NCBI RefSeq assembly: GCF_000807675.2
Contig: NZ_CP019962.1
Span: forward strand, 3,162,001 to 3,226,000
Direction: 5' to 3'
Source: Eubacterium limosum
GTDB taxonomy: Bacteria > Bacillota > Clostridia > Eubacteriales > Eubacteriaceae
Length of the DNA: 64,000 bases
Position numbers and translations under genes: made by a program. Of this stretch, positions 1-64,000 are shown one piece after another; positions within the stretch are counted from its first letter, which is position 1; the number at the start of each line of letters is the position of its first letter. The notes under the pieces were generated by a model. That model did not search any database. It was not told where the DNA came from and saw only the letters and a program-made list of their open reading frames with translations.

Positions 1-27
1 GCCGATCTTTTTTTAAGCATATTCGGG

Positions 28-549
28 TCAGGCCAGCGGTGCGCAGGGGCAGGCAGTCAGCCTTTCGTCATCCGGTTCAATGGTCTCGCTGTCACTGATG
101 GGGTTTTCAAAATGCAGGGCGCCGCCGCAGACGTCGGCATAAACGGTGAGCACGACCATGCCGTCGCCCTCAGGATGCCTGGTATCGTCGCAGATACCGC
201 CCATACGGCAGCGATCCGTCACGTTCAGCTTAAAGTTCTCCGGTATAATCACATTGACGCCGCCATTTCTCACCTCAATGTCCAGGTCATATTGCTTTTT
301 GTCGGCCTTCACCTGGGAAAGGTCAACGCTCATGCCGCCGCAGAACACGCCGATCTTCATATCCTGCATGGGCACGTCACCCACGATTTTATTTTTACCG
401 CCGCAGATAACGCACTGGTCCAGAGCGTTTCCGGTCTTATCCATGCTTTCCTCAAAATCGTGCCCCTTTTTCAGAACACAGGCGAAAAAGGCTGTGGAGG
501 CGGCAAAGGTAAAGGCCGCGGTGCCGAGTAGTAGGTCCTTGAATTTCAT
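28..549 (-). CDS. LiaF/toast-rack-like membrane-anchored protein
   Basis: Unnamed 173-residue protein. One N-terminal hydrophobic segment (residues about 5-22) would anchor it in the membrane. The rest resembles the C-terminal beta-helical domain of LiaF-type cell-wall stress proteins, with repeated short strands ending in Gly-Gly (ICGGK, FCGGM, VCGGA) and a NGGVNVIIPE motif typical of that fold. Family members help sense envelope damage, but no lia-type kinase or regulator gene is next to it here. The usual Phe before Gly-Gly is replaced by Cys in several repeats, which is unusual. The start at 549 is chosen because AAGGAG lies just upstream; a longer frame reaches 591 without a ribosome site. 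Function is inferred from fold likeness only. Confidence 0.6.
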   Translation of the reverse strand: MKFKDLLLGTAAFTFAASTAFFACVLKKGHDFEESMDKTGNALDQCVICGGKNKIVGDVPMQDMKIGVFCGGMSVDLSQVKADKKQYDLDIEVRNGGVNVIIPENFKLNVTDRCRMGGICDDTRHPEGDGMVVLTVYADVCGGALHFENPISDSETIEPDDERLTACPCAPLA

Positions 550-701
550 GTTAAATCTCCTTGCATATGATGTTACGATTAATAATAGCACCTTTTTCTT
601 TAAAATAGAATAGGGGCGGAGGATTCTTAACCGATTTAAGCGAAGATGATTATGAAAACGTTGCTGTATACAATTTTTAATCTAAAATTAAAAAAGTGTG
701 G

Positions 702-707
702 TATAAT
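702..707 (+). promoter_or_regulatory. Probable -10 box upstream of the HD-domain gene
   Basis: A perfect TATAAT stands in an A+T-rich intergenic stretch about 60 bases before the HD gene. No convincing -35 box is visible at 17 bases, so the assignment rests on the -10 alone. Confidence 0.35.
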
Positions 708-769
708 AAGTGCGAAGCTTTATTCAGACAGAGTAAGCAAAATAACAAAGAATGTGAGATGCAGAACAT

Positions 770-1282
770 TTGGAATATATATATAAAAGAAAATACAGTG
801 AAGAATTTTTGGAAATCGTGAGCGACATCATCGATCATCCTAAATTTCAGGAGCTGAGAGACATCGACCACCACGGCAATGGGCTTTACGCGCATTCGGT
901 GGCGGTTGGCTACAACTCATACCTCATTGCCAAAAAGCTGGGCCTTGACTATGTCTCAGTGGCGCGCGGCGCTCTGCTGCACGACTTCTTTTTCCAGGAC
1001 TGGCGCGATAATGAGAAAGACGGCAGGGGATTTGACCGTATCCGTCAGATGCACGGCTTCAGCCATCCCAAGACAGCCCTTAAAAACGCAAGGAAATATT
1101 TTAATATCAACGATAAAGAGGCAGACATGATTGTCAAGCACATGTTTCCGCTCACCATTACCCCGCCGATGCACCGCGAAAGCTGGGTGGTCACAGCGGT
1201 GGACAAGGGTGTTGCCATTAAAGAGATGGTTTGCGAGCATACTCCGCGCAAGCTGTACTACAAGTTAAGATTTCAAGACTAG
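770..1282 (+). CDS. HD-domain phosphohydrolase
   Basis: A 170-residue protein of the HD superfamily, metal-dependent phosphohydrolases acting on nucleotides or cyclic nucleotides. The metal ligands are visible: a His in YAHSVAVG, the HD pair in ALLHDFFFQDW, and later histidines in HGFSHPKTA and VKHMFPL. The order H...HD...H matches small stand-alone HD proteins often annotated as YedJ/YpgQ-like or predicted hydrolases; the substrate cannot be told from sequence. It starts with TTG at 770; a stop at 755 in the same frame excludes longer forms. It ends 45 bases before the isocitrate dehydrogenase gene, so the two may be cotranscribed. Confidence 0.75.
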   Translation: MEYIYKRKYSEEFLEIVSDIIDHPKFQELRDIDHHGNGLYAHSVAVGYNSYLIAKKLGLDYVSVARGALLHDFFFQDWRDNEKDGRGFDRIRQMHGFSHPKTALKNARKYFNINDKEADMIVKHMFPLTITPPMHRESWVVTAVDKGVAIKEMVCEHTPRKLYYKLRFQD

Positions 1283-1327
1283 CCTGGCTTAGTTTTTTAA
1301 ATAAAATAGAGATTCTGGAGGAAGACA

Positions 1328-2533
1328 TTGGGTTTGAAACATTTAGAAGAGATTGAAAAAGCGAAAGCACATTTTGGTAAAATTCTGGAAGAACAGTTCG
1401 TGCGTATTGACCGCATGAAAGCCGAAAGCGAATTTGTCGACTATGCGTCTAAAGATCAAATCGTGATCGGGATTGTCGGCGGCGACGGCATCGGCCCTTT
1501 CATTACCGCGGAAGCCGAAAAGGTTCTGGCGTTTCTGCTAAAGGATGATGTGGAAAAGGGACGGGTTGTCTTTAAGGAAATCGACGGCCTGACCATCGAA
1601 AACCGCGCAGCCTGCGGCAAGGCCATTCCAAACGATGTCCTGGCAGAATTAAAGGAATGTGACGTTATTTTAAAAGGGCCAACCACCACCCCGAGAGAAG
1701 GGGATAAATGGCCGAACATCGAGAGCGCCAACGTAGCCATGCGCCGTGAGCTGGATTTGTTCGCCAACGTGCGTCCGGTTTCTGTTCCCGAAAAGGATAT
1801 TGACTGGACCTTCTACCGTGAGAACACCGAGGGCGGCTACGCAGTCGGCAGTAAGGGCGTCCATGTCAATGACGACCTGGCCATTGACTTCACCGTCACC
1901 ACCCAGGAGGGCTCAGAGAGAATTATCCGCGCGGCTTTTGACTACGCGAAAAAATCCGGTAAGAATAAGGTGACAGTGGTCACCAAAGCCAATGTCATCA
2001 AAACAACCGACGGCAAGTTTTTAGATACCGCCAAGGCCATCGCGAAGGAATACCCGGAAGTGGAAATGGATGACTGGTATATTGACATCATGACCGCCAA
2101 GCTGGTCGATGAAAAACGCCGTTCCCAGTTCAATGTGATGGTACTGCCCAACCTTTACGGCGATATCCTGACCGATGAGGCGGCCGAGTTCCAGGGCGGT
2201 GTTGGCACCGCGGGCTCTGCAAACATTGGCAAGCGCTACGCCATGTTTGAAGCCATCCACGGCTCAGCGCCGAGAATGGTCGACGAGGGACGCGGCCAGT
2301 ACGCGGACCCGTGCAGCATTATCCGCGCTGCCGGCATGCTGCTCGAACACATCGGCTATATGAACGAAGCCAGAAAGCTCCAGATGGCTCTGGACATCTG
2401 CGGCAATTTTGAAAAGAAGCTGGCGATTACCGGCCGCGATACCGGCGCCACCGGCGCGGAATATGCCGAATACCTGATGAATACCCTTTCTCAGGATAAT
2501 CTGGAAGAAGTGTTTAACAGCTATCAAAAATAA
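1328..2533 (+). CDS. icd: Isocitrate dehydrogenase (isocitrate/isopropylmalate family)
   Basis: Oxidatively decarboxylates isocitrate to 2-oxoglutarate, supplying glutamate synthesis in an anaerobe with an incomplete TCA cycle. The 401-residue protein carries the family core: GDGIGP near residue 50, the substrate loop SANVAMRR matching the S-x-N-x-x-x-R signature of isocitrate enzymes rather than the E-x-x-L-x-x-R form of isopropylmalate dehydrogenases, YRENTEGGY, a metal-binding NLYGDILTDEAAE segment and a HGSAP cofactor loop. Cofactor choice (NAD or NADP) is not settled by the loop, but NAD is common in related anaerobes. TTG start at 1328 follows GGAGGA; a second TTG two codons later is also possible. 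A strong terminator follows directly. Confidence 0.88.
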   Translation: MGLKHLEEIEKAKAHFGKILEEQFVRIDRMKAESEFVDYASKDQIVIGIVGGDGIGPFITAEAEKVLAFLLKDDVEKGRVVFKEIDGLTIENRAACGKAIPNDVLAELKECDVILKGPTTTPREGDKWPNIESANVAMRRELDLFANVRPVSVPEKDIDWTFYRENTEGGYAVGSKGVHVNDDLAIDFTVTTQEGSERIIRAAFDYAKKSGKNKVTVVTKANVIKTTDGKFLDTAKAIAKEYPEVEMDDWYIDIMTAKLVDEKRRSQFNVMVLPNLYGDILTDEAAEFQGGVGTAGSANIGKRYAMFEAIHGSAPRMVDEGRGQYADPCSIIRAAGMLLEHIGYMNEARKLQMALDICGNFEKKLAITGRDTGATGAEYAEYLMNTLSQDNLEEVFNSYQK

Positions 2534-2546
2534 ATCAGCATTTGAG

Positions 2547-2578
2547 AAAAGACTTGTTTAGACGAACAAGTCTTTTTT
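2547..2578 (+). terminator. Intrinsic terminator after isocitrate dehydrogenase
   Basis: AGACTTGTT pairs with AACAAGTCT around a six-base loop and is followed by a run of six T. It closes the HD-icd unit. Confidence 0.9.
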
Positions 2579-2661
2579 AGTCGGTTTTTATATAAAATTT
2601 AGGTTGGCCGTATATAATAGAAGTGATCGTGCAATAAAATCCCGATGAAGGAGCGATGCGT

Positions 2662-4149
2662 ATGCTCGAAAAATTAAATCTTGATGTCGAAGTTGAAAAA
2701 GCGGTTTATAAGGAAGAAAAAGATGCCCTGTCCATTAAGCTGGGCGCCCTGCAGCGCCGGATAAAGGAGCTGGGAATACCGGTGCTGATTATTTTTGAGG
2801 GCTGGGACGCCGCGGGCAAGGGGACGTTGATCAACGACCTGATGATCCCGCTGGACCCCAGAAACTTTGTGGTGTACAATGCCATCAAGCCCAACGATGA
2901 TGAAATCAACCGGCCCCTGCTGTGGCGCTACTGGACCAAAACACCGGAAAAAGGGCGGATGGTCCTGTTTGACCGCAGCTATTACAGCGACCTGGTTCAC
3001 CGGCAAAAGCTGGACAAGGACGAGCTGAAGCTGCTCCTGCACCAGGCCAATGATTTTGAGAAGGTTCTGGCACAAAACGGGACAGTCATCATTAAGTTTT
3101 TTATCCACATCAGCCAGAAGGAGCAGAAAAAGCGCTTTGAAAAGCTGGAGGAAAACCCATCCACCAGCTGGCGTGTGACCGGGGAGGACTGGCGTGAGAA
3201 TAAGAACTATGACAAAATATATAAAAAGCTCAACCACACGTTGGAGGCCACCGACACCGACTGCGGGCCCTGGACACTGGTGGAAGGCCATAATAAGGAC
3301 TACGCCTGCCTGAAAATTTACAATACCCTTGCATTCCGGCTCGAAAAGGAAATCGAGAAGGTAGAAAACGCTGAAAAGCCAGTGCTCCAGCCCCTCATCT
3401 CAGCAGAGGACGACCCATACCGCACCCCGGTGCTGGAATCTGTGGACATGGACAAGGGCATGGATCGGGAGACTTACAAGGAAGAACTGAGAAAATGCCA
3501 GAAAAAGCTGCGGGATCTCGAGTATCAGATTTACAGCCGCCGTATCCCCGTCATTATCGGCTTTGAGGGCTGGGACGCCGGAGGCAAGGGCGGGGCCATC
3601 AAACGCCTTTGTGAAAACCTGGACCCCAGGGGCTACCGCGTTTATCCCACCGCTGCGCCCACCAGTGAGGAGCTGGCCCACAACTGGCTCTGGCGTTTCT
3701 GGAAAACGGTGCCCAAGCGCGGGCATTTCAGCATTTACGACCGCACCTGGTACGGCCGGGTAATGGTTGAGCCCATTGAAGGCTTCTGTACTGCCGACGA
3801 TTACCGACGGGCATTCCGGGAGATCAACGATTTTGAAAAACAGCTGACCGATTTTGGGGCAGTGGCGCTGAAATTCTGGATGAACATCAGCAGGGACGAA
3901 CAGGAGAAGCGCTTCAAGGAGAGGGAAAACGACCCGGACAAGCAGTGGAAGATTACCGATGAGGACTGGCGCAACCGCGAAAAATGGGACGCCTATGTGG
4001 TGGCTGTGGACCGGATGCTATTAAAAACCTCAACCGAAAACGCGCCCTGGATCGTGGTGGAGGGCAATGACAAGTACTACGCCCGCATCAAGGTGCTGAA
4101 AACCGTCATCGAGGCCATCGAGAAGAAAATAGCAGAGCTGGATGCCTGA
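2662..4149 (+). CDS. pap: Polyphosphate:AMP phosphotransferase (class II PPK2, two domains)
   Basis: Transfers phosphate from polyphosphate to AMP (or ADP), linking polyphosphate stores to the nucleotide pool. The protein of about 495 residues contains two PPK2 domains in tandem. Each has a Walker A loop, FEGWDAAGKG near residue 47 and FEGWDAGGKG near residue 300, and a lid/Walker B segment (LFDRSYYSDL and IYDRTWYGRV). Tandem architecture is the mark of the AMP-phosphorylating class. Both P-loops look intact, so neither domain is obviously dead. The start at 2662 is preferred because AAGGAG lies eight bases upstream; an in-frame ATG at 2656 sits only two bases from that site. The gene stands alone after the icd terminator. 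Confidence 0.88.
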   Translation: MLEKLNLDVEVEKAVYKEEKDALSIKLGALQRRIKELGIPVLIIFEGWDAAGKGTLINDLMIPLDPRNFVVYNAIKPNDDEINRPLLWRYWTKTPEKGRMVLFDRSYYSDLVHRQKLDKDELKLLLHQANDFEKVLAQNGTVIIKFFIHISQKEQKKRFEKLEENPSTSWRVTGEDWRENKNYDKIYKKLNHTLEATDTDCGPWTLVEGHNKDYACLKIYNTLAFRLEKEIEKVENAEKPVLQPLISAEDDPYRTPVLESVDMDKGMDRETYKEELRKCQKKLRDLEYQIYSRRIPVIIGFEGWDAGGKGGAIKRLCENLDPRGYRVYPTAAPTSEELAHNWLWRFWKTVPKRGHFSIYDRTWYGRVMVEPIEGFCTADDYRRAFREINDFEKQLTDFGAVALKFWMNISRDEQEKRFKERENDPDKQWKITDEDWRNREKWDAYVVAVDRMLLKTSTENAPWIVVEGNDKYYARIKVLKTVIEAIEKKIAELDA

Positions 4150-4329
4150 AAAATGGAAAGAAGCGCTGTTTTAAGCGTGAAGTGAAAAGAATGGCGCTGA
4201 AAACCTGTTCAAAACGGCGAAGAGACGTCAAAATTTGTCCAAAAAATACCCGAAATCAAAATTTTACCTGTCAAATTTTTAACAGAGATTTCTGTACGAA
4301 AAATAGGACAAAAAATTATCCGAAAAGGT

Positions 4330-4361
4330 GTGTATACACCCTAATTGAATTGTGTTATAAT
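4330..4361 (+). promoter_or_regulatory. PFOR promoter with extended -10 and overlapping palindrome
   Basis: TGTTATAAT (4353-4361) is an extended -10 element. The expected -35 position is occupied by the perfect 10-base palindrome GTGTATACAC (4330-4339), itself inside a wider GGTG...CACC repeat. A further TATACACA lies at 4382-4389. An operator overlapping the -35 is inferred. The rest of the 280-base gap 4150-4431 holds only A+T-rich sequence with no gene I can support. Confidence 0.5.
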
Positions 4362-4431
4362 CGTTAAAGGTAAAAATTTGTTATACACAATTAATACATT
4401 TTTAAATGCTTAATTTCTAAGGAGGAATATC

Positions 4432-7400
4432 ATGTCCAAAACAATGATGACAATGGATGGGAACCAGGCTGCTGCTCACGTGGCATACGCCTTTACTGAA
4501 GTAGCTGGCATTTTCCCAATCACCCCGTCTTCCCCAATGGCCGAACACGTTGACGCCTGGTCTGCACAGGGAAGAAAAAACATTTTTGGAGAAACCGTCA
4601 AAGTATCTGAAATGCAGTCTGAAGGGGGCGCCGCTGGTACAGTCCACGGTTCTTTGGCTGCCGGTGCTTTAACAACAACCTTTACAGCTTCTCAGGGTCT
4701 TTTATTAATGATCCCGAATATGTATAAAATCGCCGGTGAATTATTACCAGGCGTATTCCATGTATCTGCCCGTACACTGGCTGCTCACGCTTTATCTATC
4801 TTCGGCGACCACGGCGACGTTATGGCCTGCCGCCAGACTGGTTTCGCAATGCTGGCGACCGGTTCTGTACAGGAAGTCATGGATTTAGGCGGCGTTGCGC
4901 ATTTAGCTGCCATCAAATCAAGAATTCCGTTCTTACACTTCTTCGACGGCTTCAGAACCTCTCATGAAGTTCAGAAGGTTGAAGTCATGGATTATGAAGC
5001 TTACAAGAAAATGGTTGACTGGGATGCAATTCAGGCATTCAGAGACCACGCTTTAAATCCGGAACACCCTGTAACAAGAGGTACCGCCCAGAATGGCGAT
5101 GTCTTCTTCCAGGCACGTGAAGCCTGCAACAAATTCTACGACGCTGTTCCAGACATCGTTGCAGAATACATGGACAAAGTCTCCGCAGAAACCGGCAGAG
5201 AATACCATCCGTTCAACTACTACGGCGATCCGGATGCTGAAAACATCATTGTTGCTATGGGTTCAGTTACAGACTGTATCGAAGAAACCATTGACTACAT
5301 GGCTGCACAGGGCGAAAAGGTTGGTGTGCTGAAGGTACACTTGTTCAGACCTTTCTCTGAAAAATACTTCTTTGAAGCATTACCGAAAAATGTTAAACGT
5401 ATCTGTGTCTTAGACAGAACAAAAGAACCTGGCGCTCTCGGCGATCCTTTATACCAGGATGTCTGCACCATTTTCTACGGCAAGGAAAACGCGCCTCTGA
5501 TCATTGCGGGCCGTTACGGCTTAAGCTCCAAGGATACCACTCCTGGCCAGATCAAGGCTGTTTATGACAACCTGAAATTAGATACACCGAAAGATAAATT
5601 CACCATCGGTATCGTCGATGATGTTACCTTCACTAACCTGGAAGTAACAGACAACATCCATACTGTTCCAGAAGGAACCAAGGGCTGTAAATTCTGGGGT
5701 CTGGGTTCTGACGGTACTGTCGGCGCCAACAAAAACTCCATCAAAATCATCGGTGACCACACCGACTTATACGCTCAGGGCTACTTTGACTATGACTCCA
5801 AGAAATCCGGCGGTATCACCGTTTCTCACTTAAGATTCGGTAAACAGCCGATCAAGTCACCATACCTGATCGTTAACTCTGACTTTATTTCCTGCTCTAC
5901 ACAGGCTTATGTACACCAGTATGACCTGTTAAACGGCCTGAAAAAAGGCGGCACATTCTTACTGAACACCGTCTGGTCTGTCGATGAACTGGGCGAACGT
6001 TTACCAGCGAGCATGAAACGCTACATGGCTGAAAATGATACTGAGTTCTATATCATCAACGCAACCAAGGTTGCAGAAGAAATTGGTCTTGGCCGCAGAA
6101 CCAATACCATCATGCAGGCAGCTTTCTTCAAACTGGCCGACATCATTCCAATTGATGACGCGGTTAAGTTCATGAAGGAAGGGATCATGAAATCCTACGG
6201 TAAGAAGGGTGACAAGATTGTCAACATGAACTACGAAGCTGTTGACGCTGGTATCAACCCGGATATCTTAACCAAGGTAGAAATTCCTGCTGACTGGGCA
6301 AACGCACAGGACGAAGCAGTAGAAGCCAAAGACGAACCAAAATTCGTTAAGGAAATCCTGCGTCCGGTTAACCGTTTCGAAGGCAACAGCATTCCAGTTT
6401 CCGCTTTCGTCGACAATGAAGACGGGACTTACATGGCTGGTTCTTCCGCTTATGAAAAACGTGGTATCGCTGTAAATGTACCACAGTGGATTCCGGAAAA
6501 CTGTATCCAGTGTAACCAGTGTTCATTCGTATGCCCACACGCTGCGATCCGCCCGGTATTAATGGACGAAGCTGAAAAAGCGGCTGCTCCGGAAGGCTTT
6601 GACAGCATCAAAGCGAACGGTAAACAGTTCGACGGCTTACAGTACAGAATCCAGGTCAGCGTATTAGACTGTACAGGCTGCGGCAACTGTGCTGACGCAT
6701 GTCCGGCTAAGACAAAAGCACTGGAAATGAAACCTCTTGAAACTCAGGAAAATCAGGTTGCTAACTGGGAATATGCGACAACTGTTCCAGTTAAAGACGA
6801 CCGTATGAATAAATACACCGTTAAGGGCAGCCAGTTCTGCCAGCCGCTGCTTGAATTCTCCGGCGCTTGTGCTGGTTGTGGTGAAACACCATACATCAAG
6901 GCTGTTACCCAGTTATACGGTGACCGCATGATGATCGCCAACGCTACCGGCTGTTCTTCAATCTGGGGCGCTTCAACACCGTCCACACCATACTGCAAGA
7001 ACGCTAAGGGTCAGGGTCCTGCATGGGCGAACTCCCTGTTCGAAGACAATGCAGAATATGGCTTCGGTATGTTACAGGCAAGCAACAAGATCAGAGAAAC
7101 CCTTGCGAACTACTTAGCAGCAATTGCGGAAACTGCACCTGAAGCAGTTAAAGCAGCAGCGAACAAGTGGATTGAAAATAAAGAAGACGCAGAAGGCTCT
7201 AAAGAAGCATCTGCCGAATTAAAAGCCGCTCTGGAAGGCTACTCTGTAGACGACCAGGTACTGGCAGATAAACTGAAATTCGTTAAGGACAACGCAGATC
7301 ACTATGTCAAGAAATCCGTATGGGTATTCGGTGGTGACGGCTGGGCTTACGATATCGGATACGGCGGTTTAGACCATGTATTAGCCTCCAAGGAAGACAT

Positions 7401-7968
7401 CAATGTATTCGTTCTGGATACAGAAGTTTACTCCAACACTGGCGGCCAGGCTTCTAAATCTACTCCGACCGGTGCCGTTGCACAGTTCGCAGCATCCGGC
7501 GAAAGAATCAAGAAAAAAGACCTTGGTATGATGGCAGCTACCTACGGCTACGTTTATGTTGCCCAGGTTGCCATGGGTGCTGACAAAAACCAGTACATGA
7601 AGGTATTACAGGAAGCAGAAGCTTATCCGGGTCCATCCCTGATCATTGCTTACGCACCATGTATCAACCACGGTATCAAGGGCGGTATGGGCCGTACCCA
7701 GTCTCATGAAGCAGATGCTGTTGCATGCGGCTACTGGCACTTATACCGTTACAACCCAATGCTGAAAGCCGAAGGCAAGAACCCATTCACACTGGATTCT
7801 AAAGAACCAGATTTCAGTAAATTCCAGGATTTCATCAACAGCGAAGTTCGTTACACCTCATTACGTTTAAGCTTCCCAGAAGTTGCTGATCAGTTATATG
7901 AAAAAGCACAGGAAGAAGCTGAAGAACGCTATGCAGGCTACAAACGCATGGCTGCACAGGAATTCTAA
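4432..7968 (+). CDS. nifJ: Pyruvate:ferredoxin (flavodoxin) oxidoreductase, single-chain
   Basis: Converts pyruvate and CoA to acetyl-CoA and CO2 while reducing ferredoxin; in acetogens it also works in reverse for carbon assimilation. The 1178-residue chain has all fused domains in order: the pyrimidine-binding domain at the N terminus (TEVAGIFPITPSSPMAEH), the CoA/transketolase-like domains, two [4Fe-4S] ferredoxin motifs (CIQCNQCSFVCPH near residue 690 and CTGCGNCADACPA near 745), a proximal cluster Cys set in CAGCGETPY, and the TPP-binding GDGWAYDIG with the metal ligands in YSNTGGQ near 1000. Length is standard for the family. GGAGG precedes the ATG. Codon use is strongly biased to a restricted set, as expected for a very highly expressed enzyme. 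It is monocistronic between its own promoter and terminator. Confidence 0.97.
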   Translation: MSKTMMTMDGNQAAAHVAYAFTEVAGIFPITPSSPMAEHVDAWSAQGRKNIFGETVKVSEMQSEGGAAGTVHGSLAAGALTTTFTASQGLLLMIPNMYKIAGELLPGVFHVSARTLAAHALSIFGDHGDVMACRQTGFAMLATGSVQEVMDLGGVAHLAAIKSRIPFLHFFDGFRTSHEVQKVEVMDYEAYKKMVDWDAIQAFRDHALNPEHPVTRGTAQNGDVFFQAREACNKFYDAVPDIVAEYMDKVSAETGREYHPFNYYGDPDAENIIVAMGSVTDCIEETIDYMAAQGEKVGVLKVHLFRPFSEKYFFEALPKNVKRICVLDRTKEPGALGDPLYQDVCTIFYGKENAPLIIAGRYGLSSKDTTPGQIKAVYDNLKLDTPKDKFTIGIVDDVTFTNLEVTDNIHTVPEGTKGCKFWGLGSDGTVGANKNSIKIIGDHTDLYAQGYFDYDSKKSGGITVSHLRFGKQPIKSPYLIVNSDFISCSTQAYVHQYDLLNGLKKGGTFLLNTVWSVDELGERLPASMKRYMAENDTEFYIINATKVAEEIGLGRRTNTIMQAAFFKLADIIPIDDAVKFMKEGIMKSYGKKGDKIVNMNYEAVDAGINPDILTKVEIPADWANAQDEAVEAKDEPKFVKEILRPVNRFEGNSIPVSAFVDNEDGTYMAGSSAYEKRGIAVNVPQWIPENCIQCNQCSFVCPHAAIRPVLMDEAEKAAAPEGFDSIKANGKQFDGLQYRIQVSVLDCTGCGNCADACPAKTKALEMKPLETQENQVANWEYATTVPVKDDRMNKYTVKGSQFCQPLLEFSGACAGCGETPYIKAVTQLYGDRMMIANATGCSSIWGASTPSTPYCKNAKGQGPAWANSLFEDNAEYGFGMLQASNKIRETLANYLAAIAETAPEAVKAAANKWIENKEDAEGSKEASAELKAALEGYSVDDQVLADKLKFVKDNADHYVKKSVWVFGGDGWAYDIGYGGLDHVLASKEDINVFVLDTEVYSNTGGQASKSTPTGAVAQFAASGERIKKKDLGMMAATYGYVYVAQVAMGADKNQYMKVLQEAEAYPGPSLIIAYAPCINHGIKGGMGRTQSHEADAVACGYWHLYRYNPMLKAEGKNPFTLDSKEPDFSKFQDFINSEVRYTSLRLSFPEVADQLYEKAQEEAEERYAGYKRMAAQEF

Positions 7969-7985
7969 TCCAAGCTAAAACATAC

Positions 7986-8026
7986 AAAGCCCCCGGACTC
8001 CATATGGAATCCGGGGGCTTTTTTAT
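7986..8026 (+). terminator. Strong terminator after PFOR
   Basis: AAAGCCCCCGGA and TCCGGGGGCTTT form a long G+C-rich stem around TCCATATGGA, followed by six T. Confidence 0.95.
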
Positions 8027-8115
8027 GGTTATTGCCGGTACAGATAAAGTTTTGCGTTTGTCTATTCTCCAAAAGGGTATCTTATAGAGAGAAATACCGA
8101 AAGGAGAGAGCAAGC

Positions 8116-9597
8116 ATGTTTTTTGACAGAATTTTTGATATAAATGATAAGGAAGAACGCGTTTATAAGCGCTACCTGAATGGAGAATGGTTAGGCGGAA
8201 GTGATGAGGGGCAGACCCTTGCCATTAAATCGCCAATCGACGGCTCTCTGGTGGGCCGGATACTGGCCATGAGCAGAGAAGAGGTGGATGAGGCCATTGC
8301 CAGCACAAAGGACAGCCTTCAGGCATGGGCCGAAATGCCCATCTATGAACGGGCAGAAATTTTCTATGCTGCCGCGGATCTTTTTGAAAAACATCTGGAC
8401 GAGATGGCAGAGGTTCTGGTGCGGGAGGTCGCAAAGGATCTGGCCTCAGCCCGCTCCGAGGTCGAGCGCACCGCGGACTTTTTAAGATATACCGCCGACG
8501 TGGGAAAGAGTATGGCCGGCGAAGCCATCAGCGGCGATAATTTTCCAGGCGGCACCCGCAACAAAATATCCTATGTGACCAGAGTTCCCCTTGGCACGGT
8601 TCTGGCCATCTCACCCTTTAACTATCCGGTAAATCTGGCCATGTCTAAAATCGCCCCGGCACTCATCGGCGGCAACACCGTGATTTTAAAACCAGCGACC
8701 CAGGGAGCCATCAGCTCGCTGCATTTGGTGGAAATCCTCAATCGGGCTGGCTTGCCAACCGGCGTGCTGAATACCGTAACCGGCCGGGGAAGTGAAATCG
8801 GCGATTATGTGGTCACGCACAAGGGCATTAACTTTATCAACTTTACGGGAAGCACCGAGGTGGGACGCCATATCTCAAAAATATCCGAGATGGTGCCATT
8901 GCTCCTGGAGCTGGGCGGCAAGGACGCCGCCGTGGTCTTACCCGACGCAGACCTGGATTTTGCGGCCAATAATATTGTGTCCGGTGCCTTTTCCTACTCA
9001 GGACAGCGCTGTACCGCAGTTAAGCGGATCCTCGTACAGGAGGAAGTGGCAGACGCTCTGGCTGAAAAACTGAAAGCCCGTGTCGAAAAACTGAACGTCG
9101 GTGACCCCTGGAAAAACGCTGCAGTGGTTCCGCTTATCGACGACAAGTCAGCAGATTTTGTCCAGGGGCTGGTGGATGACGCGCTGAACAAGGGGGCGGA
9201 ACTCCTGACAGGGAATAAACGCGAGAAAAACCTGTTTTATCCAACGCTTTTGGACCATGTGACCAAAGATATGGAAATTGCATGGGAAGAGCCCTTTGGC
9301 CCTGTTTTGCCCATTATTCGGATAAAAAGCGTGGAGGAAGCCATCGAGATCGCCAACGCCTCAGAATACGGCCTTCAGTCCTCTGTTTTTACCAATAATA
9401 TCAACCAGGCTTTCTACATTGCCAACCACCTGGAGGTGGGGACCGTACAGATCAATAATAAGACCGAGCGCGGCCCCGACCATTTCCCGTTTTTAGGTGT
9501 AAAAGCCTCAGGCATGGGCACCCAGGGGGTAAAATATTCCATCGAAGCCATGACCCGGCCAAAGGCCATGGTAGTCAATATCCAGAAGATTGATTAA
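8116..9597 (+). CDS. gapN: NADP-dependent non-phosphorylating glyceraldehyde-3-phosphate dehydrogenase
   Basis: Oxidises glyceraldehyde 3-phosphate directly to 3-phosphoglycerate, making NADPH and skipping the ATP-forming step. The 493-residue protein is a full aldehyde dehydrogenase: catalytic Cys in YSGQRCTAV near residue 300, general-base Glu in LLELGGKDA near 265, cofactor loop FTGSTEVG, and the C-terminal RGPDHFPFLG segment that is characteristic of GapN. The ATG at 8116 is nine bases after AAGGAG; the open frame runs up to 8032 without another ribosome site. In a fermentative acetogen it would be a source of NADPH for biosynthesis. No terminator is obvious before the next leader. Confidence 0.9.
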   Translation: MFFDRIFDINDKEERVYKRYLNGEWLGGSDEGQTLAIKSPIDGSLVGRILAMSREEVDEAIASTKDSLQAWAEMPIYERAEIFYAAADLFEKHLDEMAEVLVREVAKDLASARSEVERTADFLRYTADVGKSMAGEAISGDNFPGGTRNKISYVTRVPLGTVLAISPFNYPVNLAMSKIAPALIGGNTVILKPATQGAISSLHLVEILNRAGLPTGVLNTVTGRGSEIGDYVVTHKGINFINFTGSTEVGRHISKISEMVPLLLELGGKDAAVVLPDADLDFAANNIVSGAFSYSGQRCTAVKRILVQEEVADALAEKLKARVEKLNVGDPWKNAAVVPLIDDKSADFVQGLVDDALNKGAELLTGNKREKNLFYPTLLDHVTKDMEIAWEEPFGPVLPIIRIKSVEEAIEIANASEYGLQSSVFTNNINQAFYIANHLEVGTVQINNKTERGPDHFPFLGVKASGMGTQGVKYSIEAMTRPKAMVVNIQKID

Positions 9598-9625
9598 GGA
9601 ATAAACAAAAAAATATCATTTAATA

Positions 9626-9654
9626 TTGAAATTTTACCCGGATTTTGCTATAAT
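9626..9654 (+). promoter_or_regulatory. Promoter of the B12-riboswitch-like leader
   Basis: TTGAAA (9626-9631) and TATAAT (9649-9654) are separated by exactly 17 bases. Transcription should begin near 9661, only about ten bases before the conserved aptamer core. Confidence 0.8.
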
Positions 9655-9661
9655 AACCTCA

Positions 9662-9811
9662 AGCAAAGCATACCAACGGAAGAATGCCCCGGGCAGACTG
9701 CTCCACCGCAACTGTGAAAGTCAGATACGTGTTTTGTCAGTTTCGCGTGGAAGCATCAAAGAGGTAAATTTTGAAGAACCTCCACCGAAAACAGGTGGAG
9801 GTTCTTTTTTT
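9662..9811 (+). ncRNA. Cobalamin-riboswitch-like leader with attenuator
   Basis: Three blocks match the cobalamin riboswitch core in order: ACGGAAGAATGCC (9676-9688), a short hairpin TGCC-CCG-GGCA then CTGCTCCACCGCAACTGTGA (9699-9718), and AAGTCAGATACGTG (9718-9731). The hairpin loop that usually carries the L5 kissing-loop sequence is only three bases, and little of P1/P2 fits upstream of it. A small hairpin GTTTC-GCGTG-GAAGC (9740-9754) follows. GAGGT (9761-9765) can pair with ACCTC (9778-9782), which would prevent the downstream terminator from forming. The transcription-attenuation layout is seen in the sequence; binding of B12 is inferred and would be a non-standard variant. Confidence 0.6.
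9774..9811 (+). terminator. Riboswitch expression-platform terminator
   Basis: AAGAACCTCCACC (9774-9786) pairs perfectly with GGTGGAGGTTCTT (9794-9806) around a seven-base loop, then a T run to 9811. It lies between the aptamer and the next gene, so it controls read-through. Confidence 0.92.
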
Positions 9812-9838
9812 AGCCCTCCGGCGGGCCGGAGCCGGGCT
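9812..9838 (+). other. Second strong hairpin between terminator and gene
   Basis: AGCCC...GGGCT encloses CTCCGG...CCGGAG, a very G+C-rich stem without a T tract. It starts directly after the terminator and ends about 20 bases before the ribosome site of the next gene. It may protect the 5' end of the read-through mRNA or influence translation; that is inference. Confidence 0.6.
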
Positions 9839-9871
9839 GTGAAAATATGAAATGATAGCAGGAGGTAAAAC

Positions 9872-10039
9872 ATGGATTTTTACAAGGTAGTGACGGCTAA
9901 TGACCGCAAGTCATTTGAAAAGCAGCTGAATGAAGCCCATGAGGAGGGCTACCATATCAATAAGGACGGCATACAGGTCAACACCAACGGGGTGGGCCTG
10001 AACCTGATCTATACGGCAGTCATGTGCCGGAAGTCCTGA
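9872..10039 (+). CDS. Small DUF4177-like protein behind the B12-like leader
   Basis: A 55-residue protein starting at an ATG ten bases after GGAGG. It begins MDFYKVVTAND, continues with a predicted helix (KSFEKQLNEAHEEGYHI) and ends LIYTAVMCRKS. This YKVV - amphipathic helix - EEGY - strand pattern resembles the small DUF4177/DUF1737 families, whose function is unknown. No signal peptide or membrane segment is seen, and one Cys is present. It is the only gene between the attenuated leader and the next terminator, so it appears to be the sole regulated target. I cannot assign a function. Confidence 0.75.
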   Translation: MDFYKVVTANDRKSFEKQLNEAHEEGYHINKDGIQVNTNGVGLNLIYTAVMCRKS

Positions 10040-10057
10040 GCGGGATGTAAAATGAAG

Positions 10058-10086
10058 CGAGCCCGGCACAAAACTGTACCGGGCTC
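10058..10086. terminator. Bidirectional terminator
   Basis: GAGCCCGG pairs with CCGGGCTC around a loop of about 12 bases. It lies between two convergent genes and can serve both. Confidence 0.75.
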
Positions 10087-10089
10087 TGT

Positions 10090-11286
10090 TTATGCGGGCT
10101 GGTTGAAAAAGCGTTTGAAGTTTTCGACAATCTCATCAATATTTTTTTCAGTGAGGATGAGCGGCGGGTAGATCATCACAAATTGTGGAACCGCCGCGAA
10201 TTTTTTTACAAGAATACCCTTTTCCTTCATAAACTGCACAAAGCTGCCTGCGACCGCTTCCTTTTTAAAATCAATGAACAAAATCAGGCCTTTTCCCTTA
10301 ATGCTGAATTTTCGGCCGCAGTTGGCCTCAAGGGCCCGCAGCTTACCCTGGAACCGAGTACCCAGCGCCTGAATTTTTTTAGACAGGTTTGAGGATTCCA
10401 TGAAGCCGAGGACAACCTTCAGCATGATATAGTTGGGCACGTCCTCCAGAACAACCCTGGATTCCTGAATGGCGAAAAGCTTGTTGATCCGCTTTGTCAT
10501 GGACACAAAGTGTACGGTGCGGTGGTTGTACAGGCTGCCGTTGTAAATGAGGACATCGGGCTGGACGTCATAGAGCTTATAGGAAAAAATCGGCCCGGTC
10601 CGGTAAAAACCGGCTGTAGAATCATCCCAGATAATGGGGATGTTAAACTTGGCGAGCAGGTCCAGGATCGGCTCCAGCAGGTCTTTTTTCGCGATGGAGG
10701 CGTCACTTGTGACAATGGGGTTGATGATACAGCCCGCCAAAGCGCTCCGGTGCTTTTTGAGAATGACACGTATGGTTTTGAGCTCAGGAAAAACCGTATT
10801 TTTGATGCCGTCAATGTTGACCTTTGGATCATCGGCGATGAGCTCCTCGAATGAATAAATCTGGTCGGCAAATTCCTCGGGGAAAACACCTGGGAGCTTT
10901 TCAAGGCAGAGAAATTCCGTCTTGCCGCGCTTGGAGGACAGAGCCTTGAGCAGACGTGGGTAGGGGTTTTCAGAGTTAAAATAGGTTACAGCCAGCTTTT
11001 TAGGTAAATGCGGCTTGAGCTGCGCGTCCAGGTCATGCAGGAGCGCCTCCAGATCCACAGGCTTATTTTCCCTTTGATAATCCTTAACCATGGCGTTGAT
11101 ATCCCGGTTAATGGTGGGGTTATTATAACCGCAGCTCCACAGCAGACTGTCCGTATAAAAGCTGAGGTACATATTTTCATCGGTGTCGGTCAGAGTTTGA
11201 AGGCTTCCCTTGGAAATATCAACAATCCCGTCGAAGGAATCCGTCAATTCCTCATTAAACATTTTTTTGGTTTCGTTTTTACTCAT
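10090..11286 (-). CDS. Class III aminotransferase-like protein without the PLP lysine
   Basis: A 398-residue protein with the fold of ornithine/acetylornithine-type aminotransferases. The segment WDDSTAGFYRTGPIF (residues 220-234) aligns with the family DEVQTGFGRTG motif and keeps the cofactor Asp (221). The following PDVLIYNGSL (243-252) aligns with PDILTLAKGL, so the Schiff-base lysine position is Gly250. The N-terminal phosphate-binding SGAEA-type motif is also replaced (YFNSENPYP). It should therefore not transaminate by the normal mechanism. It may be a binding or scaffold protein, or a decayed enzyme; the frame is fully open, which argues for use. It starts after GGGAGGT and is convergent with the small B12-leader gene. 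Confidence 0.75.
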   Translation of the reverse strand: MSKNETKKMFNEELTDSFDGIVDISKGSLQTLTDTDENMYLSFYTDSLLWSCGYNNPTINRDINAMVKDYQRENKPVDLEALLHDLDAQLKPHLPKKLAVTYFNSENPYPRLLKALSSKRGKTEFLCLEKLPGVFPEEFADQIYSFEELIADDPKVNIDGIKNTVFPELKTIRVILKKHRSALAGCIINPIVTSDASIAKKDLLEPILDLLAKFNIPIIWDDSTAGFYRTGPIFSYKLYDVQPDVLIYNGSLYNHRTVHFVSMTKRINKLFAIQESRVVLEDVPNYIMLKVVLGFMESSNLSKKIQALGTRFQGKLRALEANCGRKFSIKGKGLILFIDFKKEAVAGSFVQFMKEKGILVKKFAAVPQFVMIYPPLILTEKNIDEIVENFKRFFNQPA

Positions 11287-11379
11287 GTTTACCTCCCTCT
11301 AAATAGAACTAACCTTATTTTCCCTTAAAACTAAGAAAATGACAAGTGATTTTAATAAATTCCGGGATAACCTGAAATA

Positions 11380-11415
11380 AAAAAGCAACGTCCTTAAAGG
11401 AACGTCGCTTTTCTT
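11380..11415 (-). terminator. Terminator of the DUF1858 gene
   Basis: Read on the minus strand, AAAAGCGACGTTCCTT pairs with AAGGACGTTGCTTTT (one mismatch), followed by a T run. Confidence 0.8.
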
Positions 11416-11425
11416 AAGAATTTAA

Positions 11426-11641
11426 TTATTTGGTTGCATCAACAGCGTTTAACGCATCGTTAATGGAACGGACCATTGCTTCCGGATCAATGCCGTGGGC
11501 AAGACATCCCTGTTCAATATTTTCAAAGCGGGCAGCCATACAGCCAAAGCAGTGCATTCCATATGCCTGGAAAACCGGCACAGAATCAGGATATTTTTCA
11601 ACGGCTTCTAAGATGCCCATATCTTTTGTTACTCTATCCAT
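11426..11641 (-). CDS. DUF1858 (hybrid-cluster-associated redox disulfide) protein
   Basis: A 71-residue soluble protein of the DUF1858 family. It contains the CxxC motif in HCFGCMAA, preceded by the family pattern ILEAVEKYPDSVPVFQAYGM. Relatives are found in anaerobes near hybrid-cluster proteins and iron-sulfur enzymes and are thought to be redox-active, though the role is not proven. The ATG at 11641 lies eight bases after GGAGG; an upstream in-frame TTG overlaps the ribosome site itself and is unlikely. It is monocistronic with a good promoter, divergent from the HPr gene. Confidence 0.85.
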   Translation of the reverse strand: MDRVTKDMGILEAVEKYPDSVPVFQAYGMHCFGCMAARFENIEQGCLAHGIDPEAMVRSINDALNAVDATK

Positions 11642-11684
11642 ATTGTTCACCTCCAAATGGTTATTATAATCATACTATACCCTT

Positions 11685-11713
11685 ATTATATAGTTTGAAA
11701 AAGATTTTGGCAA
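11685..11713 (-). promoter_or_regulatory. Promoter of the DUF1858 gene
   Basis: On the minus strand TTGCCA (11713-11708) and TATAAT (11690-11685) are separated by 17 bases. Confidence 0.8.
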
Positions 11714-11742
11714 GAGTATAAAGAAAAAAGAAAGGCAATTAC

Positions 11743-11771
11743 TTGAAAAAAATAAGAGGCCGTTGTATAAT
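11743..11771 (+). promoter_or_regulatory. Promoter of the HPr gene
   Basis: TTGAAA (11743-11748) and TATAAT (11766-11771) are separated by 17 bases. It is arranged divergently, 30 bases from the DUF1858 promoter. Confidence 0.8.
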
Positions 11772-11810
11772 ATATACGATAGGGGAATTTTCTATAAAGG
11801 GGTGTATAAT

Positions 11811-12086
11811 GTGATAACCGACAAAGTAGTGGTACAAAACCGTGCTGGACTCCATGCAAAACCAGCATCTTTGTTTGTACAAACGGCCAATAAGTTCAAG
11901 AGCGAAATTTACATCAGTAAAGGCTCAACACGTGTAAACGCTAAAAGCATTATGGGTGTAATGATTTTAGCTGTTCAAAAGGGCGATGAGATCGTAATTG
12001 AAGCCTCGGGCGATGATGAAAAGCTCGCGGTCGAAAAGTTAATAGAACTCATTAATAATAAATTCGGTCTGCCCGATGAATCTTAA
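11811..12086 (+). CDS. ptsH: HPr-family phosphocarrier protein
   Basis: Small (91 residues) phosphocarrier that passes phosphate from enzyme I to sugar-specific PTS components and, in Firmicutes, mediates catabolite control. With the GTG start at 11811, eight bases after AAGGGG, the active histidine falls at position 15 (GLHAKPA) and the regulatory serine at position 46 (AKSIMGV), as in canonical HPr. The nearly invariant Arg17 next to the active His is Lys here. Ser46 is retained, so this is not a Crh protein. The gene is alone between its promoter and two hairpins; no ptsI is adjacent. An upstream in-frame GTG at 11802 is less likely. Confidence 0.88.
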   Translation: MITDKVVVQNRAGLHAKPASLFVQTANKFKSEIYISKGSTRVNAKSIMGVMILAVQKGDEIVIEASGDDEKLAVEKLIELINNKFGLPDES

Positions 12087-12099
12087 CAAAATGTAAACT

Positions 12100-12139
12100 A
12101 AGAAAAGTATGGATGGGTTCATTCATACTTTTCTTTTGT
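12100..12139 (+). terminator. Terminator after HPr
   Basis: AAGAAAAGTATG (12100-12111) pairs with CATACTTTTCTT (12124-12135), followed by a short T run. Confidence 0.85.
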
Positions 12140-12142
12140 TAA

Positions 12143-12164
12143 CGCGGCATTTACCGCGCTTTTT
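12143..12164 (+). terminator. Second small hairpin before cobS
   Basis: CGCGG and CCGCG surround a six-base loop, followed by five T. It lies 29 bases before cobS and may be a back-up terminator or a weak attenuator. Confidence 0.5.
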
Positions 12165-12193
12165 ACGATTTTAATGACAACAAAGGAGTTTTT

Positions 12194-12949
12194 ATGCGCA
12201 AAATACTGATCGCCATTTCCTTCTTTACCCGCTTTCCCATAAAGCTGAAGGATGTGAGCGAGGAAGAATTTTATGATTCAATGATTTTTATGCCGCTCGT
12301 AGGTCTTCTGGTTGGGGCGATCCTGTTCGCGGTCTCCTGGGCACTATCCTATATTCATGTCATCCAGCTCCAGGCCCTCTTTACCATGATTGTCTATATC
12401 TGGATTACCGGCGGCCTGCATCTCGATGGCTTTGCCGATACAGTGGACGCCCTGTTCTCGGCCAGGGATCACGCGAAAATGATGGAGATTATGAAGGACA
12501 GCCGCCTGGGTTCCTTTGGGGCCATCGGCCTGATCCTGCTGTTTCTGACCATCTGGTCCTGCTATACAGTCATCCTGCCCGAAAACCTGTTGATTCTGAT
12601 CCTTATGCCAGTTATCGGCCGATACTGCGCCATACAGACCTGCTGCTTCTCAACCTACGCCGAGGGCGGCGGCGGACTGGGGCGCCGGATTGTCGAGATG
12701 ACCAAGCCCTGGCATGTGCTGCTCTATCTGGTGCTGATCCTGCCCTTTGCCTGGTTTGCCATTGGGCCGGTGGCTTTTTGGGCCGCACTGGGAACTATAG
12801 TCATCAATTTAGGGCTCATGCTCTATCTACAGCATAAAATCGGGGGCATTACCGGCGATACCATCGGCCTGACCATTGAACTGACCCAGACGATTTTTCT
12901 GGTGGTGCTGGCAGTTATTCAGGCGAATTGGATGCTTCTGGCAGCGTGA
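12194..12949 (+). CDS. cobS: Adenosylcobinamide-GDP ribazoletransferase (cobalamin synthase)
   Basis: Joins alpha-ribazole (phosphate) to adenosylcobinamide-GDP, the last assembly step of B12. The 251-residue polytopic membrane protein has the family N terminus (ISFFTRFPIK), the acidic motif GGLHLDGFADTVDAL near residue 75, the SRLGSFGAIG loop and a C-terminal GGITGDTIG motif. The other late cobalamin genes are not in the window, so cobS is separated from its pathway here. AAAGGAG precedes the ATG. It overlaps the next gene by one base (TGATG), so the two are translationally coupled. Confidence 0.93.
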   Translation: MRKILIAISFFTRFPIKLKDVSEEEFYDSMIFMPLVGLLVGAILFAVSWALSYIHVIQLQALFTMIVYIWITGGLHLDGFADTVDALFSARDHAKMMEIMKDSRLGSFGAIGLILLFLTIWSCYTVILPENLLILILMPVIGRYCAIQTCCFSTYAEGGGGLGRRIVEMTKPWHVLLYLVLILPFAWFAIGPVAFWAALGTIVINLGLMLYLQHKIGGITGDTIGLTIELTQTIFLVVLAVIQANWMLLAA

Positions 12950-14859
12950 TGGCTATGAAAAACCAATGCTTACCAACCAATCGGCAGGAAATGCGTGACC
13001 GCGGCTGGGCAGAGATTGACTTTGCCCTGGTTACGGGGGACGGCTATGTGGATCACCCCTCCTTTGGGGCGGCGGTGATCTCCCGGGTTTTGGAAAGCCA
13101 TGGCTACCGGGTGGGCATTATCGCCCAGCCCGACTGGCACAGCACCGGGGATTTCGAGGTCTTTGGCCGCCCGCGCCTGGGGTTTATGGTGACAGCCGGG
13201 AACCTCGATTCCATGGTCAGCCACTATACTGTCAATAAAAAGAGGCGGAAAAAAGATGTGTATACGCCGGGAGGCGCTGCCGGCCGGCGGCCAGACCGGG
13301 CCACCATTGTCTACTGCGGTAAAATACGCGAAGCCTACAAGGATATTCCGCTGATTATCGGCGGGATCGAAGCCAGCCTGCGGCGTTTTGCCCATTATGA
13401 CTACTGGCAGAATAAGGTGCGGCGCTCGATACTGTTTGACAGCCGGGCCGATCTTCTGGTCTATGGCATGGGCGAAAAAGCCATTGTCGAGATTGCGGAC
13501 AGCCTTAATGCCGGCATTCCGGTATCCGAATTAAACTACATTAAAGGTACAGCCTGTATCATTAAAGAAATGCTTTCGGATTGTGTGGAATTGCCGGGCT
13601 GCGAAGCGGTGACCGCGGATAAAAAGGCTTATGCCGAAGCGGCAAAAGTCATTCATGGGAGCAATGATCCCTTTAACCCAAGGCCATTTATCCAGGCGAC
13701 CGGCAACCGGTACCTGTGCCAGAATCCGCCGCAGATGCCGCTGACCGAGGCAGAGATGGACGAAATCTACGGACTGCCCTATACCTTTCGCCAGTGCGAA
13801 AGCTCGCTGGGAGACGGCGCGATTCCGGGAATTGAGGAAATAAAATTCAGTATTACAGCCAACAGGGGCTGTTTTGGGAATTGTCATTTCTGTGCCCTTG
13901 CCATTCATCAGGGGCGGTATATCCAAAAGCGAAGCAAGGCCTCCATTGTGGCCGAAGCAAAACGCATGATTAAAGATCCGGATTTTAAGGGCTATATCCA
14001 TGATATCGGCGGTCCAACCGCTAATTTCAGAAATCCGGCCTGTGAAAAACAGAAAACAAAGGGCGTCTGCCCGCACAGGGAGTGTCTGTTTCCCAAGCCC
14101 TGCGAAAATCTGGACACGGACGAAAGTGAATATCTGGAGGTGCTGCGGGCAGTAAGGCAGCTGCCGGGCGTCAAGAAAGTATTTGTCCGCTCCGGCATTC
14201 GTTACGATTTTCTCCTGAAGGACAAAAATAAAAGCTTTTTTAAAGAGCTGGTGAAATACCACGTCAGCGGACAGCTGCGGGTAGCGCCAGAGCATGTGGC
14301 GGGGTCTGTGCTCCGCAGCATGGGAAAACCGGACTTTTCGGTTTATGAGCGTTTTCACCGGGAATTTGTCCAGTATGATAAACAGTTCAAGACCAATCAA
14401 TTTGTGGTTCCTTATTTTATAACCGGCCACCCAGGCTGCACCCTGAGCGATGCCATCACCCTGAGTGAGTATATCCGGGACCATGGCGCTGTGCCCGAGC
14501 AGGTGCAGGATTTCTATCCGACGCCAGGCAGCATTGCCACAGCCATGTATTATACAGGCTATAATCCCTTTACCATGGAGTCCATGCATATTCCAAAGGA
14601 CAGGGAAAAGCTGATGCAGCGCGCGTTGATCCAGTATAATCGGCCGGAGAACTACAAGCTGGTTCATGAGGCTTTGATAAAGGCCGGCCGGAGGGACCTG
14701 ATCGGCAGCCACAAAGAGGCGCTGATCCCCGAAAAACCCCGCGGCGCAAAAATGGCCGGGGGAAAGGCTCCAGAGAAAAAGCCGGGAACCAAAGGTAAAA
14801 ATAAAAGAAAAAATGGTGGTAAAAATGGAAATGGAAAAAAAACTAACCGAATCAATTGA
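12949..14859 (+). CDS. YgiQ-family (UPF0313) radical SAM protein
   Basis: A 636-residue radical SAM protein of the YgiQ family. The N-terminal domain has the family region around RDRGWAEIDFALVTGDGYVDH, and the central radical SAM cluster motif is CFGNCHFCALAIHQGR (C-x3-C-x2-C). Later motifs GQLRVAPEHV and FYPTPGS are typical. The physiological reaction of YgiQ proteins is not established. The last 50 residues are a Lys/Gly/Asn-rich basic tail, low in complexity. ATG at 12949 overlaps the cobS stop; another ATG two codons later is possible. The 3' end overlaps the regulator gene that follows. Confidence 0.9.
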   Translation: MAMKNQCLPTNRQEMRDRGWAEIDFALVTGDGYVDHPSFGAAVISRVLESHGYRVGIIAQPDWHSTGDFEVFGRPRLGFMVTAGNLDSMVSHYTVNKKRRKKDVYTPGGAAGRRPDRATIVYCGKIREAYKDIPLIIGGIEASLRRFAHYDYWQNKVRRSILFDSRADLLVYGMGEKAIVEIADSLNAGIPVSELNYIKGTACIIKEMLSDCVELPGCEAVTADKKAYAEAAKVIHGSNDPFNPRPFIQATGNRYLCQNPPQMPLTEAEMDEIYGLPYTFRQCESSLGDGAIPGIEEIKFSITANRGCFGNCHFCALAIHQGRYIQKRSKASIVAEAKRMIKDPDFKGYIHDIGGPTANFRNPACEKQKTKGVCPHRECLFPKPCENLDTDESEYLEVLRAVRQLPGVKKVFVRSGIRYDFLLKDKNKSFFKELVKYHVSGQLRVAPEHVAGSVLRSMGKPDFSVYERFHREFVQYDKQFKTNQFVVPYFITGHPGCTLSDAITLSEYIRDHGAVPEQVQDFYPTPGSIATAMYYTGYNPFTMESMHIPKDREKLMQRALIQYNRPENYKLVHEALIKAGRRDLIGSHKEALIPEKPRGAKMAGGKAPEKKPGTKGKNKRKNGGKNGNGKKTNRIN

Positions 14860-15211
14860 AGACTATATTGAAACCATATATTTGGATTTTTCACAGGATA
14901 ATCGGGGCGTCCGCATCACCGACCTTGCCCAGGCCATGGGGGTGAGCAAGGCCAGTGCCAACGACGCTGTCAAAAAGCTGAAATCCCTGGGCTATGTAGA
15001 GCATGAACGCTATGGCCAGATCTATCTGACCGACAGCGGCGAGGCCATGGGCATCAAAATCTATGAAAAACACTGCATTATTACCAAGTTTTTAAACCAG
15101 GTTCTGGATGTCAGCCCCAAGGTGGCAGAAAATGACGCCTGCTGTATTGAGCATATCATCAGCGATGAAACCTTTGAAAAGATGAAAGCCTATCTGAAGG
15201 ATAGCGAATAA
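14825..15211 (+). CDS. DtxR/MntR-family metal-dependent regulator
   Basis: A winged-helix transcription regulator of about 128 residues. The N terminus (LTESIEDYIETIYL) and helix-turn-helix (ITDLAQAMGVSKASANDAVKKL) match DtxR/MntR proteins, and the C-terminal half keeps dimerisation/metal residues (YEKHCIITKFL, ENDACCIEHIISDE). The SH3-like C-terminal domain is absent, as in the MntR branch. It would control iron or manganese uptake genes, though none is adjacent. The start overlaps the ygiQ end by about 35 bases; ATGs at 14813, 14825 and 14831 are all possible, with GGTGGT as ribosome site. A terminator follows. Confidence 0.82.
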   Translation: MEMEKKLTESIEDYIETIYLDFSQDNRGVRITDLAQAMGVSKASANDAVKKLKSLGYVEHERYGQIYLTDSGEAMGIKIYEKHCIITKFLNQVLDVSPKVAENDACCIEHIISDETFEKMKAYLKDSE

Positions 15212-15250
15212 AAAAGACCGTGCCGTTCACCGTGAGCGGCGCGGTTTTTT
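15211..15250 (+). terminator. Terminator after the DtxR-type gene
   Basis: ACCG-T-GCCG pairs with CGGC-G-CGGT around an 11-base loop and is followed by six T. Confidence 0.85.
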
Positions 15251-15310
15251 ATATGACAGACCAGGCATTTTCTGTTACAATAATCCTAACCGAGAAAGGA
15301 AAAGAAACCA

Positions 15311-16648
15311 TTGAAGATAAAAGAGAGAATCACCATCGTGTTAGAGGATATTACCCATAGCGGCGAGGGCGTTGGCCGGGTCGACAATATGATCGTATTT
15401 GTGGACGGCGGCGTGCCGGGCGACACGGTGGAAATTGAGATAACAGCTATCAAAAAGACCTATATGACCGGAAAGATTTTAAAATTGATTATCCCTTCCG
15501 GGAAACGGCAGGAGCCGCCGTGCCCTTATTTTGGCCGCTGCGGCGGCTGCCAGCTCCTGCAGGTGCAGTACGATGCCCAGCTTGCCATCAAGCATAAAAT
15601 CGTCACCGACGCACTGGAAAGAATCGGCGGGATTAAGGACGTTCCGGTAAACGCCGTGATCGGCATGGAGACGCCATACCGCTACCGCAATAAAGCCCAG
15701 TTTAAAATCAGCGGTAAAGGCGTGGGCTTTTTCGCCAAGCGAAGCCATCAGATCGTCCCCATCGAAGACTGCCTGACCCAGCCCGAAAGCTGTGTACAGG
15801 TCATTGAAACCTTTAACGCGCTGTTGAAAGACGGCTGCTTTGAGCTTTACGACGAGCAGCAGCATACAGGCTTTTTGAGAGGAATTGTCCAGAGAACCAA
15901 CGAGCAGGGCGAAAATATGATTGTGATCGTGGGAAACGGAAAAAAACTCAAGCATAAAGATAAAATTCTTCAGGCCATTACCGAGAGAATTCCAGACGTG
16001 CGCTCCGTCTACCTGAATGTCAATACTACCAGAGGGAACGCCGTGCTGGGCAGAGAAAACCACCTGCTGCTGGGCACACCGCAGATTGAGGAGCGCATTG
16101 GCGATCTGAGCTTTCTGATCTCGCCCAATTCCTTTTTCCAGGTGAATACCCGCCAGACAAAGGTGCTGTATGATCTGGTGAAAAGGATGGCCGCCTTAAC
16201 CGGTGCCGAAACACTTTTCGACCTTTATTGCGGCACAGGCACCATCGGTCTGTACCTGGCCCGCGAAGCCGCCCAGGTCTATGGCATCGAGATTGTGGAA
16301 AACGCCGTCCTCGACGCCCAGGAGAACGCTGAGCGCAACCAGATCGAAAATATCCGCTTTATCCAGGGAAAATCCGAAACAGAAGCCCCGAAATTGGCAG
16401 ACGAAGGCATCCACCCCGATGTCATTGTCCTCGACCCGCCCAGAAAAGGCTGCGACCCCGCGCTCCTGGAAATGATCAAAAACCTGGCAGTCCCCAAAGT
16501 CGTCTACGTTTCCTGCAACCCCTCTACCCTGGCCCGCGACCTGAAAATTCTGCGTGAGTATGGGTATCAGGTGCAGGAGGTACAGCCTGTGGATTTGTTT
16601 CCTGGGACGGGGCATGTGGAGACGGTATGTTCGTTGACTCAAAAATAA
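15311..16648 (+). CDS. rlmD: 23S rRNA (uracil-C5)-methyltransferase RlmD/RumA family
   Basis: SAM-dependent RNA m5U methyltransferase of the RumA/TrmA family. The 445-residue protein has an N-terminal TRAM domain (residues 1-60), an iron-sulfur cluster motif (CPYFGRCGGCQLLQ near 72), the SAM motif LFDLYCGTGTIGLYLA near 300, and the catalytic LDPPRKGCD and YVSCNPSTLARDL motifs. The iron-sulfur cysteines favour the 23S rRNA enzymes over TrmA. TTG start at 15311 follows an AAGGA about 11 bases away. It is the last gene with the local base composition before the A+T-rich island. The exact target uridine cannot be read from sequence. Confidence 0.9.
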   Translation: MKIKERITIVLEDITHSGEGVGRVDNMIVFVDGGVPGDTVEIEITAIKKTYMTGKILKLIIPSGKRQEPPCPYFGRCGGCQLLQVQYDAQLAIKHKIVTDALERIGGIKDVPVNAVIGMETPYRYRNKAQFKISGKGVGFFAKRSHQIVPIEDCLTQPESCVQVIETFNALLKDGCFELYDEQQHTGFLRGIVQRTNEQGENMIVIVGNGKKLKHKDKILQAITERIPDVRSVYLNVNTTRGNAVLGRENHLLLGTPQIEERIGDLSFLISPNSFFQVNTRQTKVLYDLVKRMAALTGAETLFDLYCGTGTIGLYLAREAAQVYGIEIVENAVLDAQENAERNQIENIRFIQGKSETEAPKLADEGIHPDVIVLDPPRKGCDPALLEMIKNLAVPKVVYVSCNPSTLARDLKILREYGYQVQEVQPVDLFPGTGHVETVCSLTQK

Positions 16649-16689
16649 AAATATCGAAAAAACGACCGGATGAAAGAAAGGAAAAAATC

Positions 16690-18195
16690 ATGGCTAAAAA
16701 GAACAACGCCAATATTGGTTTTGAAAAACAAATATGGGATGCTGCCTGTGTCCTTTGGGGGCACATTCCGGCAGCAGAATATAGAAAAGTAATTGTAGGG
16801 CTTATTTTCCTGCGTTATATTTCCAGTTCATTCGAGCGTCGTTATCAAGAGCTTGTCGCTGATGGTGATGGGTTTGAGGACGACCATGATGCATACACAA
16901 TGGAAAATGTATTCTTTGTACCAGAAAAAGCAAGATGGAGTGTTATTTCTTCATCAGCTCACGCACCAGAGATTGGCACTGTCATTGATAATGCAATGAG
17001 AGCAATCGAAAAAGAAAATGCCAGCCTTAAAAATGTATTACCAAAGAATTATGCCAGCCCTGACCTTGATAAACGGGTATTGGGCGATGTAGTCGACCTT
17101 TTTACCAATATGGATATGGGTGGTACAGAAGACAGCAAAGATCTTTTAGGACGTACCTATGAATACTGTATCGCACAGTTTGCGGCATATGAAGGCGTTA
17201 AGGGTGGAGAATTCTATACGCCATCAAGTATCGTAAAGACACTCGTCGCTGTTTTAAAACCATATAGTAATTGTCGGGTATATGATCCTTGTTGTGGTTC
17301 TGGAGGTATGTTTGTCCAGAGTGCAAAATTTATTCAGGCCCATAGTGGAAATAGAGGCTCTGTCTCTGTATATGGTCAGGAGTCCAATGCGGATACATGG
17401 AAAATGGCCAAGATGAACATGGCCATACGTGGCATTGATGCTGACTTTGGTCCATATCAAGCGGACACATTTTTTAACGATTTACACCCGACATTGAAAG
17501 CTGATTTCATTATGGCAAATCCTCCGTTTAATCTGTCGAACTGGGGACAGGATAAGCTGTTGGAGGACGTCCGCTGGAAATATGGAGTACCACCCGCCGG
17601 AAATGCCAACTACGCCTGGATTCAACATATGATCCATCACCTTGCCCCAAACGGGAAAATTGGTTTGGTACTTGCCAATGGTGCATTATCGACTCAGTCC
17701 AGTGGCGAGGGTGAAATCCGTAAAAAAATTATAGAGGCTGATTTGGTAGAAGGGATCATTGCCATGCCAACGCAGCTTTTTTATAGTGTTACGATTCCTG
17801 TGACATTGTGGTTTATCAGTAAAAACAAAAAGCAAAAGGGAAAAATCTTGTTTATCGACGCGCGTAAAATGGGATATATGGTTGATCGTAAGCATCGTGA
17901 TTTCACAGATGATGATATCTCTAAGCTTGCAGATACCTTTACGGCTTTCCAAGATGGTATTCTGGAAAATGTGAAGGGCTTCTGCTCAGTCGCTGATCTT
18001 GCCGCAATTGAAAAGCAGGATTATATCCTCACCCCTGGACGCTATGTAGGTATTGAGGAGCAAGAGGATGATGGAGAGCCCTTTGAAGAAAAAATGAACA
18101 GGCTTACATCTGAGCTGTCGGATATGTTTGCCAAGTCGCATGAATTGGAGGAGGAAATTCGAAGAAAGCTGAAGGCGATCGGGTATGAAATATAA
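16690..18195 (+). CDS. hsdM: Type I restriction-modification methyltransferase subunit HsdM
   Basis: DNA N6-adenine methyltransferase subunit that protects host DNA and forms the M2S core. The 501-residue protein has the HsdM N-terminal helical domain, the SAM motif VYDPCCGSGGMF near residue 197, and catalytic motif IV NPPF near 277. The ATG at 16690 follows GAAAGGA; the frame extends to 16627 without support. It begins 41 bases after rlmD with no clear promoter of its own. It overlaps hsdS by 11 bases, so the two subunits are coupled. The base composition from here on is visibly richer in A+T than the flanking genes, suggesting acquisition of the block by transfer. Confidence 0.95.
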   Translation: MAKKNNANIGFEKQIWDAACVLWGHIPAAEYRKVIVGLIFLRYISSSFERRYQELVADGDGFEDDHDAYTMENVFFVPEKARWSVISSSAHAPEIGTVIDNAMRAIEKENASLKNVLPKNYASPDLDKRVLGDVVDLFTNMDMGGTEDSKDLLGRTYEYCIAQFAAYEGVKGGEFYTPSSIVKTLVAVLKPYSNCRVYDPCCGSGGMFVQSAKFIQAHSGNRGSVSVYGQESNADTWKMAKMNMAIRGIDADFGPYQADTFFNDLHPTLKADFIMANPPFNLSNWGQDKLLEDVRWKYGVPPAGNANYAWIQHMIHHLAPNGKIGLVLANGALSTQSSGEGEIRKKIIEADLVEGIIAMPTQLFYSVTIPVTLWFISKNKKQKGKILFIDARKMGYMVDRKHRDFTDDDISKLADTFTAFQDGILENVKGFCSVADLAAIEKQDYILTPGRYVGIEEQEDDGEPFEEKMNRLTSELSDMFAKSHELEEEIRRKLKAIGYEI

Positions 18196-19279
18196 ATTAG
18201 AGCAACTTGCCAGAATTAAGTATGGGAAAAATCAGAAAAAAGTCGTATCTGACAATGGTACTATACCAATTTATGGCACAGGGGGATTGATGGCATATGC
18301 TATGGAACCTCTTTATGATAAACCGTCTGTCCTGATTGGAAGAAAAGGGTCAATAGATAAAGTCAGATATGTTACGCATCCGTTCTGGACGGTAGATACT
18401 TTGTTCTACACAATAATAAATGAAAAAATTGTAAGACCTCAATATTTGTATTATCTTATGAAACAGGTCGATTTGCTTCAGCTTAATGAGGGAACTACAA
18501 TCCCAAGTTTGAGAACGGAAACCCTTAACCGATTAGAATTCGATGTGCCATATTTAAAAGAACAGGATAAAGTAATATCTGTTATCGAACCGATTGAACG
18601 GAAAATTGAACTAAATACTGCGATAAACAAGAATTTAGAGCAGCAAGCAGATGCAATATTCACTCAGGAATTCCTTGAATTTGACGAACTGCCAAATGGT
18701 TGGAAACAAGGCAGTTTGCTTGATATTGCTGACTATCTAAATGGTCTTGCAATGCAAAAGTATCGTCCAAAAGATGTTGAAAAAGGTATCCCTGTTCTGA
18801 AAATAAAGGAACTTCGGCAAGGCGCTTGTGACGCTAACAGCGATTTATGTTCCCCGAGTATCAAACCAGAATATATCGTCCATGATGGGGACGTGATATT
18901 CTCTTGGTCCGGTAGCCTTCTTGTCGATTTTTGGTGTGGAGATATCTGTGGATTGAACCAGCACTTGTTCAAAGTATCTTCAAGTCAATATGACAAATGG
19001 TTCTACTATGCGTGGACTAATTATCACCTGTCTAAGTTTGCAGCCATTGCGGCTGACATGGCAACAACTATGGGGCATATAAAACGTGAAGAACTTTCCA
19101 AGTCAGAGGTCTTTATTCCATCTGATGCAGACTATTTTCGCATTGGTAGCGTTCTTGCTCCAATTTATAAATTGATAATTACTAATCGCATTGAAAATCG
19201 CAAATTGGTTACATTACGGGATATTCTTTTGCCACAACTCATGTCCGGCGAGCTTGATGTTTCAGACATCGACATTTAA
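18185..19279 (+). CDS. hsdS: Type I restriction-modification specificity subunit HsdS (expressed copy)
   Basis: DNA-recognition subunit that sets the target of both methylation and cleavage. The 364-residue protein shows the usual two-halved plan: target-recognition domain 1 (residues 1-130), central coiled helix (KIELNTAINKNLEQQ, 138-155), recognition domain 2 (160-320) and a C-terminal coil ending LLPQLMSGELDVSDIDI. An inverted-repeat copy lies exactly in the central helix (18620-18649) and an opposed copy just after the stop (19284-19302). The second half can therefore be exchanged by inversion. The frame is intact, so this arrangement is the ON state. Confidence 0.93.
   Translation: MKYKLEQLARIKYGKNQKKVVSDNGTIPIYGTGGLMAYAMEPLYDKPSVLIGRKGSIDKVRYVTHPFWTVDTLFYTIINEKIVRPQYLYYLMKQVDLLQLNEGTTIPSLRTETLNRLEFDVPYLKEQDKVISVIEPIERKIELNTAINKNLEQQADAIFTQEFLEFDELPNGWKQGSLLDIADYLNGLAMQKYRPKDVEKGIPVLKIKELRQGACDANSDLCSPSIKPEYIVHDGDVIFSWSGSLLVDFWCGDICGLNQHLFKVSSSQYDKWFYYAWTNYHLSKFAAIAADMATTMGHIKREELSKSEVFIPSDADYFRIGSVLAPIYKLIITNRIENRKLVTLRDILLPQLMSGELDVSDIDI
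18620..18649 (+). repeat. Recombination repeat A (forward), inside hsdS
   Basis: The 26 bases 18624-18649 are the exact reverse complement of 21572-21597. Its first part (18620-18639) is also identical to 20913-20932. It encodes the conserved central-helix residues AINKNLEQQA, a place where an exchange keeps the reading frame. Confidence 0.9.
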
Positions 19280-19283
19280 GCCG

Positions 19284-19302
19284 CTAAATTCTTGTTTAAA
19301 AT
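19284..19302 (-). repeat. Recombination repeat B (inverted), after hsdS
   Basis: CTAAATTCTTGTTTAAAAT is identical to 21583-21601 and 14 of its bases are the reverse complement of the core of repeat A. With A it brackets the second half of hsdS as a 0.6-kb invertible segment. Confidence 0.85.
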
Positions 19303-19319
19303 ATACCAATAGCTCTTGC

Positions 19320-19372
19320 GAGTGGTGAGAGTTGAATTAAGGGACTGCCACTCCATAGTCGTTCTCTATAAT
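19320..19372 (+). promoter_or_regulatory. Putative recombinase promoter with inverted repeat
   Basis: TATAAT at 19367-19372 precedes the recombinase gene. Upstream, GAGTGG (19320-19325) and CCACTC (19348-19353) form an inverted repeat reaching the -35 area. No good -35 hexamer is seen. Regulation through the repeat is inferred. Confidence 0.4.
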
Positions 19373-19389
19373 GAAAAGGAGAAATGACT

Positions 19390-20376
19390 ATGAAACAAAA
19401 ACTAATCACAGAAGTTTTACAGGGGATGCTTGGCACCTTGAATAATGCACAGCTTGAAAAATTGCAAAAAGTGCTGGAGCATACCTTGTTTGACAAAGAA
19501 GTCACTGAGGCTGTATCAGATGATATGGTTGCACCCAATACAAAACTTTTAGATGCTTTCCTTGCGGCAAAACGCATCGAAGGCTGTTCTGAAAGATCGT
19601 TGACATATTATAAAACCACGATAGAAACAATGCAGAAAAAGGTGGATAAAAGTATTCAAACAATCGAAACAGAAGACCTTCGTACTTATCTCACAGAGTA
19701 TCAAAAAGAGAAGCAATCCAGTAAAGTGACCATTGATAATATTCGAAGAATTCTATCCAGTTTCTTTGCTTGGCTGGAAGATGAAGATTATATCATCAAA
19801 AGTCCAGTACGTCGGATTCATAAGGTGAAAGCGGCATTGACGATCAAGGAAACTTACACAGATGAAAATCTGGAAACCATGCGTGATAATTGTGTGGAAC
19901 TTCGGGATTTGGCGTTGATTGATATGCTTGCTTCAACTGGAATGCGTGTCGGTGAGCTGGTGCTATTAAATCGTAGAGATATCAATTTCGAAGAAAGAGA
20001 GTGCGTTGTATTTGGTAAAGGCAGCAAGGAGCGCATGGTTTATTTTGATGCCAGAACAAAGATACATTTGCAAAACTACTTGGATAGTAGAATAGATGAT
20101 AATCCAGCATTGTTCGTTTCACTTAAGGCACCATATAATCGCTTGAAAATTGGCGGCGTTGAGGTAAGACTTCGTAATCTTGGAAAACAGCTTGGAATCA
20201 ACAAAATGCACCCGCATAAGTTCAGGAGAACGCTTGCGACGATGGCAATTGATAAAGGAATGCCGATTGAGCAGCTACAACAACTGCTGGGACACCAGCG
20301 GATAGATACGACATTGCAATATGCAATGGTAAAACAGAGCAACGTAAAAATTGCTCATAGAAAATTTATAGGATAG
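19390..20376 (+). CDS. Tyrosine recombinase of the hsdS inversion locus
   Basis: A 328-residue integrase of the XerC/XerD class. It has an N-terminal SAM-like core-binding domain (residues about 40-135) and a catalytic domain with Arg186 (TGMRVGEL), Lys in GKGSKERMVYFD, His276-x-x-Arg279 (HPHKFRRT), His302 (LGHQRIDT) and nucleophile Tyr311 (LQYAMVK). All catalytic residues are present. Placed between the two hsdS units, it is almost certainly the enzyme that flips the repeat-bounded segments, as in other phase-variable type I systems. The ATG at 19390 lies eight bases after AAGGAG; the ATG at 19384 is too close to it. Confidence 0.93.
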   Translation: MKQKLITEVLQGMLGTLNNAQLEKLQKVLEHTLFDKEVTEAVSDDMVAPNTKLLDAFLAAKRIEGCSERSLTYYKTTIETMQKKVDKSIQTIETEDLRTYLTEYQKEKQSSKVTIDNIRRILSSFFAWLEDEDYIIKSPVRRIHKVKAALTIKETYTDENLETMRDNCVELRDLALIDMLASTGMRVGELVLLNRRDINFEERECVVFGKGSKERMVYFDARTKIHLQNYLDSRIDDNPALFVSLKAPYNRLKIGGVEVRLRNLGKQLGINKMHPHKFRRTLATMAIDKGMPIEQLQQLLGHQRIDTTLQYAMVKQSNVKIAHRKFIG

Positions 20377-20390
20377 AGAGATATGAAAAA

Positions 20391-20951
20391 ATGACAGGGT
20401 GGAAGAAAGTTTGTCTCGGAGATATCATTGAAGCAAATGGTAGTACCTATTCTTCAAAAGATGACTGGAGTTTTGTGAATTATTTAGATACAGGAAATAT
20501 CACTAAGAATGAAATTGGAAACATTCAGTTTATAGACTTAACTTGCGAAAAACTTCCGAGCAGAGCAAAAAGGAAGGTTAAGTTTGATAGCATCCTTTAT
20601 TCGACTGTTAGACCTAATCAGCTACATTATGGAATAGTAAAGAAACAGCCTGAAAATTTTTTGGTTTCAACAGGATTTATTGTTGTTGATGTAGATACCA
20701 CACAGGCTGTTCCTGATTTTGTGTATTATCTCCTTACACAGAATGAAATTACTGAGCATTTGCAGGCAATTGGTGAACAAAGTGTTTCTGCTTATCCATC
20801 AATTAAACCTACAGATATTGAAAACATAGAAGTGTTTTTGCCTGATATGGAAAGACAGAAGAAAATTGTATCAATTCTTATATCAATTGATAATAAAATA
20901 AGAGAAAATAAAGCGATAAACAAGAATTTAGACTATCAATTGGTAGCTTAA
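20391..20951 (+). CDS. HsdS half: single recognition domain plus central helix
   Basis: A 186-residue half specificity subunit. It has one target-recognition domain (residues 1-140) and the central helix (IDNKIRENKAINKNLDYQ), then stops after LVA because the second half that should follow lies in the opposite orientation. Repeat C (20913-20932) is in its last codons. Inversion between C and D would join it to another second half. It starts 15 bases after the recombinase gene, so it may be made now; half subunits of type I enzymes can dimerise into working S proteins, which is known for truncated HsdS. Its recognition domain is unlike either domain of the expressed copy. Confidence 0.85.
   Translation: MTGWKKVCLGDIIEANGSTYSSKDDWSFVNYLDTGNITKNEIGNIQFIDLTCEKLPSRAKRKVKFDSILYSTVRPNQLHYGIVKKQPENFLVSTGFIVVDVDTTQAVPDFVYYLLTQNEITEHLQAIGEQSVSAYPSIKPTDIENIEVFLPDMERQKKIVSILISIDNKIRENKAINKNLDYQLVA
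20913..20932 (+). repeat. Recombination repeat C (forward), in the hsdS half
   Basis: Twenty bases identical to 18620-18639 (repeat A), in the same orientation and the same codon frame (KAINKNL). Confidence 0.9.
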
Positions 20952-21597
20952 AGGTCGATTTCAGAGATATTCAATTCACCAGACATAAGTTTCGGAAGAA
21001 GACTATCTCTGAGCATCTTAAGATTTCTGTTTTCTGTAATGTTTAAGGTTATTGCTCATACATACTTCCGCATATGTCATTGAATTTTTCAAGCATTTGT
21101 ATCTGGAATAACGACGTTCAATGAGCGTTGTGGAATTTAGGTTTAGTTCCCCAAGTTATTCGCCAGTACCGTATGGACTGGAAATTAAATATATATCTTG
21201 TCCAGATGAACCATTTGTCATTTTTGGTTGAATCTGGGAACGAAAAACTGTTCCTACATTAGCACCTACATTTGAAATAATGATTTCATCACCATGTAGA
21301 CTACTTTTAGATAAAAAATCATAAGATTCATCAGAAATGTATATCATTTCTGAAATATCAAAATTATTATTGTAGTCAGTTAAACGTATTAATACATTGT
21401 TTGTTTCCTCTGATAAATAAGTTACATTTTCTGCTAGTGATTTAAAGCTGCCATTCGCGACATAATCAGTAACTAGCACATCGAGTTCGGATATACTTTT
21501 TTTAGACCAACTATCGGCAAAGGCTTATCTCCATATATGTAAGGACCAAACCATGAGTTAAAGATTGCTAATGCTTGCTGCTCTAAATTCTTGTTTA
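20948..21597 (-). pseudogene. Inverted and decayed second half of hsdS
   Basis: Read on the minus strand from repeat D, the frame continues INKNLEQQALAIFNSWFGPYI, then breaks. A recognition-domain stretch is open from the frame at about 21505 to a stop at 21156 (DVLVTDYVANGSFKS onwards), then KFNDICGSMYEQ appears in a different frame, and finally ITENRNLKMLRDSLLPKLMS to the stop at 20948. Total length (about 620 bases) equals the intact second half of hsdS, so decay is by single-base losses: one near 21497-21525 (a run of seven T lies there), one or more between 21070 and 21160, and one near 21054. In its present state it cannot give a full S subunit after inversion. Confidence 0.85.
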
Positions 21598-21601
21598 AAA
21601 T
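21572..21601 (-). repeat. Recombination repeat D (inverted)
   Basis: Bases 21572-21597 are the exact reverse complement of repeat A (18624-18649), and 21583-21601 equals repeat B. It stands at the start of the inverted hsdS half, as expected for a crossover site. Confidence 0.9.
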
Positions 21602-21672
21602 GAAACGATAAATAAAAATCAAGCCTCAGATGGAGGCGTTGCGATAGAAAAAACGACAAAGGAGTGATAACT

Positions 21673-24600
21673 ATGCCAGGATTTTATACAGAAGCGGATT
21701 ATGAAAATTCGATCATAGAATTATTTCAAAATATGGGGTACCGCTATGTTTATGCCCCGGATCTTGAGCGGGATTTCCATTGCCCTTTATATGAAGATGA
21801 GCTTAATGAGGCGCTGCATCGCCTGAATGATATGTTGCCTGAAGATGCGATTCAGGATGCACTATATAAGCTCAAAAATTTTGAGAATGGCGAGTTGGTA
21901 CAACAGAATGCTGTGTTTATGGACTACCTGCAGCATGGTATCGAAGTGCGCTACTTTTTAGAAGGCGAGGAACGCTCCGGTCTCGTCTATCTTGCAGATT
22001 TTAAAAATCCTGAAAACAACTCCTTTGTTGTAGCAAATCAGTGGACATTTGTTGAAAATAGCAATAAGCGTCCAGATATACTATTGTTTCTTAATGGGAT
22101 GCCAGTCGTACTTGTGGAGTTGAAATCTCCGTCACGAGATGAAACAGATGCATCAGAAGCTTATTTGCAGATACGTAACTATATGCAGGAAATTCCATCC
22201 ATGTTTATTTATAACTGTATCTGTGTTATGAGCGACCACCTGACCTCAAAAGCCGGAACGATTACCTCCGGCGAAGACCGTTTTATGGAGTGGAAAACCA
22301 AAGATGGAAATTATGAAAATACGCAATATGCTCAGTTCGATACTTTTTTTGAAGGAATGTTTGACAGAGAACGGTTGCTGGATATTATAAAGAATTTTAT
22401 CTGCTTTTCCAATGAAGGATTAATACAGTTTAAAATACTTGCTGGCTATCACCAGTATTTTGCTGTTAATAAAGCGGTAGAATCCACAAAGAAGGCGTCA
22501 TTGACCGATGGAAAAGGCGGCGTCTTCTGGCATACACAGGGCAGTGGAAAGTCCCTGTCGATGGTATTCTATGCGCATTTATTGCAAGATGCTCTGGACA
22601 GTCCTACGATTGTTGTTCTTACGGATAGAAATGATCTTGATGACCAGCTTTATGGGCAATTTGCGAAATGTAAAAATTTTCTTCGTCAGGAACCAGTGCA
22701 GGCTGAAAGCCGAGAACATTTAAAAACTTTATTAGATGGCAGACAGGCGAACGGTATTATTTTTACCACTATGCAAAAATTTGAAGAATCCCAAGAGTCG
22801 CTATCTGAACGTCGAAATATTATTGTTATGGCCGATGAAGCACATCGTGGACAGTATGGTCTAAAAGAAAAAGTAGACGCTACAACGGGAAAAATCAAGG
22901 TCGGGACTGCGCGCATCATTCGCAACAGTCTGCCAAATGCTACCTATATTGGTTTTACCGGAACGCCGATTTCTACAAAGGACAGAAGTACGCGTGAGGT
23001 CTTTGGTGATTATATTGATGTTTATGATATGACACAGGCAGTGGAAGATGGCGCAACTAAACCGGTTTACTATGAGAGTCGTGTTATCAATTTAAAGTTG
23101 AACACGGAAACTCTGAAATTGATTGATGCCGAGTATGACATTATGGCAAACAATGCTGATCCAAAGGTCATTGAAAAAAGTAAGCGTGAGCTAGGACAAA
23201 TAGATGCAGTTCTTGGAAATGACCAGACGATCGCATCATTGGTTGATGACATTCTTGATCACTATGAGAATTATCGTGAAAATATGCTGACGGGAAAAGC
23301 TATGATTGTTGCTTATTCTCGTGCTATCGCTATGAAAATATATCGCCGCATTTTGAAACTTCGTCCGGGATGGACAGAAAAAGTGGCGGTCGTTATGACA
23401 GAAAGCAATAAAGATCCTGAGGAATGGCGTCAGGTGATTGGCAATAAGCGGCATAAAGATGAACTTGCAAAGAAGTTTAAGGATAACAATGGCCCATTAA
23501 AGATAGCGATTGTTGTCGATATGTGGCTGACTGGGTTTGACGTTCCCTCTCTTGCAACCATGTATGTCTATAAACCGATGCAGGGGCACAACCTGATGCA
23601 GGCGATTGCACGCGTCAATCGTGTGTTTAAAGATAAAGAAGGTGGACTGGTTGTAGATTATGTTGGGATTGCTTCCGCTCTGAAGGAAGCGATGAATGAT
23701 TATACGAATCGTGATAGGAAGAACTATGGCGATACAGACGTCGCAAAAGTAGCATTTCCGAAGTTTTTGGAAAAATTGTCTGTTTGCCGTGATATATTTC
23801 ATGGATATGATTACTCAAAATTTATGACAGGGTCCGACTTGGAACGCTCTAAAGCGATAAGCGGTGCAGTTAATTTTATTGTTGCAGTAGACAGAGAAAA
23901 GGAACGAGATGACTTCATCAAGGAATCTCTGATGCTCCGTCAGGCATTATCATTATGTGCGTCTTTGGTTGAAGAACAGTTACGAATAGAAGCGGCGTTT
24001 TTTGAGGCAGTGCGTGTTTTAGTAATGCGCTTAATGAATAAAGGAGAAGGTAAGAAAATTTCTTTGCTAGAAATGAATGCCCGAATCAATGAACTTTTAA
24101 AACAGAGTATTAAGAGTGATGGCGTTATCAATTTGTTTTCGGATGTTTCTGAGGAATTTTCCTTGTTTGATCCAAAATTTCTTGATGAAATATCAAAAAT
24201 GAAAGAGAAAAATCTTGCTGTCGAACTGTTGAAAAAACTGATTGCAGAACAAGTACAGATTTATCGCCGCACCAACGTTGTAAAATCAGAAAAATTCAGT
24301 GAAATTATACAGAGTGCAATGAACAGGTATCTGAATGGGATGCTGACAAACGAACAGGTCATTGAAGAACTGTTAAATCTGGCTAAGCAGATAGCGGCTG
24401 CACAGATGGAAGGAAATCAACTTGGACTAACGGCTGATGAGCTTGCCTTTTATGATGCGCTGACGAAGCCGCAGGCCATTAAAGATTTTTATGAAAATGA
24501 AGAGCTGATTGCGATTACTAAAGAGTTGGCAGAAACACTTCGAAAGAACAGAACAATTGACTGGCAAAAGCGTGATTCTGCCAGAGCTAAGATGCGAATG

Positions 24601-24810
24601 ATGATAAAAAAACTATTGAAAAGGCATCGTTATCCGCCTGAAGGTATGGAAGATGCAGTACAAACTGTTATGACACAGTGTGAACTGTGGACAGATAACT
24701 CTGATATGGAAGAAAAAACGATCCCTTTTTATAAAGAAGCCACTTACGACATAGAGGCCCAGACTGTATCAATGGTTGCTGAGTGTACTACTTCATACGA
24801 AAAAGAATAA
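21673..24810 (+). CDS. hsdR: Type I restriction enzyme HsdR subunit
   Basis: ATP-driven DNA translocase and nuclease of the type I complex. The 1045-residue protein has an N-terminal PD-(D/E)xK nuclease (PDILLFLNG then VELKSP near residue 149), helicase motif I HTQGSGKS near 290, the DEAH box in MADEAHRGQ near 387, motif III FTGTP, and motif VI AIARVNR. The C-terminal 300 residues form the helical assembly domain. All key motifs are intact, so restriction should be active. ATG at 21673 is nine bases after AAAGGAG. It is separated from hsdM/hsdS by the inversion cassette and followed after 17 bases by the DUF262 gene. Confidence 0.95.
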   Translation: MPGFYTEADYENSIIELFQNMGYRYVYAPDLERDFHCPLYEDELNEALHRLNDMLPEDAIQDALYKLKNFENGELVQQNAVFMDYLQHGIEVRYFLEGEERSGLVYLADFKNPENNSFVVANQWTFVENSNKRPDILLFLNGMPVVLVELKSPSRDETDASEAYLQIRNYMQEIPSMFIYNCICVMSDHLTSKAGTITSGEDRFMEWKTKDGNYENTQYAQFDTFFEGMFDRERLLDIIKNFICFSNEGLIQFKILAGYHQYFAVNKAVESTKKASLTDGKGGVFWHTQGSGKSLSMVFYAHLLQDALDSPTIVVLTDRNDLDDQLYGQFAKCKNFLRQEPVQAESREHLKTLLDGRQANGIIFTTMQKFEESQESLSERRNIIVMADEAHRGQYGLKEKVDATTGKIKVGTARIIRNSLPNATYIGFTGTPISTKDRSTREVFGDYIDVYDMTQAVEDGATKPVYYESRVINLKLNTETLKLIDAEYDIMANNADPKVIEKSKRELGQIDAVLGNDQTIASLVDDILDHYENYRENMLTGKAMIVAYSRAIAMKIYRRILKLRPGWTEKVAVVMTESNKDPEEWRQVIGNKRHKDELAKKFKDNNGPLKIAIVVDMWLTGFDVPSLATMYVYKPMQGHNLMQAIARVNRVFKDKEGGLVVDYVGIASALKEAMNDYTNRDRKNYGDTDVAKVAFPKFLEKLSVCRDIFHGYDYSKFMTGSDLERSKAISGAVNFIVAVDREKERDDFIKESLMLRQALSLCASLVEEQLRIEAAFFEAVRVLVMRLMNKGEGKKISLLEMNARINELLKQSIKSDGVINLFSDVSEEFSLFDPKFLDEISKMKEKNLAVELLKKLIAEQVQIYRRTNVVKSEKFSEIIQSAMNRYLNGMLTNEQVIEELLNLAKQIAAAQMEGNQLGLTADELAFYDALTKPQAIKDFYENEELIAITKELAETLRKNRTIDWQKRDSARAKMRMMIKKLLKRHRYPPEGMEDAVQTVMTQCELWTDNSDMEEKTIPFYKEATYDIEAQTVSMVAECTTSYEKE

Positions 24811-24827
24811 TAGGGGAGATTGCCAAG

Positions 24828-26894
24828 ATGGATGCGACAAAAGGAAATATATATGCAATATTGAACGGAAACAAACAGTTTTTGATTCCTGTCTATCAGC
24901 GTTACTATAGTTGGGACCTAGAACAGTGCAAACGGCTGTGGGATGATATTGTAGAAATGCAAAAGAAGAACAAAGCAGGTCATTTTGTAGGTTCGATTGT
25001 TAATATTGCGGAACAGGCTATGCCTACTGGCGTTCAGAAGTTTATGATTATCGACGGACAGCAGCGAATGACGACGTTGGCCTTGCTGCTGATTTCTTTA
25101 AGAGATTATGCAATAGAACATCCAGAAGATACTACAATAAATTTTCGACGTATTAATAGTATGTTGTTAAAAAACGAGTATGAAATTGGCGATGAGCAGT
25201 ATAAATTGTTATTGACAGAGACTGACCGTGCAATGCTGATAGGTTTGGTAGAAAGAAATCTAATTCAAACCACAAGCTCATCACGAATATTGGAAAATTA
25301 TCAATTCTTTTCAGATTGTATTGTAGATATGGAATTGAAACCGGCAGAAATTTATGAATCTATCGGAAAACTTCAGATTGTAAACATCACTCTTGATCGT
25401 GCGGTGGATGATGCACAGGCCATTTTTGAAAGCCTGAATTCCACAGGCAAAGAGCTGTCAGAGTCTGATTTAATTCGAAATTATGTTTTGATGGGATTGG
25501 AAACCAGTGAGCAGAATTATGTGTATACGCATCAATGGAGGCCTATGGAGTTGCTTTTTGATTATGAAAAGCAGGATTCGATCATGGATAAATTTTTCCG
25601 TGATTATCTGACCATGAAATTGACACGCATTCCCAAGATTAACTGTGTCTATGAGGAATTTAAAGCATATCATTTGAATTGTGAGTTTGCCTCCGTTCGT
25701 GAATTGTGTGAGGATTTGCTGACCTATGCGAAATATTATACAGATATGATTTTTAGACGTAGTTTAAATCCGAATGTCAAAGCGTTATATACGGATATCC
25801 ATGCTTTGAGAATGGATGTTGCATATCCATTTCTATTGAAAGTGCATAGCGATTGTGCAGAAGGAGCCATTACTGAGGAGAACCTGATTGAAATCATGAA
25901 AATGTGCATCAGTTATGTTTTCCGTAGAAGTATTTGTGATATTCCGACAAATTCACTGAACAAGACGTTTGCAACTCTGCGCAATAAAATTCGTACAGAT
26001 GATTATGTTAATTCTATTAAAGCATTCTTCATATTAAGGGACGATTACAAGGAGTTTCCTGATGACGACAAGTTTGGAAAAGCCCTTGTTACAAAGGATA
26101 TTTATAATATGCGCTCCAGAAATTTTATCTTGAGTCATTTGGAGAATTTCGGGAACAAAGCTCCAATTATTATAGAAAATTATACAATCGAGCATATTAT
26201 GCCGCAGAGTAGCAATTTGAAGGATGAATGGAAAACAATGCTTGGCCCAAACTGGCGTGAAATACAAAAAACTTATCTTCATACAATTGGTAATCTTACG
26301 CTTACTGCTTATAATTCTGAAATGAGCGATAATCCGTTCATGATAAAGATGGAGATGGAAGGCGGATTTAAGGAGAGTGCGCTTCGGTTGAATGCTTACC
26401 TTGTTAAACTTACAGAGTGGAATGAACAGCGAATTAAAGAACGCGCAGCTTTACTAAGTGATAAAGCAAAACAGATATGGCAATACCCAGATTTAGAACC
26501 AGAAGAATTAGCTCCATACCAGATAGAAGAAAAGCCTACGCAGCGTTACACATTAGAATCCTATAATATTAACGCCTTTACAAAAATGCTATTTGAAATG
26601 CTTGACCGACGTATTATGAATTTGTCACCGGACGTAAAGAGAGAGTTTAAAAAGCTTTACATAGCCTATAAACTAGACACAAACTTTACAGATATCGTAG
26701 TGCAGAAACAGCGCTTGCGTATTTCGCTAAATATGAAATACCCAGAAATAATCGACCCTAAAGGAGTGTGCAGAGATATCACAGGTATTGGCCGGTGGGG
26801 CAATGGTGATGTTGAGTTATTTTTTGAACATACATCTGAAATAGATGATGTGATGGAATTAATTGAGCAGTCTTATCGAATGCAGGCTGATTAA
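24828..26894 (+). CDS. DUF262/DUF1524 (GmrSD-like) protein
   Basis: A 688-residue protein with an N-terminal DUF262 domain (FLIPVYQRYYSWD and IIDGQQRMTTL, a ParB-like nucleotide-binding fold) and a DUF1524 HNH nuclease domain (YTIEHIMPQS near residue 465, then TIGNLTLTAYNSEMSDN). The last 120 residues look like the extra C-terminal domain (DUF5655-like) often found in such proteins. GmrSD-type enzymes are modification-dependent type IV restriction systems; relatives also act in other anti-phage systems. It lies in the same operon as hsdR, so it may add a second line of defence. AGGGGAG precedes the ATG at 24828. The 226 bases after it are A+T-rich and show no gene. Confidence 0.85.
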   Translation: MDATKGNIYAILNGNKQFLIPVYQRYYSWDLEQCKRLWDDIVEMQKKNKAGHFVGSIVNIAEQAMPTGVQKFMIIDGQQRMTTLALLLISLRDYAIEHPEDTTINFRRINSMLLKNEYEIGDEQYKLLLTETDRAMLIGLVERNLIQTTSSSRILENYQFFSDCIVDMELKPAEIYESIGKLQIVNITLDRAVDDAQAIFESLNSTGKELSESDLIRNYVLMGLETSEQNYVYTHQWRPMELLFDYEKQDSIMDKFFRDYLTMKLTRIPKINCVYEEFKAYHLNCEFASVRELCEDLLTYAKYYTDMIFRRSLNPNVKALYTDIHALRMDVAYPFLLKVHSDCAEGAITEENLIEIMKMCISYVFRRSICDIPTNSLNKTFATLRNKIRTDDYVNSIKAFFILRDDYKEFPDDDKFGKALVTKDIYNMRSRNFILSHLENFGNKAPIIIENYTIEHIMPQSSNLKDEWKTMLGPNWREIQKTYLHTIGNLTLTAYNSEMSDNPFMIKMEMEGGFKESALRLNAYLVKLTEWNEQRIKERAALLSDKAKQIWQYPDLEPEELAPYQIEEKPTQRYTLESYNINAFTKMLFEMLDRRIMNLSPDVKREFKKLYIAYKLDTNFTDIVVQKQRLRISLNMKYPEIIDPKGVCRDITGIGRWGNGDVELFFEHTSEIDDVMELIEQSYRMQAD

Positions 26895-27120
26895 AATCAG
26901 AAAAAACAATTACAGTCAGATGAAATATTTAGGATATTATTTTGAGGTTCAGATAAATCGATATTATGTAGATAGATGCTTTAATTATAGATACAAATTA
27001 AAGATGTAAATGAATTAAAATGGATGGATACCATACCTTAAAAGAAAAATGAAATTTGAACATTATCGGAAAAAATAGATTGTTTAGATTACACCTTCAC
27101 TTACATAGAAAGGACACCTC

Positions 27121-28143
27121 ATGGAGAACTTAATCCTCATCCCACCCACCAAAGCAAACAAAACTGCAATACTGGCGTTCAAAAATGAATTTTTTCAAGC
27201 CGGCGAAAGAGTCATCAACGGCAGCGCGCTTCTCGATCAGATGGATTATGAGGAGTGGCTGGAAAACATTAGAAGAAATGGAGAGTCTCAAACAGTACGG
27301 GAAGATTGGGTGGTGTCCTCGACGTTTTTGGCAGTTCGTGAACAAGATCAGCGGATTGTGGGGATTGTTGATCTTCGTCACAGTCTGGGTCAGCCTTTTC
27401 TTGCGGAATACGGGGGACATATTGGCTATGCTGTCCGCCCTTCGGAGCGCGGAAAAAGCTATGCGGTGCAGATTTTATCGCTGGCGCTGGAGGCGGCTCA
27501 GGAGCTGGGGCTTGAGGCAGTGATGCTGGGTTGCTACGCGGATAATATGGGATCAATCAAAACGATGCTGAAATGTGGTGGTGTATTAAAAGAGGAGAAG
27601 CCTTATATTGATGGAAAGCCCATGTGCATTTATTGGATTACCATCAAGGAGGGATCTGTCCGCAGGCTCATACAAAAAGATATGGAACGTGCAGCGGAAA
27701 TCGTCAATCGTTGCTGGAAAACCACTTATGCGGGCTATGTGGACCCTGTGCAGCTTGGTGAAGTGTGGTGCGGCAAACGCAGAGAGGCCATTAAAGACGA
27801 ATTCCGGACAAACGGGCTGGGGAATTATGTGTTTGACGAAAAAGGAGTGAAAGGCATACTCTCCTGTGGCAAAAGTGCAGATGCGGATAAGCCCGAGGCC
27901 TTTGAGCTCTGGCGGATATATGTTGATCCGGCGTTTCAGGCGCAGGGGATCGGCAGTAAGCTGCTGGCGTTTGGAGAAGCGCTGGCAAAAGAGCGGAATT
28001 ATCAGGAAATGGTTATCTGGGCTTTTGAAAAAAATGAAAATGCCTGCATGTTTTATAAAAAGCATGGCTACAAACCAGATATTACGCAGCATCTGGGTGA
28101 AAACTTTAATGCTGAGGGGCTCAGATTTATAAAGTCATTATAA
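27121..28143 (+). CDS. Tandem GNAT acetyltransferase
   Basis: A 340-residue protein with two GNAT folds. The first (residues 1-175) has the acetyl-CoA loop region HIGYAVRPSERGKSYAVQ. The second (180-340) has ELWRIYVDPAFQAQGIGSKL, the classic R/Q-x-x-G-x-G/A pattern, followed by NENACMFYKKHGYK. Both loops look usable. The substrate is unknown. AAAGGA precedes the ATG. It marks the return to the higher G+C composition after the defence island and is closed by a terminator. Confidence 0.82.
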   Translation: MENLILIPPTKANKTAILAFKNEFFQAGERVINGSALLDQMDYEEWLENIRRNGESQTVREDWVVSSTFLAVREQDQRIVGIVDLRHSLGQPFLAEYGGHIGYAVRPSERGKSYAVQILSLALEAAQELGLEAVMLGCYADNMGSIKTMLKCGGVLKEEKPYIDGKPMCIYWITIKEGSVRRLIQKDMERAAEIVNRCWKTTYAGYVDPVQLGEVWCGKRREAIKDEFRTNGLGNYVFDEKGVKGILSCGKSADADKPEAFELWRIYVDPAFQAQGIGSKLLAFGEALAKERNYQEMVIWAFEKNENACMFYKKHGYKPDITQHLGENFNAEGLRFIKSL

Positions 28144-28176
28144 AAAATCCCCTGTCGATAAAGGCAGGGGGTTTTT
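28142..28176. terminator. Terminator between convergent genes
   Basis: CCCCTG (28149-28154) pairs with CAGGGG (28165-28170), extended by flanking A and T runs on both sides. It can serve both strands. Confidence 0.85.
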
Positions 28177-28191
28177 GCTTTGGCCGGTTAG

Positions 28192-28398
28192 TTAATTTTC
28201 AGATTTAACGGCTTCCAGTATTTCAGCGATACCGGTTGCGCCCCATTTTACACAGTATGGAATCGAAAAAGATTCATCATGAAACGCATTGAGTGCGTCA
28301 AGCGTTTCCGGGGACAGCTTGGACATAATGGCTTCTAGGGCTTCAAAATGTTCATTTATTTCTTTAAGACGGACAGTGTCATTTTCTTTGATTTTCAC
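28192..28398 (-). CDS. Small hypothetical protein
   Basis: A 68-residue protein not recognised. It is predicted helical, with a first part rich in charged residues (LKEINEHFEALEAIMSKL), then LSPETLDALNAFHDESFSIPYCVKWG. There is no signal peptide. GTG start at 28398 is preceded by AGGAGG at good distance, which supports it as a real gene. It is convergent with the GNAT gene and divergent from the exporter gene. Confidence 0.65.
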   Translation of the reverse strand: MKIKENDTVRLKEINEHFEALEAIMSKLSPETLDALNAFHDESFSIPYCVKWGATGIAEILEAVKSEN

Positions 28399-28613
28399 AA
28401 AGTTACCTCCTGAAAGTGTTTAGCGATACTTTTCTTTTCTTTATTTTAACACGGTCTGCCTAAAACCTCAATGGCAGGCGGCCCTGAAATTTTTCAGAAT
28501 ATTTTCAGAATTTGTATGATAAAATATAGTTTCAAAAAGGTATATACTATTAAACAAAAAAGATTCCAAAAGAATGAATAAAAAGCACATTTTTACAGAA
28601 AAGGGATGAATAA

Positions 28614-30050
28614 ATGAGTAAAAACAGGACATATGGTAAGTGGAGCATTCTGTTCACTGTGTTGATTATGACGTTTATGGTGACGTTGGATGGAAGTATT
28701 GTGAACGTGGCGCTTCCGGTCATGTCTGGCGAGCTGAATGCGAGCATGGGGGATATCGAATGGGTGGCCAGTATCTATCTTGTGGTCACCTGTGCCACGA
28801 TTTTGATTTTTGGCCGATTAGGGGATATGATTGGCAAGGTTCGGATTTTTCAAATCGGGGTCATTCTTTTTACCATTGGATCATTGCTGTGCAGTATTTC
28901 CGGTACGCTGCCGCTCTTAATTGGCGCAAGGGTGGTGCAGGGACTGGGCAGTGCGGCAGCCCTCGCCAACAATCAGGGAATCATTACAGAGTCTTTTCCG
29001 CCCGATGAGCGGGGAAAAGCCCTTGGGTTTGTCAGCACCTTTGTGGCGCTGGGGAGTATGACCGGCCCGACCCTTGGCGGGATGATCCTCACGGTGCTTC
29101 CTTGGACTTATATTTTTTTGATCAACATACCGGTTGGGGTGCTCTCCTTTTTAATCGGCCTGAGAACGCTGCCGAACAAAAAACCGGCAAAGCCAGGACG
29201 TCTGGACGCTAAGGGATCGGTTTTGCTGCTGCTTTCAATACTGTTGCTGTTCGGCTCGTTTACCTTGCTGCAGAATGGTGTCAGCCTGCCGATTATCATC
29301 GGCATTATCGCCGGTGCGGTTTTTCTGGTATTATTTATTATGGTTGAAAAGCGGATGGACGATCCGCTGGTTCCCATCGGCATTTTCAAGAACAAGATGT
29401 TTTCCCTGAATCTTTTTACCATGCTGACAGCTTTTATCGCCATTGGGGCAAACAATATTATCATGCCTTTTTATCTCCAGGATGCCCGGCAGTTCAGCCC
29501 AGGAATGGCGGGACTTTTGATGACGGTTATCCCGCTGATCACAGCGGTTATGGGTCCCATCAGCGGCACCATGTCTGACCATATCGGCAGTGAGCTGCCA
29601 ACCATGATCGGCCTTATCTTTACGACGGTCGGGCTGGCACTGATGACAATGCTCGGCATTGATACCACCATAGCGGTGATCATTCTTTTTCTCGCAGTTA
29701 TCGCGGTGGGAAGCGCCTTGTTCCAGTCTCCAAATAACTCTTTGGTTATGGGCAGTGTCTCCCGGGATGAGCTGGGTCTGGTAGGCAGTCTGGCGGGACT
29801 GGTGAGGAATATGGGCATGTCGGTGGGAATCACGGCCGGGACATCCCTGCTGTACAGCCGGATGAGTGATATGGCGGGCTACCGGGTTACCAATTATATT
29901 CCTGGTCAGCCGGATGTCTTTTTATACGGCCTGCGCGCAGTCTATATCATGCTGGCGGTTGTTGTGTTCGTTGGAGCCTTATTAACCGTTATCCGTTTTG
30001 TCTATGCAAGGAGGCAGGATAGAAAACAGGTTGCTCAACAGGAAAAATAA
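28614..30050 (+). CDS. MFS drug exporter, DHA2 (EmrB/QacA) family
   Basis: A 478-residue integral membrane protein with about 14 hydrophobic segments. It has the DHA2 signature early on (TLDGSIVNVALP in TM1, GRLGDMIGKVR loop) and motif C in GSMTGPTLGG. Relatives export drugs or lipophilic compounds using the proton gradient. The substrate is unknown; no TetR/MarR regulator is adjacent. AAGGGA precedes the ATG. A/T-rich upstream DNA has TATACT (28543-28548) as a possible -10. It ends in a strong terminator shared with the convergent helicase gene. Confidence 0.88.
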   Translation: MSKNRTYGKWSILFTVLIMTFMVTLDGSIVNVALPVMSGELNASMGDIEWVASIYLVVTCATILIFGRLGDMIGKVRIFQIGVILFTIGSLLCSISGTLPLLIGARVVQGLGSAAALANNQGIITESFPPDERGKALGFVSTFVALGSMTGPTLGGMILTVLPWTYIFLINIPVGVLSFLIGLRTLPNKKPAKPGRLDAKGSVLLLLSILLLFGSFTLLQNGVSLPIIIGIIAGAVFLVLFIMVEKRMDDPLVPIGIFKNKMFSLNLFTMLTAFIAIGANNIIMPFYLQDARQFSPGMAGLLMTVIPLITAVMGPISGTMSDHIGSELPTMIGLIFTTVGLALMTMLGIDTTIAVIILFLAVIAVGSALFQSPNNSLVMGSVSRDELGLVGSLAGLVRNMGMSVGITAGTSLLYSRMSDMAGYRVTNYIPGQPDVFLYGLRAVYIMLAVVVFVGALLTVIRFVYARRQDRKQVAQQEK

Positions 30051-30055
30051 AACAG

Positions 30056-30098
30056 AAAACCGGTGAATACAGTTAATTGGATGTATTCACCGGTTTTA
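30056..30098. terminator. Bidirectional terminator
   Basis: AAACCGGTGAATACA pairs perfectly with TGTATTCACCGGTTT around a ten-base loop, with A and T runs at the two ends. It separates two convergent genes. Confidence 0.93.
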
Positions 30099-30107
30099 TT
30101 CATGCTC

Positions 30108-33100
30108 TCAGGATAAGAGGTCGATAAGGCTGATCTGTTTGCCTTCGTTTGGATTCTGGGGTTTCCCGGCAGATTGGCGTTTCAGCACAGCCTCGGGCAA
30201 TTCGTTTAGAAACGGCGAAGGTTCTGACGAGGTGGTGAGGATCAGCTCATCTTTTGCCCGGGTCATCCCCACAAAGAACAGCCGCCGTTCCTCCTGAATA
30301 TCGGATGGCAGCTTGCCGACTTCCAGGGGCATTATGCCTTTTTTGGCGCCGTAGAGGAATACAATGGGGAATTCCAGCCCTTTGGAACCGTGGAGGGTCA
30401 TAAGGGTAACCGCGTCTGAGGTATAGGTTTTGTTCGCGCTTCTCTTCAGGTCGCCTTCCTCACCGAAGGTCAGTGTATCCATGAACTCAGCCAGCGTTTT
30501 GTAGAAGACGGTCATATCCAGAAATTTTGTGAAAGCCTTGCTCTCATTCAATCCGAGCTCGGCAGCCCAGTCTTCTAAAAGTTTTTGTGGCTTTGTACGC
30601 TTTGTTTTGGACTGGTATTTTTCCTTCAGATAGCGGTAGGGGCAGCGGCTGGTGTCAATCTGATCAGGTGTTTTAATCAAAATATCAGCGGTTTCCTCCG
30701 GGAGATCCCAGAGAAGCTTCAGGCACATTCTGAGGGAAAGCTGGTCTTCGGGGTCGAGGAGTGTCCTGAAGAAGCAGACGGTTCCCCGGACATTCCGATT
30801 CGTAAGAAAATCATCTCTGCCGGTAATAACATAGGGAATGCCCTCTTTTTTCAGGCAGGTTTCGAGCATTTCGGCCTGTCTGTGCGTACGGTAGAGCACG
30901 GCAATATCTGAAAAGCTGCGCATGGTCTGGCTGTCCTGGCGGTTATCGGCGGTTTCGGTGTCCAGCATATCGATCCCCCCGATGAGCCGGTTGATTTCAC
31001 GGGCGATAAAAATCCCCTCTGACAGCTCGCTGGGAGCGCTCACCAGTTTGAGCGGTGTTCCCTTTGACTGGAAAGGCTGTATTTCACGCTTTGCGCCCTC
31101 GTTGTGGTTGATGACTTGGCAGGCTGAGGTGACAATTTCAGGAGTGGAACGGTAATTGTTCACAAGCCGGATGGTCTGGAGCTCTGGGTAATCGGCGGAC
31201 AGGCGTTCAAAGCATCGGGCGTCTGAGCCGCGGAAGCCGTAGATGGACTGGTCGGGATCACCGATGACGAAAAGCTCTCGGCCATCGCGGTTCCAGGATT
31301 TGATGAGTTCAAATTGGATGGGACTGATGTCCTGGAATTCATCAACCAGTAAAAAGCTGTAATGATTTTTGCGGATGTTGTTTTTATCTTCGTCTTCCAG
31401 CATCACCAGCGTTTCGGAGAGAAGGTCATCAAAATCCAGTACAGATAAGGCTTTAAGCTGCTGGCCGTAATAATCGAAGGCGGCTTCTGAGAGGATATCG
31501 GATCCTTTTGAAAGTCCGGTTTTCATAAGGGAAACTTCTTTCAGAAATTGCTTTGCGGAAAGGCTCAGGCCAAAATGGCAGATGGTTTCCTCGGCGGTTT
31601 CAAGGGTTTCAAACGCATCAGCCAGTGTAAAACCTCCCCGGTGTTCCTTTAAAAGTTTATGGCAAAGGCTGTGAAAGGTTCCGATGTTTACCTGTCTGGC
31701 AGCTCGTTTTCCCAGCTCCTTTTCAAGCCGTTCCCGCATTTCGGCAGCGGCCTTATTTGTAAAGGTGACGGCGGTGATCTCCGTTGGCTTAACGCGCCGC
31801 TCATTGAGTAAATGAAGGATACGGGAAACCAGGGTTTTTGTTTTTCCGGTTCCCGGACCTGCGATGACGGCGATGGCTCTCCGCGCTGTTATGACAGCTT
31901 CCAACTGTTCTGCGTTGAGCGATTCTGTCACAATGGGATGCGGAGACTGGGCGGCTTCGGGTTCTTCGGGTTTGCCTGCGGCGGGCAGCTGCTTTGCGGC
32001 TTTTTCTTTCCTGGGCATCTGCGCCAGTTCTGAAGACGCAAAGAGGCTGACCTGGCCGTCAAGGGCATTTAGCTCAGAATCGTCAATAAGTTTGACCTTG
32101 CCGTATTCGCCATCGTAACCGGGGATTCGTTCAACCTCACCTTTTCTCAGGCGGTTAATACCCTCTGAGATGAGAAAGCCCGCGGCTTTTTTAATGTCCT
32201 CGACGGGTGTCTCGCGAAGAATCGAAAACTCTGGCCCCAGCTTTTGCAGCATTTCCATGTAATCTTTTTGCACTTTCACACTGGCTGCTGAGCGTCCTGT
32301 GGAGGCGGCGATGACTTCCGGAAGGGGGACAAGGCTTTCGTAGGGGCGGGCATTTTTAAGCAGATAACCATCCTCCCGGTCCGCGAGCTGCTCGACACGG
32401 TGGGAGACGCCGATGGTCAGCTTTCTGCCGCAGACCGGGCATTTCCCATTGTACGGTTCTGCCTCCTGTGGGCTTAAGCACAAATGGCATTTCCGGTGTC
32501 CGTCATAATGATACTTTCCTTCTTCGGGGAAGAACTCGATGGTCCCTGCCAGTCCTTTACCTTCCTGGATCGCGCCGGAGAGCCCTTCATAGCTGAGCTC
32601 AATGTCCATTAAATTGGCTTCACGCCCCAGCTTGGCGGGAGAATGAGCGTCAGAATTTGAGATGAGCTGATAGCCGTCGAGGGCCGAAAGACGCCAGTTC
32701 ATGGGAGGGTCAGAGGATAAGCCGGTTTCCAGCGCACGGATATGGGGTGTGAGGTCCTCAAAGCATTCTTCGATGGTATCAAAGCCTGAGAAAGCGCCGA
32801 AAAGGGAAAAATGCGGCGTCCAGATATGGGCGGGAATATAGATGGCATCCGGGCAGGTTTCAAGCATGATCTCCAAGAGGTCGCGGCAGTCAAGCCCCAG
32901 TATAGGCCGTCCGTCGGAGTGAATATTGCCGATGGCCTCCAGCTTTTTGGCAAAGAGCTCGGCGGATTCAAGACTTGGCAGCAGAATAACACTGTGTACC
33001 TTGCGCACCTTACCATTCTTTTTATAGATTGAACTGATCTCCCCAGTGATGACAAAACGCGGGTCGGTTTTGACGCCTGCGGTATCGTCCTTTAAGCGGA

Positions 33101-33314
33101 AGTCTGTTTTTAAGGTATAGAGGCCCGGCTCGGCTGGCTCAAGTTTTTCCTTTAGTTCTTCACGCCACGCCGGATGGGTAAAATCGCCGGTTCCAAGAAT
33201 ATCAATACCTTTTCTTCTTGACCAGAGATCCAGATGCTCTGGCGTACACTCCTTGCTGGTGGCTCTTGAGTAACGGGAATGTATATGTAAATCTGAAATA
33301 AACAAAATGATCAC
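30108..33314 (-). CDS. Endonuclease Q-like PHP domain fused to UvrD/Rep helicase
   Basis: A fusion protein of about 1068 residues. The N-terminal 400 residues match the TIGR00375/EndoQ family: a PHP metal site (SDLHIHSRYS, then GTGDFTHPAW, and later SNSDAHSPAKLG) and a zinc-binding pair CHLC...CPVCG near 275. EndoQ enzymes nick DNA 5' to deaminated bases. From about 465 onward it is a UvrD-type superfamily 1A helicase: Walker A AGPGTGKTKT, VTFTNKAAAEMRE, Walker B LLVDEFQD, GDPDQSIYGFRG, TLHGSKGLEFP and VGMTRAKDEL. The fusion suggests nick-then-unwind repair. The GTG at 33314 or TTG at 33305 could be the start; the ribosome site fits the latter better. Confidence 0.88.
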   Translation of the reverse strand: MIILFISDLHIHSRYSRATSKECTPEHLDLWSRRKGIDILGTGDFTHPAWREELKEKLEPAEPGLYTLKTDFRLKDDTAGVKTDPRFVITGEISSIYKKNGKVRKVHSVILLPSLESAELFAKKLEAIGNIHSDGRPILGLDCRDLLEIMLETCPDAIYIPAHIWTPHFSLFGAFSGFDTIEECFEDLTPHIRALETGLSSDPPMNWRLSALDGYQLISNSDAHSPAKLGREANLMDIELSYEGLSGAIQEGKGLAGTIEFFPEEGKYHYDGHRKCHLCLSPQEAEPYNGKCPVCGRKLTIGVSHRVEQLADREDGYLLKNARPYESLVPLPEVIAASTGRSAASVKVQKDYMEMLQKLGPEFSILRETPVEDIKKAAGFLISEGINRLRKGEVERIPGYDGEYGKVKLIDDSELNALDGQVSLFASSELAQMPRKEKAAKQLPAAGKPEEPEAAQSPHPIVTESLNAEQLEAVITARRAIAVIAGPGTGKTKTLVSRILHLLNERRVKPTEITAVTFTNKAAAEMRERLEKELGKRAARQVNIGTFHSLCHKLLKEHRGGFTLADAFETLETAEETICHFGLSLSAKQFLKEVSLMKTGLSKGSDILSEAAFDYYGQQLKALSVLDFDDLLSETLVMLEDEDKNNIRKNHYSFLLVDEFQDISPIQFELIKSWNRDGRELFVIGDPDQSIYGFRGSDARCFERLSADYPELQTIRLVNNYRSTPEIVTSACQVINHNEGAKREIQPFQSKGTPLKLVSAPSELSEGIFIAREINRLIGGIDMLDTETADNRQDSQTMRSFSDIAVLYRTHRQAEMLETCLKKEGIPYVITGRDDFLTNRNVRGTVCFFRTLLDPEDQLSLRMCLKLLWDLPEETADILIKTPDQIDTSRCPYRYLKEKYQSKTKRTKPQKLLEDWAAELGLNESKAFTKFLDMTVFYKTLAEFMDTLTFGEEGDLKRSANKTYTSDAVTLMTLHGSKGLEFPIVFLYGAKKGIMPLEVGKLPSDIQEERRLFFVGMTRAKDELILTTSSEPSPFLNELPEAVLKRQSAGKPQNPNEGKQISLIDLLS

Positions 33315-33502
33315 CTGCTTCTAATTTAAGATATGCTTAATTATAGCCTTTTTCCCCTGAATGTACAAGGGAATAGAGGCTGACAGCCTATGGCTTTTTT
33401 ATTTTGTCAGCTTTTATTCTTTCTTAGTAAATGTTATAATAGAATTAATTTAATTGTAAACAATTAAAACAGATGATGAGGATAAATAAGGATGTGAATC
33501 CA

Positions 33503-36500
33503 ATGGACAAACGAAAAAAATATAAAGAACGTTTATTACAAATTGATCAAGATTTATTTGAGCTAAAACCTTTGTTGATCGATAATAAAAGCTTAAAGGA
33601 AAATGCGGATTATCTGGCAGAATTTTTAAGGCGTTATCTGCCCATAAACCAGCTGGCGCTGGCGCAGATATCGAATGAAGGCAGCATAAAGGAAAGCGCT
33701 TTCTGGAAAAATGACCAGAATGAGGATTTTTGGATGGCTGTTATTCATGAACATATGGATAAGTGGCAGAATGAAAAGGACATCCTGTCTGTTTTTGATA
33801 TAGTGGAGGCAGACAGCGATAAAGCTTCCATTTATGCGTTGTTTCCAGTGGCCTGTGAGGATAAACTTGCAGGCGCACTCCTGGTACAGAAGCCTGAACA
33901 GACAGGATTGTGGAGTGAGGAGGAAACGGCCCTTCTCGAATTGATGGCGTCCACGATCAGCGTGACGCTGGTTAACCGTGCGCGTTATGAGGAGTATGCT
34001 CTTCAGGGCTATGTTTTCAATGAGCTGATGGACAATACCAGCACAAATATCTATGTCACAGATGTTGAGACTAATGAAATACTCTTTATGAACAAGGCGA
34101 TGCAGAAGTCCTTTGGAATTGAAAAGCCTGAGGGGAAAATCTGCTGGCAGGTTCTTCAAAAGGGGATGGGAGGCCCCTGCCCATTTTGTCCTGTGCCGGC
34201 GCTTTTGAAGGATGAGGACGAGCACCCTTCTATTGTCTGGGAGGAAGAAAATACGCGAACTGGCATTACCTATAAAAATTATGACAGCTTTATGCAGTGG
34301 ACAGATGGGCGCACCGTTCATTTCCAGCAATCCGTCGACAATACAACCACCAGGCAGCTTGAAAAGGCAGCTGCCACCGATGAGCTGACCGACCTGCTGA
34401 ACCGGAGGGCGGGAAAGCTGGCATTGGGCCATACGCTCAGCCAGGCAAAGCGGGATAAAATCCGGGTGATTGTGGGCATGTATGATGTCAACGACCTTAA
34501 GGAGGTCAACGATACTTATGGACACGCGGAAGGCGATGTTTTACTGAAGACCATTGCCAGAAATATTAAGGAATGCCTGACGCCGCAGGATTACATATTC
34601 CGGCTGAGCGGCGATGAGTTTATCATTGTTTTCAAAGATACTGACCTCACCGCCTCCAAGGAAAAAATCCGCCGCGCCCGAGAGCGGATACAGTTTTTTA
34701 AGGAGGATAGTCAAAAGCCTTATGAGATGAACTTCTGTTGTGGTTATGAAGAAATTGAGCCCGGGGACCAAAGGACCATCACGGAGATTCTTACAAACGT
34801 TGATGAGAAAATGTATGAGAAAAAAAGGCTGTTCCACATTCAAAAGGCAGAAGAAAAGTACCGAAAGGATGGGGAAAAGCAGGGGCGGACAAAAAACTTC
34901 AGTTATGATAAGGAGCATCTTTACGATGCGCTGGTCCAGAGCACGGATGATTATATCTATGTGTGCAATATGAAGACGAACACCTTCCGTTATCCAAAGG
35001 CCATGGTGGAGGAGTTTGAGCTTCCCGGCGAGGTGGTCGAGAACGCCGCTGCCGTTTGGGGAGCGAGAGTTCACGATCTGGATAAAAAGGCCTTTCTTGA
35101 ATCAAATCAGGAAATAACGGACGGCCGTACAGACTGCCACAGCGTCGAATACCGCGCTAAAAACCGCAAGGGCGAATGGGTTTGGATGCGGTGCAGGGGC
35201 CATCTGGAACGTGACGAAGCCGGAGAGCCGACGCTTTTTGCCGGCATTATCACAAATCTGGGCAAAAAAAATAAAATAGACCACCTGACCGGACTTTTTA
35301 ATAAGTTTGAATTTGAGGAAGAAATCGAGCGGCTGATCAGTACAAAGCCAGATCAGCCCATTGGGATAATGATTTTGGGAATGGATGAGTTTAAGCGCAT
35401 CAATGATCTCTATAACCGGAGCTTTGGCGATGAGGTCATACGGATTACCTCCCAGAAGATACAGACATTTCTGCCGCCGGACGCCAGCGTTTACCGGATG
35501 GATGGTGATGAGTTCGGTATTATTCTCAGAAACGGCACGGGGCATGGCCTGAAAAACATTTACGGAAAAATATATCAGGCTGTCAATCACCAGCAGGAGT
35601 TCAACGGTAAGAAATTTTACTGTACGCTTTCTGCCGGATGTACCCTTTATCCGTTAGATGGCAGAACTTATCTCGATTTAATTAAGTATGCAGGGTATTC
35701 ATTGGAATACGCTAAAAATAAAGGGAAGAACCAGATTGCCTTTTTCTCAGAGGAAATCCTGATTGGAAAAACCCGTCAGCTGGATTTGACCGAGCTGCTG
35801 CGCGAAAGTGTGGAGCAGGGTTTTGAAAGTTTTGAGGTTTATTATCAGCTTCAGGTCAATGCTGATACCAGAAAGATAAAAGGAGCGGAGGCGCTGGCAC
35901 GATGGAAATGTGAAAAATACGGGCAGGTACCACCAGACCAGTTTATCCCGATTCTGGAGGAAAGCGGCCTTATTATCCCGGTCGGTAAATGGATTTTTGA
36001 ACAGGCGCTGGGCGCTTGTGCCCGTTGGATAAAAGAAGACCCGGATTTTGTCATCAGCGTTAACCTGTCCTACGTCCAGCTAGAGGACGCCGGATTTATT
36101 GATTTTATGGAGCAGGCAGTGCTGAGCAGTGGAGTTCCCCCGGCGAACGTGGTGGTAGAGATGACGGAGAGCTACATCGCCTCAAATATAAACCGGATTG
36201 AGGGGATCTTTGACCGAATCCGCAGTTTTGGTATGAAAATCGCTATGGACGATTTTGGAACAGGCTATTCATCACTGGGAATCCTGAAGAAAATTCCGGC
36301 AGATATCGTGAAGATTGACCGGATATTTGTAAAAGATGTTCAGACAAGCCATTTTGATCTGACCTTTATAAAATTCATTGTAGAGCTGTGCCATGATGTG
36401 GGCATTGAGGTCTGCCTGGAAGGGGTGGAGACAGAGGGCGAGTATGAGGCTGTAAAACCCCATGATGTCGATTTTATACAGGGATATCTTTTTGGAAAAC

Positions 36501-36541
36501 CTGTGCCGGAAAGTACTTTTGAAGAACAAAATTTTAGTTAG
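33503..36541 (+). CDS. GAF-PAS-GGDEF-PAS-GGDEF-EAL c-di-GMP signalling protein
   Basis: A cytoplasmic protein of about 1012 residues. Order: GAF-like region (40-165), PAS (170-285), GGDEF with SGDEF near 369, PAS (about 460-580), second GGDEF with DGDEF near 667, and EAL from about 770. The EAL domain keeps its catalytic set: EALAR (796), VNLS, VEMTES, MDDFGTGYSS, VKIDR and EGVETE. So phosphodiesterase activity is likely. SGDEF is compatible with cyclase activity; DGDEF is atypical and may be regulatory. There is no membrane segment, so the GAF/PAS parts would sense soluble signals or redox state. ATG at 33503 is preceded by AAGGATG; ATGs at 33473/33476 lack a site. TATAAT lies at 33435. Confidence 0.88.
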   Translation: MDKRKKYKERLLQIDQDLFELKPLLIDNKSLKENADYLAEFLRRYLPINQLALAQISNEGSIKESAFWKNDQNEDFWMAVIHEHMDKWQNEKDILSVFDIVEADSDKASIYALFPVACEDKLAGALLVQKPEQTGLWSEEETALLELMASTISVTLVNRARYEEYALQGYVFNELMDNTSTNIYVTDVETNEILFMNKAMQKSFGIEKPEGKICWQVLQKGMGGPCPFCPVPALLKDEDEHPSIVWEEENTRTGITYKNYDSFMQWTDGRTVHFQQSVDNTTTRQLEKAAATDELTDLLNRRAGKLALGHTLSQAKRDKIRVIVGMYDVNDLKEVNDTYGHAEGDVLLKTIARNIKECLTPQDYIFRLSGDEFIIVFKDTDLTASKEKIRRARERIQFFKEDSQKPYEMNFCCGYEEIEPGDQRTITEILTNVDEKMYEKKRLFHIQKAEEKYRKDGEKQGRTKNFSYDKEHLYDALVQSTDDYIYVCNMKTNTFRYPKAMVEEFELPGEVVENAAAVWGARVHDLDKKAFLESNQEITDGRTDCHSVEYRAKNRKGEWVWMRCRGHLERDEAGEPTLFAGIITNLGKKNKIDHLTGLFNKFEFEEEIERLISTKPDQPIGIMILGMDEFKRINDLYNRSFGDEVIRITSQKIQTFLPPDASVYRMDGDEFGIILRNGTGHGLKNIYGKIYQAVNHQQEFNGKKFYCTLSAGCTLYPLDGRTYLDLIKYAGYSLEYAKNKGKNQIAFFSEEILIGKTRQLDLTELLRESVEQGFESFEVYYQLQVNADTRKIKGAEALARWKCEKYGQVPPDQFIPILEESGLIIPVGKWIFEQALGACARWIKEDPDFVISVNLSYVQLEDAGFIDFMEQAVLSSGVPPANVVVEMTESYIASNINRIEGIFDRIRSFGMKIAMDDFGTGYSSLGILKKIPADIVKIDRIFVKDVQTSHFDLTFIKFIVELCHDVGIEVCLEGVETEGEYEAVKPHDVDFIQGYLFGKPVPESTFEEQNFS

Positions 36542-36552
36542 GGAGTGTAAAA

Positions 36553-37068
36553 ATGGAAGATCAGGAAAAAAAGGATCAGATTTTCAGTTATGCGGTTGAG
36601 AATTTTAAAAATGGATTAAACTGTGCAGAGTGTGTTTATGATGCGCTGATCAGGGCAGGGGTGCTGGAGGTCGCGCCTGAAACGAGAGCGATGTGCACAG
36701 CCTTTGGCGGCGGTATCGGACTCAGCGGTTATACCTGCGGCGCACTTTCCGGTGCGGTTATGGCAAACAGCGCCATATATGGCCGGCCGGACCCATGGTC
36801 AGTACCGGATGAGGAAAGGGGCCACGAAGTGGCGGCCAAGTATTACCGGCGCTACAATAAAATGGTGCACGATTTTGAGGCGGCCAATGGCGGTGTGCTC
36901 TGCCGGGAAATCTGTTCAAAATATGATGACTGGCACAGCAAAGACCGGAAAAAGGCGTGTCTTAAGCTTATCGGCGCCGCAGCGGTGATGGCCTATGAAT
37001 ATTTACAGATGCCCCAGGAAGAAGCCTTTAAATTGCCTTATGGTGAAAACATGGGAGAAATGGAATAA
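36553..37068 (+). CDS. C_GCAxxG_C_C family protein
   Basis: A 171-residue protein of the C_GCAxxG_C_C family found in anaerobes. Its cysteines have the expected spacing: NCAECVYDAL, AMCTAFGGG, YTCGALSGAVM, VLCREICSKY and KACLKLIG. The family is probably redox- or metal-binding, and no biochemical role is established. It begins 12 bases after the EAL gene with GGGAG as ribosome site, so it is likely cotranscribed with it. A terminator follows. Confidence 0.85.
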   Translation: MEDQEKKDQIFSYAVENFKNGLNCAECVYDALIRAGVLEVAPETRAMCTAFGGGIGLSGYTCGALSGAVMANSAIYGRPDPWSVPDEERGHEVAAKYYRRYNKMVHDFEAANGGVLCREICSKYDDWHSKDRKKACLKLIGAAAVMAYEYLQMPQEEAFKLPYGENMGEME

Positions 37069-37073
37069 AAAGT

Positions 37074-37130
37074 AACCGCTCCGTCTTAAATTCTTGAAGA
37101 AGTCTTGAAGAAATGGCGGGGCGGTTTTAT
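37074..37130 (+). terminator. Terminator after the C_GCAxxG_C_C gene
   Basis: AACCGCTCCG (37074-37083) pairs with CGGGGCGGTT (37117-37126) with one G-U pair, followed by TTTT. The loop is long (33 bases) and contains a direct repeat of TCTTGAAGAA. Confidence 0.65.
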
Positions 37131-37171
37131 TGTATAATGAATTTGATAAACTTATGATTAAGGGGAGCATT

Positions 37172-38485
37172 ATGCATACATTAAAAAATATCACGCCGGT
37201 GATCTGGATCATTATCGCTGTTTTGGTTTTGTGCGCGGGCCTGATCCTGATTTTTAATACGACGCTGGCCTGGAGTATCATCGAATGGAGCGTCGCAGCC
37301 CTCATTCTGGCGGTTGGGCTGATGTACCTGTTTTCGGTTTTTATTAAAACAACAGAGCAGAAATTAAAAGCCCTTGGAATCGGAGCGCTCTGTGTCTTGG
37401 GCAGTGCCGCCCTGTTTGCCATGCCGCGTTTAATCGGCGGTACCTTTGGTCTGGTATCTGCAGTTCTGGCCATTATCATTGGCCTTCTGGTGCTGTTGAA
37501 TGCCTTTAAGCTCCGCAGAGACGGGGCGGGCTGGGTAGGTACACTGATTACAGCGGCCGCTTATCTTCTCATTGGCTTTGCCATGTTTTTCGCGGAAGCT
37601 GGCGGGCGTTTGTTCAGCGTGCTGCTGGGCCTGTATTTTGTGGTTTTTTCTTTTAATATTTTTGGGGATGCATTGGTTTCCTTGATGGGAAATAATACGG
37701 CGGCTCAAAAATACAAACGGAAAGTCCGCGTTCCGCTGCCGACTTTTATCGCGGCATTTTTGCCGATGAAGATGCTGAGGACTGTCAACCATCTGGTGGA
37801 AGAAGATCCCGATGAGCTGCTGCTGGTTGAGCAGCCTGAGCAGCGCCATGAGCCAGATATGGAAATTTATATTCATACGCGAGAGGGTTTTATCCCGGGC
37901 ATGGGACACGTGGACATCGCGGTCGGCGATCAGGTATATACCTATGGAAATTATGATGATGCCACCTGGAAGCTGGGAGGCTTCTTTGCCGACGGCGTAA
38001 TGGTTGAAATGGACCGTGAGACACATATACGCATGTCGCTGGAGGTTGAGAAAAAAGTCCTGATGGTCTATGGCCTTGCTCTGAAGCCTGAGCAAAAGAA
38101 AGCTATTTTAGAGCGTATCGCAGCGTTAAAAGCAGATATGATTCCCTGGGAGCCGCTGGCACAGCAGGCAGAAAAGGGTGAAATCGAAGGAAATCCAGAG
38201 GATTACCAGGATGTTGCGAGCCAGACCTATCGCAACTCCAGGGGACGTTTTTATAAATTTAAAAAAGGGAATCCCTTTAAAACCTACTACGCGGTGGGTA
38301 CGAACTGTGTAAAGCTCGCGGACAGCATTGTCGGGCAATCGGGGATAGATCTGCTGCGGGTAAACGGGATCATCACGCCCGGCACCTACCTCGATTATCT
38401 CGACAGCCTCTATGAACGTGGGGATTCCATAGTGGTAGCGCGAAAGCTCTATCATCCGGAAAACAGTGATGCCGGTAGAGAATAA
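37172..38485 (+). CDS. DUF308-type membrane protein with C-terminal papain-like hydrolase domain
   Basis: A 437-residue protein. Residues 1-170 hold six hydrophobic segments arranged in pairs, like HdeD/DUF308 proteins. After a linker rich in Glu and Leu, a soluble domain (about 230-430) contains GHVDIAVGDQVYTYGNYD and, later, GTNCVKLADSIVGQSG. A His-first, Cys-later order is what circularly permuted NlpC/P60 (YiiX/LRAT-like) hydrolases show, so a cysteine hydrolase acting at the membrane is possible. Resemblance is by motif only. AAGGGGAG precedes the ATG at 37172, and TATAAT lies at 37133. It is monocistronic. Confidence 0.65.
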   Translation: MHTLKNITPVIWIIIAVLVLCAGLILIFNTTLAWSIIEWSVAALILAVGLMYLFSVFIKTTEQKLKALGIGALCVLGSAALFAMPRLIGGTFGLVSAVLAIIIGLLVLLNAFKLRRDGAGWVGTLITAAAYLLIGFAMFFAEAGGRLFSVLLGLYFVVFSFNIFGDALVSLMGNNTAAQKYKRKVRVPLPTFIAAFLPMKMLRTVNHLVEEDPDELLLVEQPEQRHEPDMEIYIHTREGFIPGMGHVDIAVGDQVYTYGNYDDATWKLGGFFADGVMVEMDRETHIRMSLEVEKKVLMVYGLALKPEQKKAILERIAALKADMIPWEPLAQQAEKGEIEGNPEDYQDVASQTYRNSRGRFYKFKKGNPFKTYYAVGTNCVKLADSIVGQSGIDLLRVNGIITPGTYLDYLDSLYERGDSIVVARKLYHPENSDAGRE

Positions 38486-38525
38486 AGAAAAACTCAAGGT
38501 TTCAGGCTGTTTCCGGGCTTTGGTT

Positions 38526-38554
38526 TTGATTTATTTTTCTTTATACGTTATAAT
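38526..38554 (+). promoter_or_regulatory. Promoter of the 38.6-kb TPR-like gene
   Basis: TTGATT (38526-38531) and TATAAT (38549-38554) are 17 bases apart. A second TATAAT follows at 38563-38568. Confidence 0.7.
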
Positions 38555-38586
38555 AGCACTATTATAATGTTAAGTGGGGAATAAAA

Positions 38587-39279
38587 ATGCAGTGGACTGA
38601 GAAGGATTATCGAAAGATGGACACTGCCATCAAAAAAGGATATGAGTTTTTTTCAGAGAGCCCTGAAAAATCCGTCAACTACTGGTGGCAGGTATGGACT
38701 AAAATTAACAATTATAACCAGAAAAACGGAAGCCGCAGCTTTTACACTGTGCTGGACGGCTGGTCCGGCTGGGATACGTCACCCGTTACCTGGATGACTG
38801 ATTTTGAGGATGCCTTTGTCAATTACGGACGGCTGGATCAGCGGATCACCTACTGTGAGACCATGCTGAAGAATTATGACGATATCAGCAATGTCAGCCG
38901 ACGGATTATCAATAATACCCTGGCATCCGCCTATCTGGAAAAAGGCGATCTTAAAAAGGGCGATGCCTTTTACAGAGAGCTGATGAAAAATCCGGAAAGT
39001 GATTTGACGGTGTGGGTTAATTATGCCAGGACCTTTACGAACGGTGTAAGGCATGAGAATGATTTTGAAAAGGCCGCGGGTATTCTGGAGGAGGGTGAAA
39101 AACGCCTGAAAAACCATGAGGTCAGCCCCATTGGCAGCAATGACCTCTACAGCGCTCTAGCAGATACTTACGAGAAATTGGATATGCCCGACAAGGCAGA
39201 TAACGCCCGGTCAAAAATCAAGGGCGATGCGGCTAAAAAAGAATCCTTTTTTGCAAGGCTCTTCAAAAAGAAAAAATAG
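38587..39279 (+). CDS. TPR-like hypothetical protein
   Basis: A 230-residue soluble protein, predicted helical throughout, with pairs of helices resembling tetratricopeptide repeats (for example SAYLEKGDLKKGDAFYRELM and ALADTYEKLDMPDKADNARS). The C terminus is strongly basic and aromatic (FFARLFKKKK). TPR proteins usually act as scaffolds; no partner is evident. GTGGGGA precedes the ATG. It is followed after 10 bases by a small gene, so they share an operon. Confidence 0.65.
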   Translation: MQWTEKDYRKMDTAIKKGYEFFSESPEKSVNYWWQVWTKINNYNQKNGSRSFYTVLDGWSGWDTSPVTWMTDFEDAFVNYGRLDQRITYCETMLKNYDDISNVSRRIINNTLASAYLEKGDLKKGDAFYRELMKNPESDLTVWVNYARTFTNGVRHENDFEKAAGILEEGEKRLKNHEVSPIGSNDLYSALADTYEKLDMPDKADNARSKIKGDAAKKESFFARLFKKKK

Positions 39280-39289
39280 GAGAACTGAA

Positions 39290-39499
39290 ATGACAGAAGA
39301 ACGATTTAAAGAGATATTAGATGCCTTTTTAGGCGATCCTGATTTAATGGCAAGTGTAAATGTAGCGCCGACTTTTGAAGCCGGCTATGAGCTGGTTGCA
39401 GAAAAGATGCCGGGTTTAAGCCTGGAAGAGTTTACTGAAGCCATGAACATGCTCCGCCAGGTGATGCTGGCAAACGCAGGAAATACCAGCGTTCAATAA
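39290..39499 (+). CDS. Small helical protein, faintly Nif11-like
   Basis: A 69-residue protein. It begins TEERFKEILDAFLGDPDLM and continues with FEAGYELVAEKMPGLSLEEF. This pattern, a helix, then DP-x-L, then a second helix ending in LSLEEF, loosely recalls Nif11-type leader peptides. There is no Gly-Gly cleavage site, no core peptide and no modification enzyme nearby. I treat the likeness as weak and leave the function open. AGGAG precedes the ATG at 39290. Confidence 0.6.
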   Translation: MTEERFKEILDAFLGDPDLMASVNVAPTFEAGYELVAEKMPGLSLEEFTEAMNMLRQVMLANAGNTSVQ

Positions 39500-39511
39500 T
39501 TTCTGGAAGAT

Positions 39512-39547
39512 CATGAGGCCTTCGCTTATAAACGGAGGCTTTTTTCA
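39512..39547 (+). terminator. Terminator after the small helical gene
   Basis: AGGCCTTCG pairs with CGGAGGCTT (two G-U pairs) around an eight-base loop, followed by five to six T. Confidence 0.75.
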
Positions 39548-39576
39548 TTAGAAAAAGACGAAAAAGAGGAGAAAAG

Positions 39577-40419
39577 TTGTACGAAAAATTAATGAATTTT
39601 TTGCGGCAAAAGCCGGAGGTCTATGCGCCGTGTACCTCAAAGTTCTGGGATGATCCGCACATTTCCAAACAGATGCTGAAAGCCCATCTGGAGCCGGAGA
39701 TCGATTCGGCCTCCAGAAAGCACAGCTTTATAAAAAAATCGGCCGCATGGATCGCAGGGTTGAAAGCGCCGGAGGGGAGCCAGCTGCTGGACCTTGGCTG
39801 TGGGCCTGGCCTGTACACGGAGTTGTTTGCCGCAAGTGGCTTCACCGTTACAGGGATTGACCTCTCACAGCGCTCCATTGAATACGCGAGATCTCAGGCG
39901 GCTTTAAAGGAGAGGCCCATTGAGTACCGATGCCAGAATTATCTGGAGATTGATTATCAGGAAGCTTTTGACATCATTACACTGATCTACTGTGATTACG
40001 GTGTTTTGTGCCCTGCTGACCGGGGGCAGCTGCTAAAAAGAATCATAAGGGCGCTGAAGCCCGGAGGGCTCTTTATCATGGATGGTTTTACAGAAAAATT
40101 CTGGCAGGATGTCCCGGTAAAACATGAGATTTCTTATGTGGAGAGCGGATTCTGGTCGCCGGATGCCCATGTATGCCTGAGCAGGAATGCGCATTACCCT
40201 GAAACCAAAAACACACTGGAACAGAGCATTATCATTACAGCGGATGAATGCCAGTGCTTTAACATCTGGAACCAGATTTTTACGAAAGCTTCGATGGAAA
40301 AGGAATTAAGAAACGCAGGATTTAACACGGTCATGTTCTTTGATGATGTATGCGGAGCGCCTCTGTCAGAGGACAGTAAAACAATCTGTGCGGTAGCCCG
40401 GAAAGTGCAGGCCTTTTAA
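39577..40419 (+). CDS. SAM-dependent methyltransferase
   Basis: A 280-residue class I methyltransferase. Motif I is LLDLGCGPGLYTELFA near residue 69, followed by VTGIDLSQRSIEYAR, and the post-motif region IITLIYCDYGVL. The N-terminal 60 residues are a helical cap. The substrate is unknown. TTG start at 39577 follows AGAGGAG. It stands alone between two terminators. Confidence 0.82.
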   Translation: MYEKLMNFLRQKPEVYAPCTSKFWDDPHISKQMLKAHLEPEIDSASRKHSFIKKSAAWIAGLKAPEGSQLLDLGCGPGLYTELFAASGFTVTGIDLSQRSIEYARSQAALKERPIEYRCQNYLEIDYQEAFDIITLIYCDYGVLCPADRGQLLKRIIRALKPGGLFIMDGFTEKFWQDVPVKHEISYVESGFWSPDAHVCLSRNAHYPETKNTLEQSIIITADECQCFNIWNQIFTKASMEKELRNAGFNTVMFFDDVCGAPLSEDSKTICAVARKVQAF

Positions 40420-40421
40420 GA

Positions 40422-40450
40422 GATGAGACAAGTATCTTGTCTCTTTTTTA
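40422..40450 (+). terminator. Terminator after the methyltransferase
   Basis: GAGACAAG-TAT-CTTGTCTC followed by six T. Confidence 0.92.
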
Positions 40451-40557
40451 TTACATGAAAGTAGATATCAAGAAAACTTTAGGTCGATGGGGTTTCCGCG
40501 CCACAGCTAAAATGTTATAATCAAAATCAGTGAGTTTAAAATAAAGGAGACAGTAGG

Positions 40558-41472
40558 ATGAAGACAGAATTAAATAAAAAAATGCCCTTTGGGGGGTGCT
40601 CATTAAAGGATTTTGGTATGATCGCAGTCGGGTCATTTTTGCTATCCCTGGGCGTCAGCTGGTTTGCGGACCCGGCTGGCCTGGTCGTAGGGGGGATCAG
40701 CGGGCTCGCCATTGTTGTAAAAGCGGTAACAGAGAGCTGGTTTGGTTTTGCGGTGCCCCTTGCAGTTACGAATCTTGTCCTCAATGTGCCCTTGTATCTC
40801 ATCAGCCTGAAGCAGAGAGGCTTTGGGTTTATACAAAAATCCATCTACGCGGTTTTATTGATGACGCTGTTTTTATGGGTAGTTGAGTACATTCCCAATA
40901 TCTTTGATTTTAAGGATGATTTATTGCTGGCGGCGCTGGCGTGCGGTGTATTATCCGGCGTCGGTATTGGTATGGTAATGCGCGTTAACGGAACTACTGG
41001 CGGGACAGAAATGCTGGCGGCCATCGTCAAATATATCCATCCCCATTTCCCCATCGCCAAGCTGATTTTTTTTATTGATGCGGCAATCATCGCCCTTGGC
41101 TTTTTCATTTTTGGGCCGGAGCGGACGGTTTATGCGGTCATCAGCGTTTATGTATGCTCAAAAATTATTGACAGCATGCTGGAGGGCGTCCATTTTGCCA
41201 AGGAGGCTTTGATTATCAGCGAAAAGAGCAAGGAAATATCTGAAGCGATTTTTGAGTACCTGGACCGCGGCAACACGGGTATCCCCATCAAAGGGATGTA
41301 TACCGAGGAGCAAAAGGAAATGCTGATGGTGATTGTCTCTCAGAAGGAAGTCGTTCAGCTGCGCCAGATTGTGACAGCCATTGATCCCAGAGCATTTTTA
41401 ATTATTGGTGATGTCCATGAGGTGCTGGGCGAAGGTTTTAATGAAGACTATGATGAGCTGAGCCTGAGCTAG
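40558..41472 (+). CDS. YitT family membrane protein
   Basis: A 304-residue protein with five to six hydrophobic segments in the first 190 residues (DUF161 repeats; GGISGLAIVV and NGTTGGTEMLAAIV are typical) and a cytoplasmic DUF2179 domain at the C terminus (EEQKEMLMVIVSQKEVVQL). The family is widespread in Firmicutes, with transport of unknown substrates proposed. AAAGGAG precedes the ATG. It is eight bases upstream of apbE, so the two are in one operon. Confidence 0.88.
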   Translation: MKTELNKKMPFGGCSLKDFGMIAVGSFLLSLGVSWFADPAGLVVGGISGLAIVVKAVTESWFGFAVPLAVTNLVLNVPLYLISLKQRGFGFIQKSIYAVLLMTLFLWVVEYIPNIFDFKDDLLLAALACGVLSGVGIGMVMRVNGTTGGTEMLAAIVKYIHPHFPIAKLIFFIDAAIIALGFFIFGPERTVYAVISVYVCSKIIDSMLEGVHFAKEALIISEKSKEISEAIFEYLDRGNTGIPIKGMYTEEQKEMLMVIVSQKEVVQLRQIVTAIDPRAFLIIGDVHEVLGEGFNEDYDELSLS

Positions 41473-41480
41473 GAGGAGAT

Positions 41481-42563
41481 ATGGAGAGGAAATACATTAA
41501 AGCGGCCGGTCTGCTGATGGCTTTGTGCGTGACGGTTGTGAGCCTGGCAGGGTGCGGAAAGGAAAAGGTGGCAACCCGTACGGATTTTGCGCTGGATACA
41601 GTGATCACCATCGCGGCCTATGGACAGTCGGATGAAGGCATTCTAAAGGAACCTTTTAACCGGATACGCGAGCTTGACAGCAAGCTCAACGCTTTTTCAG
41701 AGGACAGTGAGATTTCTAAAATTAATGCTGCCGCCGGCCAGCAGCCTGTGGTGGTGTCGGAGGATACCTTTAATGCTGTAAAAAAAGGGCTTGAGTACAG
41801 CGAAAAGACAGTTGGATCCTTTGACATCACCATTGGCCCGCTCGTGGATTTATGGAAAATTGAAGCGCCGGGAGAAGGTGTTGTGCCTGAGCAGTCCGCT
41901 ATTGACGCGGCCAAATCCCTTGTGGATTACCGAAAGGTGGTGCTGGATGAAGCAGCACATTCAGTGTTTTTGGAAGAACCGGGAATGAAGATTAACCTTG
42001 GGGCCATCGCAAAAGGGTATACCGGCGATGCGGTAAAGGCGGTCCTGCAATCGGAGGGCGTAGAACGAGCCATTATTAATCTCGGCGGCAATGTGGTGCT
42101 GATCGGCGGGAAGTCAAACCGAGAGCCCTTTACAGTGAGCTTGGAGAACCCTGAAGACCCCTTGAGCAACGGCAGCATCAGTGATGCGTCGACCCTTGGT
42201 GTTTTAAGAGAGAGGGATAATTCCATTGTTACCTCAGGAGATTATGAGCGCTACTTTATCGGGCCGGACGGTAAAAGATATCACCATATTCTGGACCCTA
42301 AAACAGGCTATCCTGCGGAGTCAGGCCTGCACCAGGTCACAGTGATAACAGATACATCGGCCGATGCCGATGCGCTGTCAACCGCTTTCTTTGTGATGGG
42401 GCTGGATCAGGCCATGACCTATGTCCGTGAAACGGAGGGAATTGAGGCTGTTTTTGTGACAACAGACAACCGTATCGTGGCGACAAAAGGGATGAAGGAT
42501 ACCTTTGTCTTTGATGAGCGGAACAATGGTGACCAGTATACACTGGAATTTACAGAACCTTGA
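41481..42563 (+). CDS. apbE: FAD:protein FMN transferase, ApbE lipoprotein
   Basis: Attaches FMN covalently to a Thr of target proteins such as Rnf/Nqr subunits. The 360-residue precursor has a lipoprotein signal (VVSLAGCGKE; Cys25 would be lipidated), then the ApbE fold with LDTVITI, DSKLNAFSEDSEISKIN, NLGAIAKGYTGDAV and the Mg/FAD region HHILDPKTGYPAES followed by DADALSTAFFVMG. All conserved residues look present. It acts on the outer face of the membrane. In acetogens the Rnf complex is the expected client; the rnf genes are not in this window. Confidence 0.92.
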   Translation: MERKYIKAAGLLMALCVTVVSLAGCGKEKVATRTDFALDTVITIAAYGQSDEGILKEPFNRIRELDSKLNAFSEDSEISKINAAAGQQPVVVSEDTFNAVKKGLEYSEKTVGSFDITIGPLVDLWKIEAPGEGVVPEQSAIDAAKSLVDYRKVVLDEAAHSVFLEEPGMKINLGAIAKGYTGDAVKAVLQSEGVERAIINLGGNVVLIGGKSNREPFTVSLENPEDPLSNGSISDASTLGVLRERDNSIVTSGDYERYFIGPDGKRYHHILDPKTGYPAESGLHQVTVITDTSADADALSTAFFVMGLDQAMTYVRETEGIEAVFVTTDNRIVATKGMKDTFVFDERNNGDQYTLEFTEP

Positions 42564-42661
42564 TTCGAAAGACGCATTTATTAACAAAACCTTTACGGGC
42601 TTTTGAATATAATAAAAGCAGAAAAGCGAAGCCACAGGATGTGGTAGAAAAGAGGGTAAAG

Positions 42662-43153
42662 ATGAATGCGGAATTTACAGAAAAAGTGATCACAAAACAG
42701 GTAAGTAAGTGGCAGGTAAGCTGTCAGTTTTTTGCCGGAACACAACCGGAAGAGCTGGCGGCTATGACAGCGCTATGCTATAAAGATGATGACAGCGATG
42801 TTGGACAGGCAGTTTATAAACAGGTATGCCAGCAGTATCTCAATACGGATAGTTTTTTACAAAATACGGGATGCAGACGGGTTGGTTATAATGATAAAAC
42901 AGGACTGAGCGGTGTAAACATTGATGGAAACATTATAAGGAAGGGCAGTGTGGACGCTGTACAGAATTATTGCCTAGCTCTTGGCCATGCGTTTCCAGAT
43001 GCCTGTATAGTGGCAGAAAAAACAGCCCGCACACTCGGTCATAAAACAGAGGTGATCTGCAAGAATGGCAGGGTCATCGGGATGGTCACACTGGTGTTGG
43101 AGCAGGCTGTTCTCTCTAAAAATAAAAAAAATGAAAATGTTTTAACAGCCTGA
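42662..43153 (+). CDS. Stand-alone KdpB nucleotide-binding (N) domain-like protein
   Basis: A 163-residue soluble protein. Residues 29-145 align with the N domain of KdpB encoded 3 kb downstream: PEELAAMTAL against [11 protein letters not shown], and TGLSGVNIDGNIIRKGSVDA against [20 protein letters not shown], then FPDACI...CKNGRVIGMVTL against YPDECE...[12 protein letters not shown]. The nucleotide-contact Lys (Lys94) is kept; the stacking Phe of KdpB is Tyr76. The phosphorylation motif DKTGT and all membrane segments are absent, so it cannot pump. It could bind ATP or modulate KdpFABC; that is inference. AGAGGG precedes the ATG; a terminator separates it from kdpF. Confidence 0.75.
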   Translation: MNAEFTEKVITKQVSKWQVSCQFFAGTQPEELAAMTALCYKDDDSDVGQAVYKQVCQQYLNTDSFLQNTGCRRVGYNDKTGLSGVNIDGNIIRKGSVDAVQNYCLALGHAFPDACIVAEKTARTLGHKTEVICKNGRVIGMVTLVLEQAVLSKNKKNENVLTA

Positions 43154-43194
43154 AAAAGAGAGATGAAAAGAGTGCTTTTCATCTCTCTTTTTTA
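43153..43194 (+). terminator. Terminator before the kdp promoter
   Basis: AAAAAGAGAGATGAAAAG pairs perfectly with CTTTTCATCTCTCTTTTT around a four-base loop. Confidence 0.95.
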
Positions 43195-43233
43195 TGTGGT
43201 GGGGCGATCATAACAAAACATTAATGGCAATAT

Positions 43234-43274
43234 ACACTTTCTTTACACTATCTTTATTTCAGCGCGGGTATAAT
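43234..43274 (+). promoter_or_regulatory. kdp promoter with tandem KdpE-type boxes
   Basis: ACACTTTCTTTA (43234-43245) and ACACTATCTTTA (43245-43256) are direct repeats with an 11-base period, matching in 11 of 12 positions. They run into the -35 area of a TATAAT at 43269-43274 whose own -35 hexamer is poor. Tandem repeats one helical turn apart just upstream of the -10 are typical for OmpR/KdpE-class activators. Confidence 0.65.
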
Positions 43275-43303
43275 GCTAACATCGAAAGGGGTGAAGATGT
43301 GTT

Positions 43304-43393
43304 ATGGAAATTATAACGATCATCACAGGTGTTCTCGGATTAGGATTAATGGGATATCTGTTTTATGTCTTATTCAGAGGTGAAAATTTATGA
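43304..43393 (+). CDS. kdpF: KdpF, small stabilising subunit of the Kdp potassium pump
   Basis: A 29-residue single-span membrane peptide ([17 protein letters not shown], then [12 protein letters not shown]). Its position, size and hydrophobic span match KdpF, which stabilises the KdpABC complex. Its stop overlaps the kdpA start (ATGA). AAAGGGG lies about 12 bases before the ATG. Confidence 0.88.
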
Positions 43394-45075
43394 ACAGCGC
43401 GATCATTCAGGATATTATCTTTCTCGTCGCTGTTATAGGGCTTGGGGTTCCCATAGGAAAACTGACCTATAAAATTATGGAAGGCGGAAAAATAAAATTT
43501 TTAGGTTTTTTAAGACCGGTGGAGCTTTGCGTATACAAAGCAATGGGTGTTGACGAAAACAGAGGAATGAGCGGCAGACAATACGCCATTGCCGCCCTCC
43601 TGTTCAGCCTCTTTGGTTTGATCTTTTTAATCGCGCTGCTGATGTGCCAGGGCTTTCTTCCTTTTAACCCCGAAGGATTGCCAGGATTGAGCTGGGATCT
43701 GGCATATAACACGGCGGCGAGCTTTGTGAGCAATACGAACTGGCAGGCGTACAGTGGCGAGACAACACTTTCCTACCTGTCACAGTTTCTTGGGCTAACG
43801 GTTCAGAATTTTGTATCTGCGGCAACTGGGATTGCAGTTTTGTTTGCCTTGATCAGAGGCTTCATTCTCAAAAAATCAAAAACGGTCGGAAATTTCTGGT
43901 GTGACCTGGTAAGGACAGTTCTGTATTTATTGCTGCCATTATCTCTGATCGTTGCCATTATTCTGATGTCCCAGGGCGTTGTGCAGACATTGGCGCCATA
44001 CGCTCAGGCAGCGTTTTTGGAGGGAGGCGGTTCTCAAATAGTTCCTCTGGGACCGGCAGCCAGTCAAATTGCCATTAAACAGCTGGGAACAAACGGCGGC
44101 GGTTTCTTTGGTGTTAACTCAGCCTTCCCGCTGGAAAACCCAACAGCCATTTCCAATTTTGTGGAATGCTGGGCGATCATTGTCATTCCGGCGGCTTTAT
44201 GTTTTACTTTTGGAAAAGCCGTAAAGGACACCAAACAGGGGCGGAGTATTCTAATCGCCATGACGCTGGTGTTTATTGTGGCCTTAACATTGACTACCAT
44301 GAGTGAATATAATCTTGGGCCGCAGTTTAATAATGTAGAAGCTTCCGCCAGTATTGAGGGGAAAGAGGTTCGGTTTGGAGCGGGCGGTTCAGCGCTTTGG
44401 GGTGTAACCACCACAGCGGCTTCCAATGGATCGGTGAACTCAATGCACGACAGTTTTACGCCGTTGGGCGGCATGTTTCTTATGTTTATGATGCAGCTGG
44501 GGGAAATTATTTTCGGTGGCGTCGGTTCAGGACTTTACGCAATGCTGGCCTTTGCGATCCTTGCGATTTTTATCGCCGGGCTGATGGTTGGGCGCACACC
44601 GGAATACCTTGGCAAAAAAATAGAGCCCTATGACATGAAAATGACCTGTATTATCATTCTGGTTCCGCCGCTGCTCATACTGGGCGGTACGGCCATTGCC
44701 ACCATGATGCCGCAGGTCTCTGACTGGCTGACGAACAGTGGGGCACATGGATTTTCGGAAATCCTTTATGCCTACACCTCCGGCGGAGCCAACAACGGGA
44801 GTGCCTTCGCGGGCTACGCGGCCAATAACGTGTTTAACAATGTGATGATCGGCTCAGAAATGCTGATTGTACGTTTTGTTCCGATGGCTGCGGTTATTTG
44901 CCTTGGCGCAAATCTGGCGTCGAAGAAAGCAGTGCCCAAAAGCGACGGCACACTCAGTACCACAGGCCCTATGTTTGTGGGACTGCTGATCGGTGTTTTT
45001 CTAATCATCGGTGCGCTCAGCTTCTTACCAGCACTAGCTCTTGGCCCAATTGCGGATTACTTTACCATGCTATGA
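43390..45075 (+). CDS. kdpA: KdpA, potassium-binding channel-like subunit
   Basis: Takes up K+ and holds the selectivity filter of the Kdp P-type ATPase. The 561-residue protein has about ten membrane spans and the four filter loops, visible around [42 protein letters not shown] and [11 protein letters not shown]. Length is standard. It is translationally coupled to kdpF and followed 17 bases later by kdpB. Confidence 0.96.
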
Positions 45076-45092
45076 TGTGAAAAGGTGAGAAA

Positions 45093-47153
45093 ATGAAGAA
45101 AAAAAGTATGTTTAACAAAGACATTATGAAGGACTCGCTCGTTCAGTCTTTAAAAAAATTAACACCGCGCGTGCAGATCAAAAACCCTGTCATGTTTGTG
45201 GTATACCTCGGAGCCATACTCACATCCGTTTTATTTGTTCTGTCGCTCTTTGGTATCAGTGATGCCCAGAGCAGCTATACACTGACCATCGCTGTCATTC
45301 TCTGGCTGACGGTTCTTTTTGCCAATTTTGCTGAAGCGCTGGCGGAGGGAAGAGGGCGCGCTCAGGCAGAAAGCCTGAGGAGCAGCCGGAAGGATGTAAT
45401 GGCGAGAAAACTGAAAACAGCAGATGTTAACGCCGATTATATAGAAGTCAGGGCTTCTGAACTAAAAAAAGACGATATTTTCATGGTAAAAGCCGGAGAA
45501 CAGATTCCGATGGATGGTGAGGTTATTATCGGAGCGGCGTCGGTCGACGAGAGTGCCATTACCGGAGAATCGGCGCCGGTAATCCGCGAATCGGGCGGAG
45601 ACAGAAGCGCTGTAACCGGCGGCACCTCGCTGGCGTCGGACTGGCTGGTGGTTCGTGTAACAGCCGAAGCGGGTGAAACCTTTCTGGACAAAATGATCGC
45701 CATGGTAGAAGGTGCTTCCAGAAAGAAAACACCCAATGAGGTTGCCCTTCAGATTTTGCTGGTAACCTTGACCATTATATTTTTGGCCATTACGATTACG
45801 CTGTTCCCATTTTCAGGATTTGCCGCGGCGCAGAGCGGGCAGGGCGAAGCGGTTTCAATCACCAATCTTGTCGCCTTACTGGTCTGCCTGGCGCCAACCA
45901 CCATCGGCGCGCTGCTTTCCTGTATTGGGATTGCAGGTATGAGCCGTTTAAACCAGGCTAACGTACTGGCAATGAGCGGACGCGCCATTGAAGCCGCAGG
46001 CGATGTGGATGTTCTACTTTTGGATAAAACGGGTACCATCACCCTCGGAAACCGTCAGGCCAGTGAATTTTTACCGGTAAAAGGCGTAAGCGAGGAAGAA
46101 TTGGCCGATGCGGCACAGCTGGCTTCTCTGGCCGACGAAACGCCCGAGGGACGCAGTATTGTGATTCTGGCCAAGGAGAAATTCAATATCCGGGGACGGG
46201 ATATGGAAAAGCTCAACGCGGATTTTGTGGGGTTTACAGCCAAAACCCGCATGAGTGGGATCAATTATAATAATAATGTTATCCGGAAAGGCGCGGCAGA
46301 CGCCATAAAAGAGTATGTGATGGTAAAGGGCTATCCATATCCGGATGAATGTGAAAAGATTGTTGAAAATGTTGCGAACCAGGGCGGTACGCCCTTGGTA
46401 GTGGCTAAAAACGGACAGGTAATGGGTGTTGTCCACCTGAAGGATATTATAAAAAACGGCGTTAAGGAACGGTTTGATGATTTGAGAAAAATGGGTATTA
46501 AAACCATTATGATCACCGGTGATAATCCTATGACGGCCGCGGCCATTGCGGCTGAAGCGGGCGTAGATGATTTTCTGGCAGAGGCCACACCGGAAACCAA
46601 GCTTGATTTAATCAAGGATTACCAGTCCAGGGGCTATCTGGTTGCCATGACCGGTGACGGCACCAACGACGCCCCGGCACTTGCCCAGGCGGATGTAGCT
46701 GTTGCCATGAATACTGGTACACAGGCTGCCAAGGAGGCTGGGAATATGGTGGACCTGGATTCCAGCCCCACCAAACTGATTGAAGTCGTGCAGATAGGAA
46801 AACAGCTGCTGATGACCCGGGGGTCATTGACGACCTTCAGCATCGCCAACGATGTGGCCAAATACTTTGCCATTATCCCGGTTCTGTTCTTTGCCATTTA
46901 TCCCCAGCTTTCAGCCTTGAATTTTATGGGGCTGACCAGTGGTACCAGCGCCATGCTTTCGGCCATCATTTATAATGCGCTGATCATAGTCGCATTGATC
47001 CCGCTGGCTTTAAGAGGGGTTAAATATCAGGAACAGCCGGCAGGAAAGCTCCTGCGCCGCAATATGCTGGTCTATGGGCTGGGAGGACTTATCGCGCCCT
47101 TTATAGCCATCAAGCTGATTGATATGATCCTGACCGTTTTCGGTTTAGTGTGA
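45093..47153 (+). CDS. kdpB: KdpB, ATPase subunit of the Kdp potassium pump
   Basis: P-type ATPase subunit that drives K+ import. The 686-residue protein has the actuator motif TGES (SAITGESAP, the regulatory phosphoserine position), phosphorylation site DKTGTITLG near residue 312, N-domain FTAKTRMSG and IRKGAADA, and the hinge [12 protein letters not shown]. Seven hydrophobic spans are visible. All functional residues are intact. AAAGGTGAG precedes the ATG. The 163-residue protein encoded at 42662 resembles its N domain. Confidence 0.97.
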
Positions 47154-47163
47154 GGTGAGTAAA

Positions 47164-47736
47164 ATGACTGAAAATAAATCGGTAGTGAGACCGGCCATTG
47201 TCGGATTTTTGATACTGGCACTCATCACAGGGGTTATTTATACCTTTGTGTGTACAGGCATTGGGCAGCTTTTGTTTAATCATAAAGCAAATGGAAGCAT
47301 AATCACTGGAACGGGCAATGGGCAGGAGGTACAATACGGTTCTGAATTTTTAGCCCAGCCCTTTACAGATCCTAAGTATCTGATTGGCAGACCCTGGAAT
47401 GATGGCGTCCCCACAAACTTAAACCCGGTGGGCAATGAGCAGGCAGCGCTGGTTCAGGAAAGAATCGACTGGTGGCATGAGCTGGACCCGGAGAACACCG
47501 CAGACATTCCAATGGAGCTTGTCACTGTGGGCGGCAGCGGTTATGATCCGGAAATCACACCGGCCGGAGCTGAGTACCAGGTGGCACGCATCGCGAGAGA
47601 ACGGGGCATCGGTGAGGAAAAGGTGAGAGAAATCATCACTGCCAACACAACAGACCGTGCTTTTGGCGTGCTGGGTGAGCCGACGGTCAATGTATTAAAA
47701 GTAAATTTAGCACTTGATGGTATTGAAACAGAATAA
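47164..47736 (+). CDS. kdpC: KdpC subunit of the Kdp potassium pump
   Basis: Single-span subunit required for assembly and high nucleotide affinity. The 190-residue protein has one N-terminal membrane span (residues 8-30) and the conserved soluble part: SEFLAQPFTDPKYLIGRP, GSGYDPEITPAGAEYQ, and AFGVLGEPTVNVLKVNLAL. The ATG at 47164 follows GAGGTGAG; a GTG nine bases upstream overlaps that site. It is followed by a perfect hairpin and then kdpD. Confidence 0.96.
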   Translation: MTENKSVVRPAIVGFLILALITGVIYTFVCTGIGQLLFNHKANGSIITGTGNGQEVQYGSEFLAQPFTDPKYLIGRPWNDGVPTNLNPVGNEQAALVQERIDWWHELDPENTADIPMELVTVGGSGYDPEITPAGAEYQVARIARERGIGEEKVREIITANTTDRAFGVLGEPTVNVLKVNLALDGIETE

Positions 47737-47753
47737 TCGTCTATGATAGTATT

Positions 47754-47779
47754 AAGGGATAGAGGAAGCTCTATCCTTT
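47754..47779 (+). other. Hairpin between kdpC and kdpD
   Basis: GGATAGAG-GAAG-CTCTATCC is a perfect 8-bp stem extended by AAG/TTT. The T run is short, so it could be a weak terminator lowering kdpDE expression relative to kdpFABC, or an mRNA-stability element. Confidence 0.6.
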
Positions 47780-47839
47780 GAGACGTTGGAGGATATATTG
47801 AGAGATAAAAGAGAGGCAATGTCATAGTGGAGGTAAAAT

Positions 47840-50563
47840 ATGGATTTTCAGGATGAACGTCCAAATCCGGAACGTTTACTAGAAGAAATAAACGAGGAAG
47901 AACGGCGCAGCCGGGAAGATGAAGAGGGTATCGGACATCTGAAAATCTTTTTTGGCTATTGCGCGGGTGTGGGTAAGACCTATGCCATGCTGGAGGAGGC
48001 GCAGCAGCTTTATAAGAAGGGTGTGGATGTACTGGTAGGCTATGTGGAGCCCCATACCCGGCCCGAAACCATGGCAATGCTTGAGGGCCTGCCAGCAATC
48101 CCGCCTCAGGTGGTAGATTACAAGGGTATCACCCTCAGAGATTTCGATCTGGATAAGGCGCTGGAGCAAAAACCAAAGGTCATTATCGTCGATGAGTTTG
48201 CCCATACCAACCCCGAGGGCTTCCGTAATAAAAAGCGCTATCAGGATATTGAGGAGCTGCTGAATGCGGGAATTGACGTATACACCACAGTCAATGTCCA
48301 GCATATTGAAAGCCTGAACGATGTGGTCGGAAGTATTACCGGGATCATCGTACATGAACGCGTGCCGGATTATGTTTTTGACAAAGCAGATAAAATCAAG
48401 CTGGTGGACATTGATCCCGAGGAGCTTCTGAAACGTTTTGAGGAGGGCAAGGTTTACGCGCCGGAAAAGGCCGATCTGGCGAAAAGGCGGTTTTTTACCG
48501 TTGAGAACCTGAACGCTCTGCGTGAAATCGCCATGCGTAAGGCGGCAGACCGCATTGTCAGCGGAGCAGGTACTAAAAAAAAGAAGGTGCCCTTTTCTAA
48601 GATGCTGGTATGTGTGGGGCCGTCGCCGTCCTCGGCGCATTGTATACGGACCACGGCCAGAATAGCCGATGCTTTCCATATTCCGTGGGTCGCACTATAT
48701 GTCAAAACCTCAGACCGGACCTATGCGGATATCAGCGAGCGAAAAAATCTGCAGGATAACATGAACCTGGCCGAGCAGCTGGGGGCAGAGATTGTCACCA
48801 TGCAGGGTGATGATATGGCCATGGTTATATCGGAGTATATCAAGCAGTCCGGAATCACCAATGTTGTGATCGGCAAGGGAAGAAACAAGCCAAATCCCTT
48901 TAAAGAGGATCTGGAAGATCAGCTTTTAAGCATGAATCCTGGCATCGAGATACACATTGTGCCGGACAGCCAGGCCGAGAAAACTGGTGGCGGTATCCCC
49001 AAAAAGCGGCTTAGCTGGCTGAGTAAACGAATTTTGAGCCTGCACTTTTCATTGAAGGATTTTGGAAAAACGGTCTTGATGCTGGTGCTGGCAACCGCGA
49101 TCTCATTTGGACTCAGGGATCTTAATCTGGGTGATCAGAATATTATTATGGTTTATATTCTCTCGATTTTGGTGATTTCCAGATTAACTGTTGGATATTT
49201 ATATGGTGTGTGTGCCTCTGTTTTTGGCGTGCTGCTTTTTAATTTTTTCTTTACAGAGCCTTACTTTACCTTTAATGCCACTAATCCGACCTACCCGGTG
49301 ACTTTTATTGTCATGCTTCTGGTAGCGTTGATGACCAGTGCGCTGACCAATGGGATTAAGGTTCAGGCCAAAATGGCAGTGATGAATGAAAGACGCACTG
49401 AGATTCTCTATGAGTTGAGTAAAAAGCTGCTGATTACCCGCGGCCTTGAGAATATAGTGACGCTCACCAACGAATCCCTGACTTCAATTTTTGAGCGTTC
49501 TGTTATTTTTTATACGCAGAATCCAGATGAAAAGAACCGCGGAACTTTTATGCAGGGACCAGAGGAGACAAGCGGTGCCTTCATGCAGTCCAAGGAGGAA
49601 GAGGCAGTGGCGCACTGGGTTTTCCAGAATAAAAAGGCGGCCGGAAATGGTACAGATACGCTGGTAGGCGCAAAGGGCTTTTATATGCCGGTTGTTTCGC
49701 AGGGCAGGGTTTTAGGCGTCATTGGCGTTTCCTGTGTCGAGGAAATGCTTCCGCCAAAACGGCGGGCGTTTTTAAAAATGATCGTATCACAGGTTGCCAT
49801 GGCTCTTGAGCGGCAGCGGCTTTCTGATGAACAGGGAAAGGCCCGGCTGGAAACAGAAAAGGAAAAAATGCGGAGCAATTTTCTCAGAGCCATCTCCCAT
49901 GATCTTCGGACACCGCTGACCGGCATTTTAGGCTCCAGCTCAGCGTTGCTTGAAAATATCGGAGAATTGGATGTCTCAACACAGAAAAAGCTTTTGCGGG
50001 ATATCAAGGACGATTCTGAGTGGATTATCCGCATGGTTGAGAACCTGCTTTCAGTGACGCGGATCGGCGAGGGAAAGGTCGATTTGAAGAAGCATCCTGA
50101 GGCGGTGGAAGAGATTGTCGGCGAGGCCGTTGCCATTATCCGCAAGCGGTTTGACCATACCGATATTAAAGTTGAGGTGCCGGATACCCTTCTGATGGTG
50201 TCGATGGACGGCACATTGATTGAACAGGTCATGATCAATCTGATGGAAAACGCTATAAAATACGCAGGCTCTCATCCTGTTTTAGATGTAAAGGTGCAGA
50301 ATTTAGGAACAAAAGCCCGTTTTATCGTGGGTGATAATGGAGAGGGAATCTCCGAAACCATGCTGCCGCATATTTTTGAAGGCTACATGGGTGATGAAGA
50401 AAAAAGCAGCGATTCACGCCGCGGCATGGGCATTGGACTGACCATATGCAAATCCATTGTCGATGCCCACGGCGGCACATTGAAAGCTAGAAATAAACAG
50501 GAAGGCGGGGCAGAATTCAGTTTTGAACTGCCCATAGAGGAGGATGACAATAATGAGTCATAA
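47840..50563 (+). CDS. kdpD: KdpD sensor histidine kinase
   Basis: Senses low K+ or turgor and phosphorylates KdpE. The 907-residue protein has the N-terminal KdpD domain with Walker A FFGYCAGVGKTYAM near residue 37, Walker B IIVDEFAHTNPEG, a USP-like domain (about 250-380), four membrane spans (about 405-500), a GAF-like region, the HisKA box ISHDLRTPLTG near 690 and the ATPase motifs N (MENAIKYAG), G1 (VGDNGEGI) and G2 (GMGIGLTICKSIV). It is complete. GGAGG precedes the ATG. In other Firmicutes the USP domain binds c-di-AMP; whether this one does is not shown here. Confidence 0.96.
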   Translation: MDFQDERPNPERLLEEINEEERRSREDEEGIGHLKIFFGYCAGVGKTYAMLEEAQQLYKKGVDVLVGYVEPHTRPETMAMLEGLPAIPPQVVDYKGITLRDFDLDKALEQKPKVIIVDEFAHTNPEGFRNKKRYQDIEELLNAGIDVYTTVNVQHIESLNDVVGSITGIIVHERVPDYVFDKADKIKLVDIDPEELLKRFEEGKVYAPEKADLAKRRFFTVENLNALREIAMRKAADRIVSGAGTKKKKVPFSKMLVCVGPSPSSAHCIRTTARIADAFHIPWVALYVKTSDRTYADISERKNLQDNMNLAEQLGAEIVTMQGDDMAMVISEYIKQSGITNVVIGKGRNKPNPFKEDLEDQLLSMNPGIEIHIVPDSQAEKTGGGIPKKRLSWLSKRILSLHFSLKDFGKTVLMLVLATAISFGLRDLNLGDQNIIMVYILSILVISRLTVGYLYGVCASVFGVLLFNFFFTEPYFTFNATNPTYPVTFIVMLLVALMTSALTNGIKVQAKMAVMNERRTEILYELSKKLLITRGLENIVTLTNESLTSIFERSVIFYTQNPDEKNRGTFMQGPEETSGAFMQSKEEEAVAHWVFQNKKAAGNGTDTLVGAKGFYMPVVSQGRVLGVIGVSCVEEMLPPKRRAFLKMIVSQVAMALERQRLSDEQGKARLETEKEKMRSNFLRAISHDLRTPLTGILGSSSALLENIGELDVSTQKKLLRDIKDDSEWIIRMVENLLSVTRIGEGKVDLKKHPEAVEEIVGEAVAIIRKRFDHTDIKVEVPDTLLMVSMDGTLIEQVMINLMENAIKYAGSHPVLDVKVQNLGTKARFIVGDNGEGISETMLPHIFEGYMGDEEKSSDSRRGMGIGLTICKSIVDAHGGTLKARNKQEGGAEFSFELPIEEDDNNES

Positions 50564-51248
50564 AGCATTAGTACTCTTGGTTGAAGATGAAAAGGGAATT
50601 CGGAATTTTATATCTACGGTTCTCGATGTTAATAATTACCGTGTAGTGGAGGCAAGAGACGGCAAAGAAGCCCTTGAGCTTTTCACCTCTCGGTGTCCGG
50701 ATTTAATCCTGCTGGATCTGGGGCTTCCAGATATGGACGGCATAGAGGTTTTAAAAACGATCCGGGGCTGGTCGGGCATACCGATTATTGTCGTTTCGGC
50801 AAGGGGCCATGAGCGTGAAAAGGTTGAGGCGCTTGACCTGGGGGCAGATGACTACATCACCAAACCCTTTGGGACTTCGGAGCTGCTGGCCCGTATTCGT
50901 ACAGCCATGCGCCATCAGCAGGTAACAGTGGAGGTGCCGGAGCGGACAAATTTTACAGTGGGTGACCTGACCATTGATTTCGATAAAAGGCTGGTAACCC
51001 TGAATAAAAACCCAGTCCATTTTACCCCCATTGAGTATAAAATATTAGAGATTTTGACCCAGTATCCCGGAAAGGTGGTCACCTATGATCAGATTATTAA
51101 GGATATATGGGGGCCTTATACCAATGAGAACCAGACGCTTCGGGTGAATATGGCGAACATCCGCCGGAAAATTGAAGAAAACCCAGCAGAGCCAAAGTAT
51201 ATTTTGACAGAGGTGGGTGTGGGATACCGGTTTGTAGATGAAATTTGA
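50553..51248 (+). CDS. kdpE: KdpE response regulator
   Basis: OmpR-family regulator that activates kdpFABC. The 231-residue protein has the receiver domain with acidic pocket (LVEDEKG), phospho-acceptor Asp in LILLDLGLPDMDG, and Lys in DYITKPFG, then a winged-helix DNA-binding domain ending VGVGYRFVDEI. ATG at 50553 lies about nine bases after GAGGAGG and overlaps the kdpD end by 11 bases; the ATG at 50544 directly abuts the ribosome site. A strong terminator closes the operon. The tandem boxes at 43234-43256 are its likely target. Confidence 0.95.
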   Translation: MSHKALVLLVEDEKGIRNFISTVLDVNNYRVVEARDGKEALELFTSRCPDLILLDLGLPDMDGIEVLKTIRGWSGIPIIVVSARGHEREKVEALDLGADDYITKPFGTSELLARIRTAMRHQQVTVEVPERTNFTVGDLTIDFDKRLVTLNKNPVHFTPIEYKILEILTQYPGKVVTYDQIIKDIWGPYTNENQTLRVNMANIRRKIEENPAEPKYILTEVGVGYRFVDEI

Positions 51249-51265
51249 ATTTTGAAAGAAGATTA

Positions 51266-51306
51266 AAAAGCTTCAGCGTGCTCCTGGGTGCGCTGAAGCT
51301 TTTTAT
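51266..51306 (+). terminator. Terminator after kdpE
   Basis: AAAAGCTTCAGCG pairs with CGCTGAAGCTTTT around an 11-base loop, with a T-rich tail. Confidence 0.92.
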
Positions 51307-51389
51307 TTTGAAAGGAAGGCGGAAGGCTTCCTTGCGATGTTTTGTAAAAATAGGTATAATATTACATTATTAAAGACAGGTGAATGATC

Positions 51390-52595
51390 ATGGAAAAATA
51401 TATGAATGACCTTATTATTATCGGCGGCGGGGCCGCCGGTCTGGCGGCAGCTGTTGCAGCCAAACGCTCAGCCCCGTCTATGCAGGTCACAGTGCTCGAA
51501 AAAAAAGATAAACCAGGCAAAAAGCTCAGGGCCACAGGAAATGGCCGGTGTAATATCACCAATACTGCGCTTGAGACAGCGCCGTCCACCATTGCTTTTT
51601 TTGAGTCGCTGGGAATCCCTGCGCGGGAGGACAGCGAAGGAAGAGTCTATCCCTTTTCAGAAAGCGCGCCGGGTGTGGCGGAGATTTTCACAGATCAGCT
51701 GAAGGCACTCGGCGTGAAGCTCCAGACCAACACGCCAGTTAAAGCGATTTCGATTGAGAAGGGCTGTTTTGCCGTAGGGGCGGAGAAGAAACAGCTTTTG
51801 GGGAAAACGGTGATTTTGGCGACTGGGGGAAAGGCGGGGCCTGCCTATGGCTGTAGTGGCGACGGGTATACGCTGGCAAAGGCTTTGGGCCATAATGTGA
51901 CAAAAACACTGCCGGTTTTGACAGGAATTTGCTGTGCGGATATGCCGGAAGCCTTAAAAGGCATCCGGGTAAAAGGAAAACTGAGCCTGATCTGCCGTGA
52001 CAGGGTAGTATTCTCGGAGCAAGGAGAGGTACAGTTTACGGATTACGGCATTTCGGGAATCTGCGTTTTTAATCTGAGCCGCTATTTAAAATATCTGGGT
52101 GAAGAAAAACTTACACCCTATACAATCGTTCTTGACCTTGCACCGGAGAGAAGCTTTGCCGCAGTGCTTTCTTCATGGCGTCAGGACACAGTGCTTGGGG
52201 AGAAAGCCTGCATAGATGCTGTATCTGGGATCATCAAGCCGCCGTTGGCAGCTTTGCTGCTCAAGCAGGCGGGCATCAAGGAAAAAAGAAAGCTGTCAGA
52301 GCTTTCAGCGTCTGAAATATCCACCATGGATGGGCACTTGCATCATCTGAGCTTTAAGCCGGTTTCCACAATGGGCTTTAAGATGGCCCAGTGCACAGCA
52401 GGCGGTATCGCAGATACGGAGGTGGATGGAAAAACACTGGCCTCCAAAATAGTGCCGGGTCTTTATTTTGCCGGAGAAATTTTGGATTACGACGGTCCTT
52501 GCGGCGGTTATAATCTGGATCATGCTTTTAATACAGGCCGCCGTGCCGCTGAGGCCGCAGTGGTTGCCATCCTACAAGGAGATTATCATGTATAA
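51390..52595 (+). CDS. FAD-dependent oxidoreductase, YhiN/HI0933 family
   Basis: A 401-residue flavoprotein of the HI0933/YhiN family. It has the N-terminal dinucleotide-binding motif LIIIGGGAAGLAAAVAA, the second family motif GKKLRATGNGRCN, TILATGGKAGPAYG, and the C-terminal FAD loop GLYFAGEILDYDGPCGGYNL. The physiological substrate is unknown. AGGTGA precedes the ATG at 51390; a further in-frame ATG at 51402 is possible. It overlaps the next oxidoreductase by eight bases, so both are coupled. Confidence 0.88.
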   Translation: MEKYMNDLIIIGGGAAGLAAAVAAKRSAPSMQVTVLEKKDKPGKKLRATGNGRCNITNTALETAPSTIAFFESLGIPAREDSEGRVYPFSESAPGVAEIFTDQLKALGVKLQTNTPVKAISIEKGCFAVGAEKKQLLGKTVILATGGKAGPAYGCSGDGYTLAKALGHNVTKTLPVLTGICCADMPEALKGIRVKGKLSLICRDRVVFSEQGEVQFTDYGISGICVFNLSRYLKYLGEEKLTPYTIVLDLAPERSFAAVLSSWRQDTVLGEKACIDAVSGIIKPPLAALLLKQAGIKEKRKLSELSASEISTMDGHLHHLSFKPVSTMGFKMAQCTAGGIADTEVDGKTLASKIVPGLYFAGEILDYDGPCGGYNLDHAFNTGRRAAEAAVVAILQGDYHV

Positions 52596-54150
52596 TTATC
52601 GAATCACCAATATCCGCCTGGAACTGGATCAGGACTGGAGTGTATTGCCAGAAAAGGTGGAAAAAGCCTGCGGCCTTCGTCCTGGAACGCTGACCGAATC
52701 GGACATTGCTGTCCGCAAGGAATCACTGGACGCCCGGAAGAAAAAGGATATTCACCGGGTACTTACCCTTGATTTTAAATATGCTGGAAAGATCCCTGCG
52801 CGTGGGAAAAAAAGAGTGTCAGCGGCGCCGGATTTAAGGCCAAAAGCCATTATATCGGGAGAAAAAACGCTAATGGGCCGTCCTTTAGTGGTTGGCTTTG
52901 GTCCGTGTGGTATTTTTGCCGCGCTCTCATTGGCCGAAGCAGGCTATGCGCCCGTTGTTGTGGAACGGGGCTGTCCTATGGAACTGCGTGTGCCTGATGT
53001 AGATGCTTTTTGGAAAGAGGGAAAGCTTGATCCTGAATCCAACGTGCTGTTTGGAGAGGGCGGCGCCGGAACCTTCTCCGATGGCAAGCTGAGCACCGGG
53101 ATCAAAGACCCTCATATCCATCAGGTGCTCACTTCCTTTGTGGCAGCCGGAGCGCCGGAGGACATCGCCTATTCTCAGAAGCCGCATATCGGGACAGATA
53201 TTCTCCGTAAGGTTGTGGTGGCATTGAGAAAACGCATTGTAGCCGCAGGCGGAGAGATTCATTTTAATACACAAATGACAGGCCTTGAGCAAAATGAGAA
53301 TGGTGAGCTGATATCCGTTGAGCTGAAGACAGGAGAAGGGAAATGGCAGCACCGCACAAATGCTGTTGTGATGGCTTTAGGGCACTCTGCGAGGGATACG
53401 TTCCGCACTTTAAAGGATATGGGGATTCCGATGGCGCAGAAACCGCTGTCCATTGGGGTACGGCTGGAGCACCCCCAGCGTATCATCGATCAGGCACAGT
53501 ATGGCGATCAGACTGGTCTGCCTCCTGCAAGCTATAAGCTTTCCTGCCGCGCGCAGAATGGCCGGGGTGTTTACTCCTTCTGCATGTGCCCTGGCGGTGA
53601 GGTGGTGACCGCCTCCACACAACCGGGTATGGTCTGTGTCAATGGCATGAGCAACCGGAAACGTGACAGTGGTACTGCCAATGCCGGAATTTTGGTAGAT
53701 GTCCGAACAGAGGATTTTCCGTCGGAGGATGTCCTGGCAGGCATTGAATTTCAGGAGTACTGGGAACGGCGTGCCTTTGAATACGGAGGCGGCCGGTTTG
53801 CACCGCCAAAGTGCACCTTTGCAGAGTTTCGCGATAATACCGGAAAGGGGCAGGAGGTTGCAGCATGCCTGCCGGATTTCGCCGTGGAAGCTCTGAGAGA
53901 GGCCATACCAGTTTTTGGAAAACGGATTAAAGGCTTTGACGCAGACAACGCGTGTGTTACAGCCGTTGAGACTCGAAGCTCATCACCGGTGCGAATTCTC
54001 AGAAACGAAGATTACGAGAGTGCGCTGAGAGGGCTCTATCCTGCCGGAGAAGGGGCAGGATACGCCGGTGGAATCACTAGTGCCGCCTGTGACGGACTGC
54101 GAGTGGCCGAAGCCATCATCAAAAGATTCGCGGTGCGTAAGGAAGAATAA
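52588..54150 (+). CDS. FAD-dependent dehydrogenase, COG2509 family
   Basis: A 520-residue flavoprotein resembling the COG2509 NAD(FAD)-utilising dehydrogenases. A small N-terminal domain (residues 1-85, IRLELDQDWSVL and KKKDIHRVLTLDF) precedes the FAD-binding motif VVGFGPCGIFAALSLAEAG near 97. Then come GEGGAGTFSDGKLSTG and C-terminal LYPAGEGAGYAGGITSAACDG. This architecture is common in anaerobic Firmicutes; the reaction is not known. AAGGAG precedes the ATG, which overlaps the end of the YhiN-type gene. Confidence 0.88.
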   Translation: MYNYRITNIRLELDQDWSVLPEKVEKACGLRPGTLTESDIAVRKESLDARKKKDIHRVLTLDFKYAGKIPARGKKRVSAAPDLRPKAIISGEKTLMGRPLVVGFGPCGIFAALSLAEAGYAPVVVERGCPMELRVPDVDAFWKEGKLDPESNVLFGEGGAGTFSDGKLSTGIKDPHIHQVLTSFVAAGAPEDIAYSQKPHIGTDILRKVVVALRKRIVAAGGEIHFNTQMTGLEQNENGELISVELKTGEGKWQHRTNAVVMALGHSARDTFRTLKDMGIPMAQKPLSIGVRLEHPQRIIDQAQYGDQTGLPPASYKLSCRAQNGRGVYSFCMCPGGEVVTASTQPGMVCVNGMSNRKRDSGTANAGILVDVRTEDFPSEDVLAGIEFQEYWERRAFEYGGGRFAPPKCTFAEFRDNTGKGQEVAACLPDFAVEALREAIPVFGKRIKGFDADNACVTAVETRSSSPVRILRNEDYESALRGLYPAGEGAGYAGGITSAACDGLRVAEAIIKRFAVRKEE

Positions 54151-54263
54151 TATCAGGTGCCTTGGTAAAAAAAACACATAACACGCTTACATTTTATCTT
54201 TAATCACTATGGGGTTTATGCTACACTTAGCTTATAAATTTGTTTAGTGAGGAGATGCTTAAT

Positions 54264-54476
54264 ATGTTAGGAAAGAAGCCGATTTTGAAATTTGTCAAGG
54301 TACAGGGTGAGGACGCGCCAACCGAATTTTTGGAAATGGAGCTTACAGAGTTCACCTGGCCTAAAGGCGGTGTCGGCATTTGTCCGGTGTGTGGCGCTAA
54401 AGTGAATGGCAACGGGAAAGACTGGATCTGTGAAAACGAAGAATGCGGTCTGCATTTAAACGGTCCTATTTTTTAG
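54264..54476 (+). CDS. Small zinc-ribbon protein
   Basis: A 70-residue protein with a zinc-ribbon-like motif at the C terminus: CPVCGAK, then WICENEECGLH, i.e. C-x2-C and C-x4-C. The N-terminal half (PILKFVKVQGEDAPTEF) has no recognisable domain. The function is unknown; such ribbons bind nucleic acids or proteins. GAGGAG lies nine bases before the ATG at 54264. A short terminator hairpin follows. Confidence 0.7.
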   Translation: MLGKKPILKFVKVQGEDAPTEFLEMELTEFTWPKGGVGICPVCGAKVNGNGKDWICENEECGLHLNGPIF

Positions 54477-54485
54477 CAGGTAAAA

Positions 54486-54510
54486 GAATGCCTCTCGGGG
54501 CATTTTTTTA
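54486..54510 (+). terminator. Terminator after the zinc-ribbon gene
   Basis: ATGCC and GGCAT form a short stem around six bases, followed by seven T. Confidence 0.7.
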
Positions 54511-54532
54511 ATGCCCGATAAAGTAAAAACCC

Positions 54533-54547
54533 CTGGTATAATACCAG
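54533..54547 (+). promoter_or_regulatory. Palindrome containing a TATAAT box
   Basis: CTGGTAT-A-ATACCAG is a perfect 7-bp palindrome with TATAAT at its centre (54537-54542). It could be an operator sitting on a -10 box. No good -35 is visible. The rest of 54477-54822 is A+T-rich, has another TATAAT at 54586 and the uppS promoter, and no gene I can support. Confidence 0.4.
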
Positions 54548-54764
54548 AGGCCTTTGGGAAATGTGTGAAAATGAGAATTATATTGTATAATATAGCACGT
54601 TTTACGAAAAATGTAAAGGGCTCTTGGATAAAAAATAACATATTTTTTATTAAGTATAACATTAATATAATAAGGTTTGCTCTATATGCACAATGGTTTT
54701 TGAATGTTAACTTTATTTTGAAGCTTAAACAAAAGATAAATTATCAATCTGTCCGAACTGTTAA

Positions 54765-54793
54765 TTTACAAAAGGGTTCAAATAGATTATAAT
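54765..54793 (+). promoter_or_regulatory. Promoter of the uppS operon
   Basis: TTTACA (54765-54770) and TATAAT (54788-54793) are separated by 17 bases, 30 bases before uppS. Confidence 0.8.
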
Positions 54794-54822
54794 GTTACAA
54801 GATACAATGAATGAGGTGTGAC

Positions 54823-55539
54823 ATGGGAATAGAAGACTATAATATATCAGAAAAAAATATGCCGGTGCATATTGCCATTATTATGGATGGCAATGGCCGT
54901 TGGGCAAAGCAGCGCAGAAAACCAAGGCTGTTTGGCCATAATGCCGGGATGAAGGCATTACACAACACGGTACACCTGGCCTCTGATATGGGAATTAAGA
55001 TACTGACAGTATACGCTTTTTCTACAGAAAACTGGAAGCGCAGTCAGGAAGAGGTCGATGGCTTAATGCGGATCGCCGTCGAATATTTTATGAAGGAAAT
55101 CGCAGAGTTGCACCGCAACCATGTACAGGTTCGGATCATCGGGGAGAAAAGCCGTCTGCCAAAGGATGTCCAGAAATCAGCGGATAACGCGGAGTCTCTG
55201 ACAAGAAACAATGACGGTTTAATTTTAAACGTCGCATTAAACTATGGCGGACGTGATGAAATTGTGCACGCGGTCAGGGAAATCATGGAAGAAGGGACAG
55301 CACCGGGGGATGTGACTGAGGAGATGATCTCAGCTCATCTGTATACAAGAGATCTGCCGGACCCGGATATTATGATCCGGACAGGCGGGGAAAGCCGGCT
55401 CAGCAATTTTCTGCTCTGGCAGAACGCTTACACGGAGTTTTTCTTTGATGATATCTGGTGGCCTGATTTTGACGACGACGCCTTTTATAAGCTGATAGAG
55501 GCTTATCAGCAGAGAAATAGACGCTTCGGTACGGCTTAG
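54823..55539 (+). CDS. uppS: Isoprenyl transferase (undecaprenyl diphosphate synthase)
   Basis: Condenses isopentenyl diphosphates onto farnesyl diphosphate in cis to make the C55 lipid carrier for cell-wall synthesis. The 238-residue protein has the catalytic region IAIIMDGNGRWAKQR near residue 20, GHNAGMKAL, YAFSTENWKRS, and C-terminal PDIMIRTGGESRLSNFLLWQ. Length is standard. GAGGTG precedes the ATG at 54823; an in-frame ATG at 54811 has no site. First gene of the uppS-cdsA-rseP run. Confidence 0.95.
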   Translation: MGIEDYNISEKNMPVHIAIIMDGNGRWAKQRRKPRLFGHNAGMKALHNTVHLASDMGIKILTVYAFSTENWKRSQEEVDGLMRIAVEYFMKEIAELHRNHVQVRIIGEKSRLPKDVQKSADNAESLTRNNDGLILNVALNYGGRDEIVHAVREIMEEGTAPGDVTEEMISAHLYTRDLPDPDIMIRTGGESRLSNFLLWQNAYTEFFFDDIWWPDFDDDAFYKLIEAYQQRNRRFGTA

Positions 55540-55552
55540 GCAGGAGGTTGAG

Positions 55553-56356
55553 ATGCAAAAGAGAGTATTGACGGCGGTTGTTGGATTGCCGGTTCTTTTC
55601 GGTTTGCTCTATCTGGGTGGTTACTTTCTCTTTGTGGCCTGTCTCGTGCTTTCTGGAGTTGCTTTGATTGAATTCTCAAATGCCTTTAACCGGCAGCTTG
55701 AGAACAAAATCAGCCTGCCCTTTGTTGAGATTTTGAGTGTGATCATTTTGGTATCGATGAAGCTGGATTATTATTCGCTGATGCCGACTCTGATGGTCGT
55801 TCTGATCATTGTATTCTGTTTTGAAATATTAAATGGAAAAACAGATATTTACCGTGGGATTATAACATTTTTTGGATTGATTTACATTCCAGTGCTGTTT
55901 GGTTATTTGATGATGTTTGAAAATATTAAGCTGGGCATCTACTATATGTGGATGGTTTTTGTCATTGCGTTTTCAACCGATACGGCGGCCTATTTTGTCG
56001 GGCGCGCCATTGGTAAAACCAAGCTGGCGCCAGAGATAAGCCCTAAAAAGACCATTGCCGGAGCAGTTGGCGGTTTAATTGCCTCGGCTGTGTTTATGGT
56101 GCTTTACGGCATTATTATGAAGTTTGGCTTTCAGATGGATCTGCCGGTTTATTTATACGCGGCAGTCGGCTTTGTAGGGTCTATTGCGGGCCAGTGCGGC
56201 GATTTGACAGCCTCCATGATTAAACGTAAGATGGGAATTAAGGATTTTGGAAAGATACTGCCTGGACATGGCGGCATTTTAGACCGCTTTGACAGTATTC
56301 TTTTTATCATCCCCCTTGTTTATATTTTTGCAACCTATACCGCTGGACTTGCGTGA
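55553..56356 (+). CDS. cdsA: Phosphatidate cytidylyltransferase
   Basis: Makes CDP-diacylglycerol from CTP and phosphatidate, the branch point to all phospholipids. The 267-residue polytopic membrane protein ends with the family signature: GDLTASMIKRKMGIKDFGKILPGHGG-type region (S-x3-K-R-x4-K-D near residues 220-240, then ILDRFDS). About eight hydrophobic spans precede it. CAGGAGG precedes the ATG, 13 bases after uppS. Confidence 0.95.
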   Translation: MQKRVLTAVVGLPVLFGLLYLGGYFLFVACLVLSGVALIEFSNAFNRQLENKISLPFVEILSVIILVSMKLDYYSLMPTLMVVLIIVFCFEILNGKTDIYRGIITFFGLIYIPVLFGYLMMFENIKLGIYYMWMVFVIAFSTDTAAYFVGRAIGKTKLAPEISPKKTIAGAVGGLIASAVFMVLYGIIMKFGFQMDLPVYLYAAVGFVGSIAGQCGDLTASMIKRKMGIKDFGKILPGHGGILDRFDSILFIIPLVYIFATYTAGLA

Positions 56357-56367
56357 GGTATTGAAAG

Positions 56368-57186
56368 ATGAGTATATTAACAAATATTTTGATGGTTCTC
56401 TTGACACTGCTTATTTTATCTGTTCTGGTAGTTGTTCATGAATGGGGCCATTTTATTGCAGCCAGAAAAACTGGCGTCTTCGTTGAGGAGTTTTCCATTG
56501 GGATGGGGCCGCTGATTTACGCTAAACAGGGTAAGGAAACCCAGTTCTCGATTCGTGCGCTGCCCCTGGGCGGCTTTTGCAAAATGCGCGGAGAAGGTGA
56601 CGCCGGCGAAGAGGATGAAGAGATAGCCGCTGAGGATGCGGCAGTGCGTGAGCCAGTGGACCCGGATGATCCGAGAAGCTTTTCCAATAAAACAAAGGGA
56701 CAGCGCTTTATCATTCTGGTGGCCGGGGCGGCAATGAACATTGTGTTCGCCTTTGTGCTGCTGGTATTGATCTACCTGTTTAAAGGAGCCAACATTCTGC
56801 AGGCGTTGGGTCTTGGCCTTACGACAACCGGAAAGTTTGGGATTACCATTTACCAGAGCCTTTACATGCTGGTGACCGGGCAGGTAGGAATGAACGATGT
56901 GGCAGGTCCGATCGGAATGGTCAGCATGGTCCACGATTTTTTCCAGTATGGAATCATTGCGCTGATGTCCTTTACGGCCTTAATTTCAGTCAATTTAGGG
57001 GTGATCAATTTACTGCCGCTTCCGGCTCTTGATGGTGGACAGATCATGATCATCATTATTGAAAAGCTGGTTGGACGTGACCTTGATCCTAAAAAGGCAA
57101 ACATGATCAATTACATCGGCTTTATGGCCCTGATGCTTTTGGCGGTGGTCATAGCGGTGAATGATGTAATGCGGATAATGGGCTGA
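56368..57186 (+). CDS. rseP: Site-2 protease (RseP family) without PDZ domain
   Basis: Intramembrane zinc protease. The 272-residue protein has the metal site HEWGH in the first span (residue about 24), the GFVKM-type motif as LPLGGFCKMRG, and the third ligand in LPLPALDGGQ near 218. Homologues of 340-430 residues carry one or two PDZ domains between spans 2 and 3. Here span 2 (FVLLVLIYLF) runs almost directly into ALGLGLTTTGKFG, so the PDZ is missing without any frame break. An acidic stretch (GEEDEEIAAEDA) sits before span 2. Catalysis looks possible, with altered substrate gating. It starts 12 bases after cdsA. Confidence 0.88.
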   Translation: MSILTNILMVLLTLLILSVLVVVHEWGHFIAARKTGVFVEEFSIGMGPLIYAKQGKETQFSIRALPLGGFCKMRGEGDAGEEDEEIAAEDAAVREPVDPDDPRSFSNKTKGQRFIILVAGAAMNIVFAFVLLVLIYLFKGANILQALGLGLTTTGKFGITIYQSLYMLVTGQVGMNDVAGPIGMVSMVHDFFQYGIIALMSFTALISVNLGVINLLPLPALDGGQIMIIIIEKLVGRDLDPKKANMINYIGFMALMLLAVVIAVNDVMRIMG

Positions 57187-57273
57187 GAAAGGGTTGAGAA
57201 AGAAGGGCCGCGGTCTTGCCGTGATTCAGTTTCTATTTCAGGCCTGTTTAAAAGTAAAGTATAATTACGTTTT

Positions 57274-57310
57274 GCCCCAATGAAGCAGCAGTGAATTGGG
57301 GCTTTTAATT
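57274..57310 (+). terminator. Terminator between rseP and ispG
   Basis: GCCCCAAT (57274-57281) pairs with ATTGGGGC (57294-57301), followed by TTTTAATTTT. A TATAAT lies just upstream at 57260-57265, so ispG may instead have a short attenuated leader. Confidence 0.75.
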
Positions 57311-57340
57311 TTGAAAATATTAATGAGTAAGGTGAAAAAT

Positions 57341-58405
57341 ATGGAAATACGACGTCATAAAACCAGAGAGGTACCCATCGGAAACCGGATGATCGGAGGG
57401 GATAATCCAATCCTGATCCAGTCCATGACCAATACAGACACGAGGGACGTCCAGGCGACTGTGCGACAGATAAAGGATCTGGAGGCAGCCGGCTGCGACA
57501 TTGTGCGGGTGGCGGTGCCAGATATGGAGGCAGCGAAAGCCATCGCGGACATAAAAAAACAGATCTCTATTCCATTGGTGGCGGATATCCATTTTAATTA
57601 TGAGCTGGCGCTGGAGGCTATTAAAGGCGGAGTGGACAAGCTCCGGATCAACCCCGGAAATATTGGGGATAAGGAGAAGGTGCGCCTGGTGGTGGAAGCG
57701 GCCAGAGAAGCGGATATTTCCATCCGCATTGGGGTGAACGCAGGCTCTTTGGAAAAAGAACTGCTTGAAAAATACGGGCACCCTACACCGGAAGCAATGG
57801 TGGAGAGCGCTGAAAAACATATCGCCTATCTCGAAGAGCTTGATTTTAACAACATTGTGGTATCCATGAAGGCGTCGGATGTGCGCTTTACCATTGACGC
57901 CTACACGCTGTTTTCCCAGAAATATGATTATCCGCTGCATTTGGGAATTACAGAAGCTGGAGTGCTGCGGACTTCGGCCGTTAAGTCGGGTATCGGTATC
58001 GGCTATATGCTGTTGGGCGGCATCGGGGATACCATTCGGGTATCCATCACAGGCAATCCGGTGGATGAAATTTACGTGGCCAGAGATATTTTAAAATCTA
58101 TCGGCCTGTACCAGAGCGGAGAGGGCATGGTCGAGGTCGTGTCCTGCCCGACCTGTGGCCGCACAGAAATTGACCTGATCGGCATCGCAGAGGAAATGAA
58201 CCGCCGGCTCGTGCATGTCAAAAAGGACTTGAAGGTCGCGGTGATGGGCTGTGTGGTCAATGGTCCGGGCGAGGGGAAGGAAGCAGACATCGGCATTGCC
58301 GGTGGAAAAGGAAAAGGGGTTCTTTTTAAAAAAGGGGAAATCTTTAAAACAGTGGCAGAGGATGAGATCATTGACGCCCTGATGGAAGAAATCGAAAGAA
58401 TGTAG
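57341..58405 (+). CDS. ispG: 4-hydroxy-3-methylbut-2-enyl diphosphate synthase
   Basis: Iron-sulfur enzyme of the methylerythritol phosphate pathway; converts MEcPP to HMBPP using reduced ferredoxin or flavodoxin. The 354-residue protein has a TIM-barrel N-terminal part (PILIQSMTNTDTRDVQATV, LVADIHFNY, KLRINPGN) and the C-terminal cluster domain with cysteines in SCPTCGRTE and AVMGCVVNGPGEGKEADIG. Length is that of the short bacterial form. AAGGTG precedes the ATG at 57341. It ends directly at the polC start. Confidence 0.95.
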   Translation: MEIRRHKTREVPIGNRMIGGDNPILIQSMTNTDTRDVQATVRQIKDLEAAGCDIVRVAVPDMEAAKAIADIKKQISIPLVADIHFNYELALEAIKGGVDKLRINPGNIGDKEKVRLVVEAAREADISIRIGVNAGSLEKELLEKYGHPTPEAMVESAEKHIAYLEELDFNNIVVSMKASDVRFTIDAYTLFSQKYDYPLHLGITEAGVLRTSAVKSGIGIGYMLLGGIGDTIRVSITGNPVDEIYVARDILKSIGLYQSGEGMVEVVSCPTCGRTEIDLIGIAEEMNRRLVHVKKDLKVAVMGCVVNGPGEGKEADIGIAGGKGKGVLFKKGEIFKTVAEDEIIDALMEEIERM

Positions 58406-61400
58406 GTGGACGCCTTGAATCCGATTATACATAAACAGAATGATTTGGAAGAACTCATAAAAAAATACGGACTGGAGCCCCAGCGTGTCGAGGTGAACTC
58501 CGCGAGCCAGGAGTTGGTTTTTACTTTTAAAACCCGAATCCCGGAGTGTGACAGCATTTCGGTCCAGAGAGAGCTTGTGGATATTTTTGACTACACCAAG
58601 AGCCTGAGCGTCATTATTTCGCCAGAGGCTGAGGGGAATAATGAGGCTGGGGCTAAGAAATCAGTCCACAAGCTCATGGAAAACGTGGATTACGACGCTC
58701 TGGCTAAAAAGAAAGAGGACGCGCTGAACAAGCGGTTAAAGGTCATAAAGGATACGCCGCCGGCTAAGGCTGGCAGTGGCTCGCCGGGGAAAAAGGATGG
58801 CAAAGAGGAGGAAGCCCGTGTGCTGGGCGTTGGCGAAGTTGTCATGGGGGACAAGATCAAGCGTCCAGCCCAGTCCATGGGAGAAATTGACTTCAGTACC
58901 GGCGCGGTGCTGGACAGCACGAACATTGTGGTCAGCGGACGTGTCTTTGGTATTGACTCCAGGGAAATTACCGACAAAACAACCCTCTTTACCTTTAACA
59001 TTACCGATGAACACGGCAGTGTCTCCTGTAAGATTTTTGCCCGGAAGAAGAATGTGGGTATGATCAAGGAAAATCTGAAAAAAGACCGCTGGTTTAAGGT
59101 TGAGGGAAATATTAATTATGACGAGTACTCACACGAAAAGGTGCTGACACCCAAAAATATGGAGGTAGCCGCATCGCCGGTACGCCGTGACAACGCAGAG
59201 GAAAAGCGTGTCGAGCTTCACCTTCACAGCCAGTACAGCTCCATGGATGCAGTGAGCAAGGTGGCTAAAATCATGAAACAGGCCAATGACTTTGGCCACG
59301 ACGCCATCGGTATCACCGACCACGGTGTGCTTCAGGCTTACCCTGAAATGATGTCCCTGAGCAAAAAATACGGTATCAAAGTGCTGTATGGCGTTGAGGG
59401 CTATCTGGTGGATGATGACCAGTACATTGTAACAGGGGAACAGAATGAAAGCTTTGAGGGTGAATTTGTATTCTTTGACCTTGAGACCACTGGCCTGATT
59501 CCCGGTAAGGACAATATTATTGAGATTGCTGCCGTCAAAATTAAAAACAAGCATATTGTGGACACCTTCTCCAAAATCGTCAATCCACACCGGCCTATTC
59601 CACCGTTTATCACCAATCTCACCGGGATTACCAATCAGATGGTTGAGGACGGCGAAGAGGAAGAAGCTGCGGTTAAAGCCTTCTGCGAATTTTGCGGCGA
59701 TCTGATCCTGGTGGCACACAACGCAAAATTTGATATGGGTTTTATGGAGATTGCGCTGAATGCGCACCACCTGGAAAACAACATCACCTATATTGACACG
59801 CTGGCAATGTCCAGAACACTGATTCCAACCATCAACAAACATAATCTCAAAAAGCTGGCGAGCTATTTTAAAGTGGACATGGGGCACCATCACCGGGCGC
59901 TGGATGACTCAGTATGCTCGGCGAAAATTTTTGTTAAGCTGATGGAGCTGGCTCAGAAACGGGATGTGGAAGAGGTCGCTGGGCTTAATGGCCTGATGGA
60001 TGTGGAACAGATCATAAAATCTGGCGATACCTATCATATTATCATCTACGCCAAAAACCAGGCGGGGCTGAAGGATCTGTACAAGCTGGTTTCTGAGGCA
60101 CATATCCATTATTTCTACAGACGCCCGAGGATACCAAAATCCCTGTTGGCGGCTCACCGGGAAAATCTGATTATTGGCAGCGCCTGCGAGGCTGGAGAGC
60201 TGTACAAGGCAGTGCTGAAAAATGTGCCCAAAAACCGATTGGATGAAATCGCTGATTTTTATGACTACTTTGAGGTACAGCCTCTGGGAAACAATGAATA
60301 CCTGCTTCGGAATGAGACCGTCCACTCCATGGAAGAGCTGGCAGATGTTAACCGGCGGATTGTCGAGCTTGGGCGGGAAAAGGGCAAGCTTGTGGTTGCC
60401 ACCGGGGACGTCCATTTTGTGGACCCCAGTGACGCCTATTTCAGAGAGATTCTGCAGGCCGGCCAGGGCTACAAAGATTCCCATGAGCAGCCGCCGCTTT
60501 ACTATCGCTCGACCCAGGAAATGCTGGACGAATTTACCTATGTAGACCCGCAGACCGCTTATGAGCTGGTCGTTACCAATCCGCGCAAGGTGGCAGAACT
60601 GTTTGACGATGTGAAGCCCATACCCGATGGCACCTTCCCGCCCATCATTGAGGGCTCGGATGACGAGATCCGGGATATGGTTTATAAAAAGGCCCATGAG
60701 ATGTACGGTGACCCGCTGCCCGACATTGTGGAACAGCGCGTGAAGCGTGAGCTGGACTCCATTATCGGCAACGGATATTCGGTCCTGTACCTGATCGCCC
60801 AGAAGCTGGTACACCATTCTCTGGAGGATGGTTACCTGGTAGGCTCCAGAGGATCGGTCGGCTCGTCGCTGGTTGCCATGCTTTGTGGGATCACAGAGGT
60901 TAACTCTCTGGCGCCCCACTATGTCTGCCCGAACTGCAAGCATTATGAGTTCTTTGACAGTACAAAGGTGGGGGTAGGGCCAGACCTCCCCAACGCTGAC
61001 TGTCCAGAATGCGGCCATCCCATGAATAAGGACGGCTTTGATATTCCTTTTGAAACCTTCCTTGGCTTTGAGGGGGATAAGGAGCCCGATATTGACCTTA
61101 ACTTCTCGGGCGAAAACCAGCCGGAGGCCCATCATTACACCGAGGTGCTCTTTGGCGAGGGAAAGGTCTACCGCGCGGGAACCATTGCGACACTGGCAGA
61201 TAAAACAGCCTTTGGCTATGTGAAGAATTTCTTTGATGAAAATGGCGTTACTGCGCCCAGAGCAGAGATGGAACGTGTGATTGAAGGCTGTGCGGGCGTT
61301 AAGCGCACCACAGGCCAGCATCCCGGCGGGGTAATGGTTGTGCCAAAGGATAAGGATATCTATGACTTTACACCGATCCAGTATCCAGCCGATGACCGGG

Positions 61401-62515
61401 ACTGTGGCACCATGACCACCCATTTCGATTACCACTCCATTTCCGGGCGCCTCCTGAAGCTCGATATTCTGGGTCATGATGACCCGACCATGCTCCGCAT
61501 GCTCAAGGACATCACAGGACTTGACCCGCAGGAGATTCCGCTGGACGACGAAAAGGTCATCAGCCTGTTCACAGGCACCAGCGCCCTGGATCTGAAAGAT
61601 GATGATTTTGACATCCCCCTCGGTACCTGCGGTATCCCTGAGTTTGGGACCAACTTTGTCCGTCAGATGGTGCTGGACACCAAGCCCACTGCCTTTTCAG
61701 ACCTGATCCGTATTTCCGGCTTATCCCACGGCACAGACGTCTGGACCAACAATGCGCAGGACCTTGTGCGTTCCGGGACTGCGACCATCAAGGACGTTAT
61801 CTGTACCCGTGACGATATTATGCTCGGACTGATCTCAATGGGACTGGCGCCCAAGGAATCCTTCAGCATTATGGAGCATGTCCGTAAAGGGAAGGGCCTG
61901 ACAGAGGATGAGGAAGCCTATATGAAGGAAAATAATGTACCGGCCTGGTATATTGATTCCTGTAAAAAAATCAAGTACATGTTCCCTAAGGCCCATGCGG
62001 CAGCCTATGTTATGATGGCCTTCCGCATCGCCTACTACAAGGTTTACTATCCGCTGGCCTACTACGCCACCTATTTCAGTATCCGCGCCAAGGAATTTAA
62101 TCTGGAAAAGATGACCAACGGCAAGGAAACGGTCAAAAAAACACTGGCGGAAATTCGCTCTCAGGGGAACAAGGCCAGCAACAAGGATCAGCAGCTCCTG
62201 ACTTCGCTGGAGCTGGCGCTGGAAATGTACTGCCGTGGTTTTGGCTTTAAAAATGTGGATGTGTACGAGTCCCACTACAGCGAGTTCAAAATTGTCGGCA
62301 ATGATCTGCTGCCACCGCTCAACGCCATTGATGGCCTGGGTGATAAGGCGGCCATGCAGATTTATGAGGAAGCCCAAAAGCGGCCCTTCATCTCCAAGGA
62401 GGATCTGCAGACCAGGGCCAAGGTCAATAAATCCAATATCGAAAAGCTCGAGCAGTTTGGCTGCCTCAACAGCCTGCCAGACTCTAATCAGATGAGCTTT
62501 TTAACCATGATGTAA
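58406..62515 (+). CDS. polC: DNA polymerase III, PolC-type alpha subunit
   Basis: Replicative polymerase of low-GC Gram-positives. The 1369-residue protein has an OB domain (about 150-255), a PHP domain starting VELHLHSQYSSMDAV near 271, split by an inserted 3'-5' exonuclease (FFDLETTGLIPG near 358, HHHRALDDS), then polymerase motifs GSRGSVGSSLVAM and DIDLNFSGE with the catalytic aspartates, a zinc-binding Cys set (CPNCKHYEF...CPECGHP), and the HhH/thumb region at the C terminus. It is complete and of normal length. GTG at 58406 or TTG at 58415 may be the start. It directly follows ispG. Confidence 0.96.
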   Translation: MDALNPIIHKQNDLEELIKKYGLEPQRVEVNSASQELVFTFKTRIPECDSISVQRELVDIFDYTKSLSVIISPEAEGNNEAGAKKSVHKLMENVDYDALAKKKEDALNKRLKVIKDTPPAKAGSGSPGKKDGKEEEARVLGVGEVVMGDKIKRPAQSMGEIDFSTGAVLDSTNIVVSGRVFGIDSREITDKTTLFTFNITDEHGSVSCKIFARKKNVGMIKENLKKDRWFKVEGNINYDEYSHEKVLTPKNMEVAASPVRRDNAEEKRVELHLHSQYSSMDAVSKVAKIMKQANDFGHDAIGITDHGVLQAYPEMMSLSKKYGIKVLYGVEGYLVDDDQYIVTGEQNESFEGEFVFFDLETTGLIPGKDNIIEIAAVKIKNKHIVDTFSKIVNPHRPIPPFITNLTGITNQMVEDGEEEEAAVKAFCEFCGDLILVAHNAKFDMGFMEIALNAHHLENNITYIDTLAMSRTLIPTINKHNLKKLASYFKVDMGHHHRALDDSVCSAKIFVKLMELAQKRDVEEVAGLNGLMDVEQIIKSGDTYHIIIYAKNQAGLKDLYKLVSEAHIHYFYRRPRIPKSLLAAHRENLIIGSACEAGELYKAVLKNVPKNRLDEIADFYDYFEVQPLGNNEYLLRNETVHSMEELADVNRRIVELGREKGKLVVATGDVHFVDPSDAYFREILQAGQGYKDSHEQPPLYYRSTQEMLDEFTYVDPQTAYELVVTNPRKVAELFDDVKPIPDGTFPPIIEGSDDEIRDMVYKKAHEMYGDPLPDIVEQRVKRELDSIIGNGYSVLYLIAQKLVHHSLEDGYLVGSRGSVGSSLVAMLCGITEVNSLAPHYVCPNCKHYEFFDSTKVGVGPDLPNADCPECGHPMNKDGFDIPFETFLGFEGDKEPDIDLNFSGENQPEAHHYTEVLFGEGKVYRAGTIATLADKTAFGYVKNFFDENGVTAPRAEMERVIEGCAGVKRTTGQHPGGVMVVPKDKDIYDFTPIQYPADDRDCGTMTTHFDYHSISGRLLKLDILGHDDPTMLRMLKDITGLDPQEIPLDDEKVISLFTGTSALDLKDDDFDIPLGTCGIPEFGTNFVRQMVLDTKPTAFSDLIRISGLSHGTDVWTNNAQDLVRSGTATIKDVICTRDDIMLGLISMGLAPKESFSIMEHVRKGKGLTEDEEAYMKENNVPAWYIDSCKKIKYMFPKAHAAAYVMMAFRIAYYKVYYPLAYYATYFSIRAKEFNLEKMTNGKETVKKTLAEIRSQGNKASNKDQQLLTSLELALEMYCRGFGFKNVDVYESHYSEFKIVGNDLLPPLNAIDGLGDKAAMQIYEEAQKRPFISKEDLQTRAKVNKSNIEKLEQFGCLNSLPDSNQMSFLTMM

Positions 62516-62524
62516 ATAGCCTAT

Positions 62525-62558
62525 CAGCAGCCTGGAATTAGCCCGGCTGCTGTTTTTA
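62525..62558 (+). terminator. Terminator after polC
   Basis: CAGCAGCC pairs with GGCTGCTG around a 12-base loop, with a T run. Confidence 0.88.
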
Positions 62559-62637
62559 TATTCTGACGTGTAATAAAAAGATATGAAAATTACCGAAAAC
62601 GTTTCTAAATAAAGGTGATTCTTTTCACAAAATGTGT

Positions 62638-62643
62638 TATAAT
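62638..62643 (+). promoter_or_regulatory. Probable -10 box for the last gene
   Basis: TATAAT lies 100 bases before the GGDEF gene in an A+T-rich gap. No good -35 is seen at 17 bases. Confidence 0.35.
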
Positions 62644-62741
62644 AAGACATCATTTTAAGGGATAATCGGCAATTGTTTCGAAAGATTATAACGGGAGTGT
62701 AAAAGAAAGGGGCCTTAAAAGCCTGTTGAGGTATTAGCAAT

Positions 62742-64000
62742 ATGAGTAAGAGGTTGTCACGGGTCGCCTTGATTGCGCTGATTCTTTTGCTGTTTATCGC
62801 GGTGTTTTTTTTGATGCGCTATGTCCAGAACTTGCTGTACTCGGATGTGCAGATCAACCTGACTGAGGTGGTGACTCAAAATAAGGATGTGGTTACCAGT
62901 AAGCTGAAAGTCGAGGTCAACAATCTGGACAATGTGTCCAAACAGCTCACCGACCGGATGAGTCAGGAGGCCCCGGGGGATGGGAATGCGCTCAAATCCG
63001 CTTTTTTAAGTTATATAACGGAGAACCTGGACCCGGATCTTTTTATCGCGGATGGTGCGGGAAACGCTTCTTTTACGGATGGCAGCAGTGTCAGCGTAGC
63101 GGGACGAAAATACTTCAGGCTGGCTTTGGAGGGGGTTCAGAATATATCGGATAAAACAATCTCCCGTGTCACAGGTGAGGAGCTGTTTGTGATCAGTGTT
63201 CCCATGTATTTTAAAAACCAGATTGTCGGAACGGTTCAGAAGCAGTATACCCCCGAGGAAATGTATAATCTGTGTTCACTGTCCCTGTTTTCAGATCAGG
63301 GTGCAATGTATATTATCAACAGCCAGGGATATATCTTAATCAGCTCGGAAGAGGAAGAATACAACAAGGAATCCGACAACTATTTCCGCAGCCTCTATCA
63401 GAAGGGAAACCAGGATGCTTCACGCGAGTTGGAACAAGGGATCAAGAATGAACAGGCAGGCTTCATGGAGACCACTGAGGACGGCGAAAGGATTTTCTCA
63501 GCCTATACACCGGTGGAGGAGATCCATGACTGGTACCTGATTTCGAGTATACCGACCAGCGCGGTATCGCCGAACGCCAAAATGTTTTATGTGATCCTCT
63601 GTGTGGTCGTGGGTGTACTAGGGGTCATCATGTTTGTTTTTCTGGCCTACAAGAACAGACAGCAGGCCAATCTTAGGAGAATCGCCTTTGTGGATACGGT
63701 GACCGGCGGTAACACCTTTAATAAGTTTACGGTCGATCTTCAGGCAGCGCTTGCCGCCAATCCGGAGCACCCGGGCTATCTGATGACCTTTGACGTTGAT
63801 AATTTTAAGTATGTCAACAATTATTATGGATTTGATGTGGGTGATAAAATCCTCCGCCATATCTACGATAAGATGGCAGAACAGCTGATGACCGGGGAGA
63901 GCCTCGCGCGTATATCCGGCGATCATTTTATCGTACTGCTGCAAGAAGCCGCTCCTGAACGCCTGAATGGAATGCTGAAGGCATCTATGGAAAATGATCA
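62742..64000 (+). CDS. Membrane GGDEF protein with extracellular sensor, truncated by window end
   Basis: The first 419 residues of a longer protein. It has an N-terminal span (residues 7-27), an extracellular dCache-like sensor (about 30-280, with YFRLALEGVQNISD, VISVPMYFKNQIVGTV and WYLISSIPTSAVSPN), a second span (about 288-310), then a GGDEF domain (RIAFVDTVTGGNTFNKF, FDVDNFKYVNNYYGFDVGD). The signature is SGDHF instead of GGDEF: the catalytic Glu is His. It is therefore probably inactive as a cyclase and may instead sense GTP or pair with an EAL domain beyond the window. GAGGT precedes the ATG. Confidence 0.85.
   Translation, partial: MSKRLSRVALIALILLLFIAVFFLMRYVQNLLYSDVQINLTEVVTQNKDVVTSKLKVEVNNLDNVSKQLTDRMSQEAPGDGNALKSAFLSYITENLDPDLFIADGAGNASFTDGSSVSVAGRKYFRLALEGVQNISDKTISRVTGEELFVISVPMYFKNQIVGTVQKQYTPEEMYNLCSLSLFSDQGAMYIINSQGYILISSEEEEYNKESDNYFRSLYQKGNQDASRELEQGIKNEQAGFMETTEDGERIFSAYTPVEEIHDWYLISSIPTSAVSPNAKMFYVILCVVVGVLGVIMFVFLAYKNRQQANLRRIAFVDTVTGGNTFNKFTVDLQAALAANPEHPGYLMTFDVDNFKYVNNYYGFDVGDKILRHIYDKMAEQLMTGESLARISGDHFIVLLQEAAPERLNGMLKASMEND

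What the first reader, a model, noticed from the sequence alone, without database searches (positions are those of the whole stretch)
18185..21601. Phase-variable type I restriction-modification locus built on four alternating repeats
Four copies of a 19-30 base repeat lie at the hsdS joints in the order forward, inverted, forward, inverted (18620, 19284, 20913, 21572). One pair (18624-18649 / 21572-21597) matches over 26 bases. A complete tyrosine recombinase lies between the units. The repeat encodes the central helix AINKNLEQQ, so inversions A-B, C-D and A-D exchange the second recognition domain. The cell population could then carry several methylation patterns and epigenetic states. That such tyrosine-recombinase-driven systems exist is established; this specific locus and its repeats are read from the sequence.
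Basis: partly seen in the sequence, partly recalled or inferred. Interest (0 to 1): 0.8.

Follow-up and report, generated by a model that had tools for sequence, protein, structure and literature searches.

The report
Four-way switch of restriction-enzyme target
A gut acetogen carries a DNA-cutting and DNA-marking system whose targeting gene is probably reshuffled by its own recombinase, and comparison with relatives suggests the shuffling nearly always leaves exactly one complete targeting gene.

Summary
Four perfect copies of a 15-bp core, in the order + - + -, are the only perfect copies in the 4.42-Mb genome. They sit at the hsdS joints around a complete Xer-like tyrosine recombinase. The genome matches Eubacterium limosum ATCC 8486. 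Switching is already in print for sister strain B2: the S gene rearranged and the type I motif changed from CNNTAYNNNNNTCC to CNNTAYNNNNGTG (authors: "homologous recombination").

The closest known system is S. suis SsuCC20p, with TAAA-N6-TTTA sites, four TRDs and XerD. A-B inversion would leave no full hsdS. C-D inversion would make two, and the inverted TRD is broken in this deposit. A-D inversion would flip the recombinase.

Of 80 relatives, 63 show the four-site order. Of 55 non-duplicate loci (window included) with the recombinase in the usual direction, 51 have exactly one full hsdS (Fisher 3e-11); 3 of 58 have the unit reversed. Two Lactococcus plasmids with identical recombinase units show exchanged and flipped cassettes, the unit unturned. 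I infer paired recombination at all four sites, giving four alleles, one S at a time. New member of a known kind; the broad rule is the new part.

The parts
16627..18195 (+). hsdM, type I methyltransferase subunit
   Evidence: Pfam HsdM_N + N6_Mtase; PADLOC MTase_I
18185..19279 (+). hsdS1, full length in this state: TRD1a + TRD2a, 364 aa
   Evidence: ORF; Pfam Methylase_S, 2 stretches
18624..18637 (+). recombination site A, TAAA-CAAGAA-TTTA
18638..19284 (+). cassette X (TRD2a), 647 bp between sites A and B
19285..19298 (-). recombination site B (inverted), just after the hsdS1 stop
19345..19372 (+). weak sigma-70-like promoter in front of the recombinase (10 of 12 matches; 1 found, 0.6 expected in shuffles)
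19384..20376 (+). tyrosine recombinase (Xer-like), 330 aa; C-terminal catalytic domain aligns with XerA and XerD
   Evidence: Pfam Phage_integrase; PDB matches and alignments
20391..20951 (+). hsdS2, half-length in this state: TRD1b, 186 aa
   Evidence: ORF; Methylase_S
20917..20930 (+). recombination site C
20931..21583 (-). cassette Y (TRD2b), 653 bp as deposited, silent orientation, reading frame broken
21584..21597 (-). recombination site D (inverted)
21664..24810 (+). hsdR, type I restriction subunit
   Evidence: Pfam HSDR_N, SWI2_SNF2, T1RH-like_C; REase_I

Best explanation
[quoted passage not shown] Two N-terminal TRDs are fixed (TRD1a after hsdM, TRD1b after the recombinase). Two C-terminal TRD cassettes (X, Y) each lie between two copies of a TAAA-N6-TTTA site. 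The recombinase exchanges and/or turns the cassettes, so TRD1a or TRD1b is joined to X or to Y. Events appear to be paired, using all four sites: {AC|BD} exchanges the cassettes, {AD|BC} exchanges and turns both, {AB|CD} turns both. Each keeps the recombinase unit facing the same way and the two cassettes opposite in direction, so each state has exactly one full-length hsdS and one half gene. The active S sets the methylated and restricted motif. SHOWN here: sites, architecture, the one-S rule across relatives, natural isomers in Lactococcus plasmids. SHOWN by others: motif switch in E. limosum B2; xerD dependence in S. suis. INFERRED: that this recombinase does it here, that events are paired, and the TRD-to-motif assignment.
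For: Perfect site x4, unique in the genome. In 52 of 80 relatives, four TAAA-N6-TTTA sites with one common spacer stand in order +- | recombinase | +- (63 of 80 with one arm mismatch allowed); 10 different spacers occur among these 52 and the window; 1 of 126 control flanks of about 4 kb has even two alike (test span about 7.4 kb). The arms are selected for by the search, but a following G and a right flank ending in A are also shared, at B and D too (201 sites). One-S rule, non-duplicate loci, window included: 28 full/half + 23 half/full against 3 half/half + 1 full/full, Fisher 3e-11; unit turned in 3 of 58. Single inversions allow 16 states, paired events exactly 4, each with one S. Lactococcus pJM2A and pUCCL627F: compared flanks and recombinase unit 100% identical, both cassettes exchanged and reverse-complemented, unit not turned. 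E. limosum B2: S gene 1149 to 1236 bp; the difference of 87 is exactly TRD1b (541) minus TRD1a (454), and both leave 695 for one TRD2. Motif half CNNTAY constant, other half TCC to GTG. S. suis SsuCC20p: a single complete hsdS in every assembly with a complete locus; no long read with two complete, only truncated, or inverted xerD; xerD needed.
Against: Exceptions exist: L058 and L081 half/half, L082 full/full, L018 half/half by a broken frame, L027, L028, L069 unit turned; outside the count, L057 full/full on a cut contig, and L. salivarius BNS11 with two half genes by annotation. Five S. agalactiae strains have xerD inverted, though with the repeats lost. Single events therefore do occur. 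S. pneumoniae PsrA makes single-pair inversions in vitro. Selection for exactly one S could mimic a mechanism. Cassette Y is broken in this deposit, so only TRD1a-X and TRD1b-X would be full length here unless the deposit is in error. The recombinase is 62% identical to that of the Lactococcus plasmids; its identity to S. suis XerD was not measured, so transfer of conclusions is by homology. The stated odds were lowered slightly (0.72 to 0.68) on re-checking, for the S. agalactiae cases and because the arm conservation is partly by construction.
Confidence: 0.68

Rival explanations
1. Free single inversions: any pair of oppositely oriented sites recombines independently, and natural selection alone removes states without exactly one S.
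For: Sites are in alternating orientation. PsrA of S. pneumoniae inverts between single IR pairs in vitro. A few loci are in single-event states.
Against: It predicts half of loci with the unit turned and half with broken parity; found 3 of 58 and 4 of 55. By enumeration turned-unit states still carry one full S, so selection for one S would not remove them. S. suis long reads show none of these states within a culture.
Confidence: 0.17
2. Excision and reintegration through the like-oriented sites (A x C, then B x D), as in the pneumococcal tvr locus, is the only frequent event; opposite sites rarely recombine.
For: It keeps unit direction and the one-S rule; it explains the B2 clones (cassettes interchanged). 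Precedent: circular intermediates at tvr.
Against: Alone it never turns a cassette, so Y would never be used. Yet pUCCL627F against pJM2A needs turning, and 52 of 54 cassettes in silent slots of the 53 strict four-site loci read open (the two that do not are in L018 and the window).
Confidence: 0.25
3. RecA-dependent homologous recombination between repeats, as the B2 authors wrote.
For: The authors' wording (PMC9503626).
Against: Shared perfect identity is 15-26 bp. A recombinase sits in the locus, and the family keeps the same sites with it. In S. suis, xerD is indispensable for shuffling.
Confidence: 0.03
4. Not exclusive of the others: the locus in ATCC 8486 is decaying. Cassette Y is dead, so switching only moves X between TRD1a and TRD1b, or is an on/off switch.
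For: Y has frame breaks and is about 61 nt short against the length implied by B2 and 62 nt against a homologue in L019. Pfam finds three TRDs in the genome, none in Y.
Against: B2 is 99.8% identical genome-wide and its published S lengths need a 695-nt second half. The deposit was a PacBio assembly with small-error correction by short reads, and a mixed-orientation region is prone to consensus error (inference).
Confidence: 0.25

Closest known systems
SsuCC20p of Streptococcus suis (mBio 2023, PMC10790761)
   Same: hsdM, hsdR, four TRDs, recombinase between the S units, two identical sets of TAAA-N6-TTTA repeats, one complete hsdS at a time, complete hsdS either before or behind the recombinase
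   Different: Different host class and spacer (CAAGAA here, TCATCA there); one cassette broken in this deposit; SsuCC20p has two extra hypothetical genes. Its authors found it restricted to streptococci; the architecture is far wider here
E. limosum B2 type I RM locus (Microorganisms 2022, PMC9503626)
   Same: Same species; one R, one M, one integrase, three annotated S genes and four repeats; rearrangement with changed motif observed
   Different: Other isomer by my length arithmetic; authors call it homologous recombination and do not name a recombinase ('recombinase' 0 hits)
Pneumococcal SpnIV / tvr locus (NAR 2018, PMC6265443)
   Same: Type I RM with recombinase, cassettes moved by recombination between like-oriented repeats
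   Different: Two types of direct repeats, toxin-antitoxin homologues, circular intermediates; no alternating inverted sites
Pneumococcal SpnIII / cod locus with PsrA (PMC4948785, PMC7096588)
   Same: Type I RM, tyrosine recombinase, 15-bp inverted repeat in hsdS
   Different: Three different inverted-repeat sets; only hsdS A is functional, others are donors

Membership tests
SsuCC20p-type switching type I RM | hsdM, hsdR and four TRD units with a recombinase gene between the S units | tested here: met
   the fourth TRD (Y) is present but broken
SsuCC20p-type switching type I RM | two identical sets of inverted TAAA-N6-TTTA repeats flanking the C-terminal TRDs | tested here: met
   S. suis repeat sequence
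SsuCC20p-type switching type I RM | exactly one complete hsdS per state | tested here: met
   window. Family: 51 of 55 non-duplicate loci, window included
SsuCC20p-type switching type I RM | all four TRDs intact | tested here: not met
   cassette Y has no continuous frame in this deposit; implied intact in B2 by published S lengths. I treat this as loss in one deposit, not as a feature that excludes membership
SsuCC20p-type switching type I RM | rearrangement occurs and changes methylation | not testable with these tools
   published for strain B2, not run here
SsuCC20p-type switching type I RM | rearrangement needs the locus recombinase | not testable with these tools
   shown in S. suis only
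SsuCC20p-type switching type I RM | recombinase homologous to S. suis XerD | not tested
   the S. suis sequence was not fetched; Lactococcus plasmids with the S. suis site have a recombinase 62% identical to this one
[quoted passage not shown]
   repeats alternate in direction; no further gene between hsdM and hsdR among ORFs of 80 aa or more except antisense and nested frames
SpnIII / cod | several different inverted-repeat sets and silent donor hsdS genes | tested here: not met
   one site type in four copies
Tyrosine recombinase, Xer-like | phage-integrase catalytic domain and similarity to XerA/XerC/XerD | tested here: met

The most novel reading that the evidence does not exclude
A widespread recombinase family shuffles type I specificity genes by coordinated paired recombination at four identical sites. 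The three ways of pairing four sites generate exactly four states, so a cell nearly always has one and only one complete specificity gene: a built-in 'one-of-four' rule rather than random inversion.
Probability: 0.45. Interest if true: 0.68.

Novelty: new member of a known kind. Interest (0 to 1): 0.5.

Why it matters
Type I switches of this sort are mostly described as inversions. If paired recombination is the rule, an enzyme and four 14-bp sites suffice to guarantee mutual exclusion: always one functional specificity, never none or two. That is testable in harmless bacteria, and the S. suis authors left the mechanism open. It also explains in recombinase terms a published methylome change in an industrial acetogen, and warns that the restriction barrier of E. 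limosum can change during strain evolution.

Tried and rejected
A fifth site inside hsdM (17840-17854): 3 mismatches, within chance; rejected.

Half-length S as an active palindromic enzyme: the B2 methylome table lists three motifs per strain, none a CAC or GGA palindrome; no support.

Three insertions that the B2 paper lists in the silent S gene: I first read them as the difference between a broken and an intact Y. The coordinate offset across the slot (6 nt, equal to 653 minus 647) fits better with B2 holding cassette X there, so I do not use them. I could not fetch the B2 genome, so this stays open. The paper's 714-bp part equals Y plus 61; its 642-bp part misses X (647) by 5.

More distant recombinases: of 36 loci from the genome search (1.5 kb flanks at most), 7 at 71-79% identity gave four exact sites in 3, three in 3, two in 1; 29 at 69% or less gave four in 1 (L129). 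Left out of the state counts. Of 13 plasmid and 4 phage-collection records matched I examined 8 and 1; 8 of these 9 have a four-copy + - + - repeat, L. salivarius 2D does not.

Rows dropped or apart: duplicates L025 and L054 dropped; four loci without hsdM on the contig (L035, L046, L057, L089) counted apart; 16 relatives outside the four-site set, among them L023 (five sites) and L017 (two sites, hsdM on the other strand); L093 had no site and never entered.

Sigma-70 scan in front of the recombinase: one weak hit, not above chance. A within-locus flank comparison crashed before giving a result and was not repeated.
Full report
IDENTITY. The window is base 3162001-3226000 of a single-contig genome of 4,422,837 bases. 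Published E. limosum ATCC 8486 positions for a type I S-subunit gene (3183052-3183516 in PMC9503626, Table 1) fall at window 21052-21516, inside the inverted cassette described below. Size also fits the published 4.4-Mb genome (PMC5651825: abstract and passages seen). I take the genome to be ATCC 8486 or a near copy; no tool named it.

OBSERVATION. The four copies are real. A, B, C, D are perfect copies of TAAACAAGAATTTAG in the order + - + -, and they are the only perfect copies in the genome. A and D agree over exactly 26 bases. The recombinase ORF is complete and Xer-like, and a DNA search finds it once in the genome. Around it lie hsdM, a full-length hsdS (TRD1a-TRD2a), a half-length hsdS (TRD1b), an inverted cassette and hsdR. 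The only Pfam Methylase_S matches in the genome are the three intact TRDs of this locus.

The inverted cassette Y is not open as deposited; its pieces stand in different frames. It is also short. A homologue in Anaerovibrio slackiae (L019; 46% identity over the piece compared) is 62 nt longer between two shared landmarks. The published B2 lengths imply 61 nt more (below). Whether ATCC 8486 really lacks this stretch or the assembly is wrong there cannot be told here.

THE SITE. Of these 80, 52 have four TAAA-N6-TTTA sites with one common spacer in the order + - | recombinase | + -; with one arm mismatch allowed it is 63. The spacer is common within a locus and differs between loci: 10 spacers among the 52 and the window, 12 over all loci with any site, reverse complements merged. 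That is expected of a crossover region. In 126 control flanks of about 4 kb (the test span is about 7.4 kb), 93 had no site, 32 had none alike and 1 had two alike. Four-site loci include, by record title, Hespellia, Facklamia, Megasphaera, Anaerovibrio, Streptococcus, Granulicatella and Listeria costaricensis, which are Clostridia, Bacilli and Negativicutes (class names recalled). In an even sample of the class, 18 of 391 genomes, own included, have a recombinase at E <= 1e-100; many of these are below 70% identity and mostly lack the exact sites.

THE ONE-S RULE. For 62 non-duplicate four-site loci (window included) I read the frames through the sites. With hsdM on the contig and the unit in the usual direction there are 55: 28 full/half, 23 half/full, 3 half/half, 1 full/full (Fisher 3e-11 against independent flips). 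One of the half/half loci (L018) is so only by a broken frame. The unit is turned in 3 further loci (3 of 58); 4 loci lacked hsdM on the contig, one of them full/full (L057). One search shows that free single inversions reach 16 states, half of them with the unit turned, while paired events reach exactly 4, each with one full S. In the 53 strict loci, 52 of 54 cassettes in silent slots read open, the exceptions being L018 and the window, so both cassettes seem to be used over evolutionary time.

NATURAL ISOMERS. Four Lactococcus plasmids carry such a system with the S. suis site sequence. The recombinase unit is identical in all four (1,580 nt) and the compared flanks are 99.9-100% identical. 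pJM2A and pUC073A are X+ R+ Y-. pUCCL627F is Y+ R+ X-: both cassettes exchanged and reverse-complemented, unit unturned. pJM1A is X- R+ X+: Y lost, X twice, perhaps by exchange between copies in different states (inference). Of four L. salivarius plasmids, two are half/full and one (BNS11) has two half genes by annotation, an exception; the fourth (2D) has no four-copy repeat.

THE SAME SPECIES IN PRINT. PMC9503626 (sections 17 and 22, first part of 37, passages) reports for E. limosum B2 one R, one M, one integrase, three S genes and four repeats. The complete S went from 1149 bp in wild type to 1236 bp in the three evolved clones, with two parts (714 and 642 bp) interchanged. The motif went from CNNTAYNNNNNTCC (27.9% methylated) to CNNTAYNNNNGTG (79.8%, clone 2). 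From the window: TRD1a up to the end of the site is 454 nt and TRD1b is 541; 1149-454 = 1236-541 = 695. So the first TRD changed and one second TRD was kept, which fits one motif half staying constant. 695 exceeds deposited Y by 61, and 653+61 = 714. Hence B2 wild type would be TRD1a-TRD2b, the clones TRD1b-TRD2b and ATCC 8486 TRD1a-TRD2a: three of four predicted alleles (inference). Against full agreement: 642 misses X (647) by 5; the paper's own text places the modified region both at the C-terminal side and at residues 101-192; and the direction of the unit in the clones is not stated in the text I saw. The motifs occur 1046 and 715 times in ATCC 8486, so the printed total of 1052 for the second motif looks like a slip.

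CLOSEST SYSTEM. SsuCC20p (PMC10790761: sections 6 and 11 in full, other passages) has the same site type and layout and a single complete hsdS in every S. suis assembly with a complete locus. No long read had two complete hsdS, only truncated ones, or inverted xerD, and xerD is needed. In five S. agalactiae strains xerD is inverted, with the repeats lost. Its authors wrote that two concurrent inversions or TRDs switching place were seen, that the mechanism is unknown, possibly coordinated double recombination, and that the locus was restricted to streptococci. I file this locus with that kind, noting that one TRD is broken in the deposit. The wide distribution and the four-state rule across about 60 loci are what this work adds. 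The listings of my searches showed me no paper stating that rule beyond S. suis; I did not open most of the papers listed, and the library lacks most subscription journals. Of PMC7394358, PMC6265443, PMC4948785 and PMC7096588 I saw passages.

ORIGIN. G+C is 33-42% in the RM-block genes measured against 48% and 53% in the two flanking genes. A congener (G001) has the left flank (to window 16626) and the right flank (from 27107) only 492 bases apart; in two other congeners only the left flank was seen in the short locus fetched. None of four congeners has the recombinase at E <= 1e-20 (one is 80% complete). So 16627-27106 looks like an acquired island.

HOW SURE. The architecture is certain. Switching in the species is published. 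Recombinase dependence is by homology. The paired mechanism is an inference with clear statistics but with exceptions, and selection for one S has not been excluded.

Noticed in passing
window 24783-26894: GmrSD-family (type IV restriction-like) gene overlapping the end of hsdR, apparently part of the same acquired island.
   Followed up: no
window 16627-27106: The whole RM block is missing in a congener (G001), where 492 bases stand in its place.
   Followed up: partly
L136 (Lactococcus pJM1A): Carries cassette X twice, in both slots, and has lost Y; the other stretches compared are 100% identical to pJM2A.
   Followed up: partly
L032 and L035 (Lacrimispora amygdalina, one contig): Two separate recombinase-hsdS switch loci with different spacers in one genome.
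   Followed up: no
NZ_CP118754 (Methanosphaera plasmid): A relative of the recombinase (59.5% identity) in an archaeal record.
   Followed up: no
L138 (MT835621, phage-collection scaffold from faeces): Four-copy site pattern on a record deposited as phage.
   Followed up: no
PMC9503626 Table 2: The total printed for the second type I motif (1052) does not fit its own percentage; 715 sites are present in ATCC 8486.
   Followed up: yes
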